The notes below the pieces were generated by a model that saw only the letters and a program-made list of their open reading frames with translations, was not told the DNA's origin and did no database searches. From Phycisphaeraceae bacterium (GTDB lineage Bacteria > Planctomycetota > Phycisphaerae > Phycisphaerales > Zrk34): a stretch of 64,000 nucleotides of DNA. Within the stretch, counting starts at the first letter, position 1. Each line of letters starts with the position of its first letter. Positions 1 through 64,000 of this stretch are shown piece after piece. A program made the position numbers and the translations under genes. The stretch covers positions 1 to 64,000 of the forward strand of contig JANQHD010000022.1 in assembly GCA_028282805.1 (NCBI GenBank), read 5' to 3'.

Positions 1-40
1 AAGAGGTTCACCCGGCCCGCCCGCTCGGTCGCATCCTTGC

Positions 41-523
41 TCATCCCAACAGTGGAGCGCAACAGACACGACCCGTCAAATGGTTTCTACTGAGCAATAA
101 TCGCCCTTCGGACATATCTTGAAAAAGTCTTTTCACCTTAGATACTCGATTATTCAAAAGCTGTTTTACTAATACAAATTGCCATCTTTTGCGCTGAATC
201 CTTACAATACGCTGGATTTCCTTTGTCTCATTTTCGAACCCCTCTGGGATAGCCGTCAAGTATTGATATGAACGAATGGCCAGTGCAAACACAACTGATA
301 AGCAAATTAAGGCAAAGTACTCATCCAAGCCCTTGAAAGAATCATCAACAATGACTGCATAGGCTTCGACAGTAGTCCACAAGAACCCAAAAGTTGCAAT
401 AAATATTGGCAGCGAGAACTTCCACCTAATTAAAATTCTAATTGCGTGTTGATACCAGGATATATGCCATATTTCACTTGTGTGTGATGCACTACTGCCT
501 TGTTCTGCTTCACTATTTTCCAT
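41..523 (-). CDS. Small two-TM membrane protein, unknown function
   Basis: A 160-residue protein that I do not recognise. It has two likely membrane helices (about residues 37-59 and 68-86) and then a strongly basic, probably cytoplasmic tail with many Lys and Arg around residues 103-140. A GGGGA run lies about 7 bases before the ATG, which supports this start. The base composition of the gene and its flanks is visibly AT-richer than the dnaE gene next door, and codon choice includes many A/T-ending codons. That suggests horizontal acquisition (inference). No toxin, nuclease or signalling motif is visible. The gene is real on the basis of start, SD and amino-acid composition, but its function is unknown. 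Confidence 0.6.
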   Translation of the reverse strand: MENSEAEQGSSASHTSEIWHISWYQHAIRILIRWKFSLPIFIATFGFLWTTVEAYAVIVDDSFKGLDEYFALICLSVVFALAIRSYQYLTAIPEGFENETKEIQRIVRIQRKRWQFVLVKQLLNNRVSKVKRLFQDMSEGRLLLSRNHLTGRVCCAPLLG

Positions 524-677
524 AGTTAGGTCCCCGACGCAAGAAACGACTCATGTTACATGTCAGTCAGAATAATAAGTTGCAAAACTTATTCTTACGT
601 TTCAACCTGCGTGGTCCGCTCACTGCATGCTGGTAAAGATACCTGAAGCATGAATACCATCCCAGCATAAGTGCTAT

Positions 678-3600
678 TCAGTATCTATCCACACTCGCGC
701 ATGCCCCGTGGTCGGTCATGGTGTCGCGTTCGAGGCGGTTAACGACGGCGTCGCTGCCGTCTTGGACGGTCACGACGGCGGCGGAGCCGTTGGCTAAGAG
801 CTTGGGGGGGCCGACGAGGATGCAGCTGTCGGGCTGCTGGAGGATGCCGTCGACGCGGGCGGGGAGGGTGCCCTCGGCTTTCACGCTCAGCATGGTTTGC
901 AGCGTGACGATGCGGTGCGATTCGTGGACCTCGATGAACACGCGGGCGGTGCCGGGGCACTGGCGGATCATGTTGCGCAGCGATTCCAATTCCCCGTTCC
1001 ACACACGCGGCTTGCCGGCCGCGTCGGTGTCACGCAGGACGATGCGGACGCACTTGGTCAGCTGCTCGGGGGCCTCGGCGATGGGCATCACCTTGTCGAT
1101 CACGATCGACGGCTCCTCCCGCCGGCGGTCGACCTTGCCGGTGACGAAGACGACCGAGTCGGTGTGCACCAGGTGGGCGTGCTCGGCGAAGGTGCGGGGG
1201 AAGACGACGCCGTCGATCTCGCCGGTCTGGTCCTGGAGGGTGACCATGGCCATCTTCTCCTGCTTCTTGCGCGTCAGCGTGGGGCGGACGCGCGTAAACA
1301 AACCGGCGACGGTCACCTCGACGTCGGCGCGGACCTTGCGGATGTCGCGGATGGAGACGGTGGTGAACGTGTCGATGAGCGGGGCCACGTCGTCGAGGGG
1401 GTGGGAGGAGACGTGGAAGCCGAGCACTTTCTTTTCCTCGTCGCACTGGGTTTTGAGGTCCCAGGGGTCGACGGGGGGGAGGGATGGCTCATCTTCGATC
1501 TGCGATTGTCGATCGTCGATCGCAGATTCCTGGACGGCGCCGAAGAGGAAGTCGGCGGCGTTGCGGAGGTCGGCTTCCTGTGCGCCGCGGGAGATGGCGG
1601 TGTCGAGGGCGGCGACCATGGCGGCGCGCTTCTCGGTGGCGTGCAGGGAGTCGAACGCGCCGCACTTGATGAGGGCCTCGAGGCAGGCGCGGTTGACGGA
1701 CGAGGACGGCACGCGCTCGCAGAAGTTGAACAGCGAGGTGAACGGGCCGTCGGCCCGGCGGATGTCGATGATGGCGTCGACGGCCTTGCGCCCGACGCCC
1801 TTGACGGCGCCGAGGCCGAAGCGGATGTGGCCGTGGTTGGGGGTGCGCGGCTCGTCGTCGCCGTAAGCGACGGCGAAGTCGGTCAACGACAGGTTGATGT
1901 CGGGCGGGCGGACGTCGATGCCGAGCTGGCCGTCGGGCAGCAGGACGCGCCGGCAGTCTTCGATGTACTCGACGACCTTGTCGGTGTTGACCGATTCGTA
2001 GGTGAGCAGGGCCGCCATGTACTGCACGGGGAAGTAGGTTTTGAGGTAGGCGGTCTGGTAGGCGATGATGGCGTAGCCGGTGGAGTGGGACTTGTTGAAG
2101 CCGTAGCCGGCGAACTTGACGATGAGGTCGAACAGCTGGTTGGCCTGTTGGGCGTCGACGCCGTTGGACTCGGCACCGTCGACGAAGTCGGCGCGGGCGG
2201 CGTTGATCACGTCCTCTTTCTTTTTCGAGATCGCCTTGATGATGGTGTACGCTTTGCGGAGGGGGATGCCGCCGAGCTGGTTGAGGACCTGCATGACCTG
2301 TTCCTGGTAGACCATGATGCCGTAGGTCTCGGAGGTGATGCGGTCGACGATGGCGTTGACGCGGGGCACGTCGGTGCGTTCGTGCTTGCGGTCGTTGTAG
2401 TCGGGGATGAGGTCCATCGGCCCGGGGCGGTACAGGGCGTTGGCGGCGATGAGGTCCTCGAGGCGGTCGGGTTTCATGGCCATGAGCAGGTCGCGCATGC
2501 CGCCGGACTCGAACTGGAACACGCCCTTGGTGTCGCCGCGGCGGAACAGGTCGAGCACGTTCTGGTCGACGTAGGTCAGGCGGTCGAGGTCGAGGGGGTC
2601 GAGGTCGGAGGGATCCGGAGCGGCGCTGCGCTCTGCTCCGGCTTGGGTTTTAAGGCCGAACTCGCGCGGGGTGTCGGGGTTGGGGCCGGGGCCGAAGCCG
2701 CCGGTGATCGCGCGCCGCTGCGTGGGGCGGTCGAGGTCGCCGGTGATCAGCTTGCGGGCGCGCTGGACGATCGACAGCGTGCGCAGGCCGAGGTAGTCCA
2801 TCTTCAACAAACCGACCTTCTCACACGTCGGCCCGTCCCACTGCGTGATCACGTCGTCGGAGCCGGGCGCCTTGTACAGCGGCACGATGTGGTCGAGCGG
2901 CTCGGTCGCCAGCACCACGCCCGCCGCGTGCACCGACGCGTGGCGCGCCATGCCCTCGAGGCGGCGCGACGTGTCGATCAGCCGGCGCATCGTCGCGTCG
3001 CCGTCGTACTCCTTCTTCAGGTCCGGCTCCTTGGCCAGCGCCTCGTCGAGCGTGATGTTCAGCTGCTCGGGCACCAGCTTGGCGATGCGGTCGACCTCGG
3101 CCAGCGGGATGTCGAGCACGCGCCCCACGTCGCGCAGCGCGGCGCGGGCCTTGAGCGTCCCGAAGGTGATGATCTGCGCGACGTGGCCGTACTTGCGCCG
3201 GGTGTAGTCGATGACCTCGGCCCGCCCGTCCTGGCAGATGTCGATGTCGATGTCGGGGTACTCGGTGCGGTCGGGGTCGGTGAACCGTTCGAACAGCAGG
3301 CCGTAGTGCTCGGGGCAGGCGTTGGACAAGCCGAGGCAGAAGCCGACCATGGTGCCCACGCCCGAGCCGCGCGCGTTACAGGGGATGCCGTTGGCCCGCG
3401 CGTAATTCACGAAGTCCCACACGATCAAGAAGTACGCGCTGATCAGCTTGTCGGCCAGCACCTGGAGTTCGCGCTCCATGCGGGCGCGGATCTCGTCGGT
3501 CACGCCGCCGGGCCCGTAGCGCCAGACCGCGCCGGCCTCGGTGAGCAGGCGCAGCGCGCCGTCGCACTCGGCCTTGAGTTCCTCGGGTGACTCGGTGTCC

Positions 3601-4703
3601 TTGTGTGAATCGAACGGCAGCAGGTCGAACTGCGCGCAAAAGTTCGCGTACCACGCCGACGAGCCGGGCTTGTGCTCGCACTCGAAAGCGTCGATGAAGT
3701 CCAGCGCCCCCTGCGCATCGGCGGGCATGCCCCGGCCGCCGCCCGCCTTGCACACGACCTTCACCACCGGCGCGTGGTTGGCGTCGAAGTCGAGCGTGAC
3801 GTCGCACCGCTCGGCGATGCGTTGCGTGTTGGCCAGCGCCTCGTCGCCCGCGCCGTCCATGTACCCGGCGAACAGGCCCGCCATCTCCCGCGGGTCTTTG
3901 ACGTACAGGTCCGTCGGGTACTTCATCCGGGCGGGGTCTTCCTTGACCTTGCCCGTCGAAATACACACCAGCGAGTCGTGCGCGTCGTAATCCTCGGCCA
4001 ACAAAAAGTGCGAGTCGTTGTCGCACACGATCGGCAGGTCCAGCTCGCGCGCGAGTTTCACCAGGTGCGGGTTGATCGCCTCCTGCTCGGCGATGTGGCG
4101 CTGAAGCTCGACGTAGAAGCGCGGCTCGCCGGCCTCGTTCGTGCCGAACGTCTCGGCGTGCCAGCGCGCCTCTTCGAGCGCGTTTTTGTAGTGCTGCGCA
4201 TCCTTGGTCTTCTCGTACTCGACGAGGTGGTAGGCCAGCGACGAACCGAGGTGGCCGTTGATCGCGATGACGCCGTCCGACCACTGCGCGAGCGTCTGCT
4301 TGTCCATGCGCGGCTTGTAGTAGAAGCCGTTCAAAAACGCGTCGCTGCTGAGCTTGAGCAGGTTCGCCCAGCCGGCGTTGTTCTCCGCGAGCAGCACGAG
4401 GTGGAACCCGCCGTCGGACACGCCGGTGTACGTGCGGTCGGTGCGGTCGGATGGCTTGCCGTTAACGTCGGGCGCGACGTAGGCCTCGATGCCGAGTATG
4501 GGCTTGATGCCGGCCTTCTTCGCCGTGGTGTAAAACTTGACCGCCCCGTGCAGGTTGCCGTGGTCGGTGACGGCCACCGAATCCATGCCTAATTCTTTGA
4601 CGCGCGCCACCAGCTTGTCCATGCGGTTGGCGCCGTCGAGCAGCGAGTACTCCGAGTGCAGGTGCAGGTGCGTGAACCGTGGCGCGGCAGACTGATCAGC
4701 CAT
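678..4703 (-). CDS. dnaE: DNA polymerase III subunit alpha
   Basis: Replicative DNA polymerase catalytic subunit, about 1341 residues. The N-terminal PHP domain is marked by HLHLHSEYS at residues 12-20 and VTDHGN near residue 49. The palm carries the first two catalytic Asp residues in PDIDIDI near residue 484 and the third in KMDYLGLRT near residue 634. GYGFNKSHS follows, then a helix-hairpin-helix (KGVGRKA, near 968) and a C-terminal OB fold (near 1130). I chose ATG at 4703 over the upstream TTG because GGGAGGG sits 9 bases before the ATG and directly abuts the TTG. The protein is longer than the roughly 1160-residue E. coli enzyme. Part of the excess comes from two linker insertions, at about 2600-2700 (with an imperfect palindrome) and 1491-1532 (a 7-bp-period array). 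Both keep the frame and avoid the catalytic motifs. Confidence 0.97.
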   Translation of the reverse strand: MADQSAAPRFTHLHLHSEYSLLDGANRMDKLVARVKELGMDSVAVTDHGNLHGAVKFYTTAKKAGIKPILGIEAYVAPDVNGKPSDRTDRTYTGVSDGGFHLVLLAENNAGWANLLKLSSDAFLNGFYYKPRMDKQTLAQWSDGVIAINGHLGSSLAYHLVEYEKTKDAQHYKNALEEARWHAETFGTNEAGEPRFYVELQRHIAEQEAINPHLVKLARELDLPIVCDNDSHFLLAEDYDAHDSLVCISTGKVKEDPARMKYPTDLYVKDPREMAGLFAGYMDGAGDEALANTQRIAERCDVTLDFDANHAPVVKVVCKAGGGRGMPADAQGALDFIDAFECEHKPGSSAWYANFCAQFDLLPFDSHKDTESPEELKAECDGALRLLTEAGAVWRYGPGGVTDEIRARMERELQVLADKLISAYFLIVWDFVNYARANGIPCNARGSGVGTMVGFCLGLSNACPEHYGLLFERFTDPDRTEYPDIDIDICQDGRAEVIDYTRRKYGHVAQIITFGTLKARAALRDVGRVLDIPLAEVDRIAKLVPEQLNITLDEALAKEPDLKKEYDGDATMRRLIDTSRRLEGMARHASVHAAGVVLATEPLDHIVPLYKAPGSDDVITQWDGPTCEKVGLLKMDYLGLRTLSIVQRARKLITGDLDRPTQRRAITGGFGPGPNPDTPREFGLKTQAGAERSAAPDPSDLDPLDLDRLTYVDQNVLDLFRRGDTKGVFQFESGGMRDLLMAMKPDRLEDLIAANALYRPGPMDLIPDYNDRKHERTDVPRVNAIVDRITSETYGIMVYQEQVMQVLNQLGGIPLRKAYTIIKAISKKKEDVINAARADFVDGAESNGVDAQQANQLFDLIVKFAGYGFNKSHSTGYAIIAYQTAYLKTYFPVQYMAALLTYESVNTDKVVEYIEDCRRVLLPDGQLGIDVRPPDINLSLTDFAVAYGDDEPRTPNHGHIRFGLGAVKGVGRKAVDAIIDIRRADGPFTSLFNFCERVPSSSVNRACLEALIKCGAFDSLHATEKRAAMVAALDTAISRGAQEADLRNAADFLFGAVQESAIDDRQSQIEDEPSLPPVDPWDLKTQCDEEKKVLGFHVSSHPLDDVAPLIDTFTTVSIRDIRKVRADVEVTVAGLFTRVRPTLTRKKQEKMAMVTLQDQTGEIDGVVFPRTFAEHAHLVHTDSVVFVTGKVDRRREEPSIVIDKVMPIAEAPEQLTKCVRIVLRDTDAAGKPRVWNGELESLRNMIRQCPGTARVFIEVHESHRIVTLQTMLSVKAEGTLPARVDGILQQPDSCILVGPPKLLANGSAAVVTVQDGSDAVVNRLERDTMTDHGACASVDRY
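1491..1532. repeat. Heptamer array inside dnaE
   Basis: Six consecutive 7-base units in perfect phase: ATCTTCG, ATCTGCG, ATTGTCG, ATCGTCG, ATCGCAG, ATTCCTG. The 42 bases equal 14 codons, so the DnaE frame is kept. They encode a hydrophilic linker stretch just before the OB-fold region of the polymerase. Confidence 0.75.
2615..2641. repeat. Imperfect palindrome inside dnaE linker
   Basis: The left arm CCGGAGCGGCGC pairs with the right arm GCGCTCTGCTCCGG with a small bulge. It lies within a variable Pro/Gly/Asp-rich linker of DnaE that is longer than in typical homologues (from memory of the family). It is in frame. Confidence 0.45.
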
Positions 4704-4900
4704 CCGTGGCAACCCTCCCAGGGGCGAGTGCGGCGATGAGGTGCGGGCTTCACCAATCGGCCCGGCGACCCTGTTAGTCTATCCGTTGCACCGGCCGACG
4801 GAAGCCCCAAAATATGGCCCGCCCGCCCCCAAGGCCTCCGTCACACCGCCCTGTCAATTGTCCCCCACACGGCACAACGCCCCAAAAAACGGCGCGACCA

Positions 4901-4928
4901 TTTAGCGACGGCCCTCCGGGCCGTTTAC
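4901..4928. repeat. TTTAGCGACGGCCC hairpin repeat, possible terminator
   Basis: TTTAGCGACGGCCC is followed by GGGCCGTTTAC, giving a 7-bp ACGGCCC/GGGCCGT stem with a 3-base loop. It touches the stop codon of the acetyltransferase gene and could end its transcript. A near copy in the opposite orientation lies at 49132-49157, so it is an interspersed repeat rather than a one-off terminator. Confidence 0.6.
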
Positions 4929-6097
4929 TAAAAATGATCCACCATGCTCGCCGCCGCCCCCGCGAACGCCGCGCTCAGCAGCGCCACGTCCTCGTCGGGC
5001 CCGTCGAGCCGCCCGAGCAATTGCATCCGCTGCGGCGAGGCGAAGCCCGTGTACACCGCCGCCAGCGCCCGCACGTCGCACCTGATCCGCCCGCTACCGC
5101 CGCGCTGCACGGTCGGCTCGCCCCGCCGCAGCGTCAACACATACCGCCCCGCGTTCTCCGCGAGCACGTCGTCGGCCACCTCGAGGTGCAGTTCGCCCGT
5201 GATCGGCGGGTAGCCGCGCTGTCGAAACGCCGCTTCGACATCGATCAACCGCAGCATCCAGTGCTCGCGGTAGATCGGCTTGATGCGCTGCTCGGGCAGC
5301 AGCCAGTACAGCAGTTCGTCGGGCGCACCGTACCACCGCGCAGCGTTGTTGATCGTGCTCAAGCTGGCCAGCAACCGCAGCGCCAAACGCCCCGCTGCCG
5401 GGCTGACCGCGTGCATGTCGTTGATGGCCACGACGTCGCGCTCGTCGCCCGTCGCCATGTCACGCCGGTTGTATATCACGTAACCCTCGGGCTCCTCGTC
5501 GCAGTACAACACATACCCGTGGTGCTTCTCCGCGTTGAACACGATGTCCCAGAAGTACTCGGGCCGGGCCATGAACCCGTTGTGCTGGCGGGCGCTGCGC
5601 TCGTACACGACTTTCAACACGTCGACCTGATCGCCGGTGATCGGCTCAACGCGCCCCGGCGCCCGGTCGACTTGCAGGTCACGGATCGGCAACTCGTACC
5701 GCTGGTACACACCGGCGCACTCGTAACCGAGCGTGCGATACAGGTGGCTCGTCGCCGGGTAAAGCGCCGACACCGCCACGCCTCGCTCACGCGCCTCGCG
5801 CAGCATGTCGGCCATGAGCCCCTTGGCCAAACCCTCGCCCCGGTGGTGCACCGCGGTCGCCACGCCGCCGATGCCCCAGCCCTCGACGCGCTTGCCGTTG
5901 AACCAATGGCCCATCTTCTTGATCTTCAAACCCGCCGCCACCACGCCGCCGTTGAGCGCCACGCGCACGTGTTCGATACCCGAGGCCATCGACCACGCGT
6001 AACGCAGCGCCGGGTCCATGCCGAACGCCTCCGACGCGATCGCGCAGTAATCACGCAGCTGCCCCTCGCTCGGCCTGACGATCTCGTACTTACCCAT
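4928..6097 (-). CDS. Eis-like GNAT acetyltransferase
   Basis: A 389-residue protein with an N-terminal GNAT fold. It has the acetyl-CoA loop VHHRGEGLAKGL (near residue 80) and LYRTLGYECAG (near 125), where the Tyr corresponds to the general acid of the Eis family. A second GNAT-like middle part follows, with a C-terminal sterol-carrier-like domain. The last residue is Phe, as in Eis enzymes, whose terminal carboxylate acts in catalysis (family knowledge). Eis proteins acetylate amines, aminoglycosides or lysines; the substrate here is unknown. The ATG is 3 bases after the bioA stop, so the two genes are probably translated together, though no biotin link is evident. Family call is firm, substrate is not. 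Confidence 0.85.
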   Translation of the reverse strand: MGKYEIVRPSEGQLRDYCAIASEAFGMDPALRYAWSMASGIEHVRVALNGGVVAAGLKIKKMGHWFNGKRVEGWGIGGVATAVHHRGEGLAKGLMADMLREARERGVAVSALYPATSHLYRTLGYECAGVYQRYELPIRDLQVDRAPGRVEPITGDQVDVLKVVYERSARQHNGFMARPEYFWDIVFNAEKHHGYVLYCDEEPEGYVIYNRRDMATGDERDVVAINDMHAVSPAAGRLALRLLASLSTINNAARWYGAPDELLYWLLPEQRIKPIYREHWMLRLIDVEAAFRQRGYPPITGELHLEVADDVLAENAGRYVLTLRRGEPTVQRGGSGRIRCDVRALAAVYTGFASPQRMQLLGRLDGPDEDVALLSAAFAGAAASMVDHF

Positions 6098-6100
6098 GGC

Positions 6101-7513
6101 TCATTTGCCCAACTGTTCGATGCGCCCGATCACCACGTCGCACAACCGGTGCAGGTTCGCTTGCCCGATCGCCAGCGGCGGCATCAGCACCACCACGTTG
6201 CCCAACGGCCGCACAATAATACCCGACGCCCGGCAACCGTCGGCCACCTCGTAACCCAATCGCCGCGACGGGTCGAACCCCGTCGCCCCGCGCTCGCCCG
6301 GCGGCACCAGCTCGATGCCGACCATCAAACCTTTCTGACGCACGTCGCCCACGTACGGGTACCGCCCCGCGTCGCGCAAAACGTTAAGCCGTTCGGCCAC
6401 CGCCGCCGCCTTTTCGTTGACGACGCTCAGCAGGTCGTTCTGTTCAAACAGGTCCAGCGACGCGTTCGCCGCCGCCGCCGCCAGCGGGTTGCCCGTGTAC
6501 GTGTGCCCGTGGTACAGCGTGCGGTGCTCGTCGAGCTCGCCGCAAAAAGCCTGCTCGATCTCATCGGTGCACAGCGTCGCCGCCAACGGCAGGTAACCGC
6601 CCGTGATCCCTTTGCCCAGGCACATGATGTCGGGCTCGACACTTTCGAGTTCGCAGGCAAACATCGCGCCCGTGCGCCCGAAGCCCGTCGCCACCTCGTC
6701 GGCGATCAGCAGCGTGTCGTGCTTCCGGCAAAGGTCCGCCACGCCGCGCAGGTAACCGTCGGGCTGCACGATGATGCCCGCCGCCCCCTGCACGATCGGC
6801 TCGACCACCACCGCCGCCACCCGCCCGTCGAGTTCGGTGAGCCAAGCATCGAGTGATTCGATCGCCGCATCGCGCACATGCTGCACATGTGCTTCATCTT
6901 CCAGCGCCCATCGGCGTGCCACACCGCACTCCGCAATCCGCAATCCGCATTCGTGAAACACGTCCGGCGACCCCGCCCGCTCCACGCGAAACACCAACGG
7001 GTCGAACGGCTCGTGAAACGTCGCGCTGTACCCCACGCTCATCGAACCCACCGTGTCGCCGTGGTACGCGCCCTCGAGCGCGACCAGCGTGTCGCGCCGC
7101 TGGCCCCGGTGGTACCAGTAGCCCACGGCCATCTTGAACGCGACCTCCGTCGCCGTCGCCCCCGCATCGGTGTAAAACACCTTGTTCAGCTCGCCGGGCG
7201 CCAACGCGCACAACCGCGCCGCCAGACGCGTGGCCGGCTCGTGCGTCATGCCCAGCATCGTGGTGTGCGCCACCTTGTCGAGCTGTTGCTTGACCGCTCG
7301 GTCGATATGCGGCACGCGGTGGCCGTGCACGTTGCACCACAGCGAGCTGACGCCGTCGAGGTAACGGTTGCCCGCCGCGTCGATCAGCCAGTCGCCCTCC
7401 GCCGCCTCGATGATCAACGGCTCCTTCTCGCGCCACTGCCGCATCGGCGTAAACGGGTGCCACACGTGCGCGTGGTCGAGCTGGGCTAATTGTTGACGTT
7501 GCGTTTCGTCCAT
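6101..7513 (-). CDS. bioA: Adenosylmethionine-8-amino-7-oxononanoate aminotransferase
   Basis: PLP-dependent class III aminotransferase of biotin synthesis, converting KAPA to DAPA with SAM as amino donor. It is about 470 residues. HVWHPFTPM and SLWCNVHGH near the N terminus are BioA-type substrate-site motifs. DEVATGFGRTG carries the PLP-contacting Asp, and the Schiff-base Lys lies in CLGKGITGGYLP near residue 297. I chose the start MDETQRQQ at 7513 because upstream residues look unrelated to the family; no strong SD is visible. The protein is about 40 residues longer than the E. coli enzyme. Part of the excess is an insertion near residues 187-205 (HECGLRIAECGVARR) encoded by a 7-bp-period array. 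No other biotin gene is nearby. Confidence 0.93.
   Translation of the reverse strand: MDETQRQQLAQLDHAHVWHPFTPMRQWREKEPLIIEAAEGDWLIDAAGNRYLDGVSSLWCNVHGHRVPHIDRAVKQQLDKVAHTTMLGMTHEPATRLAARLCALAPGELNKVFYTDAGATATEVAFKMAVGYWYHRGQRRDTLVALEGAYHGDTVGSMSVGYSATFHEPFDPLVFRVERAGSPDVFHECGLRIAECGVARRWALEDEAHVQHVRDAAIESLDAWLTELDGRVAAVVVEPIVQGAAGIIVQPDGYLRGVADLCRKHDTLLIADEVATGFGRTGAMFACELESVEPDIMCLGKGITGGYLPLAATLCTDEIEQAFCGELDEHRTLYHGHTYTGNPLAAAAANASLDLFEQNDLLSVVNEKAAAVAERLNVLRDAGRYPYVGDVRQKGLMVGIELVPPGERGATGFDPSRRLGYEVADGCRASGIIVRPLGNVVVLMPPLAIGQANLHRLCDVVIGRIEQLGK
6925..6952. repeat. Heptamer array inside bioA
   Basis: Four in-phase 7-base units, CGCACTC, CGCAATC, CGCAATC, CGCATTC, inside bioA. On the coding strand they give the peptide ECGLRIAECG-like stretch. 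The array lies in a surface-loop region between conserved BioA blocks and does not break the frame. Confidence 0.7.
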
Positions 7514-7571
7514 GGCACATAGCATAAAGCATACACACGCACGCCGTCGTGCCCCCATCAGCGCAGACGAC

Positions 7572-7625
7572 AGCCGGCACCATACCTGGTGCCGGTCCGA
7601 CCGGCGGCAGGTATGCCGCCGGCTA
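7572..7625. repeat. REP-like double hairpin, copy 1
   Basis: Two adjacent inverted repeats: AGCCGGCACCA-TACC-TGGTGCCGGT, then ACCGGCGGCA-GGTA-TGCCGCCGGCT. It sits between bioA and the DUF1080 gene. A full copy occurs at 41157-41213 and a single-hairpin copy at 24024-24049. Confidence 0.85.
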
Positions 7626-7648
7626 TTGTTCTTGACGTGTCAAAACGC

Positions 7649-8440
7649 TTACTCCGCGTGGTCGCTCGGGTCCGAGCCGCGCGGGGGCAGTTCGCGGACC
7701 CAGATGTTGCGGAAGCGCACCTTGTCGCCGTGGTCCTGCAACTTCAGCGGCAGCTTGTCGGCGTGCTTGCGGTACGGCGGCTGCGCCTTGTGCGTCGTCG
7801 GGCCCCACAGCTCGAAGTTGTCGTGCACCAGCACGCCGTTCACGAACGCGGTGATCGTCGCCGGCGACAACAGCTTGCCGTCGGCGGAAAAACGCGGCGC
7901 GCGAAACACGATGTCGTAGCTCTGCCACTGCCCCGCCGGCCGCGCCGCGTTCACGTCCGGCGGCTTCTGCTTGTAGATGCCGCCCGCCATGCCGTCCGCG
8001 TACGTCTTGTTCTGGTTCGCGTAGTTGTCGAGCACCTGCATCTCGTAGATGCCCATCAAAAACACGCCGCTGTTCGACCGGCCCTGGCCCGTCTTCGTCG
8101 ACGTCGGGTCCGCCGACCACTCGACGTGCAGCTGGCAGTCGCCGAAGCTGCGCTTCGTGCGGTGGTAGCCGGTCTTGGGCACGACCTGCATGTACCCGTC
8201 TTTCACCGTCCACCTCGGCGGCTCGCCCTTGTCGGTCACCCACTGCGACATGTCCGTGCCGTCGAACAGCACGACCGCGTCCGACGGCGCGTCGCCGAGG
8301 TGCTTGCCCGGCGTGACCACGCGCGGCATCGGCCGGCTGCCGTCGCCACGCTTCCACTTGCTGCGCGCCTGCTGCGCCGCGTAAACGATCGATGAGGCCA
8401 CCAGCGCAACCAGCGCCACGGCGATGACGGTGCGTTTCAT
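7649..8440 (-). CDS. Exported DUF1080 (3-keto-glycoside hydrolase) protein
   Basis: A 263-residue protein with a Sec signal peptide (MKRTVIAVALVALVASSIVYA) and one DUF1080 jelly-roll domain. Family landmarks are VLFDGTDMSQW near residue 57, SNSGVFLMGIYEMQVLD near 118, and LQDHGDKVRFRNIWVREL close to the C terminus. DUF1080 members hydrolyse or eliminate 3-keto-glycosides (family knowledge). The gene lies 15 bases after the TIM-barrel gene and closes a cluster with two Gfo/Idh/MocA proteins. AGGGGA lies 7 bases before the ATG. A role in cleaving oxidised glycosides in the periplasm is inferred from family and context. Confidence 0.9.
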   Translation of the reverse strand: MKRTVIAVALVALVASSIVYAAQQARSKWKRGDGSRPMPRVVTPGKHLGDAPSDAVVLFDGTDMSQWVTDKGEPPRWTVKDGYMQVVPKTGYHRTKRSFGDCQLHVEWSADPTSTKTGQGRSNSGVFLMGIYEMQVLDNYANQNKTYADGMAGGIYKQKPPDVNAARPAGQWQSYDIVFRAPRFSADGKLLSPATITAFVNGVLVHDNFELWGPTTHKAQPPYRKHADKLPLKLQDHGDKVRFRNIWVRELPPRGSDPSDHAE

Positions 8441-8455
8441 GTCCGTGTCCCCTGC

Positions 8456-9373
8456 TTAGAAGTTGTCGACCTCGCGGTAAGCGGCGATCAGCGCCCGCTC
8501 GCCCTCCTTGCCCGGCCTAGCGTTGCCGTGCTCCATGCCGACCACGCCGGTGTAACCCTTTTTGTGCAGGTGCTTGAAGATGTTCTTGTAGTTGATCTCG
8601 CCCGTGGTCGGTTCCTTGCGGCCGGGGTTGTCGCCGACCTGGATGTAGGCCGTCTCGCTCCACGCGGCGTCGAGGTTGGGGATGAGGTTGCCGATGTCGA
8701 TCTGCTGGTGGTACAGGTCGTTGAGCACCTTGCACGACGGGCTGCCGACCGCCTTGCACACCGCGTAGGCCTGCGGCACACCGCGCAGCCAGCAGCCGGC
8801 GTGGTTGCGATACCAGTTCAGCGGTTCGAGCACCATGACCAGCCCCGCCGGCTCGCAGACCCCGGCCATGACCTTCAGGTTCTCGACCACGTTGGCGAAC
8901 TGGTAGTACGGGTCGAGGCGGTTGTTCACGCCGCCGGGCACGACGGTCGTCCACCTGGCGCCCACGCGCTTGGCGACCTCGAGGTAGCCGGTCATCGACT
9001 TGCGCAGCTCGTCCTGGAAACCCTTCGACGTGTTGGTGACGATCTTCGGGTCGTTGAACGACGCCCAGCTCACGAACACGCCCATGGTCATGTTCAGGTC
9101 CGCCAGCGCCTTGCCGATCTTCTTCTGATCGTCGACGCTGCGCTTCGGCAGGCGGTTGTCCTCCCACGCGCGGAAGCCCTGGTCGTGGGCGAACTTCAGC
9201 TGGTCGACCAGGCCGTTGCCCGCGTGGTGCTTGAACATGCCGAAGTGCGGCGCGTACTTGAGCTTGAACGGCTCGCCGCTCGACGCGCGCATCTCCTGCG
9301 CCATCCCCGTGCTCGTCGCGGCGCCCGCGACGCCGGCGGCGATCCCCGATGCGATGAATTGCCTGCGGTCCAT
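8456..9373 (-). CDS. Tat-exported xylose-isomerase-like TIM barrel protein
   Basis: A 305-residue sugar phosphate isomerase/epimerase family protein (AP endonuclease 2 fold), related to hydroxypyruvate isomerase. The N terminus MDRRQFIASGIAAG is a Tat signal ending near TGMA. Metal-site residues are plausible in MVLEPLNW (Glu), LNDLYHQQ (Asp, His), YIQVGDNPGR and VGMEHGNA (Glu, His). GGAGG lies 6 bases before the ATG. Neighbours are two Gfo/Idh/MocA oxidoreductases upstream and a DUF1080 protein downstream. Isomerisation of a keto-sugar released in the periplasm is a reasonable inference; the true substrate cannot be read from the sequence. Confidence 0.87.
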   Translation of the reverse strand: MDRRQFIASGIAAGVAGAATSTGMAQEMRASSGEPFKLKYAPHFGMFKHHAGNGLVDQLKFAHDQGFRAWEDNRLPKRSVDDQKKIGKALADLNMTMGVFVSWASFNDPKIVTNTSKGFQDELRKSMTGYLEVAKRVGARWTTVVPGGVNNRLDPYYQFANVVENLKVMAGVCEPAGLVMVLEPLNWYRNHAGCWLRGVPQAYAVCKAVGSPSCKVLNDLYHQQIDIGNLIPNLDAAWSETAYIQVGDNPGRKEPTTGEINYKNIFKHLHKKGYTGVVGMEHGNARPGKEGERALIAAYREVDNF

Positions 9374-9428
9374 GCGTGTCCTCCGTGCGCGCCGCGGCCG
9401 GGCGCGTGGTGCGCCTGTGATTCTACGG

Positions 9429-10727
9429 TCAGATCAGTTTCGTCGTGCCGGGCATCGCGACCTCGACCTTGGGCGCCGGGCCCCAGGCGTACTTCTCGGG
9501 CGTCAGGTCGAGCTTCGACTTGTTCATCGCGAAGTCCCACGTCACTTCCTGCCCGGTGTACGCCGCCAGGCGCCCCATCACCGCGCACATCGTCGACTCG
9601 GCCACCTGCCGCGCCTCGTTGCGCGGCTTGCCGGCCTTGATCGATTGGATCAGGTCGATGTGCTCCTGCACCATGTGGCTGGGGCCCTTCGCCGGCTTGA
9701 CGCGGTGGATGGCCTTGCCCTTGAAGTCGCGGAACATCGTGTTGCTGCTCATCTGCACCGTGCCCTTGGCGCCGGTGAAGTACTCGGCGACCCGGCCGGC
9801 GGTGCCGGCGATCTGGCGGCACATGCTGGTGATGCGCTTGCCGCCGGCGAACTCGAACTCGATCGAGAAGTGGTCGTAGATCTCGCCCATGGTCTTCGGG
9901 TCGCGGCACTGCCGCCCGCCGTTGCCGTACGCCTTGATCGGCGGCTGGCCCATGACCCACATCATGATGTCGAGCTGGTGGATGTGCTGTTCGCAGATGT
10001 GGTCGCCGCATATCCAGTTGAAGAAGTACCAGTTGCGGGTCTGGTAGTGCATGTCGGTCCAGCCGGGCTGGCGCCGCTTGACCCACGGGGTGCGGCTCTG
10101 CCAGTAGACGTTGCCGGAGACGATCTCGCCGAGCAGGTTGTCTTCCTGGATCAGGCGGACGCCCTCGATGTAGCCGGCGTTGTGGCGGCGCTGGGTGCCG
10201 GCGACGACGCCGAGGCGCTTGCGGCGGGCCTCTTCGCCCGCGGCGATCACCTTGCGGACGCCCACGGGGTCGACGGCCACCGGCTTCTCCATGAACACGT
10301 GCTTGCCGGCCTTGACCGCGGCCTGGAAGTGCAGCGGGCGGAAGCCGGGGGGCGTGGTGAGGAGCACCAGGTCCACGTCGGCGGCGAGCACCTTCTTGTA
10401 CGCGTCCCAGCCCACGAAGCAGGTCTCGTCGGTGGCCACGAAGCGGTCGCCGAGCGATTGTTCAAGGCGGTTGCGCGAGCCTTTGAGGCGGTCGTCGTAC
10501 AGGTCGCCCATGGCGGCGAGCACCACGGAAGGGTCGGCCTCGGCGCAGTTCATCGCGGCGCCGGTGCCGCGGCCGCCGCAACCGATCAGGCCCACGCGGA
10601 TCTTGTCACGGCCGGCGGCGAAGGCGCTTGGGCCAAGGCCGATGGCCGACGTCGCGGCGACGACGGCGGAAGCGCCGGCGGTGGACTTGACGAAGTCTCT
10701 TCGGGTCAGGGGGTGGGTGGTATCCAT
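9429..10727 (-). CDS. Tat-exported Gfo/Idh/MocA oxidoreductase
   Basis: A 432-residue NAD(P)-dependent sugar oxidoreductase. The N terminus carries LTRRDFVKSTAG (twin Arg) and an export region ending near AFA. The Rossmann motif VGLIGCGGRGTG lies near residue 45, and VFMEKPVAVDPVG near 140 holds the family EKP motif. The C-terminal domain has NWICGDHICEQHIHQLD. GGAGG sits 7 bases before the ATG. Family members of this type oxidise sugars at C3 with a tightly held cofactor (family knowledge). With the next gene it forms a tandem pair of paralogues, perhaps for oxidation and re-reduction of the same sugar (inference). Confidence 0.92.
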   Translation of the reverse strand: MDTTHPLTRRDFVKSTAGASAVVAATSAIGLGPSAFAAGRDKIRVGLIGCGGRGTGAAMNCAEADPSVVLAAMGDLYDDRLKGSRNRLEQSLGDRFVATDETCFVGWDAYKKVLAADVDLVLLTTPPGFRPLHFQAAVKAGKHVFMEKPVAVDPVGVRKVIAAGEEARRKRLGVVAGTQRRHNAGYIEGVRLIQEDNLLGEIVSGNVYWQSRTPWVKRRQPGWTDMHYQTRNWYFFNWICGDHICEQHIHQLDIMMWVMGQPPIKAYGNGGRQCRDPKTMGEIYDHFSIEFEFAGGKRITSMCRQIAGTAGRVAEYFTGAKGTVQMSSNTMFRDFKGKAIHRVKPAKGPSHMVQEHIDLIQSIKAGKPRNEARQVAESTMCAVMGRLAAYTGQEVTWDFAMNKSKLDLTPEKYAWGPAPKVEVAMPGTTKLI

Positions 10728-10758
10728 TTCGTTTGCCTCCGTTGGCGTGGCTAGCGGC

Positions 10759-12054
10759 TTAAATCAGTTGGTACTCGCCCGGCGTGGGGACGGGGGCGAG
10801 GGGGTGGTCGCCGAAGCCCAGTTCGTGCGGCGCGACGTCGGGGCCGATGCGGCGCTGCGAGTCGTTGAGCATGAAGTCGGCCTTGACGATGCGCCCGGTG
10901 TAGGCGGCGTCGCGCATCACGATCGCGCTGAGCGCCGCGTCGATGCCCTGCTGGGTTTCGTTGAGCGGCTTGCCGGCGCGGATCGAGGCGATCATGTGCT
11001 TGTGGCACATCACGTAGTCGCTGGTGCGCCGGCCGGCGTAGCGGTAGTTGGTTTCGCCCTTGATCCACTTGCCGGGGTGGGCGGCGCCGGTGGCGCCGAC
11101 GACCAGCTCGCTGTGCTTGGCGTCGCCGGGCAGGACGCGGGTCATGGCGTTGACCCGCCGGCCGTCGGCGTAGGTGAGGGTGGCCTGGAAGTGGTCGTAG
11201 ATGTTGCCGTTGGGGTTTTGCTTGACCCAGTGCTTGCGGCCGCCCACGCCGTAGGCCTCGACGGGGACCGCGCCGAACGCCCAGTTCATCACGTCGAGGT
11301 AGTGGATCACGAGCACGCCGGGCAGGTCGCCGCACAGCCAGCGGGCCATGCGCCAGTTGCGGATGTGCCACTCGACGTCGGACCACCCGGGTTTCTTGGG
11401 GACGGCTTTCCAGTCGGGGTTGTTCCAGTAGGCCTCGCCGTAGATCGTCTTGCCGATCGCGCCGTCGTGGATGCGGGGGATGATGTCGTTGTAGGCCAGG
11501 GAGTGGCGGCGTTGGGCGCCGTGGAGGACGCCGAGGTTTTTCTGCCTGGCTTTCTCGCCGGCGCGGCGGGCCTGGCGCAGGGTCGGCCCGTCGATGGCGA
11601 TCGGTTTTTCGACGAACACGTGCTTGCCCGCGTCGATCGCCGCCTCAAAGAACCGGCTGTGGAAGTACGGCGGCAGCGCCAGCAGCACGTAGTCGACGTC
11701 GGTGGCCAGCAGCTTGCGGTACGCGTCGAAGCCGACGAACTGTTTGTCGGGGGTGACCTTGATGGCGCTGCGGATTTGCTCGTCCTTGTCGTTCTGCAAC
11801 TTGTGCAGCGCGGTTCGGAGCATGTCGGGCAGCGCATCGGCCATGGCGTGGAGTTCGACGCCGGCGCTGGAACGGATGGCGTTGTGGACCGCGCCGGTGC
11901 CGCGCCCGCCGCAACCGATCAGGCCGAGCTTGATCGTGTCGCCGCCGGCGGCGTAAGCCGAGCGGTTCAAGCCCAAGCCCGTCGCGGCCACGGCGGCGGA
12001 GACGCCGGCCGAGGCGTGCAAAAAGTCGCGGCGTGTCATCGATTGCGCGTCCAT
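10759..12054 (-). CDS. Tat-exported Gfo/Idh/MocA oxidoreductase
   Basis: About 431 residues, paralogous to the following gene. MTRRDFLHASAG is the Tat motif. LGLIGCGGRGTGAV is the dinucleotide-binding loop and VFVEKPIAIDGPT holds the EKP motif. WLCGDLPGVLVIHYLDV matches the family substrate/cofactor domain. I chose ATG at 12054 (MDAQSMTRRDF) because AGGTGG lies 6 bases upstream. An ATG 51 bases further upstream would add residues in front of the Tat signal. It is first in the cluster running down to the DUF1080 gene, with short gaps. Confidence 0.92.
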   Translation of the reverse strand: MDAQSMTRRDFLHASAGVSAAVAATGLGLNRSAYAAGGDTIKLGLIGCGGRGTGAVHNAIRSSAGVELHAMADALPDMLRTALHKLQNDKDEQIRSAIKVTPDKQFVGFDAYRKLLATDVDYVLLALPPYFHSRFFEAAIDAGKHVFVEKPIAIDGPTLRQARRAGEKARQKNLGVLHGAQRRHSLAYNDIIPRIHDGAIGKTIYGEAYWNNPDWKAVPKKPGWSDVEWHIRNWRMARWLCGDLPGVLVIHYLDVMNWAFGAVPVEAYGVGGRKHWVKQNPNGNIYDHFQATLTYADGRRVNAMTRVLPGDAKHSELVVGATGAAHPGKWIKGETNYRYAGRRTSDYVMCHKHMIASIRAGKPLNETQQGIDAALSAIVMRDAAYTGRIVKADFMLNDSQRRIGPDVAPHELGFGDHPLAPVPTPGEYQLI

Positions 12055-12153
12055 CGGGCCACCTGTCTTCACGATATGCGCAGGGAAAGCGTGTTTTCTC
12101 TGCACAGGTTCATTAAAGACGGTTCAAACCGGCGGGGCCTGTCAACGACTTGA

Positions 12154-12834
12154 TCAACCGGCGCCCGAGGCGGGCTGGCGATCGACGTCGATCAAGAGGT
12201 TCAACAGCACGTTGTCGCGGATCTCGGGGAACGCGGCGCCGCCGTCGTAATCGACGCCCCACTCGAGGCGTTTCATCGAGAACTCGGATTCCAGTTGGAA
12301 CGTCGCGTCGGTGACCGTCACCTTGGCCGGGAAGCTGATCGAACGCTCCAGCGCTTTGAGCTTGAAGTTGCCGGTGACGGTGTGGGTGTTGCCCTTGTCG
12401 TCGGGCTGATCGAGCGGCGTGATGGCGGTGGCCACGAACGTGGCGGTGGGGAACTTCTCGACGAGGAAGAAGCCCGCCTCTTCTTTGAGTTTCTTGGTCA
12501 GGTTCGGCGCGTCGGTGGAGACCGAGGCCATGTCGAGCGTGGCGGAGATCGCGACGGGCTCGCCGTCGGCGTCGAGGCCGACCTCGCCCCGCAGCTCGGT
12601 GAAGTAGCCGTCCTTGGCGCCGAGCTTGCTCGACCCGGTGAACATCAGGTCGGTGTTGTCGGACGACAGTTCGAGCGTGTGCACCGCGGCGCGCTCGGTG
12701 ACCCGTTGCGCTTCGCCGGTCTGTGCGCCGGTGACACCGACGGTGGGGTCGGCGCCGAGTTGGATGACGGCGACCGTGATGCCAACGGCCGCGGCGAGGC
12801 CGACGACCAACACGATGATCAGTTTCGGTTTCAT
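12154..12834 (-). CDS. YceI family lipid-binding protein
   Basis: A 226-residue YceI-type lipocalin-like beta-barrel with an N-terminal membrane or signal helix (residues 4-26). Family features are LSSDNTDLMFTGSSK, SFTTDAPN-like VSTDAPNLTKKLKEEAGFF, KFPTATFVATAI, and the C-terminal FSMKRLEWGVDYDGG. YceI proteins bind isoprenoid or quinone-like lipids in the periplasm (family knowledge). The start is 3 bases after the SUMF1-domain gene, so the pair is probably one transcript. The C-terminal DNVLLNLLIDVDRQ is typical of the family. Confidence 0.9.
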   Translation of the reverse strand: MKPKLIIVLVVGLAAAVGITVAVIQLGADPTVGVTGAQTGEAQRVTERAAVHTLELSSDNTDLMFTGSSKLGAKDGYFTELRGEVGLDADGEPVAISATLDMASVSTDAPNLTKKLKEEAGFFLVEKFPTATFVATAITPLDQPDDKGNTHTVTGNFKLKALERSISFPAKVTVTDATFQLESEFSMKRLEWGVDYDGGAAFPEIRDNVLLNLLIDVDRQPASGAG

Positions 12835-12837
12835 GGT

Positions 12838-13827
12838 TTATTCCGACTTAGCGGCACCGGGTTCACAGACCAGCCGGGCCCCGACCCACTCGGCGTCGAC
12901 GAACCACCAGATGCTCTTCGGCTCGTTGGGGTAGTTCTCGTTCCACGTCTCGTCTTCGACGATGGCGTGCGTGCCCTTCATCTCTTCGGGCGGTGTGAGG
13001 AAGTGGCCGCCGAGCACGAGGCGGTCGTCGCCGGTGTCGGTGACCCATTCGCTGAGGTTGCCGAGCATGTCGTGATGGCCGAGCTTGCCGGCGGTGGCGG
13101 TGGCGGGTTGTTGGGGTTCGTAGTCGCTGTTGCCCTCGTGCCAGCCGATGGCGTCGAGCGTGGCTTGGTCGGGCTTGGCGTCGGGGTCGCCGTGGTTGAG
13201 CCGGTAGGCGTGCAGCCACTCGGCCTTGGTGGGCAGGCGGTATTTCTTGCCGGTCTTCTCGCTGAGCCACTTGCAGTACAGCTCGACCGACAGGCGCGAC
13301 ATGCCCAGCGCCGCGCGGTCCTCGCGGCCGTAGCCGCGGAAGATGTCGTCGTAGGGGGCGCTGGGGCGCAGCTTCTTGTTGCGCAGCTTGATCTTCTCGA
13401 TGTTCTTCTTCGGGCCCGACAGCGATTCGTCCCGGTCGATGTCTTCGCAGAACGCCCAGACCGCGAACGCGTCCCAGCTCAGCTCGGTCTTGGCCAGGTA
13501 GAATGGCTCGACGCCCTCGCCGCCGGGCACGGGCAGCATCTCGAACTCGACGAGGCAGATCGGCACCGTCTGGGTGAACGCCTCGAGCTCGGCCGGCCGC
13601 GCGGGTTCGGGCTGGGTCTGCGGCGCGGGTTCGGACTTCGGCGGCGGGGTGGGCGATGGCGTGGGCGCCAGGGAAGGCTGCGCCGCGAGCTGGGCCGCGG
13701 GCGCCGCGCCACCGCCGGAGTCGTGGGGCGCGGGCGGGTCGCCGGCATCGTCACAAGCGGTTACGCTCACGAGGATCAAACCAAGGGTGCACGCGATGGT
13801 CAGACGAAGCATGTTAATCGTTCTCAT
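12838..13827 (-). CDS. SUMF1/FGE-domain lipoprotein
   Basis: About 329 residues. The N terminus ends in the lipobox SVTAC, so this is a lipoprotein; a Pro-rich linker follows to about residue 75. The formylglycine-generating-enzyme fold is shown by EMLPVPGG, VELYCKWLSEKTGKKYRLPTKAEW (near 185-208), DMLGNLSEWV and VGARLVCEP. I do not see the paired active-site Cys of genuine FGE near the C terminus, so sulfatase maturation is unlikely. Many such proteins only share the fold (family knowledge). ATG at 13827 or 13812 both precede a valid lipoprotein signal. Either start overlaps the 5' end of apbE on the opposite strand by 17-32 bases. YceI follows 3 bases after the stop. Confidence 0.8.
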   Translation of the reverse strand: MRTINMLRLTIACTLGLILVSVTACDDAGDPPAPHDSGGGAAPAAQLAAQPSLAPTPSPTPPPKSEPAPQTQPEPARPAELEAFTQTVPICLVEFEMLPVPGGEGVEPFYLAKTELSWDAFAVWAFCEDIDRDESLSGPKKNIEKIKLRNKKLRPSAPYDDIFRGYGREDRAALGMSRLSVELYCKWLSEKTGKKYRLPTKAEWLHAYRLNHGDPDAKPDQATLDAIGWHEGNSDYEPQQPATATAGKLGHHDMLGNLSEWVTDTGDDRLVLGGHFLTPPEEMKGTHAIVEDETWNENYPNEPKSIWWFVDAEWVGARLVCEPGAAKSE

Positions 13828-14812
13828 CTTGATGTTAACCGGCTGCGAGGATCGGCCGGGGGGGTCCAACCAAGACGGCGACGCGGCGGGGAATCTTTCC
13901 GAAAAAGACACCACGGGTCACAAAACCGGCCGCGCCCCCGACTTGCAACCGTTTGATTTTCGACGCTTGCAGATGGGCGTGCAAGTCGAGCTCAGCGTCT
14001 GGGCCGAATCGCAAGAAAAAGCCGAGAAAGCCGCCAAGGCCGCCTTCGCCGCGATCGGGCGCGTCGATCGGCTGATGAACCACTACAACCCCCGCAGCGA
14101 GCTGAGCCGGCTGTCCGACCACGCCGGCCAAGGCCCCATGCCGGTCAGCCCCGAGCTGATGGCCGTGCTGCGCCACGCCAAGGCGATGCACAAAAAAACC
14201 GGCGGCGCGTTCGACCCCACCGCCGCGCCGCTGTTCGACCTGTGGCAGACGGCGCGCAAGGCCCAGCGCAAGCCCCCCGCCGCCGCGATCGTCGATGCGC
14301 TGTCGCGCGTCGGCATGCAGCACGTCAAACTCGACGAATCGAAACAAACCGCCGAGCTGACACAACCCGGCATGCGCCTCGACCTCGGCGGCATCGCCAA
14401 GGGTTACGCCGCCGACCTCGCCGCCGACGCCTTCCGCGCCCACGGCGTCACCCGCTTCGCCATCACCGCCGGCGGCGACATGAAACTCGGCGCCCCCCCG
14501 CCCGACGCCGACGGCTGGGTCATCGACGTGCCCAACCGGCCGCCCATGACCCTGGCCAACACCGCCGTGTCGATCTCCGGCGACACCGCGCAGTTCGTCG
14601 TCATCGACGGCTGGCGCTACTCGCACGTCGTCGACCCCCGCACCGGCCAGGCCGTCACCAGCCGACAGATGGCCGTCGTCACCGCCCCCCGCGGCATCGA
14701 CTGCGACCCGCTCGCCACCGCCGGCTGCGTCATGCAACCGCCGCGCTGGCACGAACTGCTGGTTACCCTGAATCAAGTCGAGGGCAACGTCTGGGTCGCG
14801 CAAGACGAATAG
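13796..14812 (+). CDS. apbE: FAD:protein FMN transferase lipoprotein
   Basis: A 338-residue ApbE flavinyl transferase that attaches FMN to Thr or Ser of exported redox proteins such as Rnf or Nqr subunits (family knowledge). A short signal ends in the lipobox LTGC (MVRRSMLIVLILMLTGC). Landmarks are LMNHYNPRSELSRLS, LDLGGIAKGYAAD, FAITAGGDMKLGA, SISGDTAQF and HVVDPRTGQAV. ATG at 13796 is preferred because it supplies the twin Arg n-region, with AAGGG about 8 bases upstream. The gene is divergent from, and overlaps the start of, the SUMF1-domain gene. No flavinylation target lies in this window. The stop codon falls in a CCGCTCGCGG repeat. Confidence 0.92.
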   Translation: MVRRSMLIVLILMLTGCEDRPGGSNQDGDAAGNLSEKDTTGHKTGRAPDLQPFDFRRLQMGVQVELSVWAESQEKAEKAAKAAFAAIGRVDRLMNHYNPRSELSRLSDHAGQGPMPVSPELMAVLRHAKAMHKKTGGAFDPTAAPLFDLWQTARKAQRKPPAAAIVDALSRVGMQHVKLDESKQTAELTQPGMRLDLGGIAKGYAADLAADAFRAHGVTRFAITAGGDMKLGAPPPDADGWVIDVPNRPPMTLANTAVSISGDTAQFVVIDGWRYSHVVDPRTGQAVTSRQMAVVTAPRGIDCDPLATAGCVMQPPRWHELLVTLNQVEGNVWVAQDE

Positions 14813-14831
14813 CCGCTCGCGGCTTAGCGCC
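14811..14831. repeat. CCGCTCGCGGCTTAGCGC repeat, copy 1
   Basis: AGCCGCTCGCGGCT palindrome plus TAGCGCC, overlapping the apbE stop codon. A second CTTAGCGCC follows 15 bases later. Further copies: 15853-15873, 16303-16323, 54326-54346, and partial forms at 41084-41100 and 49170-49183. Confidence 0.8.
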
Positions 14832-14851
14832 GCAGTGACTTAGCGCCAAAC

Positions 14852-15825
14852 ATGCCCCACCACCACGCCACTACCCGCACCCGCCTCACCACCGCAACCG
14901 CGAGCGTGATCGCCGCCCTGTGCTTCGCCGCCACCGACCCGCACGCACCCGTACCGCAAGCGAAGGTCGATTCGATCGAGTTCGAAACCACCTGCCGATT
15001 ACCCGTGTACAAGCCGCGCCCCGAACACGAACCCGTCCGCCGGTTCGTCGAACCGAAACTCAAAACCGTGCCCGAGGGCATGCTAGTCGTCGGCGCGCTG
15101 GCGCTCGGCGCCGAACAGTTCGGCCTGACCGATACGCAAGCCGCCGAATTGAACCAAGCCCTCGTCGACACCTACCAGCACATCGGCAACGACCCCGCGT
15201 TCGCCGGCGTACCCACGGCGCTCGACCGCCGCCTCTCGCAAGACGCCCAACGCCCCGGCCACTACTTGCTCTACCGCCCCGCCGAGCTGCGCGACCCACA
15301 CCCGACCCTCGTCTTCCTGCACGGCTTCGGCGGCAACTTCCAGTTCTACACCTGGGCCCTGAAAACCGCCTTCCCCGACCACGTGATCCTCACCCCTTCG
15401 TGGGCATCAGCTGGCACACGGGCCAGGCGAAGCACCTCGACGAGATGCGCGCCGACGCCGAGCGACGCCTGAAAGTCAAACTCGACACGCCCCACCTCGT
15501 CGCCATCTCCGCCGCCGGCCCGGCCGGGTTCCGCCTCTACAACCAATCCCCCGACGCCTACCGCGGCTACGCCTGCCTCGCCTCGTCGCCGACCGCCCGG
15601 CAAGCTAGCACGCTGAACAAAGACCTGCGCATGCTCATGATCAACGGCACGATAGACCAACGGTACCCCGTCGAGCCCCTCCGCCGGCGCGCCCAACGCA
15701 TCCAGCGCCGCGTGCCGGGTTTGACCTTCAAAACCATCGAAGCCGACCACTTCATCCTGCTCACCCGCCGCGAGCAAACCTTCGAAACCATCCGCCGGTT
15801 CGTGACCCCCACCCCCACCGTATAA
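14852..15825 (+). pseudogene. Frameshifted secreted alpha/beta hydrolase
   Basis: Two overlapping frames together make one alpha/beta hydrolase of about 324 residues. The first frame gives a signal peptide (to about residue 27) and the oxyanion region PTLVFLHGFGGNFQF. The second frame, from about 15402, continues with GISWHTGQAKHLDEM, the likely nucleophile in VAISAAGPAG, the Asp in NGTIDQRYP and the His in EADHFILL. Adding one G to the TGGG at 15401-15404 restores the reading SW-GISW and one unbroken protein. It may be a true frameshift mutation or a sequencing error in a G run. All residues needed for a Ser-Asp-His triad remain, which argues for recent damage or error. Confidence 0.75.
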
Positions 15826-15852
15826 CCACACCGCCGCGCTCCAACAGGCCAA

Positions 15853-15873
15853 AAGCCGCTCGCGGCTTAGCGC
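15853..15873. repeat. CCGCTCGCGGCTTAGCGC repeat, copy 2
   Basis: AAGCCGCTCGCGGCTT palindrome followed by AGCGC, 27 bases after the stop of the broken hydrolase gene. Confidence 0.8.
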
Positions 15874-16002
15874 TGAAACACCCACCCCCGCCCCAATCCC
15901 ATCACCACCGCACACACACCACCGCCGCAACACCCCCCATTCCCCACGCCACATCACGGCGCGGCACGGCACGCTACAGCACACCACGCACGCTCGAAAA
16001 AA

Positions 16003-16027
16003 TATAATTTTTAGTCTAAAAACTATA
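16003..16027. repeat. AT-rich palindrome family, copy A
   Basis: Arms TATAATTTTTAG and CTAAAAACTATA flank a central T. One arm mismatch. It belongs to a five-copy family with consensus arm AT(A/C)GTTTWTAG around a single W. Confidence 0.8.
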
Positions 16028-16068
16028 AATACCGAACCGCACATCACGCACAGCACACCCACATCGCC

Positions 16069-16173
16069 ATCTCGCAATACACAACATGCGTCGCGCACAA
16101 CGCGTTTCGCAACACGCATCGCGCAATACACATCGTGCAACACGCGTCGCGCAACACACGTCGCGCAACGCAT
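16069..16173. repeat. Long degenerate heptamer array
   Basis: Fifteen consecutive 7-base units in one phase, roughly alternating AACACGC-like and GTCGCGC-like units (examples: AACATGC, GTCGCGC, AACACGC, ATCGCGC, AATACAC, ATCGTGC). The composite 14-base unit is clearest from 16111 to 16166. Confidence 0.75.
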
Positions 16174-16211
16174 ACCTCAAGCCGCACGCCGCGGTGTGTT
16201 GCCAAAATATG

Positions 16212-16234
16212 ATAGTTTTTAGTCTAAAAACTAT
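16212..16234. repeat. AT-rich palindrome family, copy B
   Basis: Perfect arms ATAGTTTTTAG and CTAAAAACTAT around a central T. Confidence 0.85.
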
Positions 16235-16302
16235 ATAGATTAGGGCCTTCCAACACGCCGAGGTGGCGGTGGCGGTCGCGCGTTGTTGTGGTCGTGCGCC
16301 CC

Positions 16303-16323
16303 AAGCCGCTCGCGGCTTAGCGC
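16303..16323. repeat. CCGCTCGCGGCTTAGCGC repeat, copy 3
   Basis: AAGCCGCTCGCGGCTT plus AGCGC, 17 bases downstream of the esterase stop codon on the opposite strand. Confidence 0.8.
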
Positions 16324-16339
16324 AAACGCGAACCCCCGC

Positions 16340-17224
16340 TCACCCGCCCTTCACGTTCAACCCCTGCCGCGCCAGCCACCGTTCGCACGCCTTCGGCCAC
16401 TCGGCGTGCGGCTCACCCGGCTTGCCGAGCCCGAAGCCGTGCCCGCCGTGGGCGTACAGGTGAAGCTCGGCCGCCACCCCTTTCTGCCGCAGCGCCTGGT
16501 AGAACGCGACGCTGTTGGCCGGGGGCACCGCCTTGTCTTCCCCGGCGTGCATCAAAAACGTCGGCGGCGTCTGCTCGGTCACCTGCAACTCGTTCGACAG
16601 CCGCCGCGCCAGCTCCGGGTCGAAGCCCTTGCCGATCAGGTTCGCCCGCGACCCGCGGTGCGTGTACGGCGCAGTGAACGAGATCACCGGGTAGCACAGC
16701 ACCATGAAGTCCGGCCGACAGCTCACGCGGTCGATCGGGTCCGCCGCGTCCTTCTCGCCGGCGTCGAAGTGCGTGCCCGTGGTCGACGCCAGGTGCCCGC
16801 CCGCGCTGAAACCGAGCACGCCCACGCGGTCGGGTTTGAGCCGCCACCGCTCGGCGTTGGCGCGCACCGTGCGGATCGCGCGCTGCGCATCGTGCATCGG
16901 CGCCGGGTGGCGGTAGCCGTGCCGGCCGAGCCTGTACTTCAGCACGAACGCCGTCACCCCCACGCCGTTGAGCCACTCGGCGACCCGCCTGCCCTCGTGG
17001 TCCATCGCCAGGTTCTGGTACCCCCCGCCCGGGAAGATGATCACCGCCGTGCCCGTGCGCAGCGCGTCGGGCGGCGCGTACATCGTGATCGTCGGCCGGT
17101 CGTGGTCCTCGTCGGCCTTCGCCCCCGGCGCGCCGTCCGGCCAGAGCGGCATCACCACCGGCTCGGCGACGCACACGCCCGTCAGAACCAGCACCAAACC
17201 CAGCGCGATCGTCGGTCGCCACAT
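16340..17224 (-). CDS. Secreted esterase, alpha/beta hydrolase fold
   Basis: A 294-residue carboxylesterase or acetylxylan-esterase-like protein with a signal peptide (MWRPTIALGLVLVLTGVCVA). IIFPGGGYQNLA is the oxyanion loop. GFSAGGHLAS (near residue 145) holds the nucleophile Ser, and the HGGHGFGLG region near the C terminus holds the catalytic His. ATG at 17224 is supported by GAGGTGG 6 bases upstream. Domain organisation resembles BD-FAE type deacetylases, which remove acyl groups from polysaccharides (family knowledge). It lies about 110 bases after an enolase-superfamily gene on the same strand, consistent with a carbohydrate cluster. Confidence 0.88.
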   Translation of the reverse strand: MWRPTIALGLVLVLTGVCVAEPVVMPLWPDGAPGAKADEDHDRPTITMYAPPDALRTGTAVIIFPGGGYQNLAMDHEGRRVAEWLNGVGVTAFVLKYRLGRHGYRHPAPMHDAQRAIRTVRANAERWRLKPDRVGVLGFSAGGHLASTTGTHFDAGEKDAADPIDRVSCRPDFMVLCYPVISFTAPYTHRGSRANLIGKGFDPELARRLSNELQVTEQTPPTFLMHAGEDKAVPPANSVAFYQALRQKGVAAELHLYAHGGHGFGLGKPGEPHAEWPKACERWLARQGLNVKGG

Positions 17225-17333
17225 CGTTCCACCTCGTTGGTTGAGCCTACCGGCCGGTGATTTGAACAAAACACGGCCACTGCAAATGACGCCGCCCAAC
17301 ACACCACCCGGCTCACCCGATGCCGCCGACCCG

Positions 17334-18554
17334 TCACGACCCGATCAGCTTCATGCCGAAGCCCGGCGCGCTCGACGGCGCCAGCCGGCCTTGCTTGTCG
17401 AGGTGGTAGTCGCCCCAGTCGATCCGGTCGCATTCACACGTCACCCCCTCGATCGTCAGCGTGTTGCCCAGCGCCGCGGCGAGGTGGGCGACGTAATACG
17501 TCTTAAGCTGCGAGCCCCACGCGTGCGGCGAGGCGAGCACGCCCCGGCGTTGCAGCTCGGGCATCAGCTTGCGCCAGGCCGTGAACCCGTGGCCGACGAT
17601 GTCGGTCAGGTACACATCCAGCAGCTCCTCGTCGATCAACCGCGACAGCAGCTTGTGGTCGGGGCGGTCTTCGCCATCTGCGAGATAGGTCTTCAGCTTC
17701 TGCTCGTTCAGCGCATCGCGCAGCACGCGGTAGTCGGCTTCGCTCTCGCGGAACGGCTCTTCGATCCAATGCAGCTTCACGTCACCGACACCGTCGATGA
17801 AGCGCACGATCTGCTTGGCGGTGAAGCCGTCGTTGCCATCGACGAGCAGCGCCACGTCGGGGTACGCCCGGGCGATCTGCTTGACGACCTCGATGTCACG
17901 GCGCAACCCCGCTTCCTTGGGCATCCATTTGTTGCCCCGGCCGATCTTGATCTTGAACTGGCGGTAGCCAAGCTCGTAATCCTGCTGACAGTTGGCCAGC
18001 ACCCGCTCGATGCCCGCGGGGTTGTCTTCGGGTTCGAGGTCGTCAAAGTAGATCATGCCGCTGTAGCACGGCGTGGGCGTCGGCGCCTTGCCACCGATCA
18101 GCTCGTAAACGGGTTTGCTCTCGATCACGCCCGCCAGGTCGTACAGCGCCAACTCGATCAGGCGCGGCGCGCCCGGCAGCAAGCCCCGCTCCGGCGTGAA
18201 CAGCTCGGTGACCTTCTTGCCCTTGATCTGCTCAACGAGCCGCCGGCGGGCGGCGTGGTCCTTGATCCAGCCGCACTCCACCGCCCACCCGGTTGCGCCC
18301 CGGTCGGTGATCAACGTCACGACGTACACGTTCGGCCCACGGCCGTGCACCCCGCGCCGAGCGTTCTTGCCGACGTGGCGCGGCCAGCGCAGCTGTGCGC
18401 GACCAAACGTCGCGCCCGCTATGCGGTGGTCGGCCAACGCGCCGCCGGCCTTCGGCTTTGCATGCCCCGCGCGACCCAACACCGCCGACGCCCCGAACGC
18501 CGCGCCCGCCGCCATGAAGCCGCGTCGCGTCAAACCGATCCGCCGTCGTCTCAT
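17334..18554 (-). CDS. Tat-exported enolase-superfamily (mandelate racemase/MLE) protein
   Basis: About 406 residues. LTRRGFMAAGAAFGASA is a Tat-type signal. The barrel has FKIKIGRG (KxK acid/base), metal ligands in LLVDGND, HWIEEPF and YLADGEDR, and SPHAWGSQLK near the end. It belongs to the mandelate racemase/muconate lactonising branch, whose members dehydrate or epimerise acid sugars (family knowledge). The exact reaction is not readable. Its ATG overlaps the stop of the Gfo/Idh/MocA gene as ATGA (18551-18554), so the two are translationally coupled. Export of an enolase-family enzyme fits the exported sugar oxidoreductase beside it. Confidence 0.88.
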   Translation of the reverse strand: MRRRRIGLTRRGFMAAGAAFGASAVLGRAGHAKPKAGGALADHRIAGATFGRAQLRWPRHVGKNARRGVHGRGPNVYVVTLITDRGATGWAVECGWIKDHAARRRLVEQIKGKKVTELFTPERGLLPGAPRLIELALYDLAGVIESKPVYELIGGKAPTPTPCYSGMIYFDDLEPEDNPAGIERVLANCQQDYELGYRQFKIKIGRGNKWMPKEAGLRRDIEVVKQIARAYPDVALLVDGNDGFTAKQIVRFIDGVGDVKLHWIEEPFRESEADYRVLRDALNEQKLKTYLADGEDRPDHKLLSRLIDEELLDVYLTDIVGHGFTAWRKLMPELQRRGVLASPHAWGSQLKTYYVAHLAAALGNTLTIEGVTCECDRIDWGDYHLDKQGRLAPSSAPGFGMKLIGS

Positions 18555-19870
18555 ACCTTCGGCTCCCAGCCCTTCTCGTACGCCCGCCCCCACATGGCTT
18601 GCGCCTTCGCGTTGCCGACGACGCGCCCGTTGACCGGGTCGGTCTCGACCGCGCCGCCGCACTCCTGCGCAACGTTTCCGAGGTGACAGAGCAGCACGGA
18701 CTTGTGCCCCTCGTCGATCGGGCTGTTGGGTTTCGCGTCGCCGCGCACCGATTCGAGGAAGTTGATGACGTGGTTCTTGGTCAGGTCCTTGGTCGGCGCC
18801 TTGACGTCCGTCGAACCCCCGGCCTGCGCCGCGCCGACGCGCTCGACCGCCTTGCCCTTGTGGTCCATGACCACGTATTGCCCGGGGTCGATCTTCACGA
18901 TGCCGTTTTCGCCGAAGATCATCGCGCCGCGGTCGGAGCCGTACTGCGCCATCGCGTCGACGCTGTGACCCTCCCACACGATCGACTTTTTATCGGGGAA
19001 CGTCATGCCCACGGTTTGGATGTCGTAGAACTCCCAGTCGTCGTCGAACTTGTGGCGCAGCGCCGTCGACGTGACGCGCGTCGGGTAGTCGACGCCCAGC
19101 GCCCACCGGCACACGTCGATCTCGTGCGTGCCGTTGTTGCACGTCTCGCCCGTGCCCCAGTTCCAGAACCAGTGCCAGTTGTAGTGAATGACGTTGTCCT
19201 TGTACGACACGCGCGGCGCGGGCCCCTGCCACAGCTCGTAGTCGAGGTGCCTGGGCACAGGTACCACCTTCCCCCGCCCGATCGACCCGCGGTTGCGGCA
19301 GTACCACGCCTTGCCGTGGTACGCGCGCCCGATCACGCCCTCTTTCAACGCCGCCACCGCCTCGGCAATCACCACGCTGCTGCGGCGCTGGTTGCCCATC
19401 TGAATGACCTGCTTGGGGTACTTGGCCTGCGACGCGATGAGCATCTCGCCCTCGGCGCAGTTGTGGCCGCAGGGTTTTTCGACGTACACGCTCTTGCCCG
19501 CCGCCATCGCCATGAGCGTCGCCGGCGCGTGCCAGTGGTCGGGCGTGGCGATCATCACGGCGTCGACCGACTGATCGTCGAGCGCCTCACGGAAGTCGCG
19601 CACCACCTTCGGGTCGCCGCCGTGCTTAACCACGGCCTTGACCCCCTTGGCCGCGGCCTTGTCGTCGACGTCGCAGATGTACGTCACCTCGCAATTCGGG
19701 CTGCTCGCAAAAGCGCCGGCCAACGCCGCGCCGCGGCTGTTGACGCCCACCGCGGCGATGCGCAGCTTGTCGCTGGCGCCCAACACACCCAGCGCCGGGC
19801 TCGCGTGGCTCATCAAACCCACGCCCACGCCCGCGGCCCCGGTGGTCTTTAAAAACTGTCGGCGGTCCAT
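18551..19870 (-). CDS. Tat-exported Gfo/Idh/MocA oxidoreductase
   Basis: A 439-residue protein. MDRRQFLKTTGAAGVG is the Tat signal. IAAVGVNSRG is the Rossmann loop, VYVEKPCGHNCAEGE holds the EKP motif, and WHWFWNWGTGETCNNGTHEID is the substrate-domain signature of the common planctomycete group. GGAGG lies 7 bases before the ATG. It couples to the enolase-superfamily gene by an ATGA overlap and follows the double DUF1080 gene by 25 bases. Oxidation of a sugar in the periplasm is inferred. Confidence 0.93.
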   Translation of the reverse strand: MDRRQFLKTTGAAGVGVGLMSHASPALGVLGASDKLRIAAVGVNSRGAALAGAFASSPNCEVTYICDVDDKAAAKGVKAVVKHGGDPKVVRDFREALDDQSVDAVMIATPDHWHAPATLMAMAAGKSVYVEKPCGHNCAEGEMLIASQAKYPKQVIQMGNQRRSSVVIAEAVAALKEGVIGRAYHGKAWYCRNRGSIGRGKVVPVPRHLDYELWQGPAPRVSYKDNVIHYNWHWFWNWGTGETCNNGTHEIDVCRWALGVDYPTRVTSTALRHKFDDDWEFYDIQTVGMTFPDKKSIVWEGHSVDAMAQYGSDRGAMIFGENGIVKIDPGQYVVMDHKGKAVERVGAAQAGGSTDVKAPTKDLTKNHVINFLESVRGDAKPNSPIDEGHKSVLLCHLGNVAQECGGAVETDPVNGRVVGNAKAQAMWGRAYEKGWEPKV

Positions 19871-19895
19871 GGCCTGCCTCCATTCGTTGTTCGCG

Positions 19896-21287
19896 CTATT
19901 CCAGTTCCCGCAACTTCACGCTACGGAAACGCACCTCGTCGCCGTGGTCCTGCAAAAGGATGTGCCCCGCCTTGGCCATGCCGAAGCCTTCCCAGCCCTT
20001 GTACTTGCTGATCGACACGAGGTGGTTGTACTCGTCGCTGCCGCGCACGTACTCGAGCACGAGGAACCCGTTGAGGTAGTGCTGCACCGTGTTGTCCGGC
20101 CAAACCACCAGCCGCGCCCGGTTCCACGCGCCGACCTTTCGGGGCACGTTGCGGCCGTGCACCTTGCGGGCCGAGGTCTTCAGGTCGTACAGCGACGCCA
20201 TCGTGCGGTTGCCGTCGCGGCCCTTCTTCGCGTCCGGGTGCTTGTGGTCGTCGAGGATCTGGTACTCCAAACCGATCGCCGACCGGCGCTCGCCTTCCTT
20301 GAGGTACCCCTCGGTGACGAAGTACTTGATGCCGGAGTTGGCGCCGGGGGTGATCTTGAACTCGAGCGACAGGTCGAACGCGCCGTACTCGTCGAGGGTG
20401 ACGATGTCGCCGCCGTGCTTGGATTCGCCGCCGCCCGAGGCGTGCACGACCAGCTCGCCGTCCTCGACCGACCAGCCCTTTTCGGGGAACCTGTCCTTGT
20501 GCGCGCCGCGCCAGCCGTCGGTGGTCTCGCCATCAAACAACAGCTTGACACCCTGCGCCTTTTCCGCGTCGGACAGGCCGTTGACCGTGGTGTTGACGAT
20601 GTAGGTGTCGTCGGGCGGCGAGAGCGGAAGGCCCTGCCCCTTGACCTTGATCCAGATGTTGCGCCAGCGCACCTGCTTGCCGGCGATCGGCGAGTCCTTG
20701 CCGATCGAGTGCACCTGGAAGGCGATGAAGCCCTTGGATGTTTCGTCGTCGATCAGGTGCGCGACGGGCTTGCCGTTGAGGAAGGTGCGGATGGAGTTGC
20801 CGACGCACTCGATGCGCGCGGTGTTCCAGTCGTTTTGCTTGAGCAGCTTGCGCGCCTCGGGGTTGAGGTCGACGGGGTACAACCACCCGCGCCGCGCCTC
20901 GTCGTACACCCCGCCGGTCCACGCGCGGCCGGAGGTGTCGATCTCGTACTGGTAGCCGTGCACCCGGCCGTTGCGGTAGTCGGGCTCGCTCAGCGACCGG
21001 AACTGCACGCCGGAGTTCACGCCCTCGTCGGCCTTGAACTCGAAGCGGAGGACGAAGTCGCCGTACACCATCTCGGTGGCGAGGAACGAGTTGGGCGTGC
21101 CGGTGGCGTAGGTGCCGACGATCGCGCCGTCCTCGACGTGAAACTTGGCCTTGCCGTTGAGCTGCTTGAAGTTGGTCAGGTCCTTGCCGTTGAACGGGCT
21201 CATCCACCAGCCGTCGGCCGAGGCCGACCGGCAGCCGACCGCGATGCACATCACGAAGGGAAACAATAGACGGTTCGCGTGAAACAC
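19896..21287 (-). CDS. Two-domain DUF1080 lipoprotein
   Basis: A 463-residue protein with two DUF1080 domains. Domain 1 starts near SPFNGKDLTNFKQL and domain 2 near LLFDGETTDGWRG. Each has a family SGV/SGI motif (NSGVQFRSL; NSGIKYFV) and ends in a (G)VRFR or VRWRNIW strand; the C terminus is QDHGDEVRFRSVKLRELE. I chose GTG at 21287 because GAGGAGG lies exactly 6 bases upstream. The signal then ends in IAVGC, a lipobox. DUF1080 enzymes cleave 3-keto-glycosides (family knowledge). As first gene of the cluster with Gfo/Idh/MocA and enolase proteins, it likely supplies the hydrolytic step. Confidence 0.9.
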   Translation of the reverse strand: MFHANRLLFPFVMCIAVGCRSASADGWWMSPFNGKDLTNFKQLNGKAKFHVEDGAIVGTYATGTPNSFLATEMVYGDFVLRFEFKADEGVNSGVQFRSLSEPDYRNGRVHGYQYEIDTSGRAWTGGVYDEARRGWLYPVDLNPEARKLLKQNDWNTARIECVGNSIRTFLNGKPVAHLIDDETSKGFIAFQVHSIGKDSPIAGKQVRWRNIWIKVKGQGLPLSPPDDTYIVNTTVNGLSDAEKAQGVKLLFDGETTDGWRGAHKDRFPEKGWSVEDGELVVHASGGGESKHGGDIVTLDEYGAFDLSLEFKITPGANSGIKYFVTEGYLKEGERRSAIGLEYQILDDHKHPDAKKGRDGNRTMASLYDLKTSARKVHGRNVPRKVGAWNRARLVVWPDNTVQHYLNGFLVLEYVRGSDEYNHLVSISKYKGWEGFGMAKAGHILLQDHGDEVRFRSVKLRELE

Positions 21288-21436
21288 GGGCGGCCTCCTC
21301 GGCTCGGGTGTCGCATTGGTTTCGAAAAAAGACGTGGTTCGCACTGGTGGTCTGTCAGCAGAACACAGGTCGCCGACGAGGGCAAGCCGGTTCACATGCG
21401 AAGCGCCGCGTGTGCAAACGCGTGCAAGCGATCACG

Positions 21437-21462
21437 AAAAAACCGCAGCCGATCGGCTGCGG
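21437..21462 (-). terminator. Intrinsic terminator after tRNA-Glu(CUC)
   Basis: On the minus strand CCGCAGCCGATCGGCTGCGG forms a perfect stem-loop followed by TTTTTT. It starts 7 bases beyond the tRNA. Confidence 0.85.
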
Positions 21463-21469
21463 TGGGAAG

Positions 21470-21542
21470 TACCCCCTAGGGGAGTCGAACCCCTGTTCTC
21501 GGACTGAGAATCCGATGTCCTAGGCCACTAGACGAAGGGGGC
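21470..21542 (-). tRNA. tRNA-Glu (anticodon CUC)
   Basis: 73 bases on the minus strand. Acceptor GCCCCCT pairs with AGGGGGT, discriminator A. Anticodon arm TCGGA-TTCTCAG-TCCGA gives anticodon CUC, and the T arm is AGGGG-TTCGACT-CCCCT. CCA is not encoded. It reads GAG codons. A second Glu tRNA with UUC lies at 37541-37615. Confidence 0.96.
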
Positions 21543-21553
21543 GGGGTGTTGTC

Positions 21554-21588
21554 TAAGCTCGAAATTCGAAACTCGAATGACGAAAACG
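21554..21588. repeat. Heptamer array upstream of tRNA-Glu(CUC)
   Basis: Five in-phase 7-base units: TAAGCTC, GAAATTC, GAAACTC, GAATGAC, GAAAACG. They occupy the promoter side of the tRNA gene. Confidence 0.65.
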
Positions 21589-21627
21589 CTATTGTAGGCG
21601 GGGTGAAATGGGTGTCAAACGTCGGCG

Positions 21628-22881
21628 TCAGGCGATGAGCACGCTGCCGCCGGGCATCGGGTTGCGGGCGTTCAGTTCGTCGAGCTCGGTTTGGATGACG
21701 CGCTCGACCTCGGCGGTCAGCGCGGACATGACCTTGCTGGACCGGCCCTCGAAGCGGTCGACGAACGCCTGCACGTCGATCGGCGCGGCGAACTTCACGA
21801 AGACCTTGCGCTCGGCGAGCGGCGGTTGCTCGGTGGTGGTGATGTCTTCGGCGAGCTTCTCGACCGTCTCGGCGAAGCGGTCGAGCGTGGGGCGCTCGGC
21901 GACGTAGCCGGGCTCGTACGAGAGGATGCGGAACGCGAGCATCGCGTCGTCGGCCCAGGTGACGGCGGCGGCGTGGTCGGCGTAGCGCGACTCGTCGAGG
22001 CGGACCTGGTGGATCACCCGCCGGCAGCGGCGCACGCGGTCGAACGGGTCGTCTTTGGGGCGGGGCTCGATCTCGAGCTTGTGTTCGAGCTGCGCCAGCA
22101 CGGACTCGCCGGCCCGGCGGACGAGCTGGACGAGGTCGTCGGTGTGCGGGAAGTCGATGCCGCGGTGCTTGAGGTTGCGGTGCAGCGCGGCGACGCCGAC
22201 GGCGCGGAGCATGTCGAGCGGCGAGGCGCCGGTGCGCCAGGGCACGTCAACGGCGGCGGCGAGTTCGCGCAGGCGCGCGACGGCCAGGTCGGACACGTCG
22301 TGGGCGAAGGTGTACTTCATCGCCACGGGCGCGACGCACAGCCGTCGGCCGCGCTCGGCGAGCGTTTTGACGGCGCGGGTGGCGAGCAGCGCGGCGCCCT
22401 CGTGCAGGGGGGTGAGGCGGTCGTTGCGCAGGTAGACGTTGCCCTCAGGGAACAAGGTCAGGGCGAAGCGGGTGTCGGTGAGCGTGGCGGCGGCCTGCTT
22501 CATGGCGCTGGGATCGGAGCCCTCGCGGTCGACGGAGAAGGTGCCGAGTTTTTGCATGACCCAGGCGTTGAACTTCGAGCGCAGGAACACGTCGTAGGCG
22601 GCCATGGTGAACGTCGTCGCCCCCACCCGCCGCAGGGCCTCGAAGTACACGTAGGGGTCGATGTGCGTCGGGTGGTTGGGCGTGAAGAGCAGCTGGCTGC
22701 GTTCGCGGACGGCCCGGGTGAGGGCGGGGTCGACGTCGACGTCGATCGCGCGGACCTTGCCGTAGACCGGCAGGAAGCGTTTGCGGTTGTAGACCGACAG
22801 CAGCGCGGCGATCGGCCCCACGCGTTTGGGCGGGAAGTAGCGGTACGGCATGTCCGAGAAGTCGAGCATCGACAACCCCAT
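21628..22881 (-). CDS. PlsC-like glycerolipid acyltransferase
   Basis: A 417-residue protein. The acyltransferase HX4D motif is NHPTHIDPY near residue 89. The substrate-binding block is LFPEGNVY near 144, and VAPVAMKY follows as a block IV-like strand. It is longer than a typical PlsC (about 250), with an extra C-terminal helical region of about 180 residues rich in Arg/Asp. It probably acylates lysophosphatidate or a related lipid at the inner membrane (family inference). No clear SD precedes 22881, and a start 15 bases later (MLDFSDM) is possible. It stands alone between a tRNA gene and the divergent DUF481 gene. Confidence 0.8.
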   Translation of the reverse strand: MGLSMLDFSDMPYRYFPPKRVGPIAALLSVYNRKRFLPVYGKVRAIDVDVDPALTRAVRERSQLLFTPNHPTHIDPYVYFEALRRVGATTFTMAAYDVFLRSKFNAWVMQKLGTFSVDREGSDPSAMKQAAATLTDTRFALTLFPEGNVYLRNDRLTPLHEGAALLATRAVKTLAERGRRLCVAPVAMKYTFAHDVSDLAVARLRELAAAVDVPWRTGASPLDMLRAVGVAALHRNLKHRGIDFPHTDDLVQLVRRAGESVLAQLEHKLEIEPRPKDDPFDRVRRCRRVIHQVRLDESRYADHAAAVTWADDAMLAFRILSYEPGYVAERPTLDRFAETVEKLAEDITTTEQPPLAERKVFVKFAAPIDVQAFVDRFEGRSSKVMSALTAEVERVIQTELDELNARNPMPGGSVLIA

Positions 22882-23013
22882 CGAGGTGACGGCTTATCTT
22901 GTTCGCTGCGGGCGGCTGTGGCAAACGGCTAAACGTTGACGTGCGTTTTAGCCGATCTATGATCACGCCCCCCGCGAGCAAGAGACGGCTCCCATAACCA
23001 CCGAGGTCAAGAC

Positions 23014-23937
23014 GTGATGCGACGCAAGCATGTGATGATGGTTCTGTGTGTGATGCTGCTGGCCGGCGCGGCGCAAGCCGACCGGGTGACGCTGACGACC
23101 GGGGAGGTGCTCAAGGGCAAGATCACGGCGCAGGGCGAGGCGGGCGTGACGCTGGAGCACCCGGTGCTGGGGGTGATCACGGTGCCGCGCGACGGGCTCA
23201 AGGACGCGGCGACCGACGCGCAGATCGCCGAGGCCGAGCGGGTCGAGGCCGAGCGGGTCGCCGCGGAGAACGCGCGGTTGCTCGGCGGGTGGGACAGCCA
23301 GTTCGACGTGGGGCTCAACGCCACGGACGGCAACAGCGAGGCCGCGACGCTGTACCTGGCGTTTGTGAGCAAGAAGGAAACGCCCACCGAGCGCTGGGAG
23401 CTCGACTCGGCCTACCGCTACGCGCAGAAGAACGGCGAGTCGACCGCCAACCGGTTCACCGTCGGGCTGGTCAAGGACTGGAAGATCACCGACAGCCTGT
23501 GGTTCTACTTCGCGGACCTGCGGTACGACTGGGACCAGTTTCAGGACTGGGACGCACGGCTGGCGGGCCACGCGGGCGTGGGCTACGACCTGGTCAAGAC
23601 CGACAGCCTCGACGTCGAGCTGCGGGGCGGCTTCGGCGGGTTGCGCGAGTTCGGCTCGAGCGACGACTCGATCAAGCCCGAGGCGCTGGCGGGCGTCGAA
23701 GCCGAGTGGCGGATCAGCGAGAACCAGTCGCTCGAGGCCAAGTCGACGTATTACCCCGACCTCGACGAGACGGGCGAGTTCCGCACGCTCTCGCACGTGG
23801 ACTGGAAGCTGAAGCTCAACCGCTTCGAGAAGACCTCGATCAAGGTCGGCTTGAAGCACGAGCACCAGTCGGAGGTGGACCCGGGCAGCGAGAAGAACGA
23901 CTGGTGGTATTACGCGGCGCTGTCGATCGGTTTCTAG
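23014..23937 (+). CDS. DUF481 family outer-membrane protein
   Basis: A 307-residue exported protein. The signal peptide ends near AGAAQA. A small N-terminal beta region (DRVTLTTGEVLKGKI, an SH3-like element) precedes a short Ala/Glu helix (residues 70-92). The DUF481 (YdiY-type) beta-barrel then runs to the end and finishes WWYYAALSIGF, a typical outer-membrane terminal strand with aromatic C-terminal Phe. Function in the family is poorly known. GTG at 23014 and ATG at 23017 are both possible; GAGGT lies 7 bases before the GTG. An AT-rich palindrome begins 15 bases after the stop. Confidence 0.88.
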   Translation: MMRRKHVMMVLCVMLLAGAAQADRVTLTTGEVLKGKITAQGEAGVTLEHPVLGVITVPRDGLKDAATDAQIAEAERVEAERVAAENARLLGGWDSQFDVGLNATDGNSEAATLYLAFVSKKETPTERWELDSAYRYAQKNGESTANRFTVGLVKDWKITDSLWFYFADLRYDWDQFQDWDARLAGHAGVGYDLVKTDSLDVELRGGFGGLREFGSSDDSIKPEALAGVEAEWRISENQSLEAKSTYYPDLDETGEFRTLSHVDWKLKLNRFEKTSIKVGLKHEHQSEVDPGSEKNDWWYYAALSIGF

Positions 23938-23952
23938 GGCCTATCTCGAATT

Positions 23953-23975
23953 ATAGTTTATAGACTATAAACGAT
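23953..23975. repeat. AT-rich palindrome family, copy C
   Basis: Arms ATAGTTTATAG and CTATAAACGAT around a central A. One mismatch, at the outer A/G position, gives the copy a direction. Confidence 0.82.
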
Positions 23976-24023
23976 AAGATGGCCCGGGCGTGCGGGTCGG
24001 GTATTTGTTGTGCAAGACGCGCT

Positions 24024-24049
24024 AGCCGGCACCATACCTGGTGCCGGCT
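24024..24049. repeat. REP-like element, single hairpin copy
   Basis: AGCCGGCACCA-TACC-TGGTGCCGGCT. Only the first of the two hairpins seen at 7572-7625 is present. Confidence 0.82.
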
Positions 24050-24064
24050 GTCCCGCGAGTGTTT

Positions 24065-24087
24065 ATAGTTTTTAGACTAAAAACGAT
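24065..24087. repeat. AT-rich palindrome family, copy D
   Basis: Arms ATAGTTTTTAG and CTAAAAACGAT around a central A. Same orientation as copy C. Confidence 0.82.
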
Positions 24088-24304
24088 CAATGATCCGGGC
24101 GCTTTGCCTTTCTATTTCGTATTCGTATCCAAGTGGCCGCAAATCGCTGGTGCACCGGATCGTGCCGAAGCCAAAAATGAAACCACGCAACATCGTGTCG
24201 CAAGATGCTCCAGGTCAAGCCGACCGTCAATACCCGTGCGACCGTTACAAACCTCACCACCGTCAGAACGTGTCATTCACCGCGTATTGACCGGCCGTTT
24301 CGAG

Positions 24305-24390
24305 AAAAGCGCTGGCCGCGCGCGGTCGGTGTGATACGTTGCGGTTGACGGAACACGGGGCCGGTGTGCGTGAGCGGCGGCCCCATGGGA
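24305..24390 (+). promoter_or_regulatory. Promoter and leader hairpin of first paralogue
   Basis: CTGGCCGCGCGCG and GGTGTG are shared with the leader of the second paralogue, with a weak -10-like TGATACGTT between. A hairpin GGGGCCG (24357-24363) / CGGCCCC (24378-24384) follows, then TGGGAG and TTCCGA. The second gene has the same order of elements and a compensated base-pair change in the stem. Confidence 0.5.
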
Positions 24391-24416
24391 GAGTTCCGAA
24401 AATGAGGTAGAGAGAG

Positions 24417-25133
24417 ATGAGCACCAAGCTTGGTCTGTTTGTGTTAGCGGCGGTCGGCCTGATGGCGGTTTCGGCGCAGGCGACGATGATCCCCAACGGC
24501 GTGTACACGCTGGGCAGCCACCCCGACGGCGAAGAGAACCCGCCGCCGTACGGCCTGCGGCTCGACGGGCTGCTCGGCGACAACAGCGAAGAGTACACCT
24601 TCGACTTCGACCACCCGTCGAGCGCGATAACCATGACCCTCAGCGACTCGACCCACTTCGCCGGCGAGAAGAAGGCCGTGATCAGCGGCACCGTGCGGGG
24701 CGGGGAAGACACGGGCGTCGCCTACAACGCCGACCTGAGCGGCCTGTGGCAGATCGACTTCACGTACGACAACCTCATGGCCAACGGCGACGGGTCGGAG
24801 CTGTGGGTCGACAACGCCGACGCCGGCAACAACACCGGCAAGGTCACCGCGCTGTTCAGCTCGACGGGCGCCGAGGCCGGCCGGCTGACGGCGGGCGACA
24901 TGTTCGACCTCGAAGACTTCGCCGGCTCGCACGACTTTAGCTTCAAGCTGAAGTTCGGCCATCGGGGCTTCGATGGCATTTCGGGCTTCGGCTGGGTCAA
25001 CCACGCCCCGTCCGGCAACACGGGCCCGATGGAGCACGTCTACGCGTCGGATTGGTTGTTTACGGCGGTGCCCGAGCCGGCCAGCCTGGCCCTGCTGGGC
25101 CTGGGCGGACTGGCGCTGCTGCGCCGGCGATAA
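24417..25133 (+). CDS. PEP-CTERM protein, first of three paralogues
   Basis: A 238-residue exported protein. The signal peptide ends near VSAQA. A beta-rich body contains SHPDGEENPPPYGLRLDG, DNSEEYTF and KFGHRGFDGISGFGWVNH. The C terminus is a canonical PEP-CTERM tail: VPEPAS, a short hydrophobic helix (LALLGLGGLALL) and RRR. Such tails are recognised and removed by exosortase before the protein joins the exopolysaccharide matrix (family knowledge). The body itself belongs to a family I cannot name. The two following genes are close paralogues, each with its own promoter region and terminator. A purine-rich GAGGTAGAGAG precedes the ATG. Confidence 0.9.
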   Translation: MSTKLGLFVLAAVGLMAVSAQATMIPNGVYTLGSHPDGEENPPPYGLRLDGLLGDNSEEYTFDFDHPSSAITMTLSDSTHFAGEKKAVISGTVRGGEDTGVAYNADLSGLWQIDFTYDNLMANGDGSELWVDNADAGNNTGKVTALFSSTGAEAGRLTAGDMFDLEDFAGSHDFSFKLKFGHRGFDGISGFGWVNHAPSGNTGPMEHVYASDWLFTAVPEPASLALLGLGGLALLRRR

Positions 25134-25208
25134 GATAAAAGGCGCCGCGGGCACGGGCCGAAGGCTCGGCCTATGGCGACGACCCCACTGAATCTAAAGG
25201 CTCAAACG

Positions 25209-25245
25209 CATCCCCCGCCGACGCACGCGTGTGTCGGCGGGGGAT
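25209..25245 (+). terminator. Terminator of first paralogue
   Basis: CATCCCCCGCCGAC pairs with GTCGGCGGGGGATG, with the stem extending inward through GCAC/GTGT, then TTTGTG. A very long stable hairpin. Confidence 0.8.
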
Positions 25246-25368
25246 GTTTGTGAACACAGGCCGAGCGGTCATCGCCCGCCTTGCGCAATCGCTACGACCG
25301 CGCCAAGCGTTGCAACCGGCACAACCGTCACGACCCTCCTCTGAAAACGCGTCGTGCGATCGCTTTGC

Positions 25369-25460
25369 AAAAAGTACTGGCCGCGCGCGACTGGTGTGCT
25401 ATTTTTGTGACTCAACGGAGAACGAGGCCGCGGTGTGTCGGCGGCGGCCTCGTGGGAGTA
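25369..25460 (+). promoter_or_regulatory. Promoter and leader hairpin of second paralogue
   Basis: CTGGCCGCGCGCG, then GGTGTGCTATTTT (an extended -10-like box TGCTATTTT), then a stem CGAGGCCGC (25423-25431) / GCGGCCTCG (25444-25452), then TGGGAG and CCGA. The G-C pair of the first gene's stem is A-T here, which keeps the pairing. Confidence 0.55.
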
Positions 25461-25482
25461 TCCGACAAGCAAGGGTTGAAAG

Positions 25483-26247
25483 ATGAAAACCAGACTGGGT
25501 CTATCCGTGTTGGCTTTGGTCGCGACGCTGGGCGCCGCGGCGCAGGCGATGTCGATCCCCAACGGCGCTTACACGCTCGGCAGCCACCCCGACGGCACCG
25601 AGAACCCGCCGCCGTACGGCCTGCGGCTCGACGGGCTGCTCGGCGACAACAGCGAAGAGTACACCTTCAACTTCAGCGACGCGTCGAGCGCGATGTCGAT
25701 GACCATCAGCGACTCGGTCAACTTCGCGGGCAAGAAGACGGTCGTGATCAGCGGCACGTCGTTCGGCGGCGAAGACGTGGGCGCCGTGTACAACGCCGAC
25801 CTGGCCGGCCTGTGGCAGATCGACTTCACGTACGACAACGTCATGGCCAACGGCGATATGTCGGAGCTGTGGACCGACGACGCCGACGCCGGCAACAACA
25901 CCGGCAAGCTCACGGCGCTGTTCGGCTCGACGGGCGCCGAAGCCGGCCGGCTGACGGCGGGCGACATGTTCGACCTCGAAGACTTCGCCGGCTCGCACGA
26001 CTTTAGCTTCAAGCTGAAGTTCGGCCACCGCGGGTTCGTCGGCGTCTCGGGCTTCGGCTGGTTGAACCACAGGCCGTCGCAGGCGAACGACCAGTCGCCG
26101 ATGGATCACATCTACGCGTCGGACTGGCTGTTCACTGCCGAGCGCATCCCGCCGCCGCCGCCGGTCGTGCCGTTGCCGGCCGCATTCCCCGCGGGCCTGG
26201 CGTGCATGGGCCTGATCGTGGCGCGGAAGCGCATGAAGAAAAACTAA
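25483..26247 (+). CDS. Exported protein with VPLPA-type tail, second paralogue
   Basis: A 254-residue paralogue of the preceding gene. It shares SHPDGTENPPPYGLRLDG, DNSEEYTFNFS, the long GRLTAGDMFDLEDFAGSHDF block and KFGHRGFVGVSGFGWLNH. The tail differs: after IPPPPPVV comes PLPAAFPAGLACMGLIVARKRMKKN. This is a VPLPA-type sorting signal, not VPEP. The signal peptide ends near AAAQA. AAGGG lies upstream of the ATG. The second and first genes agree almost base for base in places, so duplication was recent or gene conversion is active (inference). Confidence 0.9.
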   Translation: MKTRLGLSVLALVATLGAAAQAMSIPNGAYTLGSHPDGTENPPPYGLRLDGLLGDNSEEYTFNFSDASSAMSMTISDSVNFAGKKTVVISGTSFGGEDVGAVYNADLAGLWQIDFTYDNVMANGDMSELWTDDADAGNNTGKLTALFGSTGAEAGRLTAGDMFDLEDFAGSHDFSFKLKFGHRGFVGVSGFGWLNHRPSQANDQSPMDHIYASDWLFTAERIPPPPPVVPLPAAFPAGLACMGLIVARKRMKKN

Positions 26248-26270
26248 CCAAAACGTCTACAAAACATGCG

Positions 26271-26308
26271 AAAAAGCCCACCCATGGCCATGGGTGGGCT
26301 TTGTTTTT
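26271..26308 (+). terminator. Terminator of second paralogue
   Basis: AAAGCCCACCCATGG and CCATGGGTGGGCTTT form a perfect palindrome (26273-26302), followed by GTTTTT. Its A-rich 5' flank would let it work in both directions. Confidence 0.88.
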
Positions 26309-26369
26309 GTGCGGCCGGAAGAAACAATGGCGGTAGCGAGCCCGTAACGCGTGTGGGGCAAAAAATGCT

Positions 26370-26399
26370 TTGCGTTGTGCGCGGGCGGCGATGCATAAT
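26370..26399 (+). promoter_or_regulatory. Promoter of third paralogue
   Basis: TTGCGT (26370-26375) and CATAAT (26394-26399) with an 18-base spacer, 72 bases before the start codon. The leader then has GGGG and a C run able to pair, so this transcript may also begin with a GC hairpin. The element differs from the leader shared by the first two paralogues. Confidence 0.5.
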
Positions 26400-26470
26400 T
26401 AAGCTGTCGGGGAATGGGTTGGGTGCCCCCCCGCCGCTCAAATGCCTTGTCACATCTGAAGGTGAGAACG

Positions 26471-27226
26471 ATGTTCTTTGGCAGATCCATGTTGACGGTT
26501 GCGTTGGTGGCGCTGCTGTGCGCCGCGGCGCAGGGGGTCTCGATCGACAACGGGGTGTACAACCTCGCCAGCCACCCCGACGGCACCGAGAACCCGCCGC
26601 CGTACGGCCTGCGGCTCGACGGGCTGCTCGGCGACAACAGCGAAGAGTACACCTACGACTTCAGCGACCCGCTGAGCTCGATGACGATGACCATCAGCGA
26701 CTCGCTGCTGTTCCCCGGCACGAAGAAGGTGGTGATCAGCGGCAAGTCGTTCGGCGGGCTCGACACGGGCGCGGTCTACGACACGGAGCTGAGCGGGCTG
26801 TGGTCGATCGACTTCTCGTACGACAACGTGCAGGTCGACAACCCGAACATGGAGCTGTTCACGCTCAAGGCCGACGCGGGCAACAACGCCGGCACGATCA
26901 CGTCGCTGTTCAACTCGTCGGGCGCGCAGGCGGGCCGGCTGAGCAACGGCGACATGTTCAACCTGATCGACTACGACGGCACGCACGACTTCACGTTCAA
27001 GCTGAAGTTCGGGCACCGCGGGGTCGCGGGCCTGTCGGGCTTCGGCTGGCTGAACCACGCCCCGGACGGGGTGAACATCCACAAGGTCGACCACATCTAC
27101 GCGTCGGACTGGCTGTTCACCGCCGAGAAGGTCCCGCCGCCGCCGCCGAACATCCCCCTGCCCCCGGCGCTGCCCGCGGGGTTGGCGCTGCTGGGGCTGG
27201 TGGTGCTGCGTCAACGCAAGGCGTGA
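26471..27226 (+). CDS. Exported protein with IPLPPA tail, third paralogue
   Basis: A 251-residue paralogue. ATG at 26471 is preferred because AAGGTGAG lies 5 bases upstream and a signal peptide starts there (FFGRSMLTVALVALLCAAAQG). The body repeats SHPDGTENPPPYGLRLDG, DNSEEYTYDFS and KFGHRGVAGLSGFGWLNH but has diverged more than the other two. The tail is VPPPPPNIPLPPALPAG, a hydrophobic helix and RQRKA, a third version of the sorting signal. A matrix or envelope role is inferred from the tail only. Confidence 0.9.
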   Translation: MFFGRSMLTVALVALLCAAAQGVSIDNGVYNLASHPDGTENPPPYGLRLDGLLGDNSEEYTYDFSDPLSSMTMTISDSLLFPGTKKVVISGKSFGGLDTGAVYDTELSGLWSIDFSYDNVQVDNPNMELFTLKADAGNNAGTITSLFNSSGAQAGRLSNGDMFNLIDYDGTHDFTFKLKFGHRGVAGLSGFGWLNHAPDGVNIHKVDHIYASDWLFTAEKVPPPPPNIPLPPALPAGLALLGLVVLRQRKA

Positions 27227-27249
27227 ACCGAGCGGAAAACCCACGAACG

Positions 27250-27285
27250 ATCAAACCCACCCGTGGCCACGGGTGGGCTTTGTTA
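27250..27285 (+). terminator. Terminator of third paralogue
   Basis: AAACCCACCCGTGGCCACGG and GGTGGGCTTT form a near-perfect palindrome followed by GTTATT. The sequence is close to the terminator of the second paralogue. Confidence 0.82.
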
Positions 27286-27446
27286 TTGGGCGTGGGCCGC
27301 GGGGTTTGCCCGACCGTTACAACCGGAACGCGCGGGGGGCAAAAGCGGGCGCGGGGGCACAATTCCGTGGCGGATCGGTATGGCGCGTGTATGTTTGAAG
27401 CGTGGGCGTGCGAACGCCCGGTCCTGCATCGTAAGGGAGAAAGACG

Positions 27447-27533
27447 ATGCGCGTCTTGTATGCCATTTTCTTTGGAGCGATGTTCGGCTGCTTCGCGCTG
27501 CTGTGGCACACGGGCCAGTCGTTCTTCGGTTGA
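27447..27533 (+). CDS. 28-residue putative membrane peptide
   Basis: A short ORF encoding MRVLYAIFFGAM and FGCFALLWHTGQSFFG. AAGGGAG lies 6 bases before the ATG, which is a good SD, and the peptide is a single hydrophobic helix. A stem GGGCGT-GCGA-ACGCCC with a GNRA-type loop lies about 28 bases upstream. The stop is 3 bases from the convergent clpP stop. Whether it is expressed cannot be told; the SD and composition make it better than chance. Confidence 0.45.
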   Translation: MRVLYAIFFGAMFGCFALLWHTGQSFFG

Positions 27534-27536
27534 GTC

Positions 27537-28163
27537 TTACTCTTCCGAGTCGCCGCCCGGGGTGAAGTCCGCCGGCAGGGTGTCGAGCACCTGGTCGACC
27601 ACGCCGTAGTCCTTCGCCTGGTCTGCGCCGAGCCACTTGTCGCGGTCGCAGTCCTTTTCGATCTGGTCGATGGGCTGGCCGGTGTGCTTGTGCATGATCT
27701 CGTACATGCGCTTGCGGGTTTTGAGCATCTCCTCGGCCTGGATGCCGAGGTCGGTGGCGGTGCCCTCCATGACGCCGCCGATCAGCGGCTGGTGCAGCAG
27801 CACTCGGCTGTTGGGCAGGGAGTAGCGTTTGCCGGCCGTGCCTGCGGCGAGCAGCCAGGCCCCCATCGACGCGGCGACACCCACGCAGTAGGTCGCCACC
27901 GCCGGGCGGATGAACTGCATGGTGTCGTACACGGCCAGGCCCGCGCTGATCGAACCGCCGGGGCTGTTGATGTAGAAGTGAACGTCGGACTGGGCGTCCT
28001 CGTTCGACAGGTACAGCAGCTGGGCGATGATCAGGTTGGCCGAGTCGTCGGTGACGGGGCCGCCGAGGAAGATGACGCGGTCCTTGAGCAGGCGGGAGTA
28101 GATGTCGTAGGCGCGCTCGCCGCGGCCGGTCTTCTCGATCACCATGGGGATGAGGTTGGACAT
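27537..28163 (-). CDS. clpP: ATP-dependent Clp protease proteolytic subunit
   Basis: A 208-residue serine peptidase. The catalytic Ser lies in [12 protein letters not shown] (near residue 103), His in SRVLLHQPL (near 128) and Asp in KDCDRDKWL (near 177). [13 protein letters not shown] is the oxyanion strand. I chose ATG at 28163 ([10 protein letters not shown]) because AAGGA lies 8 bases upstream; upstream residues come from an interspersed repeat. It works with ClpX or ClpA as the degradation chamber (family knowledge). A second clpP lies just upstream on the same strand, separated by a repeat of about 90 bases. Confidence 0.95.
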
Positions 28164-28183
28164 GGGGCGTATCCTTTTCATTA

Positions 28184-28273
28184 CCCCCTCTCCCCTTGGG
28201 AGAGGGACGGGGTGAGGGGGAACACGTCGTGCATGCGATCCCCTCACCCTAACCCTCTCCCGGGGGGAGAGGG
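28184..28273. repeat. CCCTCTCCC/GGGAGAGGG foldback repeat
   Basis: Two hairpin arms, CCCCTCTCCCCTTGGGAGAG near 28185 and CCCTCTCCCGGGGGGAGAGG near 28253, are mirrored about a centre near 28230. The inner GGGGTGAGGGG and CCCCTCACCC can pair across it. This is the widespread CCCTCACCCTAACCCTCTCCC-type repeat. It separates the two clpP genes and could attenuate readthrough. Confidence 0.8.
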
Positions 28274-28281
28274 AACAGGTC

Positions 28282-28962
28282 TTACTTTTCCGGGGGCGCT
28301 TTGGATTCTTCGCGGGCGATCTCGAGGACCTCGTCGACCAGGCCGTAGGCGGCGGCGGCCTTGGCGTCGAAGTACTTGTCGCGCTCGGAGTCTTCGGTGA
28401 CCTGTTCGACGGGCTGGCCGGTGAGCTCGGCGAGCAGCTCGTTGAGCATGGTCTTGGTCTTGAGGATTTCTTCGGCCTGGATCTGCACGTCGGAGGTCTG
28501 GCCGTACACCCCGCCGTAGGGCTGGTGGATCATGACTTTGGCGTGGGGCAGGATGAAGCGTTTGCCCTTGGCGCCGGCGGCGAGGGCGACGGCGGCGCCG
28601 CTCATGGCCTTGCCGATGCAGTAGGTCGCCACGTCGCAGGGCACGTACTGCATGGTGTCGTAGATGGCCAGCGTGTCGTCGACCGCGCCACCGGGGCTGT
28701 TGATGTACAGGTGGATGTCGTCGTTCTTGTTCTGGTTCGACAGGTACAGCAGCCGCATGATCAGCGAGGTGGCCGAGGCGTAGTTGATCTCGCCGACGAG
28801 GAAGAGCACCCGGTTTTCCAGGAGCATCTCGTCGATGGTCATCTCGCGGTAGCGTTGCATGCTGCCGCCGGGGGGCATGAGGGTGGGGCCCGGGGGCAAC
28901 CCGTCGCGGACGGCCCGGGGCATCTGCGCGAGGGGGTGGACTGCGTTTGCGATGTGCGTCAT
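28282..28962 (-). CDS. clpP: ATP-dependent Clp protease proteolytic subunit, second copy
   Basis: A 226-residue ClpP paralogue. It has [15 protein letters not shown], the catalytic Ser in [13 protein letters not shown], His in [11 protein letters not shown] and Asp in [11 protein letters not shown]. The Ser is flanked by Met and Gly rather than the common Ala and Met, so the active-site pocket differs from the partner. An N-terminal extension of about 35 residues precedes the domain. The start at 28962 has only a weak SD. Tandem ClpP paralogues can form mixed two-ring particles (family knowledge from other bacteria); whether these do is unknown. Confidence 0.92.
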
Positions 28963-29138
28963 GGTGCGTCGCCCGTTGCTCTTCCGTGAAGTCAAAATCG
29001 GCGTGGGCGACATGATAGCTGGCCGCATAGCCGATGGCCACAAGCGTGATTCTCTAGGGTATATTCGTAAATCGCAAAGGCCGACTTGAGCGGGAATGCC
29101 GCACCGCGGGCGTCTGTAGCCGCATGAGGAGCCCGCTG

Positions 29139-30872
29139 ATGAATACCCCGTTACGCATCGTGCTGACCTGCGTGCTGGCCCTGGCTTGGGTTTCGCAAGC
29201 CGCGGCCAGGCCGAACATCGTGCTGATCATGTCCGACGACATGGGTTACTCGGACATCGGCTGTTACGGCGGCGAGATCCGCACGCCCCGCCTCGATCGG
29301 CTCGCGGCCGACGGCCTGCGCTTCACGCAGTTCTACAACACCGGCCGGTGCTGCCCCACGCGGGCGTCGCTGCTGACCGGGCTTTACCCCCACCAGGCGG
29401 GCATCGGGCACATGACCGGCGAATCCAGGGGCGCCGACGGCGAACTGTTGCCGCACTACCGCGGCGACCTGTCGCGCAACGCGGTGACCATCGCCGAGGC
29501 GCTGCGCAGCTACGGCTACCTCAACTACATGGTCGGCAAATGGCACGTGACCCGGTTCAACAGCAACAAAGGGCCGAGGTTCAACTGGCCGCTCCAGCGC
29601 GGCTTCGACCGGTTCTACGGCACGATCAAGGGCGCCGGCAGCTTCTACGACCCCACCACGCTGTGCCGGGGTGACGTGTTCATCACGCCCGACAACGACC
29701 CGCACTACAAGCCGGAGACCTACTACTACACCGACGCGATCAGCGACAACGCGGTCATGTTTCTGCGCGACCACCACCGCGAGCAGCGGGGCCGGCCGTT
29801 CTTCATGTACGTCGCGTACACCGCGGCGCACTGGCCGATGCACGCGCTGCCGGAGGACATCGAAAAGTACAAGGGCGTGTACGACGCCGGCTACCAGGCG
29901 ACCCGCGACGCCCGCCTGAAGCGTATGCGCGCGATGGGCCTGATCGACCCGGGCTGGGCCATGACCGCCACGGTCGGCGACTGGAACAGCGTCAAGCACA
30001 AGGCGTGGGAGCTGCGCAACATGGAGGTCTACGCGGCGATGGTCGACCGCATGGACCAGGGCATCGGCAAGATCGTCGACGAGCTGCGCCGCCAGGGCCA
30101 ACTCGACAACACGCTGATCTTGTTCTTGCAGGACAACGGCGGGTGCGCCGAGAACATGGGGCGCAGCAAGCCCCGCAAACCCTACCCGCAGTACAAGCCG
30201 ATGAAGCCCGACCAACTGCAGCCGAGCGTCTGGCCGTCGATGCAGACGCGCGACGGCCGACCGGTACGCACCGGCCCCGACGTGATGCCCGGCCCGGCCG
30301 ACACGTACATCGCCTACGGGCGCAGCTGGGCGAACGTGTCGAACACGCCCTTCCGTGAGTACAAGCACTGGGTGCACGAGGGCGGCGTCGCCACGCCGCT
30401 GATCGCGCACTGGCCCGGCGGCATCGCCCCCAAGGTGCGCGGCAAGCTCGACCACCAACCCGGCCACCTGGTCGACCTGATGGCCACGTGCCTCGACCTC
30501 GCCGAGGCGCGGTACCCGGCCCAATACGACGGGCGCACGATCGTGCCGATGCAAGGCGTGTCGCTGACCCCGGCGTTCCGTGGCGAAGCCCTCGGCCGCA
30601 CGCAACCGATCTTCTGGGAGCACGAGGGCAACCGCGCCGTGCGCGACGGCAGGTGGAAGCTCGTGGCCAAGGGCGTCAAAGGCAAGTGGGAGCTGTACGA
30701 CATGCACGCCGACCGCACCGAGACCCACGACCTGGCCGGTGAGCACCCGCAGGTGCGCGACCGCCTGGCCGAGCGGTGGGAGCGGTGGGCCGAGCGGGCG
30801 GGCGTCAAGCCCTACCCGGCCCGGGGCCCCTGGCAGCCGAAGGCCAAGCGCGCGCCACCGCACACGGAATGA
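29139..30872 (+). CDS. Exported arylsulfatase
   Basis: A 577-residue sulfatase of the alkaline-phosphatase superfamily with a signal peptide ending near AAA. The formylglycine motif is CCPTRASLLTG (Cys-Pro-Thr-Arg) near residue 72. Metal ligands are in IVLIMSDDMGYSD at the N terminus and FLQDNGGCAEN further on. VGKWHVTR carries the conserved Lys and His. ATG at 29139 is chosen because GAGGAG lies 7 bases upstream. The Cys must be oxidised to formylglycine by FGE or anSME (family knowledge); no genuine maturase is seen here. Substrate is probably a sulfated polysaccharide or oligosaccharide. Confidence 0.93.
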   Translation: MNTPLRIVLTCVLALAWVSQAAARPNIVLIMSDDMGYSDIGCYGGEIRTPRLDRLAADGLRFTQFYNTGRCCPTRASLLTGLYPHQAGIGHMTGESRGADGELLPHYRGDLSRNAVTIAEALRSYGYLNYMVGKWHVTRFNSNKGPRFNWPLQRGFDRFYGTIKGAGSFYDPTTLCRGDVFITPDNDPHYKPETYYYTDAISDNAVMFLRDHHREQRGRPFFMYVAYTAAHWPMHALPEDIEKYKGVYDAGYQATRDARLKRMRAMGLIDPGWAMTATVGDWNSVKHKAWELRNMEVYAAMVDRMDQGIGKIVDELRRQGQLDNTLILFLQDNGGCAENMGRSKPRKPYPQYKPMKPDQLQPSVWPSMQTRDGRPVRTGPDVMPGPADTYIAYGRSWANVSNTPFREYKHWVHEGGVATPLIAHWPGGIAPKVRGKLDHQPGHLVDLMATCLDLAEARYPAQYDGRTIVPMQGVSLTPAFRGEALGRTQPIFWEHEGNRAVRDGRWKLVAKGVKGKWELYDMHADRTETHDLAGEHPQVRDRLAERWERWAERAGVKPYPARGPWQPKAKRAPPHTE

Positions 30873-31005
30873 TGATCGGACCTGAATAACCCACCCGGCG
30901 CACGGCTGTAAAACCCTGCTCATTTTGCGTTTTGTATCAGCCGATGAGTTTCAAGGCGCTCACGACAGTGCGCCGTGTTCGTGTTGAGGCCGGGAAGACG
31001 CACGC

Positions 31006-32406
31006 ATGCGCGAGGTTCAAGCAACAGAGCTGCCGTTCGGCAAACCGCTGCCATTCGACCTGTTCGATGGGCAGGGCGGCCTGTTTCGGCGCGCCGGCCA
31101 CGTGCTCCAGCCGATCGAACTGGAAGAGTCGTGGGAGCGTTTGCGGGCGGGCTTGTTCACGCACACCGCCAACAACCTCAAGCAGCTGTGCGTCGGGCAG
31201 GTGCTCGAGGAGAACGTGCACGACGCGCACGGCCGGCTGCTGCTGAAGAAGGGCACGCAGCTCAACGGCAGGCACCTCGAGCTGATCCGCAAGATCTGCA
31301 AGTCGACGCCGCTGGCCAGCGACGTCAGGCCGCTGCGCCTGCGCCCGCGCGGGGTGCCGGCCGACAACTACGAGACCAAGGGCTCGCGCCGGCTCGACGA
31401 ACAGGTGCTGTCGCGCGGGATCGACCTGGCGTTGCCGCAACCCGGCGTAAACCACGAGGCGCAGATGCCGATCGACGCGCTGCTCGAGGCGCAGTTGCGC
31501 TACGAGCGTGTGTGGGACACGTCGGCGGCGCGTTACGCGCAGTTCGCCGAGGACATGCTCGCCGGCCGGGCGATCAACCCGAAGGACGCCGACGCGCTGC
31601 TCGACGACTTCATCCGCGCGTGCTGGCGTGACCGTTCGTTGCCGTTGCTGATGCTCAAGCGCACGCTCGGGCAGGACGACTTCCTGCACACGCACGCGCT
31701 GAACGTGGCGCTGCTGAGCATGAGCGTGGCGATCCGTTTGGGCTACGGCGAGCAGGCCGTCAAGCAGCTGGGCGTGGGGGCGCTGTTCCAGGACATCGGC
31801 ATGCTGCGGGTCCCGCGGGACGTGCGCCTGGCGACGCGGCCGCTGAGCGACGAGGAGTGGGCCGAGGTGCGGTGCCACCCGATCTACACGATCGACACGC
31901 TGGAGCGCAGCGGGATCGTGGCCACCACGTCGCTGTTCGTCGGCTACCAGTCGCACGAGCGTGCCGACGCCTCGGGTTACCCGCGCCAGCGCGACGCGCG
32001 GTTCATCCACCCGCTGTCGCAGTTGGCGGGGCTGACCGACGCGTACGCCGCGATGATCGAGCCGCGCCCCCACCGCCCGGCGATGCTGCCCTACGAGGCG
32101 GTCACCACGATCCTGCGCGACACGAAGCACCAGCGCTACAACCCGCAGATCGTGCGCGCGTTCCTCGACTGCACGTCGCTGTTCCCCGTCGGCAGCTGTG
32201 TCGAGCTGTCCGATGGCTCCGCCGCGCGCGTGGTGCGCTCGAACCCCGGCCAACACACCGCGCCCGTGGTCACGCCGCTCGACCACGCCGGCCGACCCAC
32301 CGGCGACGAGGTCGACCTCGCCCGCCAGCCGGAGCTGCGGGTCGTCCGCCCCCTCGCCGAGCACGAGGTCGCCCGGCCGGCGAAAGCCGATCAATCCGCG
32401 GCCTGA
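31006..32406 (+). CDS. Degenerate HD-GYP domain protein
   Basis: A 466-residue soluble protein. The first 130 residues form an unnamed domain with KQLCVGQVLEENV and GRLLLKKGTQL, resembling the N-terminal part of HD-GYP proteins. The HD-GYP core starts near residue 215. HTHALNVALLSMSVA matches the first His, but the HD doublet reads FQDIGM (near 262) instead of HD.GK, so a metal-binding His is replaced by Gln. SHERADASGYP (near 320) keeps the GYP element. HD-GYP proteins degrade cyclic di-GMP; this one may bind without cleaving, or use altered metal chemistry (inference). A PilZ protein elsewhere in the window shows that cyclic di-GMP signalling is present. Confidence 0.8.
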   Translation: MREVQATELPFGKPLPFDLFDGQGGLFRRAGHVLQPIELEESWERLRAGLFTHTANNLKQLCVGQVLEENVHDAHGRLLLKKGTQLNGRHLELIRKICKSTPLASDVRPLRLRPRGVPADNYETKGSRRLDEQVLSRGIDLALPQPGVNHEAQMPIDALLEAQLRYERVWDTSAARYAQFAEDMLAGRAINPKDADALLDDFIRACWRDRSLPLLMLKRTLGQDDFLHTHALNVALLSMSVAIRLGYGEQAVKQLGVGALFQDIGMLRVPRDVRLATRPLSDEEWAEVRCHPIYTIDTLERSGIVATTSLFVGYQSHERADASGYPRQRDARFIHPLSQLAGLTDAYAAMIEPRPHRPAMLPYEAVTTILRDTKHQRYNPQIVRAFLDCTSLFPVGSCVELSDGSAARVVRSNPGQHTAPVVTPLDHAGRPTGDEVDLARQPELRVVRPLAEHEVARPAKADQSAA

Positions 32407-32459
32407 CCCATCCCAAATCCCCAACCGGCCCCGGCGCAGCATCTTCAGCGGTAAGTCAC

Positions 32460-32465
32460 TACAAT
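32460..32465 (+). promoter_or_regulatory. Possible -10 box of typA
   Basis: TACAAT in the 105-base gap before typA, followed by a C run. No good -35 is seen at 16-18 bases. Confidence 0.3.
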
Positions 32466-32511
32466 CCCCCCCTCGATTTACCGCCGGCCCGCCCCATTTG
32501 GATACTCCGCC

Positions 32512-34425
<1,914 letters not shown>

Positions 34426-34442
34426 CCGCAGCGGTTGGGCGG

Positions 34443-35915
34443 CTACTCCGGCTGTTGGTATGCGGGGTTCGGCTTGGGGATCACGGCGTCGGTTTCGTCG
34501 AGGAAGCGATCCATCAACAGGCGCAGTTCGCGCACCTTCTTGGGGCGCTGGGCCGACAGGTCGTGCGTTTCGCCGATGTCTTCCGCGAGGTTGTACAGCT
34601 CGTAGCGATCCGACTGGTCGGGGTTGTCGCAGTAGAAGCGGATCAGCTTCCAGTCGCCGTGGCGCACCGACGTCGACGGCTGGTTGCCGGCGATCGGCAG
34701 CCAGTCGTGCGGGTAGTGCACGTACACGGTGTCGCGTTCGAACGGCTCGCCGCGCAGCGCCGGGGTAAACGATTCGCCGTCGAACTGCTGGAACAGGCGC
34801 GGCTTGAGCCCCACCATCTCCAACAGCGTCGGGTACCAGTCGGTGCTGGTGATCATCGCGTCGGTGGTCGAGCCGGGCTCGGTCACGCCGGGCCAGACCA
34901 CCACGCAAGGCTCGCGCACGCCGCCCTCGTAGATCGTCGCCTTGCCGCCGCGCAGCGGCGCGTTGCTCGTCACCGGCGCCTCGGGGTAGTGCTGCCGGTT
35001 GGGCCAGTGGATGCCGCCGTTGTCCGAGTAGAACACGATGATCGTGCGGTCGGCCAGGCCGAGCTCGTCGATCGTTTGCACGAGCCGGCCGATGTTGGCG
35101 TCGAGGTTTTCGATCATGCCCGCGTTGACCGGGTGGCGCTGGGGCGCATCGGGGTCCGCCTTGGCCTGGTACTTCGCCTCTAACTCGGGCGTGGTTTCGT
35201 GCGGCGAATGAACGCCGAACGCCCAGTAATTTACGAAGAACGGGCGGTCCTTGTTTTCTTTGATGAACGCGATGGCGTGGTCGGTGACCACGTCTTCGAT
35301 GTGCTCGCCGGGCGCGCCGGGGCCGATGTTCATCGCGGGGTCGACGTGCCACGGCGCGAGGTAGTGCTTGGGCGGCCCGTAGCCGTACCAGCGCGGCACG
35401 TCGACGTCGAAGCCGTGGTGCAACGGGTCGTACGGCTCACGCCCCAGGTGCCACTTGCCGAAGTGGCCCGTGGCGTACCCGCCGCGCCGCATCGCCTCGG
35501 CGAGTGTGAAGTAGCGCGGGTGCAGGCGGGTGAGCGTCTCGGCCTTGAGCCACTTCTTGTCGGGCGGGGCCTCGGCGCGCACGGCTTTTTCGAGGCGCAC
35601 CGTTTCCAGGTGGCATAGCGGGTAGGTGATGCCGACGCGCGCCGGGTGCAGGCCGGTCATGATGCTGGCGCGCGTCGGGCTGCACAGCGGGCTGGCGGCG
35701 TAGGCGCGCGTAAACCGCTTGCCGCGCGCCCCCAGCGCGTCGATGTTCGGCGTCTCGTAGAACGTGCTGCCGTACAGCGACGTGTCGTGCAGGCCCAGGT
35801 CGTCGGCCATGATGAACAGCACGTTCATCCGCCGCTCCGTGCCCGCCCCGCCCCCGCACGCCACAAGCACCAGAAACACGCTAAAACAAGCCAACCGACA
35901 CGTCACGCCCGCCAT
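34443..35915 (-). CDS. Sulfatase lipoprotein
   Basis: A 490-residue arylsulfatase. The lipobox LVAC ends the signal (MAGVTCRLACFSVFLVLVAC). VLFIMADDLGLHDTS holds metal ligands, the formylglycine motif is LCSPTRASIMTG, and FGKWHLG and FYSDNGGIHWPN are active-site strands. ATG at 35915 is fixed by GGAGG 7 bases upstream. Attachment to a membrane suggests periplasmic or surface action on sulfated glycans (inference). It is convergent with typA and divergent from the candidate small RNA. Confidence 0.93.
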   Translation of the reverse strand: MAGVTCRLACFSVFLVLVACGGGAGTERRMNVLFIMADDLGLHDTSLYGSTFYETPNIDALGARGKRFTRAYAASPLCSPTRASIMTGLHPARVGITYPLCHLETVRLEKAVRAEAPPDKKWLKAETLTRLHPRYFTLAEAMRRGGYATGHFGKWHLGREPYDPLHHGFDVDVPRWYGYGPPKHYLAPWHVDPAMNIGPGAPGEHIEDVVTDHAIAFIKENKDRPFFVNYWAFGVHSPHETTPELEAKYQAKADPDAPQRHPVNAGMIENLDANIGRLVQTIDELGLADRTIIVFYSDNGGIHWPNRQHYPEAPVTSNAPLRGGKATIYEGGVREPCVVVWPGVTEPGSTTDAMITSTDWYPTLLEMVGLKPRLFQQFDGESFTPALRGEPFERDTVYVHYPHDWLPIAGNQPSTSVRHGDWKLIRFYCDNPDQSDRYELYNLAEDIGETHDLSAQRPKKVRELRLLMDRFLDETDAVIPKPNPAYQQPE

Positions 35916-35964
35916 GAATAGGCCTCCGTGACGCAAAGCATAGCGTGTTTTTTCGACTCCTTGC

Positions 35965-35992
35965 TTGACCTGCGAGAAAGATCGTCTATAAA
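35965..35992 (+). promoter_or_regulatory. Strong-looking sigma-70 promoter
   Basis: TTGACC (35965-35970) and TATAAA (35987-35992) with a 16-base spacer. It points away from the sulfatase start and toward a short unit that ends in a terminator at 36058. Confidence 0.6.
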
Positions 35993-35999
35993 TGCCCCA

Positions 36000-36058
36000 T
36001 ACAACTTTGCCCCCGGAAGCCCGTGTCGCTCAATCTCTTGGGTGGCGCGGGTTTTTTT
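36000..36058 (+). ncRNA. Candidate small RNA, about 58 nt
   Basis: Predicted to start about 7 bases after the TATAAA box and to end in the hairpin CCCGTGTCGC (36020-36029) / GTGGCGCGGG (36042-36051), followed by TTTTTTT. The stem has 10 bp, three of them G-T. No ORF with an SD fits inside. A short leaderless unit with promoter and intrinsic terminator is the usual form of a trans-acting small RNA gene, but no relative is recognised. Confidence 0.45.
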
Positions 36059-36163
36059 ATGTCGGCGCGACACAAAACGAACCACCCCCTGGCGACCGCA
36101 GCCTGTTTGTGCCCGCAAAAACGCCGCCCCTTAGCCCCTGAACTGCGGGATCGCCCTGGACGC

Positions 36164-37285
36164 CTAAACGCACCGCTGCCGACGGCGGAAGGTCGCTGCC
36201 AGCCCGCAACTAACCATAACGAAGGCCGTCGCGGGCTCAGGCGCCAGGAGCGGTGTGGCAGCAGAGCCCTCGAAGTTCGTGCCCAGATAGTCGATGTCTA
36301 GCAACGAAACATATCCGTCGCCGTTGAAATCGCCATCGCCCCAGCCGCCCACACCACCCAAGTTCAAGGCCAAAGTGTCCAGGTCAAGAAGGCTGACAGA
36401 GCCGTCAAGGTTCACGTCGCCGAACTTTGTATGCATGAAATCGTGGATCAAGGCGGCCTTATCCGCCTCATCAACAACGCCGTCAGGCACTAAGTTAAAA
36501 CGTGGGTGCGACAGGGCGAGGGGCACGCCAAGCTGCCCTGTCATCAAATCCACATCGCCGGGATCAATCCGCCCGTTTCCGTTCAAATCTCCGTTGTGCG
36601 ACGGGTCGGTGGTGAGTGTCGCGACCTGCGCCGCAACCCGCTCGGCCATCCAATAATACCCCTGCGCGTTGTTGGCCCACAGGTGGATGCCATCGTTGTA
36701 CAGGTTTTGCCAGTTCGGCAGGCTCTGGATCTCGGCCCCCACATCGACCAGCGTGAACCCGTACTGACCGGCCTGCGCGATCAGCCACGGATTGATCTGC
36801 TCGGCAATCTTGGCGTTCGCCGCCTCGTAACCATTTTTGATGATTGGGACGAGGGTGTTGACGACGACGATCGGGGCGCGCCCGTCAGGATAGACAGACG
36901 TGGAAAACGCGTCGAAGACCGTCGTGATATTGGCCTGATAGGTAGCGGTGTCCACGCCCGCCGCAGCGTCGTTCGTGCCGAGCATGAAGACGATCACATC
37001 GGGCTCAGAGGCCAAGACGTCGGCCGCGTAGTCGCGCAAACCGCCGTTGGCCGGGTGGGCCTCGAGACCGACGTATTGACTCGACAGCAGCCCGTGCGTG
37101 GCGGCTGTCTGCCTCGTGTAAATCAGGTCCTCATCACCTAATGCCAACCCCAAACGCCACGTGCCATAGCCATTGGTGATCGAGTCACCCGTTGAGACAA
37201 CGACCAGCGGCGTCTGGGCGTGCGCAAGCGCACACGCACCCAACAGGGTGACGACAACACTGCACAGAAAGACTTGTTTGTTCAT
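36164..37285 (-). CDS. SGNH hydrolase with dockerin-like repeats and PEP-CTERM tail
   Basis: A 373-residue exported protein. The signal ends near AHA. The SGNH esterase domain has block I GDSITNGYG (Ser near residue 35), block III MLGTNDAA and block V NDGIHLW (Asp and His). Three Ca-binding loops of dockerin type follow: GDLNGNGRIDPGDVDLM, GDVNLDGSVSLLDLDTL and GDFNGDGYVSLLDIDYLG. The C terminus is APEPATA, a hydrophobic stretch and RRRQR, a PEP-CTERM tail. It probably deacylates polysaccharide while held in the extracellular matrix (inference). The base composition is somewhat AT-richer than its neighbours. Confidence 0.9.
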   Translation of the reverse strand: MNKQVFLCSVVVTLLGACALAHAQTPLVVVSTGDSITNGYGTWRLGLALGDEDLIYTRQTAATHGLLSSQYVGLEAHPANGGLRDYAADVLASEPDVIVFMLGTNDAAAGVDTATYQANITTVFDAFSTSVYPDGRAPIVVVNTLVPIIKNGYEAANAKIAEQINPWLIAQAGQYGFTLVDVGAEIQSLPNWQNLYNDGIHLWANNAQGYYWMAERVAAQVATLTTDPSHNGDLNGNGRIDPGDVDLMTGQLGVPLALSHPRFNLVPDGVVDEADKAALIHDFMHTKFGDVNLDGSVSLLDLDTLALNLGGVGGWGDGDFNGDGYVSLLDIDYLGTNFEGSAATPLLAPEPATAFVMVSCGLAATFRRRQRCV

Positions 37286-37506
37286 CGCCAGCAGCCTTGC
37301 AAAATACCCGCCCCTGACAACCCGAATATACCACAGAAAACACGACCAACCAGCGCGCGTGCCAGATTGCTAGGGCGCGGCGACATCGTGCTCCGCACCG
37401 GTGGCGGTTCCCGGTACCGAAAATCGATCGCGATCGCTTGGCGGCACCGGTCGCCGAACAGCCGGACCTCAACCCACAAACCGCTGCCATTGCCTCGCTA
37501 CCAATG

Positions 37507-37531
37507 AAAAAACGCCGCTCAAAGCGGCGTT
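37507..37531 (-). terminator. Intrinsic terminator after tRNA-Glu(UUC)
   Basis: On the minus strand ACGCCGCTTTGAGCGGCGT forms a stem-loop followed by TTTTTT, 10 bases beyond the tRNA. Confidence 0.87.
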
Positions 37532-37540
37532 TATGAGAAG

Positions 37541-37615
37541 TACCCCCAAGGGGATTCGAACCCCTGTCTTCAGCATGAAAAGCTGATGTCCTGGGCCAGG
37601 CTAGACGATGGGGGC
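37541..37615 (-). tRNA. tRNA-Glu (anticodon UUC)
   Basis: 75 bases on the minus strand. Acceptor GCCCCCA pairs with TGGGGGT, discriminator A. Anticodon arm TCAGC-TTTTCAT-GCTGA gives UUC. T arm AGGGG-TTCGAAT-CCCCT. CCA is not encoded. It reads GAA and GAG codons. Confidence 0.96.
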
Positions 37616-37735
37616 AGCCAAAGCGGAGCATTGTAGCGATCCGCCGAGGCAAGGCAAGACGGGCCGCACCTCTGCCGCAACCGCAACGGGGTGGCTATCA
37701 TCGAAGCCTTTTAGCGGCGACTAGAAGGGATTCTC

Positions 37736-38737
37736 ATGTACATGGTCGTGGTTAACGAGTTCGGCGGGTCCGACCAACTCGACATCATCGAACGCGACAC
37801 CCCCACACCCACCGGCGCGCAGGTGCTCGTGCGGCTGACGAGCATCGGCATGAACCACGCCGAGCTGATGCAGCGCCGCGGCGCGTACCGGCTGACGTCG
37901 GGCGACCCGCCGTTCACGCCCGGCCTCGAAGGTGGCGGCGCCGTCGAGGCCGTCGGCGACGCGGTGTCGCAGTTCAAACCGGGCGATCGTGTGATACTCG
38001 GCCTGCACGCCACCCGCCGCGCCACCGGCGGCGAAGGCAGCTACCGCTCGCACTTCCTCACCGATGAAAACCAACTCGTGCGCGCACCGGATTGTTTGCC
38101 CGACGAACAGCTCGGCGCGGTCTGGCTGCCGTACCTCACCGCGTGGGGGTGTTTGGTCTGGCGGCAGGACGTGCAACCGGGGCAAACGGTTCTTCTCCCC
38201 GCCGCCAGCAGCAGCGTGGCGCTGGCCGCGTCGCAATTGTTGCGCGACCTCGGTTGCCAAACCATCGGCACGACCAGTTCGCCCGACAAGCTTGAACGCC
38301 TCGCCGAGATGCCCGAAGCGATGTACGACCACCTGGTCGTCACGCGCGATCGGCCGTGGTGGAAAGACGTGAAACAGATCACCGGCGGGCGCGGGTGCGA
38401 GGTGATCTTCGACCCCGTGGCGGCGGGCGACTTCCTCAACAGCGAGGTCCGCCTGCTCGCGCCCGGCGGCACACTGTGGGTGTACGGCCTGCTCGGCGAG
38501 GTAGGCGCGGTCGACGTGACGCCGCTCATCCGGCTCGACGCGGCGATCCGCGGGTGGGTGCTCGGGCACATCGCCGACGACGCCCTGCCCGACGGTTACG
38601 CCTACGTGCTCGACCGCCTCGCCGACGGCCGGTTCAAGCTGCCCGTGGCCGGCACACACAAGCTGCGCGACGTGCGGGCGGCGCACGAGGCGATGGAACG
38701 CGGCGCGCATATCGGTAAACTGCTGCTCCTGCCGTAG
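37736..38737 (+). CDS. MDR-family zinc-independent oxidoreductase
   Basis: A 333-residue medium-chain dehydrogenase/reductase of the quinone oxidoreductase type. The GroES-like domain has GMNHAELMQRRG and PGLEGGGAVEAVG. The Rossmann domain has LLPAASSSVALAASQL (near residue 155), where AASSSVG is typical of quinone reductases. No structural zinc Cys set is seen. It ends with AHEAMERGAHIGKLLL, a family hallmark. AAGGGA precedes the ATG by 5 bases, and a -10-like TATCAT lies at 37696-37701. Substrate is unknown. It directly precedes zwf, so NADPH-linked redox work is possible (inference). Confidence 0.88.
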   Translation: MYMVVVNEFGGSDQLDIIERDTPTPTGAQVLVRLTSIGMNHAELMQRRGAYRLTSGDPPFTPGLEGGGAVEAVGDAVSQFKPGDRVILGLHATRRATGGEGSYRSHFLTDENQLVRAPDCLPDEQLGAVWLPYLTAWGCLVWRQDVQPGQTVLLPAASSSVALAASQLLRDLGCQTIGTTSSPDKLERLAEMPEAMYDHLVVTRDRPWWKDVKQITGGRGCEVIFDPVAAGDFLNSEVRLLAPGGTLWVYGLLGEVGAVDVTPLIRLDAAIRGWVLGHIADDALPDGYAYVLDRLADGRFKLPVAGTHKLRDVRAAHEAMERGAHIGKLLLLP

Positions 38738-38783
38738 CCGCCCAACGACGCGCCGAACCCGCAATTGAGGGTAGAATCCCCGT

Positions 38784-40340
38784 ATGTCCGCCCCGCTCAA
38801 ACCCGACCGCTGCCTGATCGTCATCTTCGGCGCGTCCGGCGACCTGACCAAGCGCAAGCTCGTGCCGGCGCTGTACGACCTGTGCCGCAACCGCCACCTG
38901 CCCAAGCGCTGCGGCGTGCTCGGCGTGTCGCGCACGGCCATGACCGATGACGAGTTCCGCCAACGCACGAAGCCCTGGTGCGAGAAAGACCCGGCCTTCT
39001 CGGAAGACACCTGGCAACACTTCGCCCAGCGCCTGCACTACCAGCCGGCCGACGCGACCGACCTGACGTCGTTCAAGCAGCAACTCGTGCCCCGCCTCGG
39101 GGCGCTGTGCAAAGAACACCAGACCGGCGACAACGTGCTGTACTACCTGTCGGTCGCGCCGGGGCTGTACGACCCGATCGTGATGAACATCGGCGCCTCG
39201 GGCCTGGTCACCGAGGGCAAGCGTTGGTGCAGCATCAACCGCGACGCGCTGCCGTGGCAGCGCGTGGTGGTCGAGAAACCGTTCGGCCACGACCTCGACT
39301 CCGCCGAGCACCTCAACCGCGTGCTGGGGCGGGTGTTCGACGAGGAATCGGTCTACAACATCGACCACTACCTCGGCAAGGAGACGGTGCAGAACCTGTT
39401 GGTGTTCCGGTTCGCCAACGCGATCTTCGAGCCGTTGTGGAACCGCAACTACATCGATCACGTGCAGATCACCGCCGCCGAGACGGTGGGCGTGGAAGAC
39501 CGCGGCGCGTTCTACGAGAAGGCCGGGGCGATGCGCGACATGATCCAGAGCCACCTGTTGCAGGTGCTGGCCGTGCTCACCATGGACACGCCCAACAGCA
39601 GCCGGGCCCACGACCTGCGCGTCGAGCAGCGCAAGCTGTTGGAGGCGATCCGCGTGATCGACGAGGCGCAGGCCCCCCTGTTTGCGGTGCGCGGCCAGTA
39701 CGGCGCGGGCGAGGTCAACGGCGAACCACTCGCCGCTTACCGCGACGACCCCAACACCGCCGCCGATTCGCAGACCGAAACCTACACCGCGATGAAGCTG
39801 CTGATCGACAACTGGCGCTGGCACGGCGTGCCGTTCTTTTTGAGGACCGGCAAGGCGATGCGGCGGAAGCTCACGCAGATCGTCGTCACCTTCCGCCCGG
39901 CGCCGCACCCGATCTTCGCGAACATGTGCGGCGACGAGGCCCCGCAGCCCAACCGCCTGGTCATCAACGTGCAGCCCGACGAGGGCATCAACCTGCGCTT
40001 CATCGGCAAGGTGCCGGGCCAGGGCACCGACCTGCGCAACGCCGTGATGGACTTCGACTACGCCCAGTTCGGCGGCGAGGTGCAGGAAGCGTACGCGCAC
40101 CTATTGCTCGACGCGATGTGCGGCGACCGGTCGCTGTTCAAGGATCGCTTCGAGATCGAGGCCGCGTGGCGCATCGTCATGCCCGTGCTCAACTACTGGA
40201 ACAACCACCCCGCCGCCGACCTGCCCAACTACGCGGCGGGCTCGTGGGGCCCGGCCGAGGCCGACGAGCTGATCGCGCCGCACGGGCCGTGGCGCAACCC
40301 CGAGGGCGAGGTGTCGCGCTCGAAGTACCTGCAACGGTGA
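38784..40340 (+). CDS. zwf: Glucose-6-phosphate 1-dehydrogenase
   Basis: A 518-residue enzyme that oxidises glucose 6-phosphate to the lactone with NADP. The coenzyme motif is IFGASGDLTKRKL (residues 13-25). VEKPFGHDLDSAEHLN is the hexose-phosphate region. The active-site signature is IDHYLGKETVQNLL near residue 195. A TAGAAT box ends only 7 bases before the ATG, so a very short or leaderless transcript from this point is possible. The gene is followed 10 bases later by pgl, the next enzyme of the oxidative pentose phosphate pathway. Confidence 0.97.
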   Translation: MSAPLKPDRCLIVIFGASGDLTKRKLVPALYDLCRNRHLPKRCGVLGVSRTAMTDDEFRQRTKPWCEKDPAFSEDTWQHFAQRLHYQPADATDLTSFKQQLVPRLGALCKEHQTGDNVLYYLSVAPGLYDPIVMNIGASGLVTEGKRWCSINRDALPWQRVVVEKPFGHDLDSAEHLNRVLGRVFDEESVYNIDHYLGKETVQNLLVFRFANAIFEPLWNRNYIDHVQITAAETVGVEDRGAFYEKAGAMRDMIQSHLLQVLAVLTMDTPNSSRAHDLRVEQRKLLEAIRVIDEAQAPLFAVRGQYGAGEVNGEPLAAYRDDPNTAADSQTETYTAMKLLIDNWRWHGVPFFLRTGKAMRRKLTQIVVTFRPAPHPIFANMCGDEAPQPNRLVINVQPDEGINLRFIGKVPGQGTDLRNAVMDFDYAQFGGEVQEAYAHLLLDAMCGDRSLFKDRFEIEAAWRIVMPVLNYWNNHPAADLPNYAAGSWGPAEADELIAPHGPWRNPEGEVSRSKYLQR

Positions 40341-40350
40341 GCGAACAACC

Positions 40351-41103
<753 letters not shown>

Positions 41104-41152
41104 GGGTCGGGTTCCGGGGGCCGGGTTCTGGGTTCCCGGGCTCGGGTTCCGA
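41104..41152. repeat. Heptamer array left of four-helix-bundle gene
   Basis: Seven in-phase 7-base units: GGGTCGG, GTTCCGG, GGGCCGG, GTTCTGG, GTTCCCG, GGCTCGG, GTTCCGA. A similar array in the opposite orientation lies at 41644-41678. Confidence 0.75.
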
Positions 41153-41156
41153 ACGA

Positions 41157-41213
41157 TAGCCGGCACCATACTTGGTGCCGGTCCCAGACCGGCGGCAGGT
41201 ATGCCGCCGGCTA
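41157..41213. repeat. REP-like double hairpin, copy 3
   Basis: AGCCGGCACCA-TACT-TGGTGCCGGT, then ACCGGCGGCA-GGTA-TGCCGCCGGCT. It differs from copy 1 only in a few spacer and loop positions. Confidence 0.85.
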
Positions 41214-41232
41214 GCGCGTCCCGAATCGCTTT

Positions 41233-41255
41233 ATCGTTTATAGTCTATAAACTAT
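41233..41255. repeat. AT-rich palindrome family, copy E
   Basis: Arms ATCGTTTATAG and CTATAAACTAT around a central T. It has the mismatch seen in copies C and D, but on the left, so it is in the reverse orientation. Confidence 0.82.
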
Positions 41256-41270
41256 CATCTGCAATGCGTT

Positions 41271-41630
41271 CTACGCTTTCAATGATTCGATGAGTTTGTT
41301 GAGCATCTGGCCGACGCGCTGAGCGGTTTGCCAGAGGGGTTCAACGGCTTGCCGATCGACCAGCTTCAACCGCACACAGAGCGTGAGTTGGGTTTCCAGT
41401 TCCATCAGTGATCCTCGCGCCACATAGAGGAACTGGACGTACTCGTTGCGGTGCTGTCGGCCGTAGCCCTCGGCGATGTTCGATGGCAACGACACCGCCG
41501 ACCGGCGCATCTGCGACCGCAATCCGTATCGTTCCTCATCCGACAGTTGCCGACTGACCCGGTAAACCTCTTCCACAAGGTCCATCGCCATCCGCCAGAC
41601 TTCCAATTGTCGATAGCTCATCCCCGTCAT
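41271..41630 (-). CDS. Four-helix-bundle protein (S23 / avd-like family)
   Basis: A 119-residue protein of the four-helix-bundle family found as 23S rRNA intervening-sequence proteins and, in related form, as the Avd accessory of diversity-generating retroelements. Signatures are YRQLEVWRMAMDLV near the N terminus, RRSAVSLPSNIAEGYGR (near residue 45) and FLYVARGSLMELETQL. No reverse transcriptase or template repeat is nearby, so a DGR role has no support. The gene lies between two inverted heptamer arrays, with a REP-like element and an AT-rich palindrome on one side. It may have arrived as a small unit. Confidence 0.87.
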   Translation of the reverse strand: MTGMSYRQLEVWRMAMDLVEEVYRVSRQLSDEERYGLRSQMRRSAVSLPSNIAEGYGRQHRNEYVQFLYVARGSLMELETQLTLCVRLKLVDRQAVEPLWQTAQRVGQMLNKLIESLKA

Positions 41631-41643
41631 GCCTTGCCTTTCC

Positions 41644-41678
41644 CGGAACCCGACCCCCGGAACCCGGCACCCGTTATC
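41644..41678. repeat. Heptamer array right of four-helix-bundle gene
   Basis: Five in-phase units: CGGAACC, CGACCCC, CGGAACC, CGGCACC, CGTTATC. Reverse complements match the left array (GGTTCCG type), so the pair forms inverted flanks about 490 bases apart. Confidence 0.7.
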
Positions 41679-41682
41679 CCGC

Positions 41683-43221
41683 TTACCGCGTCTCCTTCTC
41701 CAACAGCGCCTTCATCTCCGCCGCGACCTTCGGGTGTTTCGCGATGACGTTGTCGACCTCGCCGGGGTCTTTCGACAGGTCGTACAGCTGCGCCTCCTCG
41801 GAGACGGGCTCCACGTAGGTCGGGTCGTCGGGGTGGCTGTGCTTGTTGTTCGCCCAGCCCTGCCGCTTGCCCGCGGGGATGTACTTCCAGTGGCCCTTGC
41901 GGATCGACAGCACCTTCGGGGCCTGCTCGATGATGACCGTGCGGCCCTGTTTGGTGTCGCCGAGCAAAGCGCCAAGCATGTCCTTGCTGTCGACCGCCGC
42001 GCCGGGCGGCACGGTGGCGCCGCCGGCCTTGGCCAGCGAAGCGAACAGGTCGACCTGGCTCATCAGCGCATCGCTCACGCCGGGTTTGACGCGCCCAGGC
42101 CAGCTGACGATCAGCGGCAGCCGCGTGCCGCCCTCGTACGGCAGGTACTTGCCGCCGCGGAACGGGCCGTTGGGCCGGTGCCCTTTCAGGTCGGCGGGCA
42201 CCTGGTCCTGGTAGCCGTCGGTGACGACCGGGCCGTTGTCGCTGGAGAAGATGACGATGGTGTTCTCGCGCAGGCCGAGTTCGTCGAGCTTGGCGACGAT
42301 CTGCCCCGCGGCCCAGTCCATCTCGATGATCGACCCGCCGCGCAGGCCGATCTCGCTCTGTTTCACAAAGCGTTCGTGGGGCGCGAGCGGCGCGTGGATG
42401 TTGTGCAGGCTGAAGAACAAAAAGAACGGCCGATCCTTGTTCGCCTCGATGAACGCGTGACTCTTTTCAACCCACACGTCGATCATCGTCTCGTCGGTCC
42501 ACCACGCGGACTCGCCGCCGTCCATGTAACCGATCCGGCTGATGCGGTTGATGATGGTGCCCGAGTGCTGGCCGTCGGCGGCGTAGCGCAGCAGGTGCGG
42601 GTGGCTGTGGCCCGTGGGCAGGTCGCCGACCTTCTTGTGGTAGCTGACGACGATCGGCTCGTCATCGGGGCTGAGGTTGTCGACGCGGTGGCCGTCGAGG
42701 TAGACGCACGGCACGCGGTCGTTGGTCGCGGGCATCAGGTACGAATAATCGAAGCCGATCTCGAGCGGGCCGGGCTTGACATCCTTGTTCCAGTCGACGT
42801 TGCCGTTGCCCAGGCCTAGGTGCCACTTACCGACCACGGCGGTCTTGTAACCGGCGCGCTGCAAGGTCGCCGCGATGGTTTCCTTGCCCGGCTGGATCAG
42901 CGCCGGCGCATCGCCCGCGAGGATCTGCGCCCGCGGGTTGCGGAACGCGTACTCGCCGGTCAGCAGCGAGTACCGGCTGGGCGTGCAGGTGGCGGCGGTG
43001 GCGTGGGCGTCGGTGAAGCGCAGGCCCGCGGCCGCGAGCGCGTCGAGGTGCGGCGTCTTTACCCTCGTCGCGCCGTAACAGCTCAGGTCGCCGTAGCCGA
43101 CGTCGTCGGTGTAGATGATGACGATGTTGGGTTGCCGACCCGCCGCGTCGACGCGTGGGCCACACGCCACGAAACCAACCAGGGCCAAACCGATTACCGC
43201 GATTCTGCTTGCCATGCGCAT
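41683..43221 (-). CDS. Sulfatase lipoprotein
   Basis: About 512 residues. The signal ends in GFVAC, a lipobox. The formylglycine motif is ATCTPSRYSLLTG. IVIIYTDDVGYGDLS and VIFSSDNGPVV hold metal ligands, and VVGKWHLGLG the conserved Lys and His. The start could be 43221 or 43215; both keep the lipoprotein signal. It belongs to the arylsulfatase A group common in planctomycetes that degrade sulfated algal glycans (family knowledge). It is preceded on the same strand by recJ after a gap of about 100 bases with nothing visible. Confidence 0.93.
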   Translation of the reverse strand: MRMASRIAVIGLALVGFVACGPRVDAAGRQPNIVIIYTDDVGYGDLSCYGATRVKTPHLDALAAAGLRFTDAHATAATCTPSRYSLLTGEYAFRNPRAQILAGDAPALIQPGKETIAATLQRAGYKTAVVGKWHLGLGNGNVDWNKDVKPGPLEIGFDYSYLMPATNDRVPCVYLDGHRVDNLSPDDEPIVVSYHKKVGDLPTGHSHPHLLRYAADGQHSGTIINRISRIGYMDGGESAWWTDETMIDVWVEKSHAFIEANKDRPFFLFFSLHNIHAPLAPHERFVKQSEIGLRGGSIIEMDWAAGQIVAKLDELGLRENTIVIFSSDNGPVVTDGYQDQVPADLKGHRPNGPFRGGKYLPYEGGTRLPLIVSWPGRVKPGVSDALMSQVDLFASLAKAGGATVPPGAAVDSKDMLGALLGDTKQGRTVIIEQAPKVLSIRKGHWKYIPAGKRQGWANNKHSHPDDPTYVEPVSEEAQLYDLSKDPGEVDNVIAKHPKVAAEMKALLEKETR

Positions 43222-43325
43222 CGTTTGATTCCAATGAAAAAACAAGGGTGTCTAATTCAAGTTCCAATCCGCCCGGATACGTTAGCGTGTTTTTCTTGCC
43301 GAAAGCAGTTCCCGCAGCACAAGGC

Positions 43326-45128
43326 CTATCCCTGCGGCTCAAAACGGAAGTCGACCATCACGCCCTCGGCGCTGGCCCGGTTGTTCCAGCGGTTCAGCTT
43401 CAACTCGATCACCGCGTCGATCGGCCGGCCCGCGGCAAAATGCTCGGCGTAAGGGCCCTGGCCCCAGGCGATGACCGGCAGCGACCGGCCGCCTTGGCCG
43501 AGCGTGACCTTCAGGTGCTTGCCGTCGCGCCCCACGATGCGCGGCTCGCCGGCCACCTGCGCGCCGCTGACCAGCCAGCGCGGCGTCGGGTTCGCCCGGC
43601 CGAACGGCGCCAGCGTTTCGAGCTGCTCGCACAGGCCCTGCGTCGCTTCTGCCAACGGCAGTTCCGCGTCGATCGTCACGGCGGGCACCAAGTCTTCGAC
43701 GGCGATGCGCTCGTTGGCGTAAGCGACCAGCGCGTCGCGGAAACCGGCGACCGCGTCGGTCGGCAGCTTCAACCCCGCGGCCATGGCGTGGCCGCCGAAC
43801 GACGCGAGGTGCTCGGCGCACGCGCCGAACGCCTCGTGGATGTTGAAACCGTCGATCGAACGCGCCGAGCCCGACGCCTCGCCGTTGGCCGTGTTCAGCA
43901 GCACGGCGGGCCGGCCGAACCGCTCGACCAGCCGGCTGCACACGATGCCGATCACGCCCGGGTGCCAGTGGTCGTCGGCCAACACGATGGCGCGCACGTC
44001 GTCGCCGTCGTAGCCCGATTGCTTCACGCGTTCGACGGCCTGCTGGAAGATTTGGTGCTCGGTGGCGCGGCGTTTGTCGTTCTCGCTGTTGAGGAACTCG
44101 GCGATGTCGTGCGCCTCGCCGCCGGTGGCGGTGGTCAGCAGCTTGCACGCGCTGATCGCGTGGCCCATGCGGCCGCAGGCGTTGAGCCGGGGCCCGAGCA
44201 CGAAGCCGACGTGGTAGGCGTCGACCTTCTCTTCGCGCAGGCGCGACGCGTCGATCATCGCGTTCAAACCCTCGAACGGCGTGTGCTTGATGCGCCCCAG
44301 GCCGTACTGCACGATCGTGCGGTTCTCGTCGACCAACGGCACCACGTCCGCCACGGTGCCCAGCGCCGCCAGCGGCAACAGGTTCACCAGCAGCTCGCGG
44401 AACACGTCGGTCACGCGCTCGCTGCCGCACCAGGTGCGCGCGACCTGCCAGGCGAGCTTGTACGCCACGCCCGCCCCACACAGCTCGCCGTAGGGGTAGG
44501 CGGCCTCGACCGCCCCGTCGCGCTCGTGCAACCGCGGGTGCACCAGCGCGTAAGCCTCGGGCAGACGGTCGTCCATCTCGTGGTGGTCGGTGATGATCAG
44601 GTCGGCGTCGGATTCGGCCACGACCCGCGCCGGCTCGTGCGCGGTGATGCCGCAGTCGACGCTGACGATGAGCTTGGCGCCCTGCGCGATGAGTTTTTCG
44701 AGCGACTCGGCGTTCAGGCCGTAGCCCTCGTCGATGCGGTGCGGGATGTAGCGCAGCACGTCGGCGTCGGGTTGGGCGGCCTTGAGCGTGTGGTACAGGA
44801 TCGAGGTCGCGGTCACGCCGTCGACGTCGTAGTCGCCGTAGATCACGACCTTCTCGCCTTGGCGCAGGGCGTCGACGATGCGCTGCGCGGCCTTGTCACA
44901 ACCGGGCAGCAGCTGCGGGTCGTGCAGGTCGCCGAGCTTGGGCCGCAGGAAGCGTTCGGCCGCTGCGGGCTCGGTCAGGCCGCGCCGCACGAGCAGCTGC
45001 CCGACCAGCGGGTGCACGCGCAACGCATCGGCGATCGGTTCGCCGCCGGCCAAGGGTTCGGCCAGGCGCCAGCGTTTGAATTGGCCTCGCAACATGCGCC
45101 CCATTCTAACCGTTTGCGCGCCGCTCAT
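43326..45128 (-). CDS. recJ: Single-stranded-DNA-specific exonuclease RecJ
   Basis: A 600-residue 5'-3' exonuclease for recombination and mismatch repair. DHH-family metal motifs are DYDVDGVTATS (near residue 80), VDCGI, ITDHHE and LAALGTVADVVPL. The DHHA1 part has SFGGHAMAAGLKLP (near 415). The C-terminal OB fold contains WLVSGAQVAGEPRIVG. ATG at 45128 overlaps the truD stop as ATGA, which favours this start by coupling; inner starts at 45104 and 45095 exist. Length is close to the usual 570-580. Confidence 0.96.
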   Translation of the reverse strand: MSGAQTVRMGRMLRGQFKRWRLAEPLAGGEPIADALRVHPLVGQLLVRRGLTEPAAAERFLRPKLGDLHDPQLLPGCDKAAQRIVDALRQGEKVVIYGDYDVDGVTATSILYHTLKAAQPDADVLRYIPHRIDEGYGLNAESLEKLIAQGAKLIVSVDCGITAHEPARVVAESDADLIITDHHEMDDRLPEAYALVHPRLHERDGAVEAAYPYGELCGAGVAYKLAWQVARTWCGSERVTDVFRELLVNLLPLAALGTVADVVPLVDENRTIVQYGLGRIKHTPFEGLNAMIDASRLREEKVDAYHVGFVLGPRLNACGRMGHAISACKLLTTATGGEAHDIAEFLNSENDKRRATEHQIFQQAVERVKQSGYDGDDVRAIVLADDHWHPGVIGIVCSRLVERFGRPAVLLNTANGEASGSARSIDGFNIHEAFGACAEHLASFGGHAMAAGLKLPTDAVAGFRDALVAYANERIAVEDLVPAVTIDAELPLAEATQGLCEQLETLAPFGRANPTPRWLVSGAQVAGEPRIVGRDGKHLKVTLGQGGRSLPVIAWGQGPYAEHFAAGRPIDAVIELKLNRWNNRASAEGVMVDFRFEPQG

Positions 45129-46363
45129 CGTCGGCCCGGTTCGGTCTGGGTTTTCATGATCTCGCGCAGCACGGTGGTGGCGAAGCAGCCGCGCGGCAGC
45201 TCGAACGCCAGCCGCACGTACGCGCCGTGCTCGTCGACGCCGCCCGAGAAGTCGGGGTCCCGCAACAACATGCGGTACGGCCGGCGCGAACCATCGGGCT
45301 GGTACCGGCCGTCGCGCAGCTGCGCCTCGGTCACGCCCGAGTCGCACAACGCCTGCGCTTCACGCTCGGCGATCGCGCCGGCGGCGCGCTTCATCTTGTG
45401 GCCCCACATCGGGCCCGACGGGCTGATCTCGCCGGCGGTGTAGCGCTGTTGGTCGGTGTCGACGTCGTCGACGACGAACACGCCCCGGCTTTCGTGCTTG
45501 AAGGCGACATCGCCGACTTTCATCTGCGTGTACCCACCATTGGTGATCCGCTCGTGCAGCAGGTGGTTGAAGATCGCGCTCTGCCAGGCGCTGATCAGCA
45601 GGTAGCGTTGCACGCGGTCGATGCCGCGCACCGCGTCGGCGGGCGAGGCGCCGCGCGACAGCGGGCCGATCGACTGGCGCTCGAACCGGTGCACGGTGGG
45701 CCAGAGCTCGAGCGCGCCGGCGTAGTCGCCGTCGTCGTAGGCCTGGCGGGCCTGCTGGATCGTCTCGCGTTCGTGTTCGCGTGGGCCGCCGAGTTGGAGG
45801 TCGACGAACCGCTGCCACTGCTCGGTGATCAGGCACATGCCGAGGATGTGGTTGTCGCCGCGGTAGCCGAAGCGCTGCTCGCCGATGTAGTTGGGCGCGC
45901 CGTCGGCGGCGAGGCGGTCGAGCAAGCGCTTGGCCTTGAGCACGGCGGTGGGCTCGACATTCCGCACCTTGATCACGAAGCGGTTGCCGGCGAGGTGGCC
46001 GCGCTTGATCTTGTGGCGGTGGTGGTCGACGGCGAGGATTTTCACGTAGTCGTCTTGGTAGGTCGCGGCGAGGTCGGCGTCGGCGTGCTCGAGGGTGAAC
46101 GCCTGCCGGGTGATCGCGTACTTGTCTTTCAGGCCGGCGTAACCGATGGCGCGCATCGGCACCTTGAAGTGCTGCGAGAGGAACCGCGCCACGTCGCTGG
46201 TCAGGCGTTTGCGTTTCTCCACGATCAAATAGAGGTGGTCGCCCTCGCCGGTCGGTTCGTAGAGCGGCACCTCGTCGACGAGGAAATCCTCCGGCCGTTC
46301 CTTGAGCACGCCACCGATGCCCGGCTCGTCGTCGGTGAGGTAGGCGAGCTTCGAGATGTTCAT
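45125..46363 (-). CDS. truD: tRNA pseudouridine(13) synthase TruD
   Basis: A 412-residue pseudouridine synthase acting on U13 of tRNA-Glu in E. coli (family knowledge); two Glu tRNAs lie in this window. The catalytic Asp is in AGLKDKYAITRQAF near residue 78. ERPEDFLVDEVPLYEPTGEG is the N-terminal signature, and NYIGEQRFGYRGDN is the conserved TruD motif. The TRUD insertion domain follows. ATG at 46363 is chosen; the open frame extends upstream only by a TTG. The stop overlaps recJ (ATGA). Confidence 0.95.
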   Translation of the reverse strand: MNISKLAYLTDDEPGIGGVLKERPEDFLVDEVPLYEPTGEGDHLYLIVEKRKRLTSDVARFLSQHFKVPMRAIGYAGLKDKYAITRQAFTLEHADADLAATYQDDYVKILAVDHHRHKIKRGHLAGNRFVIKVRNVEPTAVLKAKRLLDRLAADGAPNYIGEQRFGYRGDNHILGMCLITEQWQRFVDLQLGGPREHERETIQQARQAYDDGDYAGALELWPTVHRFERQSIGPLSRGASPADAVRGIDRVQRYLLISAWQSAIFNHLLHERITNGGYTQMKVGDVAFKHESRGVFVVDDVDTDQQRYTAGEISPSGPMWGHKMKRAAGAIAEREAQALCDSGVTEAQLRDGRYQPDGSRRPYRMLLRDPDFSGGVDEHGAYVRLAFELPRGCFATTVLREIMKTQTEPGRR

Positions 46364-46447
46364 GGACGATTGCAGCAAGCCCGCGTCTTCCTTCCCTTGC
46401 GAGCGGGGGTTAACCGTATGTTAAATCAATCGCGGCGGGCAGACGAG

Positions 46448-46759
46448 TCACCCGCCCCCGGCCGCGAGCTCGTCTTGCACGGAGCGCAGCTTGTCGTCCA
46501 TGGTCTGGGTGCGGTCGGTGCGCGTCGAGACCTTGAGCGTGGAAAACAGCCGCGGCGCGCCCATGTCGTGCAGGCGCTGGTGGCAGCGGCGGATCGCGGA
46601 GAAGACCGCGTCCCACTCGCCGTCGATCGTCGTGCCGTAGGCGTGCAGCCGGTGTTCGAGGCCGGCCTCTTCGAGCAGGCGCTGGCACTCGGCGACGTAC
46701 TTGCTGACGCTGACGCCCACGCCGATCGGCACCACGCACAGGTCCACCATCACGCGCAT
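46448..46759 (-). CDS. UPF0045 / MTH1187 family thiamine-binding-like protein
   Basis: A 103-residue protein of the YqgV/MTH1187 group with a ferredoxin-like fold. VDLCVVPIGVGVSVSKYV and HAYGTTIDGEWDAVFSAI are the family blocks. Some members bind thiamine or its pyrimidine (family knowledge). ATG at 46759 is fixed by GGAGG 6 bases upstream. It follows the convergence point of the cyclophilin gene's terminator, on the same strand, so it is likely its own unit or reads through to truD. Confidence 0.88.
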   Translation of the reverse strand: MRVMVDLCVVPIGVGVSVSKYVAECQRLLEEAGLEHRLHAYGTTIDGEWDAVFSAIRRCHQRLHDMGAPRLFSTLKVSTRTDRTQTMDDKLRSVQDELAAGGG

Positions 46760-46793
46760 CACGCACCTCCAGGGTTCGGGTTGGCCTAAAGCA

Positions 46794-46824
46794 TAAAACA
46801 ACCCGGCCTGATCGGCAGGCCGGG
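46794..46824 (-). terminator. Terminator of cyclophilin fusion gene
   Basis: On the minus strand CCCGGCCTG-CCGAT-CAGGCCGGG is followed by TTGTTTTA. The stem is 46802-46810 with 46816-46824. Confidence 0.85.
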
Positions 46825-46853
46825 CTTGGTGGGGTCGCATTTTGGAGCGCCGA

Positions 46854-47951
46854 TCAGCGGCGGCGGCGGAGTATGGCCAGGCCCGCCAGGCCGATCAGGC
46901 TCATGGTCGCCGGCTCGGGCACCGCGGGGGCGGCGGGGGTGGTGTTGTCGAAGCCGAAGTTCCTGCCGATGAAGTCGAGGTCGACGATGGAGACCTGCCC
47001 GTCGCCGTTGAAATCGCCCTGGGCCCACCCGCCGGCCTGGCTGAAGTTGGTGCCGAGCGCGTCGAGGTCGGCGATGGAGATGCGCTGGTCGAGGTTGGCG
47101 TCGCCGAACTCGGTTTCGAAGACGTCGCGGACGATGGCGTCGAAGTCCTGCTGGTCGGCGTTGCCGCCGTCGCGGTCGACGTCGAAGAAGGTGGAGTTCG
47201 AGCCGAGGTTGGCGGCGAGTTCGTCGATGTCCGCCGCGTCCCACGTCGAGGAGAAGTTCGTGTCGCCCACGGCCACGACCGTGGTGACCTCGATCAGCTC
47301 GTCGGCGGTGGCGAAAAGGTCCGGCGGGCTGTTGCGGCCGTCTTCGAAGGGCATGGTGTCCAGCGCGTCTTCGGAGTTCTCGAAGACGTCGACGATCGGC
47401 TGGGCGAAGATGTTGTCGACGACCGGCATGCCCTCGATGACCTCGCCGAAGGCGACGAAGACCAGCGAGTCGTCCGGGTCGTTGGGGTCGTTGGGGTTCT
47501 TGTCGAGGAGGGTGTTGTCGGTGGTGTTGATGAACCACTGACTGGTGAACAGGTCGCCGCCCTCGGCCATGGCGATGGTGCCGCGCACGTTGGAGTGCGT
47601 GGCTTCAACGTCGGCGTCGATGCCCGGGTTGGTGGGGGCGAAGAAGAAGCCGCTGGCCGGATCGAAGCCGATGCCGCCGCCCTGGATCACGCTGAGCCCC
47701 GAGGTAACGGGCGTGGCCTTGCGGTGTATGAGCAGGTTGTCCTGCTGGCCGCTGTTGACGTAGCCGAGGTAGTTGTTGTTGGTGATGGGCGTGTCGAGGT
47801 ACATCTCCACGACGAAGTCGCCCATGTTGGTCTGGTACCACAGCAGTTGGCGCAGCGCGAAGGCGTGGTCGGCGCTGAGCACGATAGTCGCCGCGATGAC
47901 CATCAGGCCGATGAAGGGTTTGAAGCCGTTATGGCGGGCGTTGTGGCGCAT
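46854..47951 (-). CDS. Cyclophilin-type prolyl isomerase with dockerin-like repeats and PEP-CTERM tail
   Basis: A 365-residue exported protein. The signal or anchor covers residues 10-33. A cyclophilin domain follows: TNMGDFVVEMYLDTP, NNNYLGYVNSG, VIQGGGIGFD and FTSQWFINTTDN (active-site Gln and Phe region). Two or three Ca-binding dockerin-like loops come next (GDANLDQRISIADLDALG, GDFNGDGQVSIVDLDFIG). The tail is VPEPATMSLIGLAGLAILRRRR. Cyclophilins speed proline isomerisation in protein folding. The tail suggests it acts outside the cell or in the envelope after exosortase processing (inference). No good SD lies before 47951. Confidence 0.9.
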   Translation of the reverse strand: MRHNARHNGFKPFIGLMVIAATIVLSADHAFALRQLLWYQTNMGDFVVEMYLDTPITNNNYLGYVNSGQQDNLLIHRKATPVTSGLSVIQGGGIGFDPASGFFFAPTNPGIDADVEATHSNVRGTIAMAEGGDLFTSQWFINTTDNTLLDKNPNDPNDPDDSLVFVAFGEVIEGMPVVDNIFAQPIVDVFENSEDALDTMPFEDGRNSPPDLFATADELIEVTTVVAVGDTNFSSTWDAADIDELAANLGSNSTFFDVDRDGGNADQQDFDAIVRDVFETEFGDANLDQRISIADLDALGTNFSQAGGWAQGDFNGDGQVSIVDLDFIGRNFGFDNTTPAAPAVPEPATMSLIGLAGLAILRRRR

Positions 47952-48354
47952 GGCGATGAGTGACCGTCCTCTCGGGGTTGGTGGCAATCCCGGGTGTGCT
48001 GTTCGATCGGGTGGCCGACACCGTCTAACAAACCGGCAACGGCTGGAGGATTAAGCGTCGGACCTTCTTTCTGAACCCTCATGTCCCCGATCGTCGGGGT
48101 GTCCAAAGCGTATCCCATACGGCCGTAGCGGGCAAAAGAATGCATAAAAAATCGGGAAGTTTCACCCCGCCGCCCCGTTACAACCCCACCCCGCCGGGCC
48201 GGGCGCGGGGGCCGATAATCCCGCCCCGGGACATCGGGAAGCGTGATCCGGCGACGAAAATATGTGGTGCCGGTTAATCCGCTTGCTCGGCCTGCCGATA
48301 CCAATTTTGCCGGAATACCGGCCCAGACGGCTTTCTCGGAGAGGGGTAGTTGAT
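47952..48354. other. Divergent intergenic region, no gene seen
   Basis: 403 bases between the cyclophilin fusion and the receiver protein, presumably with both promoters. It contains a CCGTTACAACC motif at 48175-48185, and GAGGGG serves the receiver gene. I see no convincing -35/-10 pair and no gene. Confidence 0.5.
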
Positions 48355-48933
48355 ATGCCGCGTCAGAAAGATGTGTTGACAACCGGTGAGGTGGCGAAGA
48401 TCTGCAACGTCGCGCCGCGCACCGTGAGCAAGTGGTTCGATTCCGGCCAGCTGCGGGGCTATCGCATCCCCGGTTCCAAGGACCGCCGGATCCCCTTGAA
48501 CGCCCTGATCCGTTTCATGAAGCAGCACCACATCCCGCTCGACGGGTTGCGCAGCGGCCAGACGCGCGTGCTGATCGTGGACAGCGATCGCCAGATCGTC
48601 GAGACGCTCAACGGCGTGCTCACCGAACAAGCCAACTATGACACGCACACGGCGGCCAGCGGTTTTTCCGCGGGCGTCGAGTGCGAGAAGTTCCGCCCCC
48701 ACGTGCTGCTGCTCGACGTGCACCTCAAGGACGTCGACGCGATCGAGCTGTGCCGGGCGGTCAAGGACAACCCCGACCTGCAACTGACCAAGGTCATCGC
48801 CATGAGCAACAAGCTCACCGACGGCCAGGCGCACCAGTTGCTGACCAAGGGCTTCGACGGCTACCTGCGTAAGCCGTTCAACGTCCGCCAGGTCATCGAA
48901 CAGGTCGAGGACGCGATCGCCGTGGTCTATTAA
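48355..48933 (+). CDS. HTH (excisionase-type) plus receiver-domain regulator
   Basis: A 192-residue protein. Residues 8-50 are a winged-HTH of the excisionase/MerR type: LTTGEVAKICNVAPRTVSKW and RGYRIPGSKDRRIP. Residues 70-190 are a response-regulator receiver: acidic pair VDSD, phospho-acceptor Asp in VLLLDVHLKD (near 122), and Lys in YLRKPF. The DNA-binding part precedes the receiver, the reverse of the usual order. GAGGGG lies 8 bases before the ATG. No histidine kinase is adjacent. It could control nearby genes, but no target site can be assigned. Confidence 0.88.
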   Translation: MPRQKDVLTTGEVAKICNVAPRTVSKWFDSGQLRGYRIPGSKDRRIPLNALIRFMKQHHIPLDGLRSGQTRVLIVDSDRQIVETLNGVLTEQANYDTHTAASGFSAGVECEKFRPHVLLLDVHLKDVDAIELCRAVKDNPDLQLTKVIAMSNKLTDGQAHQLLTKGFDGYLRKPFNVRQVIEQVEDAIAVVY

Positions 48934-49386
48934 AACAGGCGGTCGGACAACCCGAACGTTTCGAGCTGCCCGAGGGCGGCCGAACAAGCTTGGTCAAGGA
49001 CGACTCGGCGGCGCACGCGAGGGATCGCATGGTGTGGGAGGCACACTGTTCATCGCGCCTGACCAGGGTCGCGCGGGTGGAACCGACGCGACTTTTTTCA
49101 TCCGCCCATCTACGGATCGATACCAGAAGCCCGGCCCTGCGGGCCGTCGCTAAACGGCGGCCGCCCAACCCGCTCGCGGCTCGTATAAATCCCTCGAAAT
49201 TCTAGGGTTTTACCGGGGACCTGACCGATAACCCGGTCCAATCTGGATGTTCTTGTCGGCAGAGCCGCAATCGCATACTCTACCCGTCCCCATACCGCCG
49301 GACCAGGAGAACGGGCCGCGACCGAGATCGACAAACCGAGCTCCACCCGGCCCCTAAAACAGGTAGTGGTCAGGAGATACACCACC
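48934..49386. other. Intergenic region upstream of hppA
   Basis: 453 bases without a credible gene. It holds a copy of the CGGCCCTGCGGGCCGTCGCT repeat (49132-49157) and a partial CCGCTCGCGG repeat (49170-49183). A weak TTGTCG...TACTCT pair near 49252-49282 might serve hppA. Confidence 0.45.
49132..49157. repeat. TTTAGCGACGGCCC repeat, inverted copy
   Basis: CGGCCCTGCGGGCCG then TCGCTAAACGG, the reverse complement of the element at 4901-4928 apart from the loop. Confidence 0.65.
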
Positions 49387-51789
<2,403 letters not shown>

Positions 51790-51815
51790 TCGACAACAAA
51801 CCCCAGTCCCCCCAA

Positions 51816-51846
51816 GGGCGGCCCACACCACGGGCCGCCCTTTTTT
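51816..51846 (+). terminator. Terminator of hppA
   Basis: GGGCGGCCC (51816-51824) and GGGCCGCCC (51832-51840) followed by TTTTTT. Confidence 0.9.
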
Positions 51847-51924
51847 ATTGGACCCGCGTTGCGCACCATCAAATATAGTTGACGCCGACTCAATCGCCCG
51901 CCTCACTCAACCGATACGACCAAC

Positions 51925-52386
51925 ATGAGCGAAAGTGACTACAACCAGAACGAGCCGGTCACCGAGACTCAGGAAGTTGACCGCCAGGGTCAGTCCGACT
52001 CGCGTCGGTGCGGCCGCGTCAGCACCGAGTACCTCAACGTGCTCCACGACAACAAGCAGTACGGCTTGGTGGTGGACATGTCGGCAACCGGGGCGCGCGT
52101 GTTCCGCAAGGGCCCGTTCCCCCTGGCCGACGGCTCGTTCTCGAACTTCACGCTCCAGTGGCAGGACGTGACCGTGCCCGTGCAGGTGCAGGTCGTCTGG
52201 TCGCGGAAGGTCGGTTTCCGCAAGTTCCTGTTCGGGTTGAAGTTCGTCAACACCAACCCGTCGCAGAAGACCGCCCTGACCGAGCTGGGCCACCTCGCCC
52301 GCAACTCGGTGCACCTGGCCAGCCAGGAGTACGAGCCCGAGCGTCACGGCGAGGCCCCGCCGCCGCACTTCCGCCCGCTCGATTAA
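51925..52386 (+). CDS. PilZ domain protein
   Basis: A 153-residue soluble protein with one PilZ domain. SRRCGR (residues 26-31) supplies the RxxxR part, and VVDMSATGARV (near 48) supplies the D/NxSxxG motif, so cyclic di-GMP binding is expected (family knowledge). The C terminus is Pro/His-rich. A weak upstream region follows the hppA terminator. It is directly followed by a broken MFS gene that has no start of its own. It may be an effector linked to the HD-GYP-like protein at 31006-32406 (inference). Confidence 0.9.
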   Translation: MSESDYNQNEPVTETQEVDRQGQSDSRRCGRVSTEYLNVLHDNKQYGLVVDMSATGARVFRKGPFPLADGSFSNFTLQWQDVTVPVQVQVVWSRKVGFRKFLFGLKFVNTNPSQKTALTELGHLARNSVHLASQEYEPERHGEAPPPHFRPLD

Positions 52387-53078
52387 CCGTCGATTCTGCG
52401 CAATTAACCGAACGCCAGAAACGCTTGTTGTTTTGGGCGTGTTTCGCCGCGCTCGTCGCCACGTCGTTCGGCTTCATCATCCGCGCCCTGATCATTGGTG
52501 ACTGGGCAACGGCGTACAACCTGAGTGAAACCGAGAAAGGCGAGATCTTCGGCGTCGGGCTCTGGCCGTTCGCCATCAGCATCGTGCTGCTCTCGCAGGT
52601 CACCGCGGGCGTGATGATCCTCGTGGCCGCCACCGTCTACGGCCTCGGCAAGACGTTCTTCTGGCCCACGATCCTCGGCGTCGTGGACGAACAGTTCCCG
52701 CGCGGCGGCGCGCTGACCCTCAACGCCATCGGGGGCGTGGGCATGCTCGGTGTGGGCATCGTGGGCGCCGCCCTGCTCGGCAACATCCAGGACAAGGCGA
52801 TCGATAAGACCCTCGCCAGCGAGAACGCTGCGCTCCACGCGCAGGTCGTCGGTGAGGAGCAGGTCAGCGTGTACCAACCGTTAGACAGAGACAAGGTCGC
52901 CAAAACGAGCAAAAAAGAACAGGAGGCGATCGAGGACATCGAGAACAAAGCCAAGAAGGGCGCGCTGAAGACCGTCGCGATCTTCCCGGTGATCATGTTC
53001 GCCTGTTTCATGATCTTGATCGTGTACTTCCGCTCGAAGGGCGGCTACAAGGCCGTCGACATCACCCACGAGACGTAA
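52387..53078 (+). pseudogene. Internally deleted MFS transporter remnant
   Basis: About 230 codons in frame, without ATG or GTG before the first helix (only TTG at 52425/52428). LTERQKRLLFWACFAALVA matches the first helix of a planctomycete MFS transporter family of about 550 residues, and EIFGVGLWPFAISIVLLS the second. The frame then jumps to VTAGVMILVAATVYGLGKTF and FWPTILGVVDEQFPRGGALT, which belong to the last third, and ends in a final helix and YFRSKGGY. About 300 residues of the middle are missing at one point near 52597 with the frame kept. It is likely a non-functional remnant, or a very unusual mini-protein. Confidence 0.65.
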
Positions 53079-53102
53079 CCACACGCTCGCGCACGACACA
53101 AA

Positions 53103-53131
53103 ACGCCCCGCTTGCCGCGGGGCGTTTTTTT
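53103..53131 (+). terminator. Terminator after the MFS remnant
   Basis: ACGCCCCGC-TTGCC-GCGGGGCGT followed by TTTTTT. It overlaps the stop of the convergent gene by 2 bases. Confidence 0.88.
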
Positions 53132-54320
53132 ATTCGGCGTTCACTTCGATATCCACCCACACCAGCCGGTGGTCGGACACGCCGATCCACGCGCCGCCCG
53201 GCTCGCCCGGCTCCGGCCAGAACACGCCCGCGCCGACCGCCTTCAGGTTCACGCTCGGCAGCACGTAATCGACGCGCAGGTTGCCGGGCTCGTCGAAGTC
53301 GGCCGTGTCCGCTGCGGGGTCCGAGCGGTGCGTCTCGTTCGGCCCGCCCTCTTGCTCGGCGTCGGCAACCGCGCCGGCGCTGGTGGGCGTGATCGCGCCG
53401 TTCACGCGCGGGTGGTCGAGCAGCTGTTGCACCGCGCCGGGCATCGAGTCGCCGTCCAGCGGGTCGGCGTTCAGGTCGCCCATGACCACGAACGCCTCGC
53501 CCTCGGCCAGCTTCGTCACCCGGCCCATGTCGTTGATCGGCCAGCCCGACTCGTCCGGCGACAGGTACGCCGACCACAGCCGGATCTCGTCGTGGTTCCG
53601 CCGACCGTTGCGGTTCTCTTCGCCGTCGAACACCGGCGGGGTCGGGTGGCTGATCAGCGTGTGCACCGTCCGGCCGCCGATATCGATCGGCACGTCGGCG
53701 TGCGTCTTGCTCGACAGGCGCATCACCAGTTGCGCCGGGGGGCTGTAGTACCCCGTCGGCATCTTCGCGCCCGGCACGTCGCGCCAGAACATCAAACGGA
53801 ACGAGCGCACCCGGTCCGAGCGGATCGGGTACCGGCTCAGCAGCACCATGCCGAACTGCCCCTCGAACCGGCCGAAGCCCAGCGCGTCGGCGGGCGCTTC
53901 GATCTTGCCGTCGCCGTTGAGGTCGACGCCCGCCAGCAGCCCCGTGTTCACGCGCGGCACGAACACGTACGGGTAGGTGATCGGCTCGTCGCCGGCGATC
54001 GAACGCTCGAGGTACCGCTCGCGGAACGCCCGCAGCGCGTTGCCGCGCCCGTCGTAGTCGAACTCGTTGATCAGCAAAACGTCCGGCCGCACCCGCTGGA
54101 TGATCGCCGCGACCTTCTCGGCTCGCTCGCTGCCGCCCGACGCCAGCTCCGCCGCCAGCGCCCCGGGCCTATCGCCGTACATCGCCGCGTTGAACGTCGC
54201 GAACCGCACCGAGCGCGTCGGCGCATCGGGCACGCGATCCGCCGACCGCGTCGAGGCGCAACCGAGCATGGCGCAAATGAAAATGACTGCCGTGGTTCTC
54301 ACGGCAGTCATCATAGCCAT
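53130..54320 (-). CDS. Endonuclease/exonuclease/phosphatase-family lipoprotein
   Basis: A 396-residue protein. The signal ends in AMLGC, a lipobox. The EEP fold is shown by FATFNAAMYGD (Asn), LLINEFDYDG (metal Glu), VVMGDLNADP (Asp and Asn) and VSDHRLVWVDI (catalytic His). Planctomycete relatives are annotated as EEP hydrolases of unknown substrate. A Ca-loop-like DLNGDGKIEA occurs near residue 137. Three ATGs cluster at 54320, 54314 and 54311; the last lies inside a perfect 12-bp hairpin. It is convergent with the MFS remnant. Confidence 0.85.
   Translation of the reverse strand: MAMMTAVRTTAVIFICAMLGCASTRSADRVPDAPTRSVRFATFNAAMYGDRPGALAAELASGGSERAEKVAAIIQRVRPDVLLINEFDYDGRGNALRAFRERYLERSIAGDEPITYPYVFVPRVNTGLLAGVDLNGDGKIEAPADALGFGRFEGQFGMVLLSRYPIRSDRVRSFRLMFWRDVPGAKMPTGYYSPPAQLVMRLSSKTHADVPIDIGGRTVHTLISHPTPPVFDGEENRNGRRNHDEIRLWSAYLSPDESGWPINDMGRVTKLAEGEAFVVMGDLNADPLDGDSMPGAVQQLLDHPRVNGAITPTSAGAVADAEQEGGPNETHRSDPAADTADFDEPGNLRVDYVLPSVNLKAVGAGVFWPEPGEPGGAWIGVSDHRLVWVDIEVNAE
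54283..54311 (-). promoter_or_regulatory. Hairpin over translation start of the EEP gene
   Basis: On the message ATGACTGCCGTG is followed by five bases and CACGGCAGTCAT, a perfect 12-bp stem at the very start of the coding region. It covers the third candidate ATG and could limit initiation. Confidence 0.5.
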
Positions 54321-54325
54321 CTTTC

Positions 54326-54346
54326 AAGCCGCTTGCGGCTCAGCGC
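54326..54346. repeat. CCGCTCGCGGCTTAGCGC repeat, copy 4
   Basis: AAGCCGCTTGCGGCT plus CAGCGC. It lies between the two minus-strand genes, 4 bases from the PEP-CTERM stop codon. Confidence 0.75.
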
Positions 54347-54350
54347 CGAA

Positions 54351-55226
54351 TTAAGCGCTCTTCCGCCGACGCCGCGCCGCCACCCCCGCCGCGCCCAACG
54401 CCAACAGCCCCAGCGAGTGCGGCTCGGGCACCTCGCCGGCGGAGATCATGCCGTCGGGTTCGTCGTTGAACGCCCACTGGTGGATCGTGATCTGGTAGTC
54501 GTCGTTGCCCGCGAAGTCGCGCGGGGCGATGGTCGCTCGCATCCACCCGAAGTGCAGCGTGTCGGTGTTGTCGTTCGTGAACTTGAAACCCAGGTAACCG
54601 TCGGTCTTGCCCGCCGCGCCCCACACGTCGTCGCGGATCGTGCCGTAGGTCGCGGGCACGTAGGTGCCGGTCATGTTGACCGTGTTGTAGATGTAGGTCT
54701 GCCGGACCGAGGTGTACGCGAAGGCCATGAACCCCCTGCCCTGGACCTGGCCGATCCCGCCGCGCGGCTGGAAGAAGATCTGGTCGTTGATCTTGGCGCC
54801 CGCATCGAGGCGTGCGGCGAAGATGTTGTCGCCGCCCGGGCCCGGCGCGGCGCGGGCGAAGTCGTTCTCCGCGATGACGTTCGCGTAGAACGACGCGTAG
54901 GTCCCGGTGTAACGCGAGTCGTACGTGCCCGGGAACGCGGGCGTGCCGTTGGAGAACTGGAACGTCGAGCGGACGTTGTGGCGTATCTCGATGTTCGCGC
55001 CGTTCACGCCGTCGAAGTCGAAGCCCTGGCTGTCGAAGACGTTCACGTCGAAGTCCGTATCCAGGATCACGATCGGGCTGGCGGGCGTGAACACCTGGAT
55101 CGCGCCCTCGGCCGCGCCGGCGCACGCCATCGCCGCCGTCGTGGCGCTGTACGCCGCGAGCCGGCGGTCGAACTTCGTGTGTGATCGGGGGGCCTTTTGG
55201 TCAAGGTCGGTGCTGCGTTCGCTCAT
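54351..55226 (-). CDS. PEP-CTERM protein, first of a second pair
   Basis: About 291 residues. ATG at 55226 (MSERSTDL) is supported by GAGAGGA about 9 bases upstream. The N terminus has DRRLAAYSATTAAMACAG, a helix that may be an unusual signal region. The body is beta-rich with FTPASPIVILDTDFDVNVFD and GYLGFKFTNDNTDTLHFGW. The tail is GEVPEPHSLGLLALGAAGV and ARRRRKSA. The following gene is a paralogue with the same plan. Exported matrix protein of unknown role. Confidence 0.88.
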   Translation of the reverse strand: MSERSTDLDQKAPRSHTKFDRRLAAYSATTAAMACAGAAEGAIQVFTPASPIVILDTDFDVNVFDSQGFDFDGVNGANIEIRHNVRSTFQFSNGTPAFPGTYDSRYTGTYASFYANVIAENDFARAAPGPGGDNIFAARLDAGAKINDQIFFQPRGGIGQVQGRGFMAFAYTSVRQTYIYNTVNMTGTYVPATYGTIRDDVWGAAGKTDGYLGFKFTNDNTDTLHFGWMRATIAPRDFAGNDDYQITIHQWAFNDEPDGMISAGEVPEPHSLGLLALGAAGVAARRRRKSA

Positions 55227-55386
55227 CACTCGGGTTCCTCTCTTCTCTGATGAAATCTGGTCCGCATAGCTGCTAATCCGTGTGCGGGTTCGAGCCCGCA
55301 CACCGCCCGCCCGTCAAACCTTGATCGCTTTCAGTCCTTCGCTGCGATCGGGTCCGGCGAACCGGCGACAGGTTTGGGGATTCGGT

Positions 55387-56242
55387 TTACCCCTTCTTGC
55401 GTCGACGCCGCGCCGTCACGCCCGCCGCGCCCAGCGCCAACAACCCCAGCGAGTGCGGCTCGGGCACCTCGCCGGCGGAGATCATGCCGTCGTCTTCGGT
55501 GTTGTACGCCCACTCGTGGATGGTGATCTTCAGGTCGTCGCCGCCCACGCCGTCCGCCGCTTCCACGGTGATCCGCATCCAGCCGAAGTGGTTCTCGAAG
55601 TCGTCCTCGTCGGTGAACTTGAAACCGAAGTACCCGGTGGTGCCCTGCCAGATGCCGCCGTAGTCCGCGTAATACGGGCCGAACGTCCCGGCCGGGCTGC
55701 CGTACGACAGCAGCTGCGTGCTCGAGGTGCCGACCCGTGCGAACCGGCCGCCGCCGGACAGGCCGCAGAGCCCCTGGCAGAGGAAGAAGAAGTCGTCGTT
55801 GACCTTCTCGCCGAACGGGATCGGCCTGATCTGCGCGTTGAACGGGCCGGCCGAGGTCCGCGCCGCGTCGTTGCCGAAGATGATCGGCGCGAAGAAGAAG
55901 GCGTTGTACGATCGCGCCGTCCGCAGCGACGTCATCGTTTGGACATAAGTCGTGCCCCCGCCGACGGTGCTGGTGGAGAAGCCGCCCGCGGCCTCGGAGA
56001 ACACCCCGCTGACGAAGTTGTGGCGCAGGAAGAAGTTCGACCCGCCGACGCCGTCGAAGTTGAACCCCACGCTGTCGAACGTGCTGGGGTCCGGGTCCGG
56101 GTCGTTGATCATGATCGGAGAGACCGGCACGAAGTGCACGATCTCGCCTTGAGCCACGCCCGCCGAAGCGGCCGCCGCGGCCGCGGCGCCGTAAGCCGCC
56201 AAACGCTTGTCCAGGACGCGCGCAACACCGCCACGCGACATC
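55387..56242 (-). CDS. PEP-CTERM protein, second of a second pair
   Basis: About 284 residues. ATG at 56242 (MSRGGVARVLDKRLAAYG) follows GGGAG by 6 bases. Shared features with the preceding paralogue are the DKRLAAYGAAAAAAA start, FGFKFTDEDDFENHFGWMRI and ISAGEVPEPHSLGLLALG plus ARRRRKKG. A CFSGG-type Cys pair (FFLCQGLCGLSGGG) is present only here. Upstream bases 56243-56418 contain no further gene. The pair is a second PEP-CTERM family, unrelated in body to the 24-27 kb triad. Confidence 0.88.
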
Positions 56243-56418
56243 TCAACTCCCTTTTCCAATTTAAGCATTTTCGGAACTCCCACTCAATAACCCGCAACGA
56301 GATGACCCCGCCTTGACGGCACTTAAATTGAAAGTAATCACACCGGCGCCACGGGGTCAAGATATTTCTGTCTTAACGCCAAAACACCCGGGTTTTTAAG
56401 CCGTTAACGGCGATCGTT

Positions 56419-57915
<1,497 letters not shown>

Positions 57916-57987
57916 GCCGATATGTTAATCGCCCGACGCCAGACCGCTAGCCGGGTGGTAGAATGCGTGAGGACAAGGGCACACGCC

Positions 57988-58488
57988 ATGGCATTGCGAG
58001 CAAGCAAACTCACGGTCTGGCTCGCGGCGGCGGTGGTGGTGTTGCTGGTGGTATCGCTCGTCGTGCCGGCCAAGCTCGAGTCGGGCTGGGTGGACCCGGT
58101 CACCGGTACAACGCGATACGAGACGCGCTGGCTGGGTTGTTTCAGCGGCACACCCACGATCGAACGCACCGCGCTGGACGCCTGGCTGGTGCGCGAGGAG
58201 GGGTTGGTGACCTACGACTGGCGTCAGATCGTGGGCACCTCCGGCACGATCTGGGGCCGAGCGCACAGCCGCGGTCACGGCCGCGCTCCGGAAGTTCTTT
58301 CGTTGCGCGGCGAACTGATGACGATGTTCGTCAAGGCGTCGAGCGACGACGAGTTGCGGCGGTTCGTCGACACGATGCGCCACGGCACGCGGAGCGAACA
58401 ACGCGACGCGGTGAACCGCGCCTTCGAAACAGCGATCGAGGGGCACGAAACGATCGACACACCCCCCTCCCCCAGCCACACCCCCTAA
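57988..58488 (+). CDS. Hypothetical membrane-anchored protein
   Basis: A 166-residue protein not recognised. One N-terminal helix (about residues 9-29) is followed by a soluble part with WVDPVTGTTRYETRWLGCF and YDWRQIVGTSG. ATG at 57988 is chosen because AAGGG lies 9 bases upstream and the helix begins there. A -10-like TAGAAT lies at 57957-57962. It has nothing in common with its neighbours. Confidence 0.7.
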   Translation: MALRASKLTVWLAAAVVVLLVVSLVVPAKLESGWVDPVTGTTRYETRWLGCFSGTPTIERTALDAWLVREEGLVTYDWRQIVGTSGTIWGRAHSRGHGRAPEVLSLRGELMTMFVKASSDDELRRFVDTMRHGTRSEQRDAVNRAFETAIEGHETIDTPPSPSHTP

Positions 58489-58556
58489 CACCGTCACACG
58501 ACACACGCCCGATCAACGCCGGCTTGCGGTTCGTTCGCAGCTCGTCCTTATTCTAA

Positions 58557-58584
58557 ATTCTAATGTTCTTAAGAACTTAAGAAT
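58557..58584. repeat. GTTCTTAAGAAC palindrome, copy 1
   Basis: Core GTTCTTAAGAAC, perfect, with flanking ATTCTAAT and TTAAGAAT arms. 28 bases. Confidence 0.82.
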
Positions 58585-58725
58585 AATATGCCCGCGCGAT
58601 TGAGGAGGCATGTGGCACGGGCGATGCCTTCGAGACACCCGGCACACGTTGCCATGACTTCTCATCAGCACGCCGTTAGCGGTGCACCACGAGCCACACG
58701 AGGCTGTTCATGTCGCTTGTTTGTT

Positions 58726-58753
58726 ATTCTAATGTTCTTAAGAACTTTAGAAT
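58726..58753. repeat. GTTCTTAAGAAC palindrome, copy 2
   Basis: Same core with ATTCTAAT and TTTAGAAT arms. Only one outer pair is mismatched (T-T). Confidence 0.82.
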
Positions 58754-59174
58754 GATTCAGATCGTACTCCGAGGGTTGAACTCGGTGGAACGAGCGCCGG
58801 CGGTAGGTCGAAATCACGGGTAGCACAGCGGCGACATCGCGTTCGGTGTGGCGTTGGCCCACGACGGCGGTGTGGGGGTGCGGGCCCACGACGGCGTGAT
58901 GATCGTTTGTGTGAGGTGCCGGGGTGCGGGCGGGGGTGCCATGACAGGGCGCGGTCGGTCTGGCTGATCATTGTTGTACGCGGCGTCGGCGTTACCGGAT
59001 TCCAGCGATTGCGCACGCGATCACTGTCGGTGCGTTGGTGGGGCTGTGCTCGTGGCGCCGGCGGAGTGGGTGACGGGCACGACCATGACGCTGACCGAGC
59101 GCGTGGCCGAGCCCGACGCGGCACACGCCGACCCCGGCCCGGTCAAAGCGTCGCCGATCGCAAGCGCCAAGCGA

Positions 59175-60614
59175 TTACGGCTTGCGGTTCGGCAGCGGGA
59201 TCGTCAACTGGTTGGTCGCGGGCTTGATGGTTTGACGGTGCGCCTCGGCGAGCGAGCGCAGCCAGGCGATCACGTCGGCGTTGCCCTCGGCACGGTTCAC
59301 CTTTTCGCCGGGGTCGGCTTCGAGGTCGTAGAGCAGGGCCGGGTTTTGCACTTGAGCCTGTTTGGGCGATGAGCCGTAGCTGCCCTGGGTGGTGAAGTGC
59401 GCCTTCCACTTTTCATGGCGCACGGCGTACAACCGGTCGCCGCGGTAGTAGAATATCGTGTCGCGTGCGCTCGGCGCGCCGCTGAGCAGGGTCGGCGACA
59501 GGTCGACGCCATCGATGATGCGGTCGTCGGGCAATTGCGCGTCGATCAGGGCCGCGACAGTGGGCAGCAGATCGAGCGTGCAGCCCATATCGTTGACGAC
59601 ACCGGGTTTCACGCGGCCGGGCCACCAGAAGATGCCGGGCACGCGGTGGCCGCCTTCGAAGGTGGTGCCCTTGCCCTGGCGCAGCGGACCGGCCGACCCG
59701 CCGTGGTCGCCGTACGACAGCCACGGCCCGTTGTCGCTGGAGAACACGACCAGCGTGTGCCCCGCCAACCCCTCGTCGCGCAGCGTTTGCAAAATGCGGC
59801 CGACGCCGTGGTCGATCTCTTCGATCACGTCGCCGTAGGCCCCGCCGCGCGAGCGGCCGACGAAATCCGTCGAGCGGAACAGCGGGATGTGCGGCAGGTT
59901 GTGCGCGAGGTAGATAAAAAACGGCCGGCCCTTGTGGCGCTTGCTGAGCGCGACCGTTTCGTCGGTGTAACGGCGGGTGATGGTGTGCTGGTCGGCGGGG
60001 CGCTCGACAACGGTTTCGTCGCGCAACAGCGGCACGTTGAAGTAATCGACTCGCCCGTCCCTGTTGGCGTTCTTCGGTACACCTGGCACGCGGTCCATGT
60101 CGTTGGAGTAGGGGATGCCGAAGTACGAGTCGTAGCCGTGGCGTGTGGGCAGGTGCTTCGGCAGGTGGCCCAGGTGCCACTTGCCCACGGCGTGGGTGGT
60201 GTAGCCGCGCTGTTTGAACAGTTCGGCGATGGTCAGCTCGCGCGCCGGCAGCCCCCCGCCGGAGTTGGGAAAGAGCACCCGGCGCTTGTACGAGCACATG
60301 CCGCTGCGCACGGGGTACCGGCCGGTCTGAAGCGCCGCGCGGCTGGGCGTGCACACGTTGGCCGCAACGTAAAATTGCGTCCACCGCTGGCCCTCGCCGG
60401 CCATGCGGTCGAGGCGTGGCGTGCGGGTCTTCGGCGCGCCGTAACAGCTCAGGTCGCCGTAGCCCAGGTCGTCGCAGAAGATGATGACCACGTTCGGCGG
60501 CCGATCGGCGTACGCGCCGGTCGCCCAAACGCCGACGACCCACCACGCGGAGAAGCCCAGAACCGCGACCAGCGCCTTCGATCTACCCTGCCCCACCGAG
60601 TTTATTGCGATCAT
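59175..60614 (-). CDS. Exported arylsulfatase
   Basis: A 479-residue sulfatase. The signal ends near AYA. The formylglycine motif is NVCTPSRAALQTG. VVIIFCDDLGYGDLS and VVFSSDNGPWLSYG hold metal ligands. VGKWHLGHLP and HGYDSYFGIPYS follow. The C-terminal PALLYDLEADPGEKVN is the usual sulfatase end block. It is the fourth sulfatase of the window; each has a distinct body, so they are not recent copies. Confidence 0.93.
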   Translation of the reverse strand: MIAINSVGQGRSKALVAVLGFSAWWVVGVWATGAYADRPPNVVIIFCDDLGYGDLSCYGAPKTRTPRLDRMAGEGQRWTQFYVAANVCTPSRAALQTGRYPVRSGMCSYKRRVLFPNSGGGLPARELTIAELFKQRGYTTHAVGKWHLGHLPKHLPTRHGYDSYFGIPYSNDMDRVPGVPKNANRDGRVDYFNVPLLRDETVVERPADQHTITRRYTDETVALSKRHKGRPFFIYLAHNLPHIPLFRSTDFVGRSRGGAYGDVIEEIDHGVGRILQTLRDEGLAGHTLVVFSSDNGPWLSYGDHGGSAGPLRQGKGTTFEGGHRVPGIFWWPGRVKPGVVNDMGCTLDLLPTVAALIDAQLPDDRIIDGVDLSPTLLSGAPSARDTIFYYRGDRLYAVRHEKWKAHFTTQGSYGSSPKQAQVQNPALLYDLEADPGEKVNRAEGNADVIAWLRSLAEAHRQTIKPATNQLTIPLPNRKP

Positions 60615-60714
60615 GACGTAAATCCTTCGAACCCACGCCCGATTAATTGACGTACAATGCGCGTGTTCATGTCAGAACGTGTTGGGTTTTTGCAAACAAG
60701 AAAAGGAGCACGAG

Positions 60715-61152
60715 ATGAGGAGCCTTATGACGTTAGCGCTCACCGCGGCGGTGAGCCTGTCGGTGATCGGCTGTGGCGAGGGCGATGATGCGAAACCGAA
60801 ACCGACCGATCCGGGCAAGACCGCGGACACCAATACACCGACGACGATGCCCTCGGGCGGCGACGTGAAAGACGCGGCCGGCAAGGTCGCCGACCAGGCG
60901 ACGGACGCGCTGGCCAAGGCCCGGCAGGCCGCGGTCGACAAGGCCAAGCCGTTGATCGACAAGTTCCAGCAACAGCTCGGCGCCAAGGACCTCGACGGCG
61001 CTTCGGGCACGCTCGACAAGCTCAACGCCATCAAGGACTTGCCCCAGGATTACCTGGACAAGCTCAAGGCCATGAAGGAACAACTGGTCGCCGCGAAGAA
61101 GGCCCACGACGCTATGAAGGGCGTGGAAATTCCCAAGCTGCCCGGCGGCTGA
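60715..61152 (+). CDS. Small lipoprotein, helical
   Basis: A 145-residue protein. The lipobox SVIGC ends the signal (MRSLMTLALTAAVSLSVIGC). After a Pro/Thr-rich spacer comes a Lys/Ala/Asp-rich helical part (residues 55-130) with ATDALAKARQAAVDKAKPLI. ATG at 60715 follows AAGGAG by 6 bases. Amphipathic, possibly coiled-coil. Function unknown. It resembles the next gene in general plan and in its SD. Confidence 0.8.
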   Translation: MRSLMTLALTAAVSLSVIGCGEGDDAKPKPTDPGKTADTNTPTTMPSGGDVKDAAGKVADQATDALAKARQAAVDKAKPLIDKFQQQLGAKDLDGASGTLDKLNAIKDLPQDYLDKLKAMKEQLVAAKKAHDAMKGVEIPKLPGG

Positions 61153-61248
61153 GCGGCTTGAAACCCGAAAAACGCCCCTTCAATCCGCCAAATCGCGATT
61201 TTGCGGCCGGCGGTCGGGTGTATTGCATACATGACCGTCTAAATCGCG

Positions 61249-61254
61249 TATAAT
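61249..61254 (+). promoter_or_regulatory. TATAAT box upstream of small lipoprotein gene
   Basis: A perfect TATAAT, 62 bases before the start codon. The best -35 candidate, TTGCAT, is 20 bases upstream, which is longer than ideal. Confidence 0.5.
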
Positions 61255-61316
61255 CCAATTTATCTCGTCAACCCACACGGGGATTCGTGGAACTCGTAAG
61301 AACAAAGGAGCATGAC

Positions 61317-61502
61317 ATGCGAACCCTCTTAACCTTGACCTTGGCGCTGGCCCTCGGTTTCTTCATCGTCGGTTGCAAGGGCGAAGACAAGCCCGAGAAG
61401 CCGGATACAGGCGGTGCCGAGAAGCAGGTCGACGAAGGCGCCGACAAGGCCAAAGAAGGCGCCGACAAGGTCGGTGACGAAGTCAAGAAGGCCGCCGAGT
61501 AA
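61317..61502 (+). CDS. Small lipoprotein, 61 residues
   Basis: A 61-residue lipoprotein. The lipobox is FIVGC (MRTLLTLTLALALGFFIVGC). The rest is charged and repetitive: VDEGADKAKEGADKVGDEVKKAA, a heptad-like pattern of Ala, Asp and Lys as in Lpp-like coiled coils. ATG at 61317 follows AAAGGAG by 6 bases. It may tether or stabilise the envelope (inference from composition only). Confidence 0.82.
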   Translation: MRTLLTLTLALALGFFIVGCKGEDKPEKPDTGGAEKQVDEGADKAKEGADKVGDEVKKAAE

Positions 61503-61536
61503 ACCTCGACCTTCGCGACAACTTGCACAATCGATA

Positions 61537-61564
61537 AAGCCCACCTCACGAAAGGTGGGCTTTA
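61537..61564 (+). terminator. Terminator of 61-residue lipoprotein gene
   Basis: AAAGCCCACCT-CACGAA-AGGTGGGCTTT, then ATCTTTC. The GCCCACC/GGTGGGC core recurs at 26273, 27253 and 63480. Confidence 0.85.
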
Positions 61565-61610
61565 TCTTTCTCCCAACCACGGGCCGCGGTGGGCCGGCTC
61601 GCGATCCCCT

Positions 61611-61952
61611 TTACGCCGCGAGCGCATCCCCGACGCTGTCGTAGAGGTCGATGATCTGATCCAACCGGGCGCGCGTGAACGCCTTGTGCACTTCCGCGTT
61701 CAGGCCCGCGGCGCACACCTTCCCGCCCCGCCGCGCCTTGACGTTCTTCTCCAGCGACACCAGCGTCCCCATCCCCAGCGACGCGATGAACGCCAGGCCC
61801 GAAAGGTCCAGCACCACCTTCTGTGGTTGCAGCGCGTTGACCTTCATGAACTCGCGCTCCATCACGTCCACGTTGCCCAGCGACGCTTCGCCCGTGAGCT
61901 TCACGACAACCGCGTCGTCGCGCTGTTCGATCTGGATGCCCAGTTCCGCCAT
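61611..61952 (-). CDS. STAS-domain anti-sigma-factor antagonist homologue
   Basis: A 113-residue STAS protein. VVLDLSGLAFIASLGMGTL (residues 47-65) is the phosphorylation region. In SpoIIAA-type antagonists the motif is D-S-S-G; here it reads A-S-L-G, so the phospho-acceptor Ser remains (Ser58) but the preceding Asp and following Ser are changed. GGGAG lies 8 bases before the ATG. No RsbW/SpoIIAB kinase is adjacent. Function could be partner switching or structural only. Confidence 0.85.
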   Translation of the reverse strand: MAELGIQIEQRDDAVVVKLTGEASLGNVDVMEREFMKVNALQPQKVVLDLSGLAFIASLGMGTLVSLEKNVKARRGGKVCAAGLNAEVHKAFTRARLDQIIDLYDSVGDALAA

Positions 61953-62032
61953 GCCGTACTCCCGTTCGACGTGGAAAGCGCGAGTCTAACGCGCGATTGT
62001 TAGCGGAGCGTTAGAGCCGTCGCTTGCTCTGA

Positions 62033-63415
62033 TCATTCCGGCGGTTCGTGCTCGAAGCGGTCGGGCGTGATCACGATCTGCGTGCACATCGGCAGCGGCG
62101 TCGCCTGCCCCACATCGACCGTCACGCTCACGTACACCGCCGCGAAACCCGCGTCCGGTTTTTCCAGCTTCACACGCCACGGCCCCGCCCCCGGCCCCGG
62201 AAGTGCCTCGCTCGACCATCGGCTCTTCAAAAAGTCCCGGCTCGCGCTGCTCGCGCGCCAGGCCGTCGCCCGCGCCTTCGGTGAGCCGCACGAAACCACC
62301 AGCTCGCTGTGTTCGTCGTCAAGCCGCCACGACAGCTCCGGCAACGTCGCCCCAGCCGCGACCGCCGCGGCGAACGTCTGCGTCGCAAAAAACGCCTCCG
62401 GCCCGAGCCCGTGGCCGCGGTTCGGCGCGTAGCACAACCACTTGGGCCCCGGCAAGCCCTCGTAATACAAGCCCGACGCGTCCGTCGTCCAGTACGGGTC
62501 GTTCGTGCCCAGCACGATGTACTTCGGCATCACAAGCCGCCGGCGGTACGCGTACGGGTCGACGATGCGCGTCAGCGCCCGGCCGCGCGGCGTGTGCATG
62601 CGCTGCGGGATGTTCAGCTTCGTGTAAGGCTCGATCGCCTCGCGGTACCCGCCCAGCGAGCGGTACTGGTGCGCCATCTGCGCGTCCATGTCCAGCGTGT
62701 CGATCACCATCGGCGCGATCGCCTTGACCCGCCCGTCGCTCGCCGCGGTCAGGTAAGTCGTCCAACCCCGCTTCGACGCGCCCGTCAGCACGAAGCCCGT
62801 GATCTTCGCGTCGCGCTTCTCCTTGACGATCGCCTCGGCCGTATCCATCGCGCGCACCGCCGACTTGGTCATCGGCAACAGCAACGGCCAGTCGTCGCCG
62901 CGATCCCGCAAGTAACGGTCGAACGTCTCGGCGATCAAATCGTCCTCGTACTTGTTGCCCAAAGCCGGCTGGTTCGGCACCTGCGCCACCAACGCCACCG
63001 GCGCACCCGTCGCCGCGGCGATCGCTGCCATGAACCGCCCCTCCGCGCCGTCGAGGCGCGGCGGTCGAGCGTTGCGGTTCGTCCCCCCTACGATGATCAA
63101 CGTCGCCGTCGTCTCCGGCTTGACATTCTGGGGCACCACGACCACCACCCAGTGCCACCAGCGGTTGCCCTGCCACTTCTGGCTGGTCATCTTCGCCAGC
63201 ACCACCGCGTGCGGCCCGATCGCCGTCTCCCGCACCACCTCGTAACCGTACGCCGGGTCCGCCTTCTTCACATACTCGACCAGCGCCGAGGTTTCGCCGT
63301 CCTCCCAAGCCGGCGTCTGAGGCGTTTCACGACGAAGCCCCGGCTCCCCCAGATCATCTTGCCCCAGACAGACCCACCCCACCACCAGCACGACGCACCA
63401 CGACAACCACTTCAT
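62033..63415 (-). CDS. PhoPQ-activated pathogenicity-related (PqaA-type) protein
   Basis: A 460-residue exported alpha/beta-hydrolase-like protein with a signal ending near CLG. The family signature is VLTGASKRGWTTYLTA (near residue 213), with Ser in the nucleophile-elbow position. VAQVPNQPALG, PMVIDTLDMDAQMAHQYRS and LGTNDPYWTTDASGLYYEGL follow. NRGHGLG supplies a likely catalytic His. PqaA is known from Salmonella; its biochemical role is not established. The upstream gene is unrelated. Confidence 0.9.
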   Translation of the reverse strand: MKWLSWCVVLVVGWVCLGQDDLGEPGLRRETPQTPAWEDGETSALVEYVKKADPAYGYEVVRETAIGPHAVVLAKMTSQKWQGNRWWHWVVVVVPQNVKPETTATLIIVGGTNRNARPPRLDGAEGRFMAAIAAATGAPVALVAQVPNQPALGNKYEDDLIAETFDRYLRDRGDDWPLLLPMTKSAVRAMDTAEAIVKEKRDAKITGFVLTGASKRGWTTYLTAASDGRVKAIAPMVIDTLDMDAQMAHQYRSLGGYREAIEPYTKLNIPQRMHTPRGRALTRIVDPYAYRRRLVMPKYIVLGTNDPYWTTDASGLYYEGLPGPKWLCYAPNRGHGLGPEAFFATQTFAAAVAAGATLPELSWRLDDEHSELVVSCGSPKARATAWRASSASRDFLKSRWSSEALPGPGAGPWRVKLEKPDAGFAAVYVSVTVDVGQATPLPMCTQIVITPDRFEHEPPE

Positions 63416-63475
63416 ATTTCACCTCACTGCCCCTTAGACGCCCCCGCCCCCGTGCGCTGTTTCAAAACAACCCCA

Positions 63476-63505
63476 CAAAGCCCACCCATCGCCATGGGTG
63501 GGCGT
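63476..63505 (-). terminator. Terminator of terminal hypothetical gene
   Basis: AAGCCCACCCA-TCGCCA-TGGGTGGGC: read on the minus strand, the stem is followed by TTTGTGG. It resembles the terminators at 26271 and 27250. Confidence 0.65.
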
Positions 63506-63517
63506 TGCCCGTGTATG

Positions 63518-63541
63518 GCGTGGTCACTTAAGTGACCACGC
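63518..63541. repeat. Perfect 24-bp palindrome
   Basis: GCGTGGTCACTT and AAGTGACCACGC meet without a spacer. It is 14 bases from the stop of the AT-richer gene and suits a dimeric protein site better than a hairpin. Confidence 0.8.
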
Positions 63542-63554
63542 CGGCCGAGCATCA

Positions 63555-63884
63555 CTACTCAACACGATGCAACTGCCACTCAATCATATCGACGCCCGAA
63601 ACACTGGTGGTGTTAGAGATCGCATTCACATCATCAAGCACATCGCCATACAAACGCCATTCGCGCGCAACTCGTTGGCCAATCTTAAGGCACTCGACGA
63701 CGATATCGCTCCACCCGCTAGCGTCGTGGGTAACGAGAAATTTCGCCTTGTACCCACCTTTATGGTAGGGGCTGATTTCAGCGTCCAATATCTCCACACC
63801 GATCTGTTGCGAAACCCGACCAAGCAACCGTTCCGCTGCCGGTTTGTCGTGCGCGTTAAGCCAGATCGTCCAGATTGAGTTCAT
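63555..63884 (-). CDS. Hypothetical protein, AT-richer than surroundings
   Basis: A 109-residue soluble protein, not recognised. It starts MNSIWTIWLNAHDKPAAERL and has GVEILDAEISPYHKGGYKAK near the middle. Composition is lower in GC than neighbouring genes. A terminator and a perfect 24-bp palindrome lie just downstream. No SD stands out before the ATG. Transfer is possible (inference). The last 116 bases of the window hold nothing recognisable. Confidence 0.6.
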   Translation of the reverse strand: MNSIWTIWLNAHDKPAAERLLGRVSQQIGVEILDAEISPYHKGGYKAKFLVTHDASGWSDIVVECLKIGQRVAREWRLYGDVLDDVNAISNTTSVSGVDMIEWQLHRVE

Positions 63885-64000
63885 GGCCCGTTAAAAGGTT
63901 CCTGGCGCTTTTCTGTTCCGGCGCGATCCCAAATAGCACTGATCAGCCTGCGCTTCACTCCGGCCGATCAGCGGCACCCGACTTTTCTGCTCGTAACAGG

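Follow-up and report, generated by a model that had tools for sequence, protein, structure and literature searches.

An AT-rich intergenic palindrome in a Phycisphaeraceae genome: a possible duplex protein site carried in part by REP-like units

Palindromes in the window

The window analyzed here, a 64,000-nucleotide stretch of contig JANQHD010000022.1 from a Phycisphaeraceae bacterium, contains five copies of an AT-rich palindrome (Table 1). The original prediction described five copies of a single form, all of them intergenic in GC-rich DNA. All five were located, and their placement was borne out against the predicted genes, with two corrections: the first copy starts at 16004 and not 16003, and this copy (ATAATTTTTAG) deviates from the form on one arm. 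In 100 shuffles of the window the mean and the maximum number of palindromes were both 0, versus the five real copies. Copy 2 has convergent genes on its sides and lies 208 bp from copy 1, copy 3 begins 15 bp after the stop codon of a DUF481 gene, and copy 5 is located after a gene of the glucosamine-6-phosphate isomerase/6-phosphogluconolactonase family.

Table 1. Palindromes and associated repeats located in the window.
Feature	Position	Strand	Description
AT palindrome copy 1	16004..16026	.	T type (TTTTTAG/CTAAAAA); one mismatch to motif, pair broken at -8
AT palindrome copy 2	16212..16234	.	T type, perfect 11-1-11 palindrome
AT palindrome copy 3	23953..23975	.	A type (TTTATAG/CTATAAA), unpaired at ±9
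AT palindrome copy 4	24065..24087	.	T type, unpaired at ±9; 112 bp from copy 3
AT palindrome copy 5	41233..41255	.	A type, unpaired at ±9
Linker, palindrome to GC-rich REP	23976..24023	+	Shares homology with linkers of several further units in the genome
GC-rich REP hairpin (CCGGCRSCATACYTGSYGCCGG family)	24024..24049	.	Between copies 3 and 4
Pair of GC-rich REP hairpins	41160..41210	.	Opposite orientation; adjoins copy 5
GC-rich REP family CCGGCRSCATACYTGSYGCCGG	7574-7622		Further occurrence in the window

The changes between copies had been described as matched on both arms. This holds for the A/T swap at ±4, which is matched in all five copies, and fails for the A/C position (±9), which is unmatched in three of the five (ATAG...CGAT at 23953 and 24065, ATCG...CTAT at 41233).

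Other repeats were observed nearby. A hairpin repeat, AAGCCGCTCGCGGCTTAGCG, flanks copies 1 and 2 at 15853-15872 and 16303-16322, and strings resembling it occur near other palindrome clusters. Between copies 1 and 2, the DNA from 16040 to 16180 is of low complexity and contains repeated CGCGCAACACGC-like units. At loci L021, L027, L036, L037, L038 and L039, tandem repeats with short units of some 6-8 bases, such as GGCTTGG, GCCATTC and TGCCGAT, were seen near palindromes.

Copy number and species restriction

A genome-wide search with the degenerate 23-mer confirmed a family, with 52 sites at ≤3 mismatches in the bacterium's own assembly (3.9 Mb, 56 contigs). Of the 50 sites listed by that search, 42 are perfect, seven have one mismatch and one has two. 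We analyzed 50 of the 52, C7:16747 (two mismatches) having been removed by the core filter and one unlisted copy left out. The complete motif is an AT-rich palindrome of 27 bases, W-N-ATMGTTTWTAG-W-CTAWAAACKAT-N-W, set in DNA whose GC content is about 66% in the stretches fetched. The exact core GTTTNTAGNCTANAAAC was found at 45 sites and its reversed control at none. A looser core, WWWTAGWCTAWWW, gave 53 matches (the first of them listed by position) versus 0 for the reversed control; the 0-8 matches in relatives did not usually exceed those of the respective controls. When the centre was left free and only the arms were searched, there were 45 matches versus 0 for the control, and 0-2 in relatives. 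These counts leave almost no room for half-degraded copies: a copy is either nearly intact or gone. All 92 of the half-sites CTAWAAACKAT found in the fetched DNA belong to palindromes.

None of 60 relatives, one of them a congener with 85% completeness, contains the exact core, nor does any of 391 further genomes in the phylum (in partial overlap with the 60), and the viral contigs searched gave no palindrome match. A search of genome contigs returned one match, in MAG L043. This was rejected as a family member and taken as chance, because the site has AT-rich surroundings and near-matches in that MAG are few (7 versus 2 for the control). Rfam placed no family at the palindromes, matching only two tRNAs, and no fitting description of such a palindrome family was found in the literature searched. 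The earlier remark that no known family came to mind holds for this particular sequence, although elements of the same general kind, intergenic palindromes dispersed through a genome (REPs), are known.

Genomic setting

The 50 copies fall into 32 clusters (20 single, six double and six triple), in which neighbours are spaced 112-340 bp apart, apart from one pair at 609 bp. No helical phasing of these spacings was found. On some contigs the copies seemed unevenly spread, an impression on which no claim is based. Genes were predicted with a purpose-written script rather than a published gene finder; on these predictions, which give a coding fraction of 82%, none of the 50 copies lies inside a gene. 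The intergenic regions that carry palindromes are long, with a median near 440 bp versus 133 bp for all such regions.

A location bias relative to genes, which the original prediction had proposed to look for, was seen in part. Among regions of ≥90 bp, 13 of the 27 convergent ones carry sites, compared with 4 of the 31 divergent and 14 of the 78 tandem ones (convergent versus divergent, p 0.004). The excess fades in regions of ≥250 bp (9/17 convergent versus 4/15 divergent, p 0.17; 11/17 versus 2/14, p 0.009, with a stricter gene-score cut-off), so that a preference for long intergenes may explain part of it.

A coherent regulon was considered and rejected: the flanking proteins, among them sulfatases, RecG, NUDIX, peroxiredoxin, a DNA polymerase III subunit and LysE, are unrelated and share no common function. 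The biggest neighbour family recurring between loci is that of the sulfatases (six members), enzymes that are common in planctomycetes. There is also one group of three and several of two, some of which result from overlap between two fetched stretches.

Symmetry across the dyad

Positions were counted outward from the centre, the 50 copies giving 100 halves. Positions 1-3, 5, 6, 10 and 11 are invariant, position 7 varies in 4/100 halves and position 8 in 1/100. Position 4 is A or T, position 9 is T in 60 halves, G in 36 and another base in four, and position 13 is A or T in every half. Conservation ends near position 14.

The bases at ±4 are complementary in 46 of 50 copies, where about 26 would be expected (TA 27, AT 19, mixed 4; Fisher 9e-10), and with one site taken per cluster the coupling persists (median Fisher p 7e-6). 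One-sided changes at this position thus number four, versus 24 expected. Coupling was found neither at ±9 (30/50 complementary; Fisher 0.12 in a table of A/C by T/G) nor at ±13, where 32/50 are complementary, about what independence gives. Genome-wide, then, matched change holds for one of the two positions for which it had been claimed. The proposal that pairing or symmetry is under selection survives for symmetry at ±4 and is not supported for pairing itself; 20/50 copies are unpaired at ±9 and 18/50 at ±13. Because the alphabets at ±9 and ±13 are strictly kept half by half despite these unpaired copies, readout as duplex DNA fits better than a hairpin. Plain half-site readout leaves over the coupling at ±4, which could stem from DNA shape, from binders of two specificities or from pairing.

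Constraint against diverged linkers

Of the 3072 linker bases aligned across 46 copy pairs whose flanks are homologous, 18.6% differ, versus one difference in 828 comparisons at the 18 fixed palindrome positions. Ten non-overlapping pairs gave 1/180 differences at the fixed positions (binomial 4e-15). At ±4, both arms differ in 18 of the 46 pairs, one arm in 10 and neither in 18; all 10 one-arm differences involve a single mixed copy, L025_5163. The corresponding figures for the ten non-overlapping pairs are three, one and six. In weakly supported flank trees, position -4 changes at least five times and +4 at least four times among 12 copies, and each changes twice among another set of five. 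On such poorly supported trees, the ±4 switch would seem to have occurred several times.

The same comparison bears on a neutral origin, in which the copies would be alike through recent spread or through arm-to-arm or copy-to-copy correction, with template switching at quasi-palindromes producing the symmetry at ±4. Coupled changes would then be expected without selection, and several matched switches among paralogues were indeed seen. We consider this improbable: in the units concerned, the palindrome has not diverged alongside flanks that now differ by 8-27%, and mismatches at ±9 stay uncorrected.

Composite units and REP elements

A second repeat, the GC-rich REP family CCGGCRSCATACYTGSYGCCGG, is present in 61 copies at ≤1 mismatch in the genome and in none of 20 relatives. 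Its members often form opposed pairs, are preceded by TAG or AG, and have alternative complementary stem bases. A GC-rich REP lies within 250 bp of 12 of the 32 palindrome clusters, versus one of 35 palindrome-free intergenic regions of ≥250 bp. These 12 clusters show a BIME-like alternation, and the other 20 are without GC-rich REPs; a scan for GC-rich REPs at the interval locus L075 found none. In the composite units the AT palindrome forms the junction between head-to-tail tandem units. A search for composites returned 75 matches, many of which are a palindrome alone or a REP alone. At the REP pairs examined elsewhere, either an intact palindrome is present or none is recognisable. Both the composite setting and the species restriction speak for a REP-like origin of at least some copies.

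Two REP superfamilies, GTAG and CGTC, are distinguished in PMC3733652, where GTAG REPs are defined by their tag and by a transposase neighbourhood. The AT palindrome resembles the REPs described there in being a short intergenic palindrome, species-specific, present in tens of copies, clustered, and divided into sub-types with complementary stem changes. It resembles BIME/REPIN composites (PMC3116915 and PMC2817692) where it is physically mixed with a GC-rich REP pair. It differs from REPs in being AT-rich within stretches of about 66% GC, in having a one-base centre instead of a loop, in lacking an unpaired tag or any copy at the Y1 transposase loci, and in a half-wise conservation that reaches beyond the pairing region. 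Having neither tag nor transposase neighbourhood, it was not filed under the GTAG REPs.

The main rival to a duplex site is a REP hairpin with no transposase of its own: an AT-rich REP/REPIN-like element that an IS200-like (Y1) transposase, working in trans, would spread in single-stranded form, and in which the symmetry at ±4 would be stem pairing. Size, intergenic position, clusters of two or three, species restriction, the matched stem change and the nearby GC-rich REPs all fit, and the genome has five Y1_Tnp loci, four of them above the cut-off. In PMC3733652, CGTC REPs are likewise described as lacking a dedicated transposase, and species-specificity and alternative complementary stem residues are given there as normal for REPs. 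We nevertheless regard this explanation as unlikely, although a serious contender. No unpaired GTAG or CGTC tag was found beside the palindrome (flanking positions 12-20), and an inverted-repeat scan of the five Y1_Tnp loci listed no AT palindrome, three of these loci bearing palindromes of other sequence. In addition, 20/50 copies are unpaired at ±9, with the halves keeping to T or G there, and the RNA folds predicted for the AT-rich stem are weak (-2.3 to -6.7 kcal/mol across all five window copies).

The three Y1_Tnp loci L045, L046 and L047 each have several copies of a different short palindrome, which suggests separate REP systems in one genome. One Y1_Tnp gene, at L079:2732-3367, is located some 2 kb away from a CCGGCRSCATACYTGSYGCCGG REP pair.

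A recombination site for a tyrosine recombinase, with the 112-284 bp intervals as non-coding cassettes between sites, is very improbable in our view. The arrays do alternate palindromes and intervals, with interval contents that differ within one cluster, and inverted arms flank a short centre; but no recombinase gene occurs among the neighbours scanned, several intervals are clearly tandem duplications, and the centre is nearly symmetric. Least probable of all is a bidirectional transcription terminator or mRNA 3' hairpin, for which the excess in convergent regions and a symmetry that could serve both strands would speak, since the A/U stem with the weak folds noted above is not a stable G+C-rich hairpin, the window copies have no U tract, the distance to the stop codon varies from 26 to 1233 bp in tandem gene pairs, and A or T at ±13 would not be needed.

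A putative protein site

We tentatively interpret the palindrome as a duplex site under constraint, about 27 bp long, for a putative symmetric DNA-binding protein with an architectural role, a reading in which belief falls slightly short of doubt. We infer both that a protein reads the element and that it reads it as duplex DNA. The odd centre and two half-sites, CTAWAAACKATNW, facing outwards, would be read by a putative dimeric protein of the species' own. The restriction to A/T at 0, ±4 and ±13 is as would be expected of minor-groove or shape contacts, and that to T or G at ±9 would match recognition of the keto group that both bases present in the major groove. Part of the multiplication may have taken place inside REP/BIME-like tandem units that carried the copies along, selection keeping the site while the linkers drifted. 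The role is probably architectural, since the neighbouring genes are functionally unrelated and the sites are commonest between convergent genes; the protein might help to organise the nucleoid or form a roadblock that separates transcription units, instead of governing a single regulon.

The sites of matS (bound by MatP), SlmA and Noc are chromosome-organising, shorter palindromes that each occur in tens of copies with no tie to a regulon. The element described here is like them in copy number and in the lack of a regulon, and unlike them in being 27 bp long, clustered and species-restricted, and no organiser protein was found.

Among the genes examined, the sole candidate binder is an ArsR-type gene (L016:5377-5670) encoding a winged-helix protein of 97 amino acids (HTH_20, 7e-14), and the candidacy is weak. 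Three palindromes lie upstream of this gene, the third ending 2 bp before the ATG. The best matches of the protein in 60 relatives have ≤47% identity; ArsR-like genes at this level are common in relatives, and the genome itself has five matches. ArsR/SmtB operators are 12-2-12 inverted repeats (PMC8790569), and the palindrome has half-sites of similar size in a dyad but an odd centre (13-1-13), about 50 copies, and a position mostly away from promoters. Just one of the 32 clusters abuts the start codon of a regulator, as an operator at a regulated promoter would. We treat the gene as a lead only, because the link rests on that one cluster.

A more specific proposal, possible if rather unlikely, is a species-restricted system that organises or insulates the chromosome through some 50 sites, mostly at gene ends, and a putative lineage-specific protein, possibly of ArsR type. 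The symmetric base at ±4 would then divide the sites into two classes, an arrangement that homodimers of two specificities would produce.

Short repeats in bacteria are for the most part read as transposase-mobilised REPs. Here the conservation of a repeat far exceeds that of the REP-like units in which it rides, and its half-site rules resemble readout by a protein. If confirmed, this would mean that mobile intergenic repeats have spread a functional protein site through the genome.

Follow-up and report, generated by a model that had tools for sequence, protein, structure and literature searches.

The array at 16069-16173 lies between convergent genes, whose ends are at 15825 and 16340, in the 64-kb stretch of DNA that was analysed as a whole (the window). 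The first-pass annotation had ascribed to it a strict 7-bp period. The 7-nt register does run through all 105 bases without a slip, and identity at lag 7 is 0.469 (z 3.7; 1 of 3000 dinucleotide shuffles as high). Identity at lag 14 exceeds this, reaching 0.692 (z 6.5; none of 3000 dinucleotide shuffles as high), and lag 14 at this position is the top lag anywhere in the 64 kb when 105-base windows are compared. TRF calls a period of 14 with 6.3 copies. The true unit is 14 bp, composed of two unlike heptads. Written in purine and pyrimidine letters, the array falls into blocks of 6 and 8 alternating, and its purine-pyrimidine alternation (0.82) is the window maximum. A coding repeat was ruled out, since the 14-bp units break the reading frame and the site is between convergent genes. 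As RNA, self-complementarity is confined to the minus strand, where the fold reaches -58.8 kcal/mol (z -3.4 against shuffles) with 13 of 41 pairs being G.U; the plus strand folds with -29.8 kcal/mol (z -0.7). Rfam covariance models matched nothing in 13900-17400 (threshold E<=1). A search for an inverted partner arm returned none, only self-folding, and no IVP (S23) gene lies within the array. Just past gene ends, a further repeat, AGCCGCTCGCGGCTTAGC, occurs at 14811-14828, 15854-15871, 16304-16321 and 54327-54344; it is hairpin-like and has no T run.

The same 7-bp period had been recognized at five other loci (Table 1), and it holds at each of them: all lie above shuffled sequence at lag 7 (0 to 8 of 3000 as high), with the weakest excess at 21554 and 41104. 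One correction concerns the arrays at 1491 and 6925, which are not intergenic and lie within conserved protein genes. The aminotransferase region that carries the latter is itself poorly conserved and aligns badly to solved relatives. Short hairpins also make up Rickettsia palindromic elements and other MITE-like repeats, some of which have inserted in frame within genes, like the array at 1491 in dnaE; those elements form dispersed families of one sequence, whereas the arrays described here differ from locus to locus. The only Rfam-type RNA matches in the 64-kb window are two tRNAs.

Table 1. Period-7 arrays, A+T-rich palindromes and the IVP gene of the window
Feature	Position	Strand	Remarks
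Period-7 array	1491-1532		near-palindromic; in frame inside dnaE (DNA polymerase III alpha), between HHH and OB domains (a linker)
Period-7 array, CCGCAAT type	6925-6952		in frame inside bioA-type aminotransferase gene
A+T-rich palindrome, TATAATTTTTAGTCTAAAAACTATA type	16002-16026		left bracket of the 16069 array
Array at 16069	16069-16173	-	15 heptads (a 14-bp unit repeated 7.5 times); intergenic, contains no gene
A+T-rich palindrome	16212-16236		right bracket of the 16069 array
Degenerate period-7 array	21554-21588		between tRNA (21470-21542) and acyltransferase gene
A+T palindrome	23952-23976		
A+T palindrome	24064-24088		
Period-7 array, GGGTTCC type	41104-41152		cassette arm 3' of IVP gene
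A+T palindrome	41233-41255		inside the IVP cassette of the window
IVP gene	41271-41630	-	119 aa, four-helix bundle; PF05635 23S_rRNA_IVP, E 4.9e-38; enclosed by both arms
Period-7 array, GGAACCC type	41644-41678		inverted partner arm, 5' of IVP gene

Two of these arrays, 41104-41152 and 41644-41678, are reverse complements of each other around one IVP gene. The earlier statement that the arrays share a period with no shared sequence fails for this pair. The cassette has both the S23/IVP open reading frame and the complementary, stem-forming termini of IVS/IVP elements, and the arms pair with each other when it is folded whole (41104-41678, z -6.4). It is not inserted into a 23S rRNA helix; its neighbours are pgl (40351-41103) and another protein gene. 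Members of the IVP protein family form a homopentameric ring (PMC4990558), and the solved relatives 2gsc (XCC0516) and 2rld have five chains each.

The comparison with shuffled sequence suggested in the first-pass annotation was widened to 884 kb of this genome, surveyed in stretches, of which 155 kb are intergenic, and the excess at lag 7 was confirmed: there are 54 intergenic arrays against 2.3 in shuffled sequence. Lags 14, 21 and 28 give 44, 25 and 13 intergenic arrays (against 2.4, 1.6 and 1.7 respectively), lag 8 forms a smaller peak (19 against 2.6), and every other lag gives at most 17. As in heptanucleotide tandem repeats of the STRR kind, head-to-tail 7-nt units occur above chance and mainly between genes. 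The unit sequences are many and include GGGTTCC, AATCCGG, CGATTGC, CTTGAGT, AATGACC, ATTCGCC and CCCCGGC, as well as TGCCGAT from one further contig of the genome. An inverted partner within 700 bp accompanies 45% of 75 period-7/8 arrays, compared to 5% of controls; for roughly one array in two in this genome, no partner was detectable. That all of them are IVP cassettes was ruled out, as the genome has 9 IVP genes and a projected total of about 300 arrays.

The A+T-rich sequences on either side of the 16069 array belong to a family of perfect palindromes, ATMGTTTWTAGWCTAWAAACKAT, which are intergenic and often occur in clusters of two or three at a spacing of roughly 110-350 bp. The core is present in 50 copies in the genome, compared to 0 of a reversed control, and the palindrome arms covary (45 concordant, 4 hybrid). 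The family is absent from 8 genomes of the same taxonomic family, one of them of the same genus. G+C-rich REP-like inverted repeats (GCCGGCACCATACCTGGTGCCGG, CCGGCGGCATACCTGCCGCCGG) lie between or beside A+T palindromes at 24020-24055 and 41156-41220, and at loci L060 and L066-L069. Clusters of the A+T palindrome are found near arrays more often than expected (4 of 14 against 0.55, P 0.0015). This association, the bracketing of the 16069 array by two palindromes, its extreme purine-pyrimidine alternation and its failure to fit the heptad grammar of IVP arms described below (p 0.98) are consistent with an array unrelated to IVP elements, that is, a low-complexity alternating purine-pyrimidine stretch tied to this species-specific palindrome family. 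We regard such an origin as a genuine possibility, albeit one that falls short of probable. Against it, the array keeps a 7-nt register in a genome with strong over-representation of period 7, other arrays adjacent to palindromes are ordinary heptads such as GGGCTTG, CCCCGGC and ATTCGCC, and a palindrome (41233) is also part of the IVP cassette. Two A+T palindromes also bracket another long degenerate array of period 7, at 51684-51905 of contig C31 (z 5.1 at lag 7). A sequence shared between it and the 16069 array was considered and rejected, their similarity not being significant.

The arrangement seen at 41104-41678 is general for IVP genes. Inverted arrays, nearly all of period 7 or 8, flank 8 of the 9 IVP genes in this genome and 23 of 28 testable IVP loci elsewhere in the class. 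When named genomes were scanned, 80 IVP loci from about 20 phyla were obtained, one of them archaeal; 79 were testable, and 60 of these have inverted flanks. The best period is 7 in 51 of the 60 and 8 in the remaining 9. On contigs labelled viral, 26 of 34 IVP loci have inverted flanks. The loci were chosen as the top hits of a single query pattern and are not a random IVP sample. Shifted controls gave 1 of 288 for the scan across phyla and, in a second such control, 0 of 48. Among the other small genes of this genome, 7 of 209 (3.3%) pass the same flank threshold, and none of the 7 has heptad arrays. The unit sequence differs at nearly every IVP locus. The genome's PF13366 (GxxExxY) genes, three in number (L132-L134), likewise have inverted flanks, that of L132 being clearly a period-8 array, CACAGAGGCACAGAGACACAGAG; these loci are possibly a sister element type.

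Arm length has a median of 30 bp, and the distance to the domain ends is about 37 bp. Upstream of the IVP gene, the 5' arm is rich in G at 79 loci and rich in C at 9. Its start falls at the stop codon of a co-directional open reading frame (150 codons or more) in 58 of 91 loci, compared to 11 of 352 in the control, and in 76 of the 91 a co-directional reading frame starts at most 90 bp after the 3' arm. The typical cassette therefore lies inside an operon, and the cassette of our window, placed between convergent genes, is an exception. The units follow a weak grammar, approximately [AC]G[GT]GATY with one G nearly fixed (1.94 against 1.42 +/- 0.05 for permuted columns), which is weaker yet present in held-out arms (t 2.6). 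In view of this weak grammar, the selected binding geometry considered in the first-pass annotation may play a part, but the 16069 array does not fit the grammar.

Two junctions allow a comparison between genomes. Between atpH and atpA, a cassette is present in this genome and in one relative (G008), while in most other relatives the gap is about 4-105 bp and holds no cassette; these genomes are too diverged to provide a near-identical pair of filled and empty sites. An IVP cassette also occupies the nuoC-nuoD junction of eight alphaproteobacteria (L175, L179, L181, L209, L224, L228, L229 and L243), with flanking DNA that is about 80-87% identical among them. The IVP proteins from this junction cluster on the tree (2 label changes compared to 7.7 when shuffled). 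The heptads differ among the species and each arm pair is still complementary, so that the arrays appear to turn over fast, both arms changing in concert.

That complementarity persists despite the change of sequence could also be expected if the arms were RNA stems under selection, either as RNase III substrates of the IVS type or as hairpins that terminate or insulate transcripts, with the period of 7 a secondary feature. The co-directional position in operons and the restriction of the fold of the 16069 array, with its 13 G.U pairs, to the minus strand would agree with this, and the 28-bp stem of the Coxiella IVS, an element with an S23/IVP reading frame, is cut by RNase III (PMC4990558). 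If pairing in RNA were what maintained the arms, G.U should outnumber A.C on the coding strand. It does not: the 91 arm pairs have 98 G.U and 103 A.C, which leaves RNA-level selection in the arms unsupported. Moreover, selection for a stem alone needs no repeat of 7. We consider RNA stems an unlikely explanation overall, one that nevertheless deserves attention; the absence of a G.U excess leans towards a DNA-level process and counsels caution against a simple RNA-stem account.

A link between arrays and IVP genes is also seen at the level of whole genomes. In seven genomes without IVP there is 1 lag-7 array in 728 kb, compared to 60 in 800 kb of seven IVP-bearing genomes of the same class, a comparison in which kinship is not accounted for and several of the IVP-positive stretches come from contigs known to carry an IVP gene, with the IVP loci within the stretches masked. 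Lags that are not multiples of 7 show a much smaller difference, and the contrast recurs within two families (f20 and f11). One genome of f20, G064, is a counterexample: it has five IVP genes, yet the 80 kb sampled from it are free of arrays. Generic polymerase slippage with 7-nt units set by the polymerase footprint and IVP genes as bystanders (the hypothesis of Mrazek 2007), which could draw on the single arrays of this genome and on heptanucleotides ranking first among repeats of this sort in most prokaryote genomes (reported by Mrazek 2007, according to PMC4679880 and PMC4692102), is improbable, given that the IVP-free genomes have almost no lag-7 arrays and that slippage alone makes no inverted pairs centred on one gene family.

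Parts of this picture have been described before. The 23S rRNA IVS with an S23/IVP reading frame (Coxiella, Leptospira, alphaproteobacteria) resembles the present cassettes in its PF05635 gene, its size of about 430 nt and its complementary ends of about 28 bp; the cassettes examined in this analysis have protein genes as neighbours (at pgl, atpH-atpA and nuoC-nuoD) and are not in rRNA helices, both their arms are tandem arrays and many copies are gene-less. In the Coxiella IVS, tandem heptamers (GACAGAT) precede the reading frame in a number that varies among strains (PMC4990558). The cyanobacterial STRR and the GGGAATC or GGGGA(C/T)T arrays of Xanthomonas and Nostoc are also intergenic head-to-tail heptads, and Xanthomonas has 70-75 inverted heptamer pairs of GGGAATC (PMC4692102); these reports describe a single unit sequence, or a small number, for each genome, in contrast to the many found here, and mention no link to IVP (PMC4692102). 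The TAACTGA repeats of Beggiatoaceae are again intergenic heptads near gene boundaries, but the consulted part of PMC4679880 gives a single unit, mostly upstream of start codons, and describes no inverted arms around a gene. The first-pass annotation knew of no account of period-7 arrays of multiple sequences. This is too broad, given that the dominance of heptads, the inverted Xanthomonas pairs, the IVS stems and the Coxiella IVS heptamers are published; for a general association of inverted heptad arrays with IVP genes in many phyla, no account was found in the open-access literature (most subscription journals lie outside it).

Taken together, we think it probable that the arms, or the gene-less remnants, of IVS-type hairpin insertion elements make up most of the well-formed period-7 arrays in this genome, and that these arise by copying in heptad register from any seed. 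Such an element would have a pair of tandem arrays in inverted orientation, each of about 30 bp and built from units of 7 nt or sometimes 8 nt; complete copies would enclose the gene for a four-helix-bundle IVP (S23) protein and would typically lie between co-directional genes at the upstream stop codon. Slippage together with fold-back copying from arm to arm, in heptad register, would expand whatever seed is present, and might depend on the element or on its pentameric IVP protein. A copying process of this kind would fix period and inversion and leave the sequence free. The architecture, its spread over phyla, the near-absence of arrays from IVP-free genomes and the change of unit at one site with complementary arms were observed directly; the copying process, and any part that the IVP protein may have in it, is a step we infer. 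This supports the first-pass idea of a single process at work on many seeds, for which hairpin elements of the IVP/IVS type are the candidate: the period is shared, the sequence is locus-specific, and both go with one element type that includes IVP cassettes and gene-less hairpins.

With gene, partner arm and fit to the grammar all absent, the 16069 array is not a complete cassette. More likely than not, by a small margin, the same process produced it in a degenerate form that lacks the gene; this is less certain than the general rule. Its presence in the same genome, its intergenic position, its 7-nt register and its bracketing by palindromes, as at 51684-51905 of contig C31, argue for membership, while the lack of an IVP gene and of a partner arm, the 14-bp unit and the misfit to the grammar argue against it.

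A more specific and decidedly speculative version, which we would not expect to hold, makes the IVP pentamer a molecular ruler: each protomer would accommodate 7 nt of nucleic acid, either single-stranded or in a hairpin, so that copying on the element would re-prime in sevens and create new inverted heptads from any seed at the insertion site. If this were true, the heptanucleotide repeats of prokaryotes would largely be footprints of IVP elements. The dominance of heptads among long simple repeats in prokaryotes has been an open question since 2007, with only the polymerase-footprint guess to account for it, and the tie to IVP gives heptads a concrete and testable cause in one widespread protein family of unknown function. 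The S23/IVP protein gains a likely substrate, and the nuoC-nuoD junction offers a natural system in which to track array turnover. IVP/IVS elements become a general class of operon-inserting hairpins, beyond an rRNA oddity, and the presence of hairpin elements, often with IVP genes, in many bacterial phyla may account for the abundance of seven-base repeats in bacteria.
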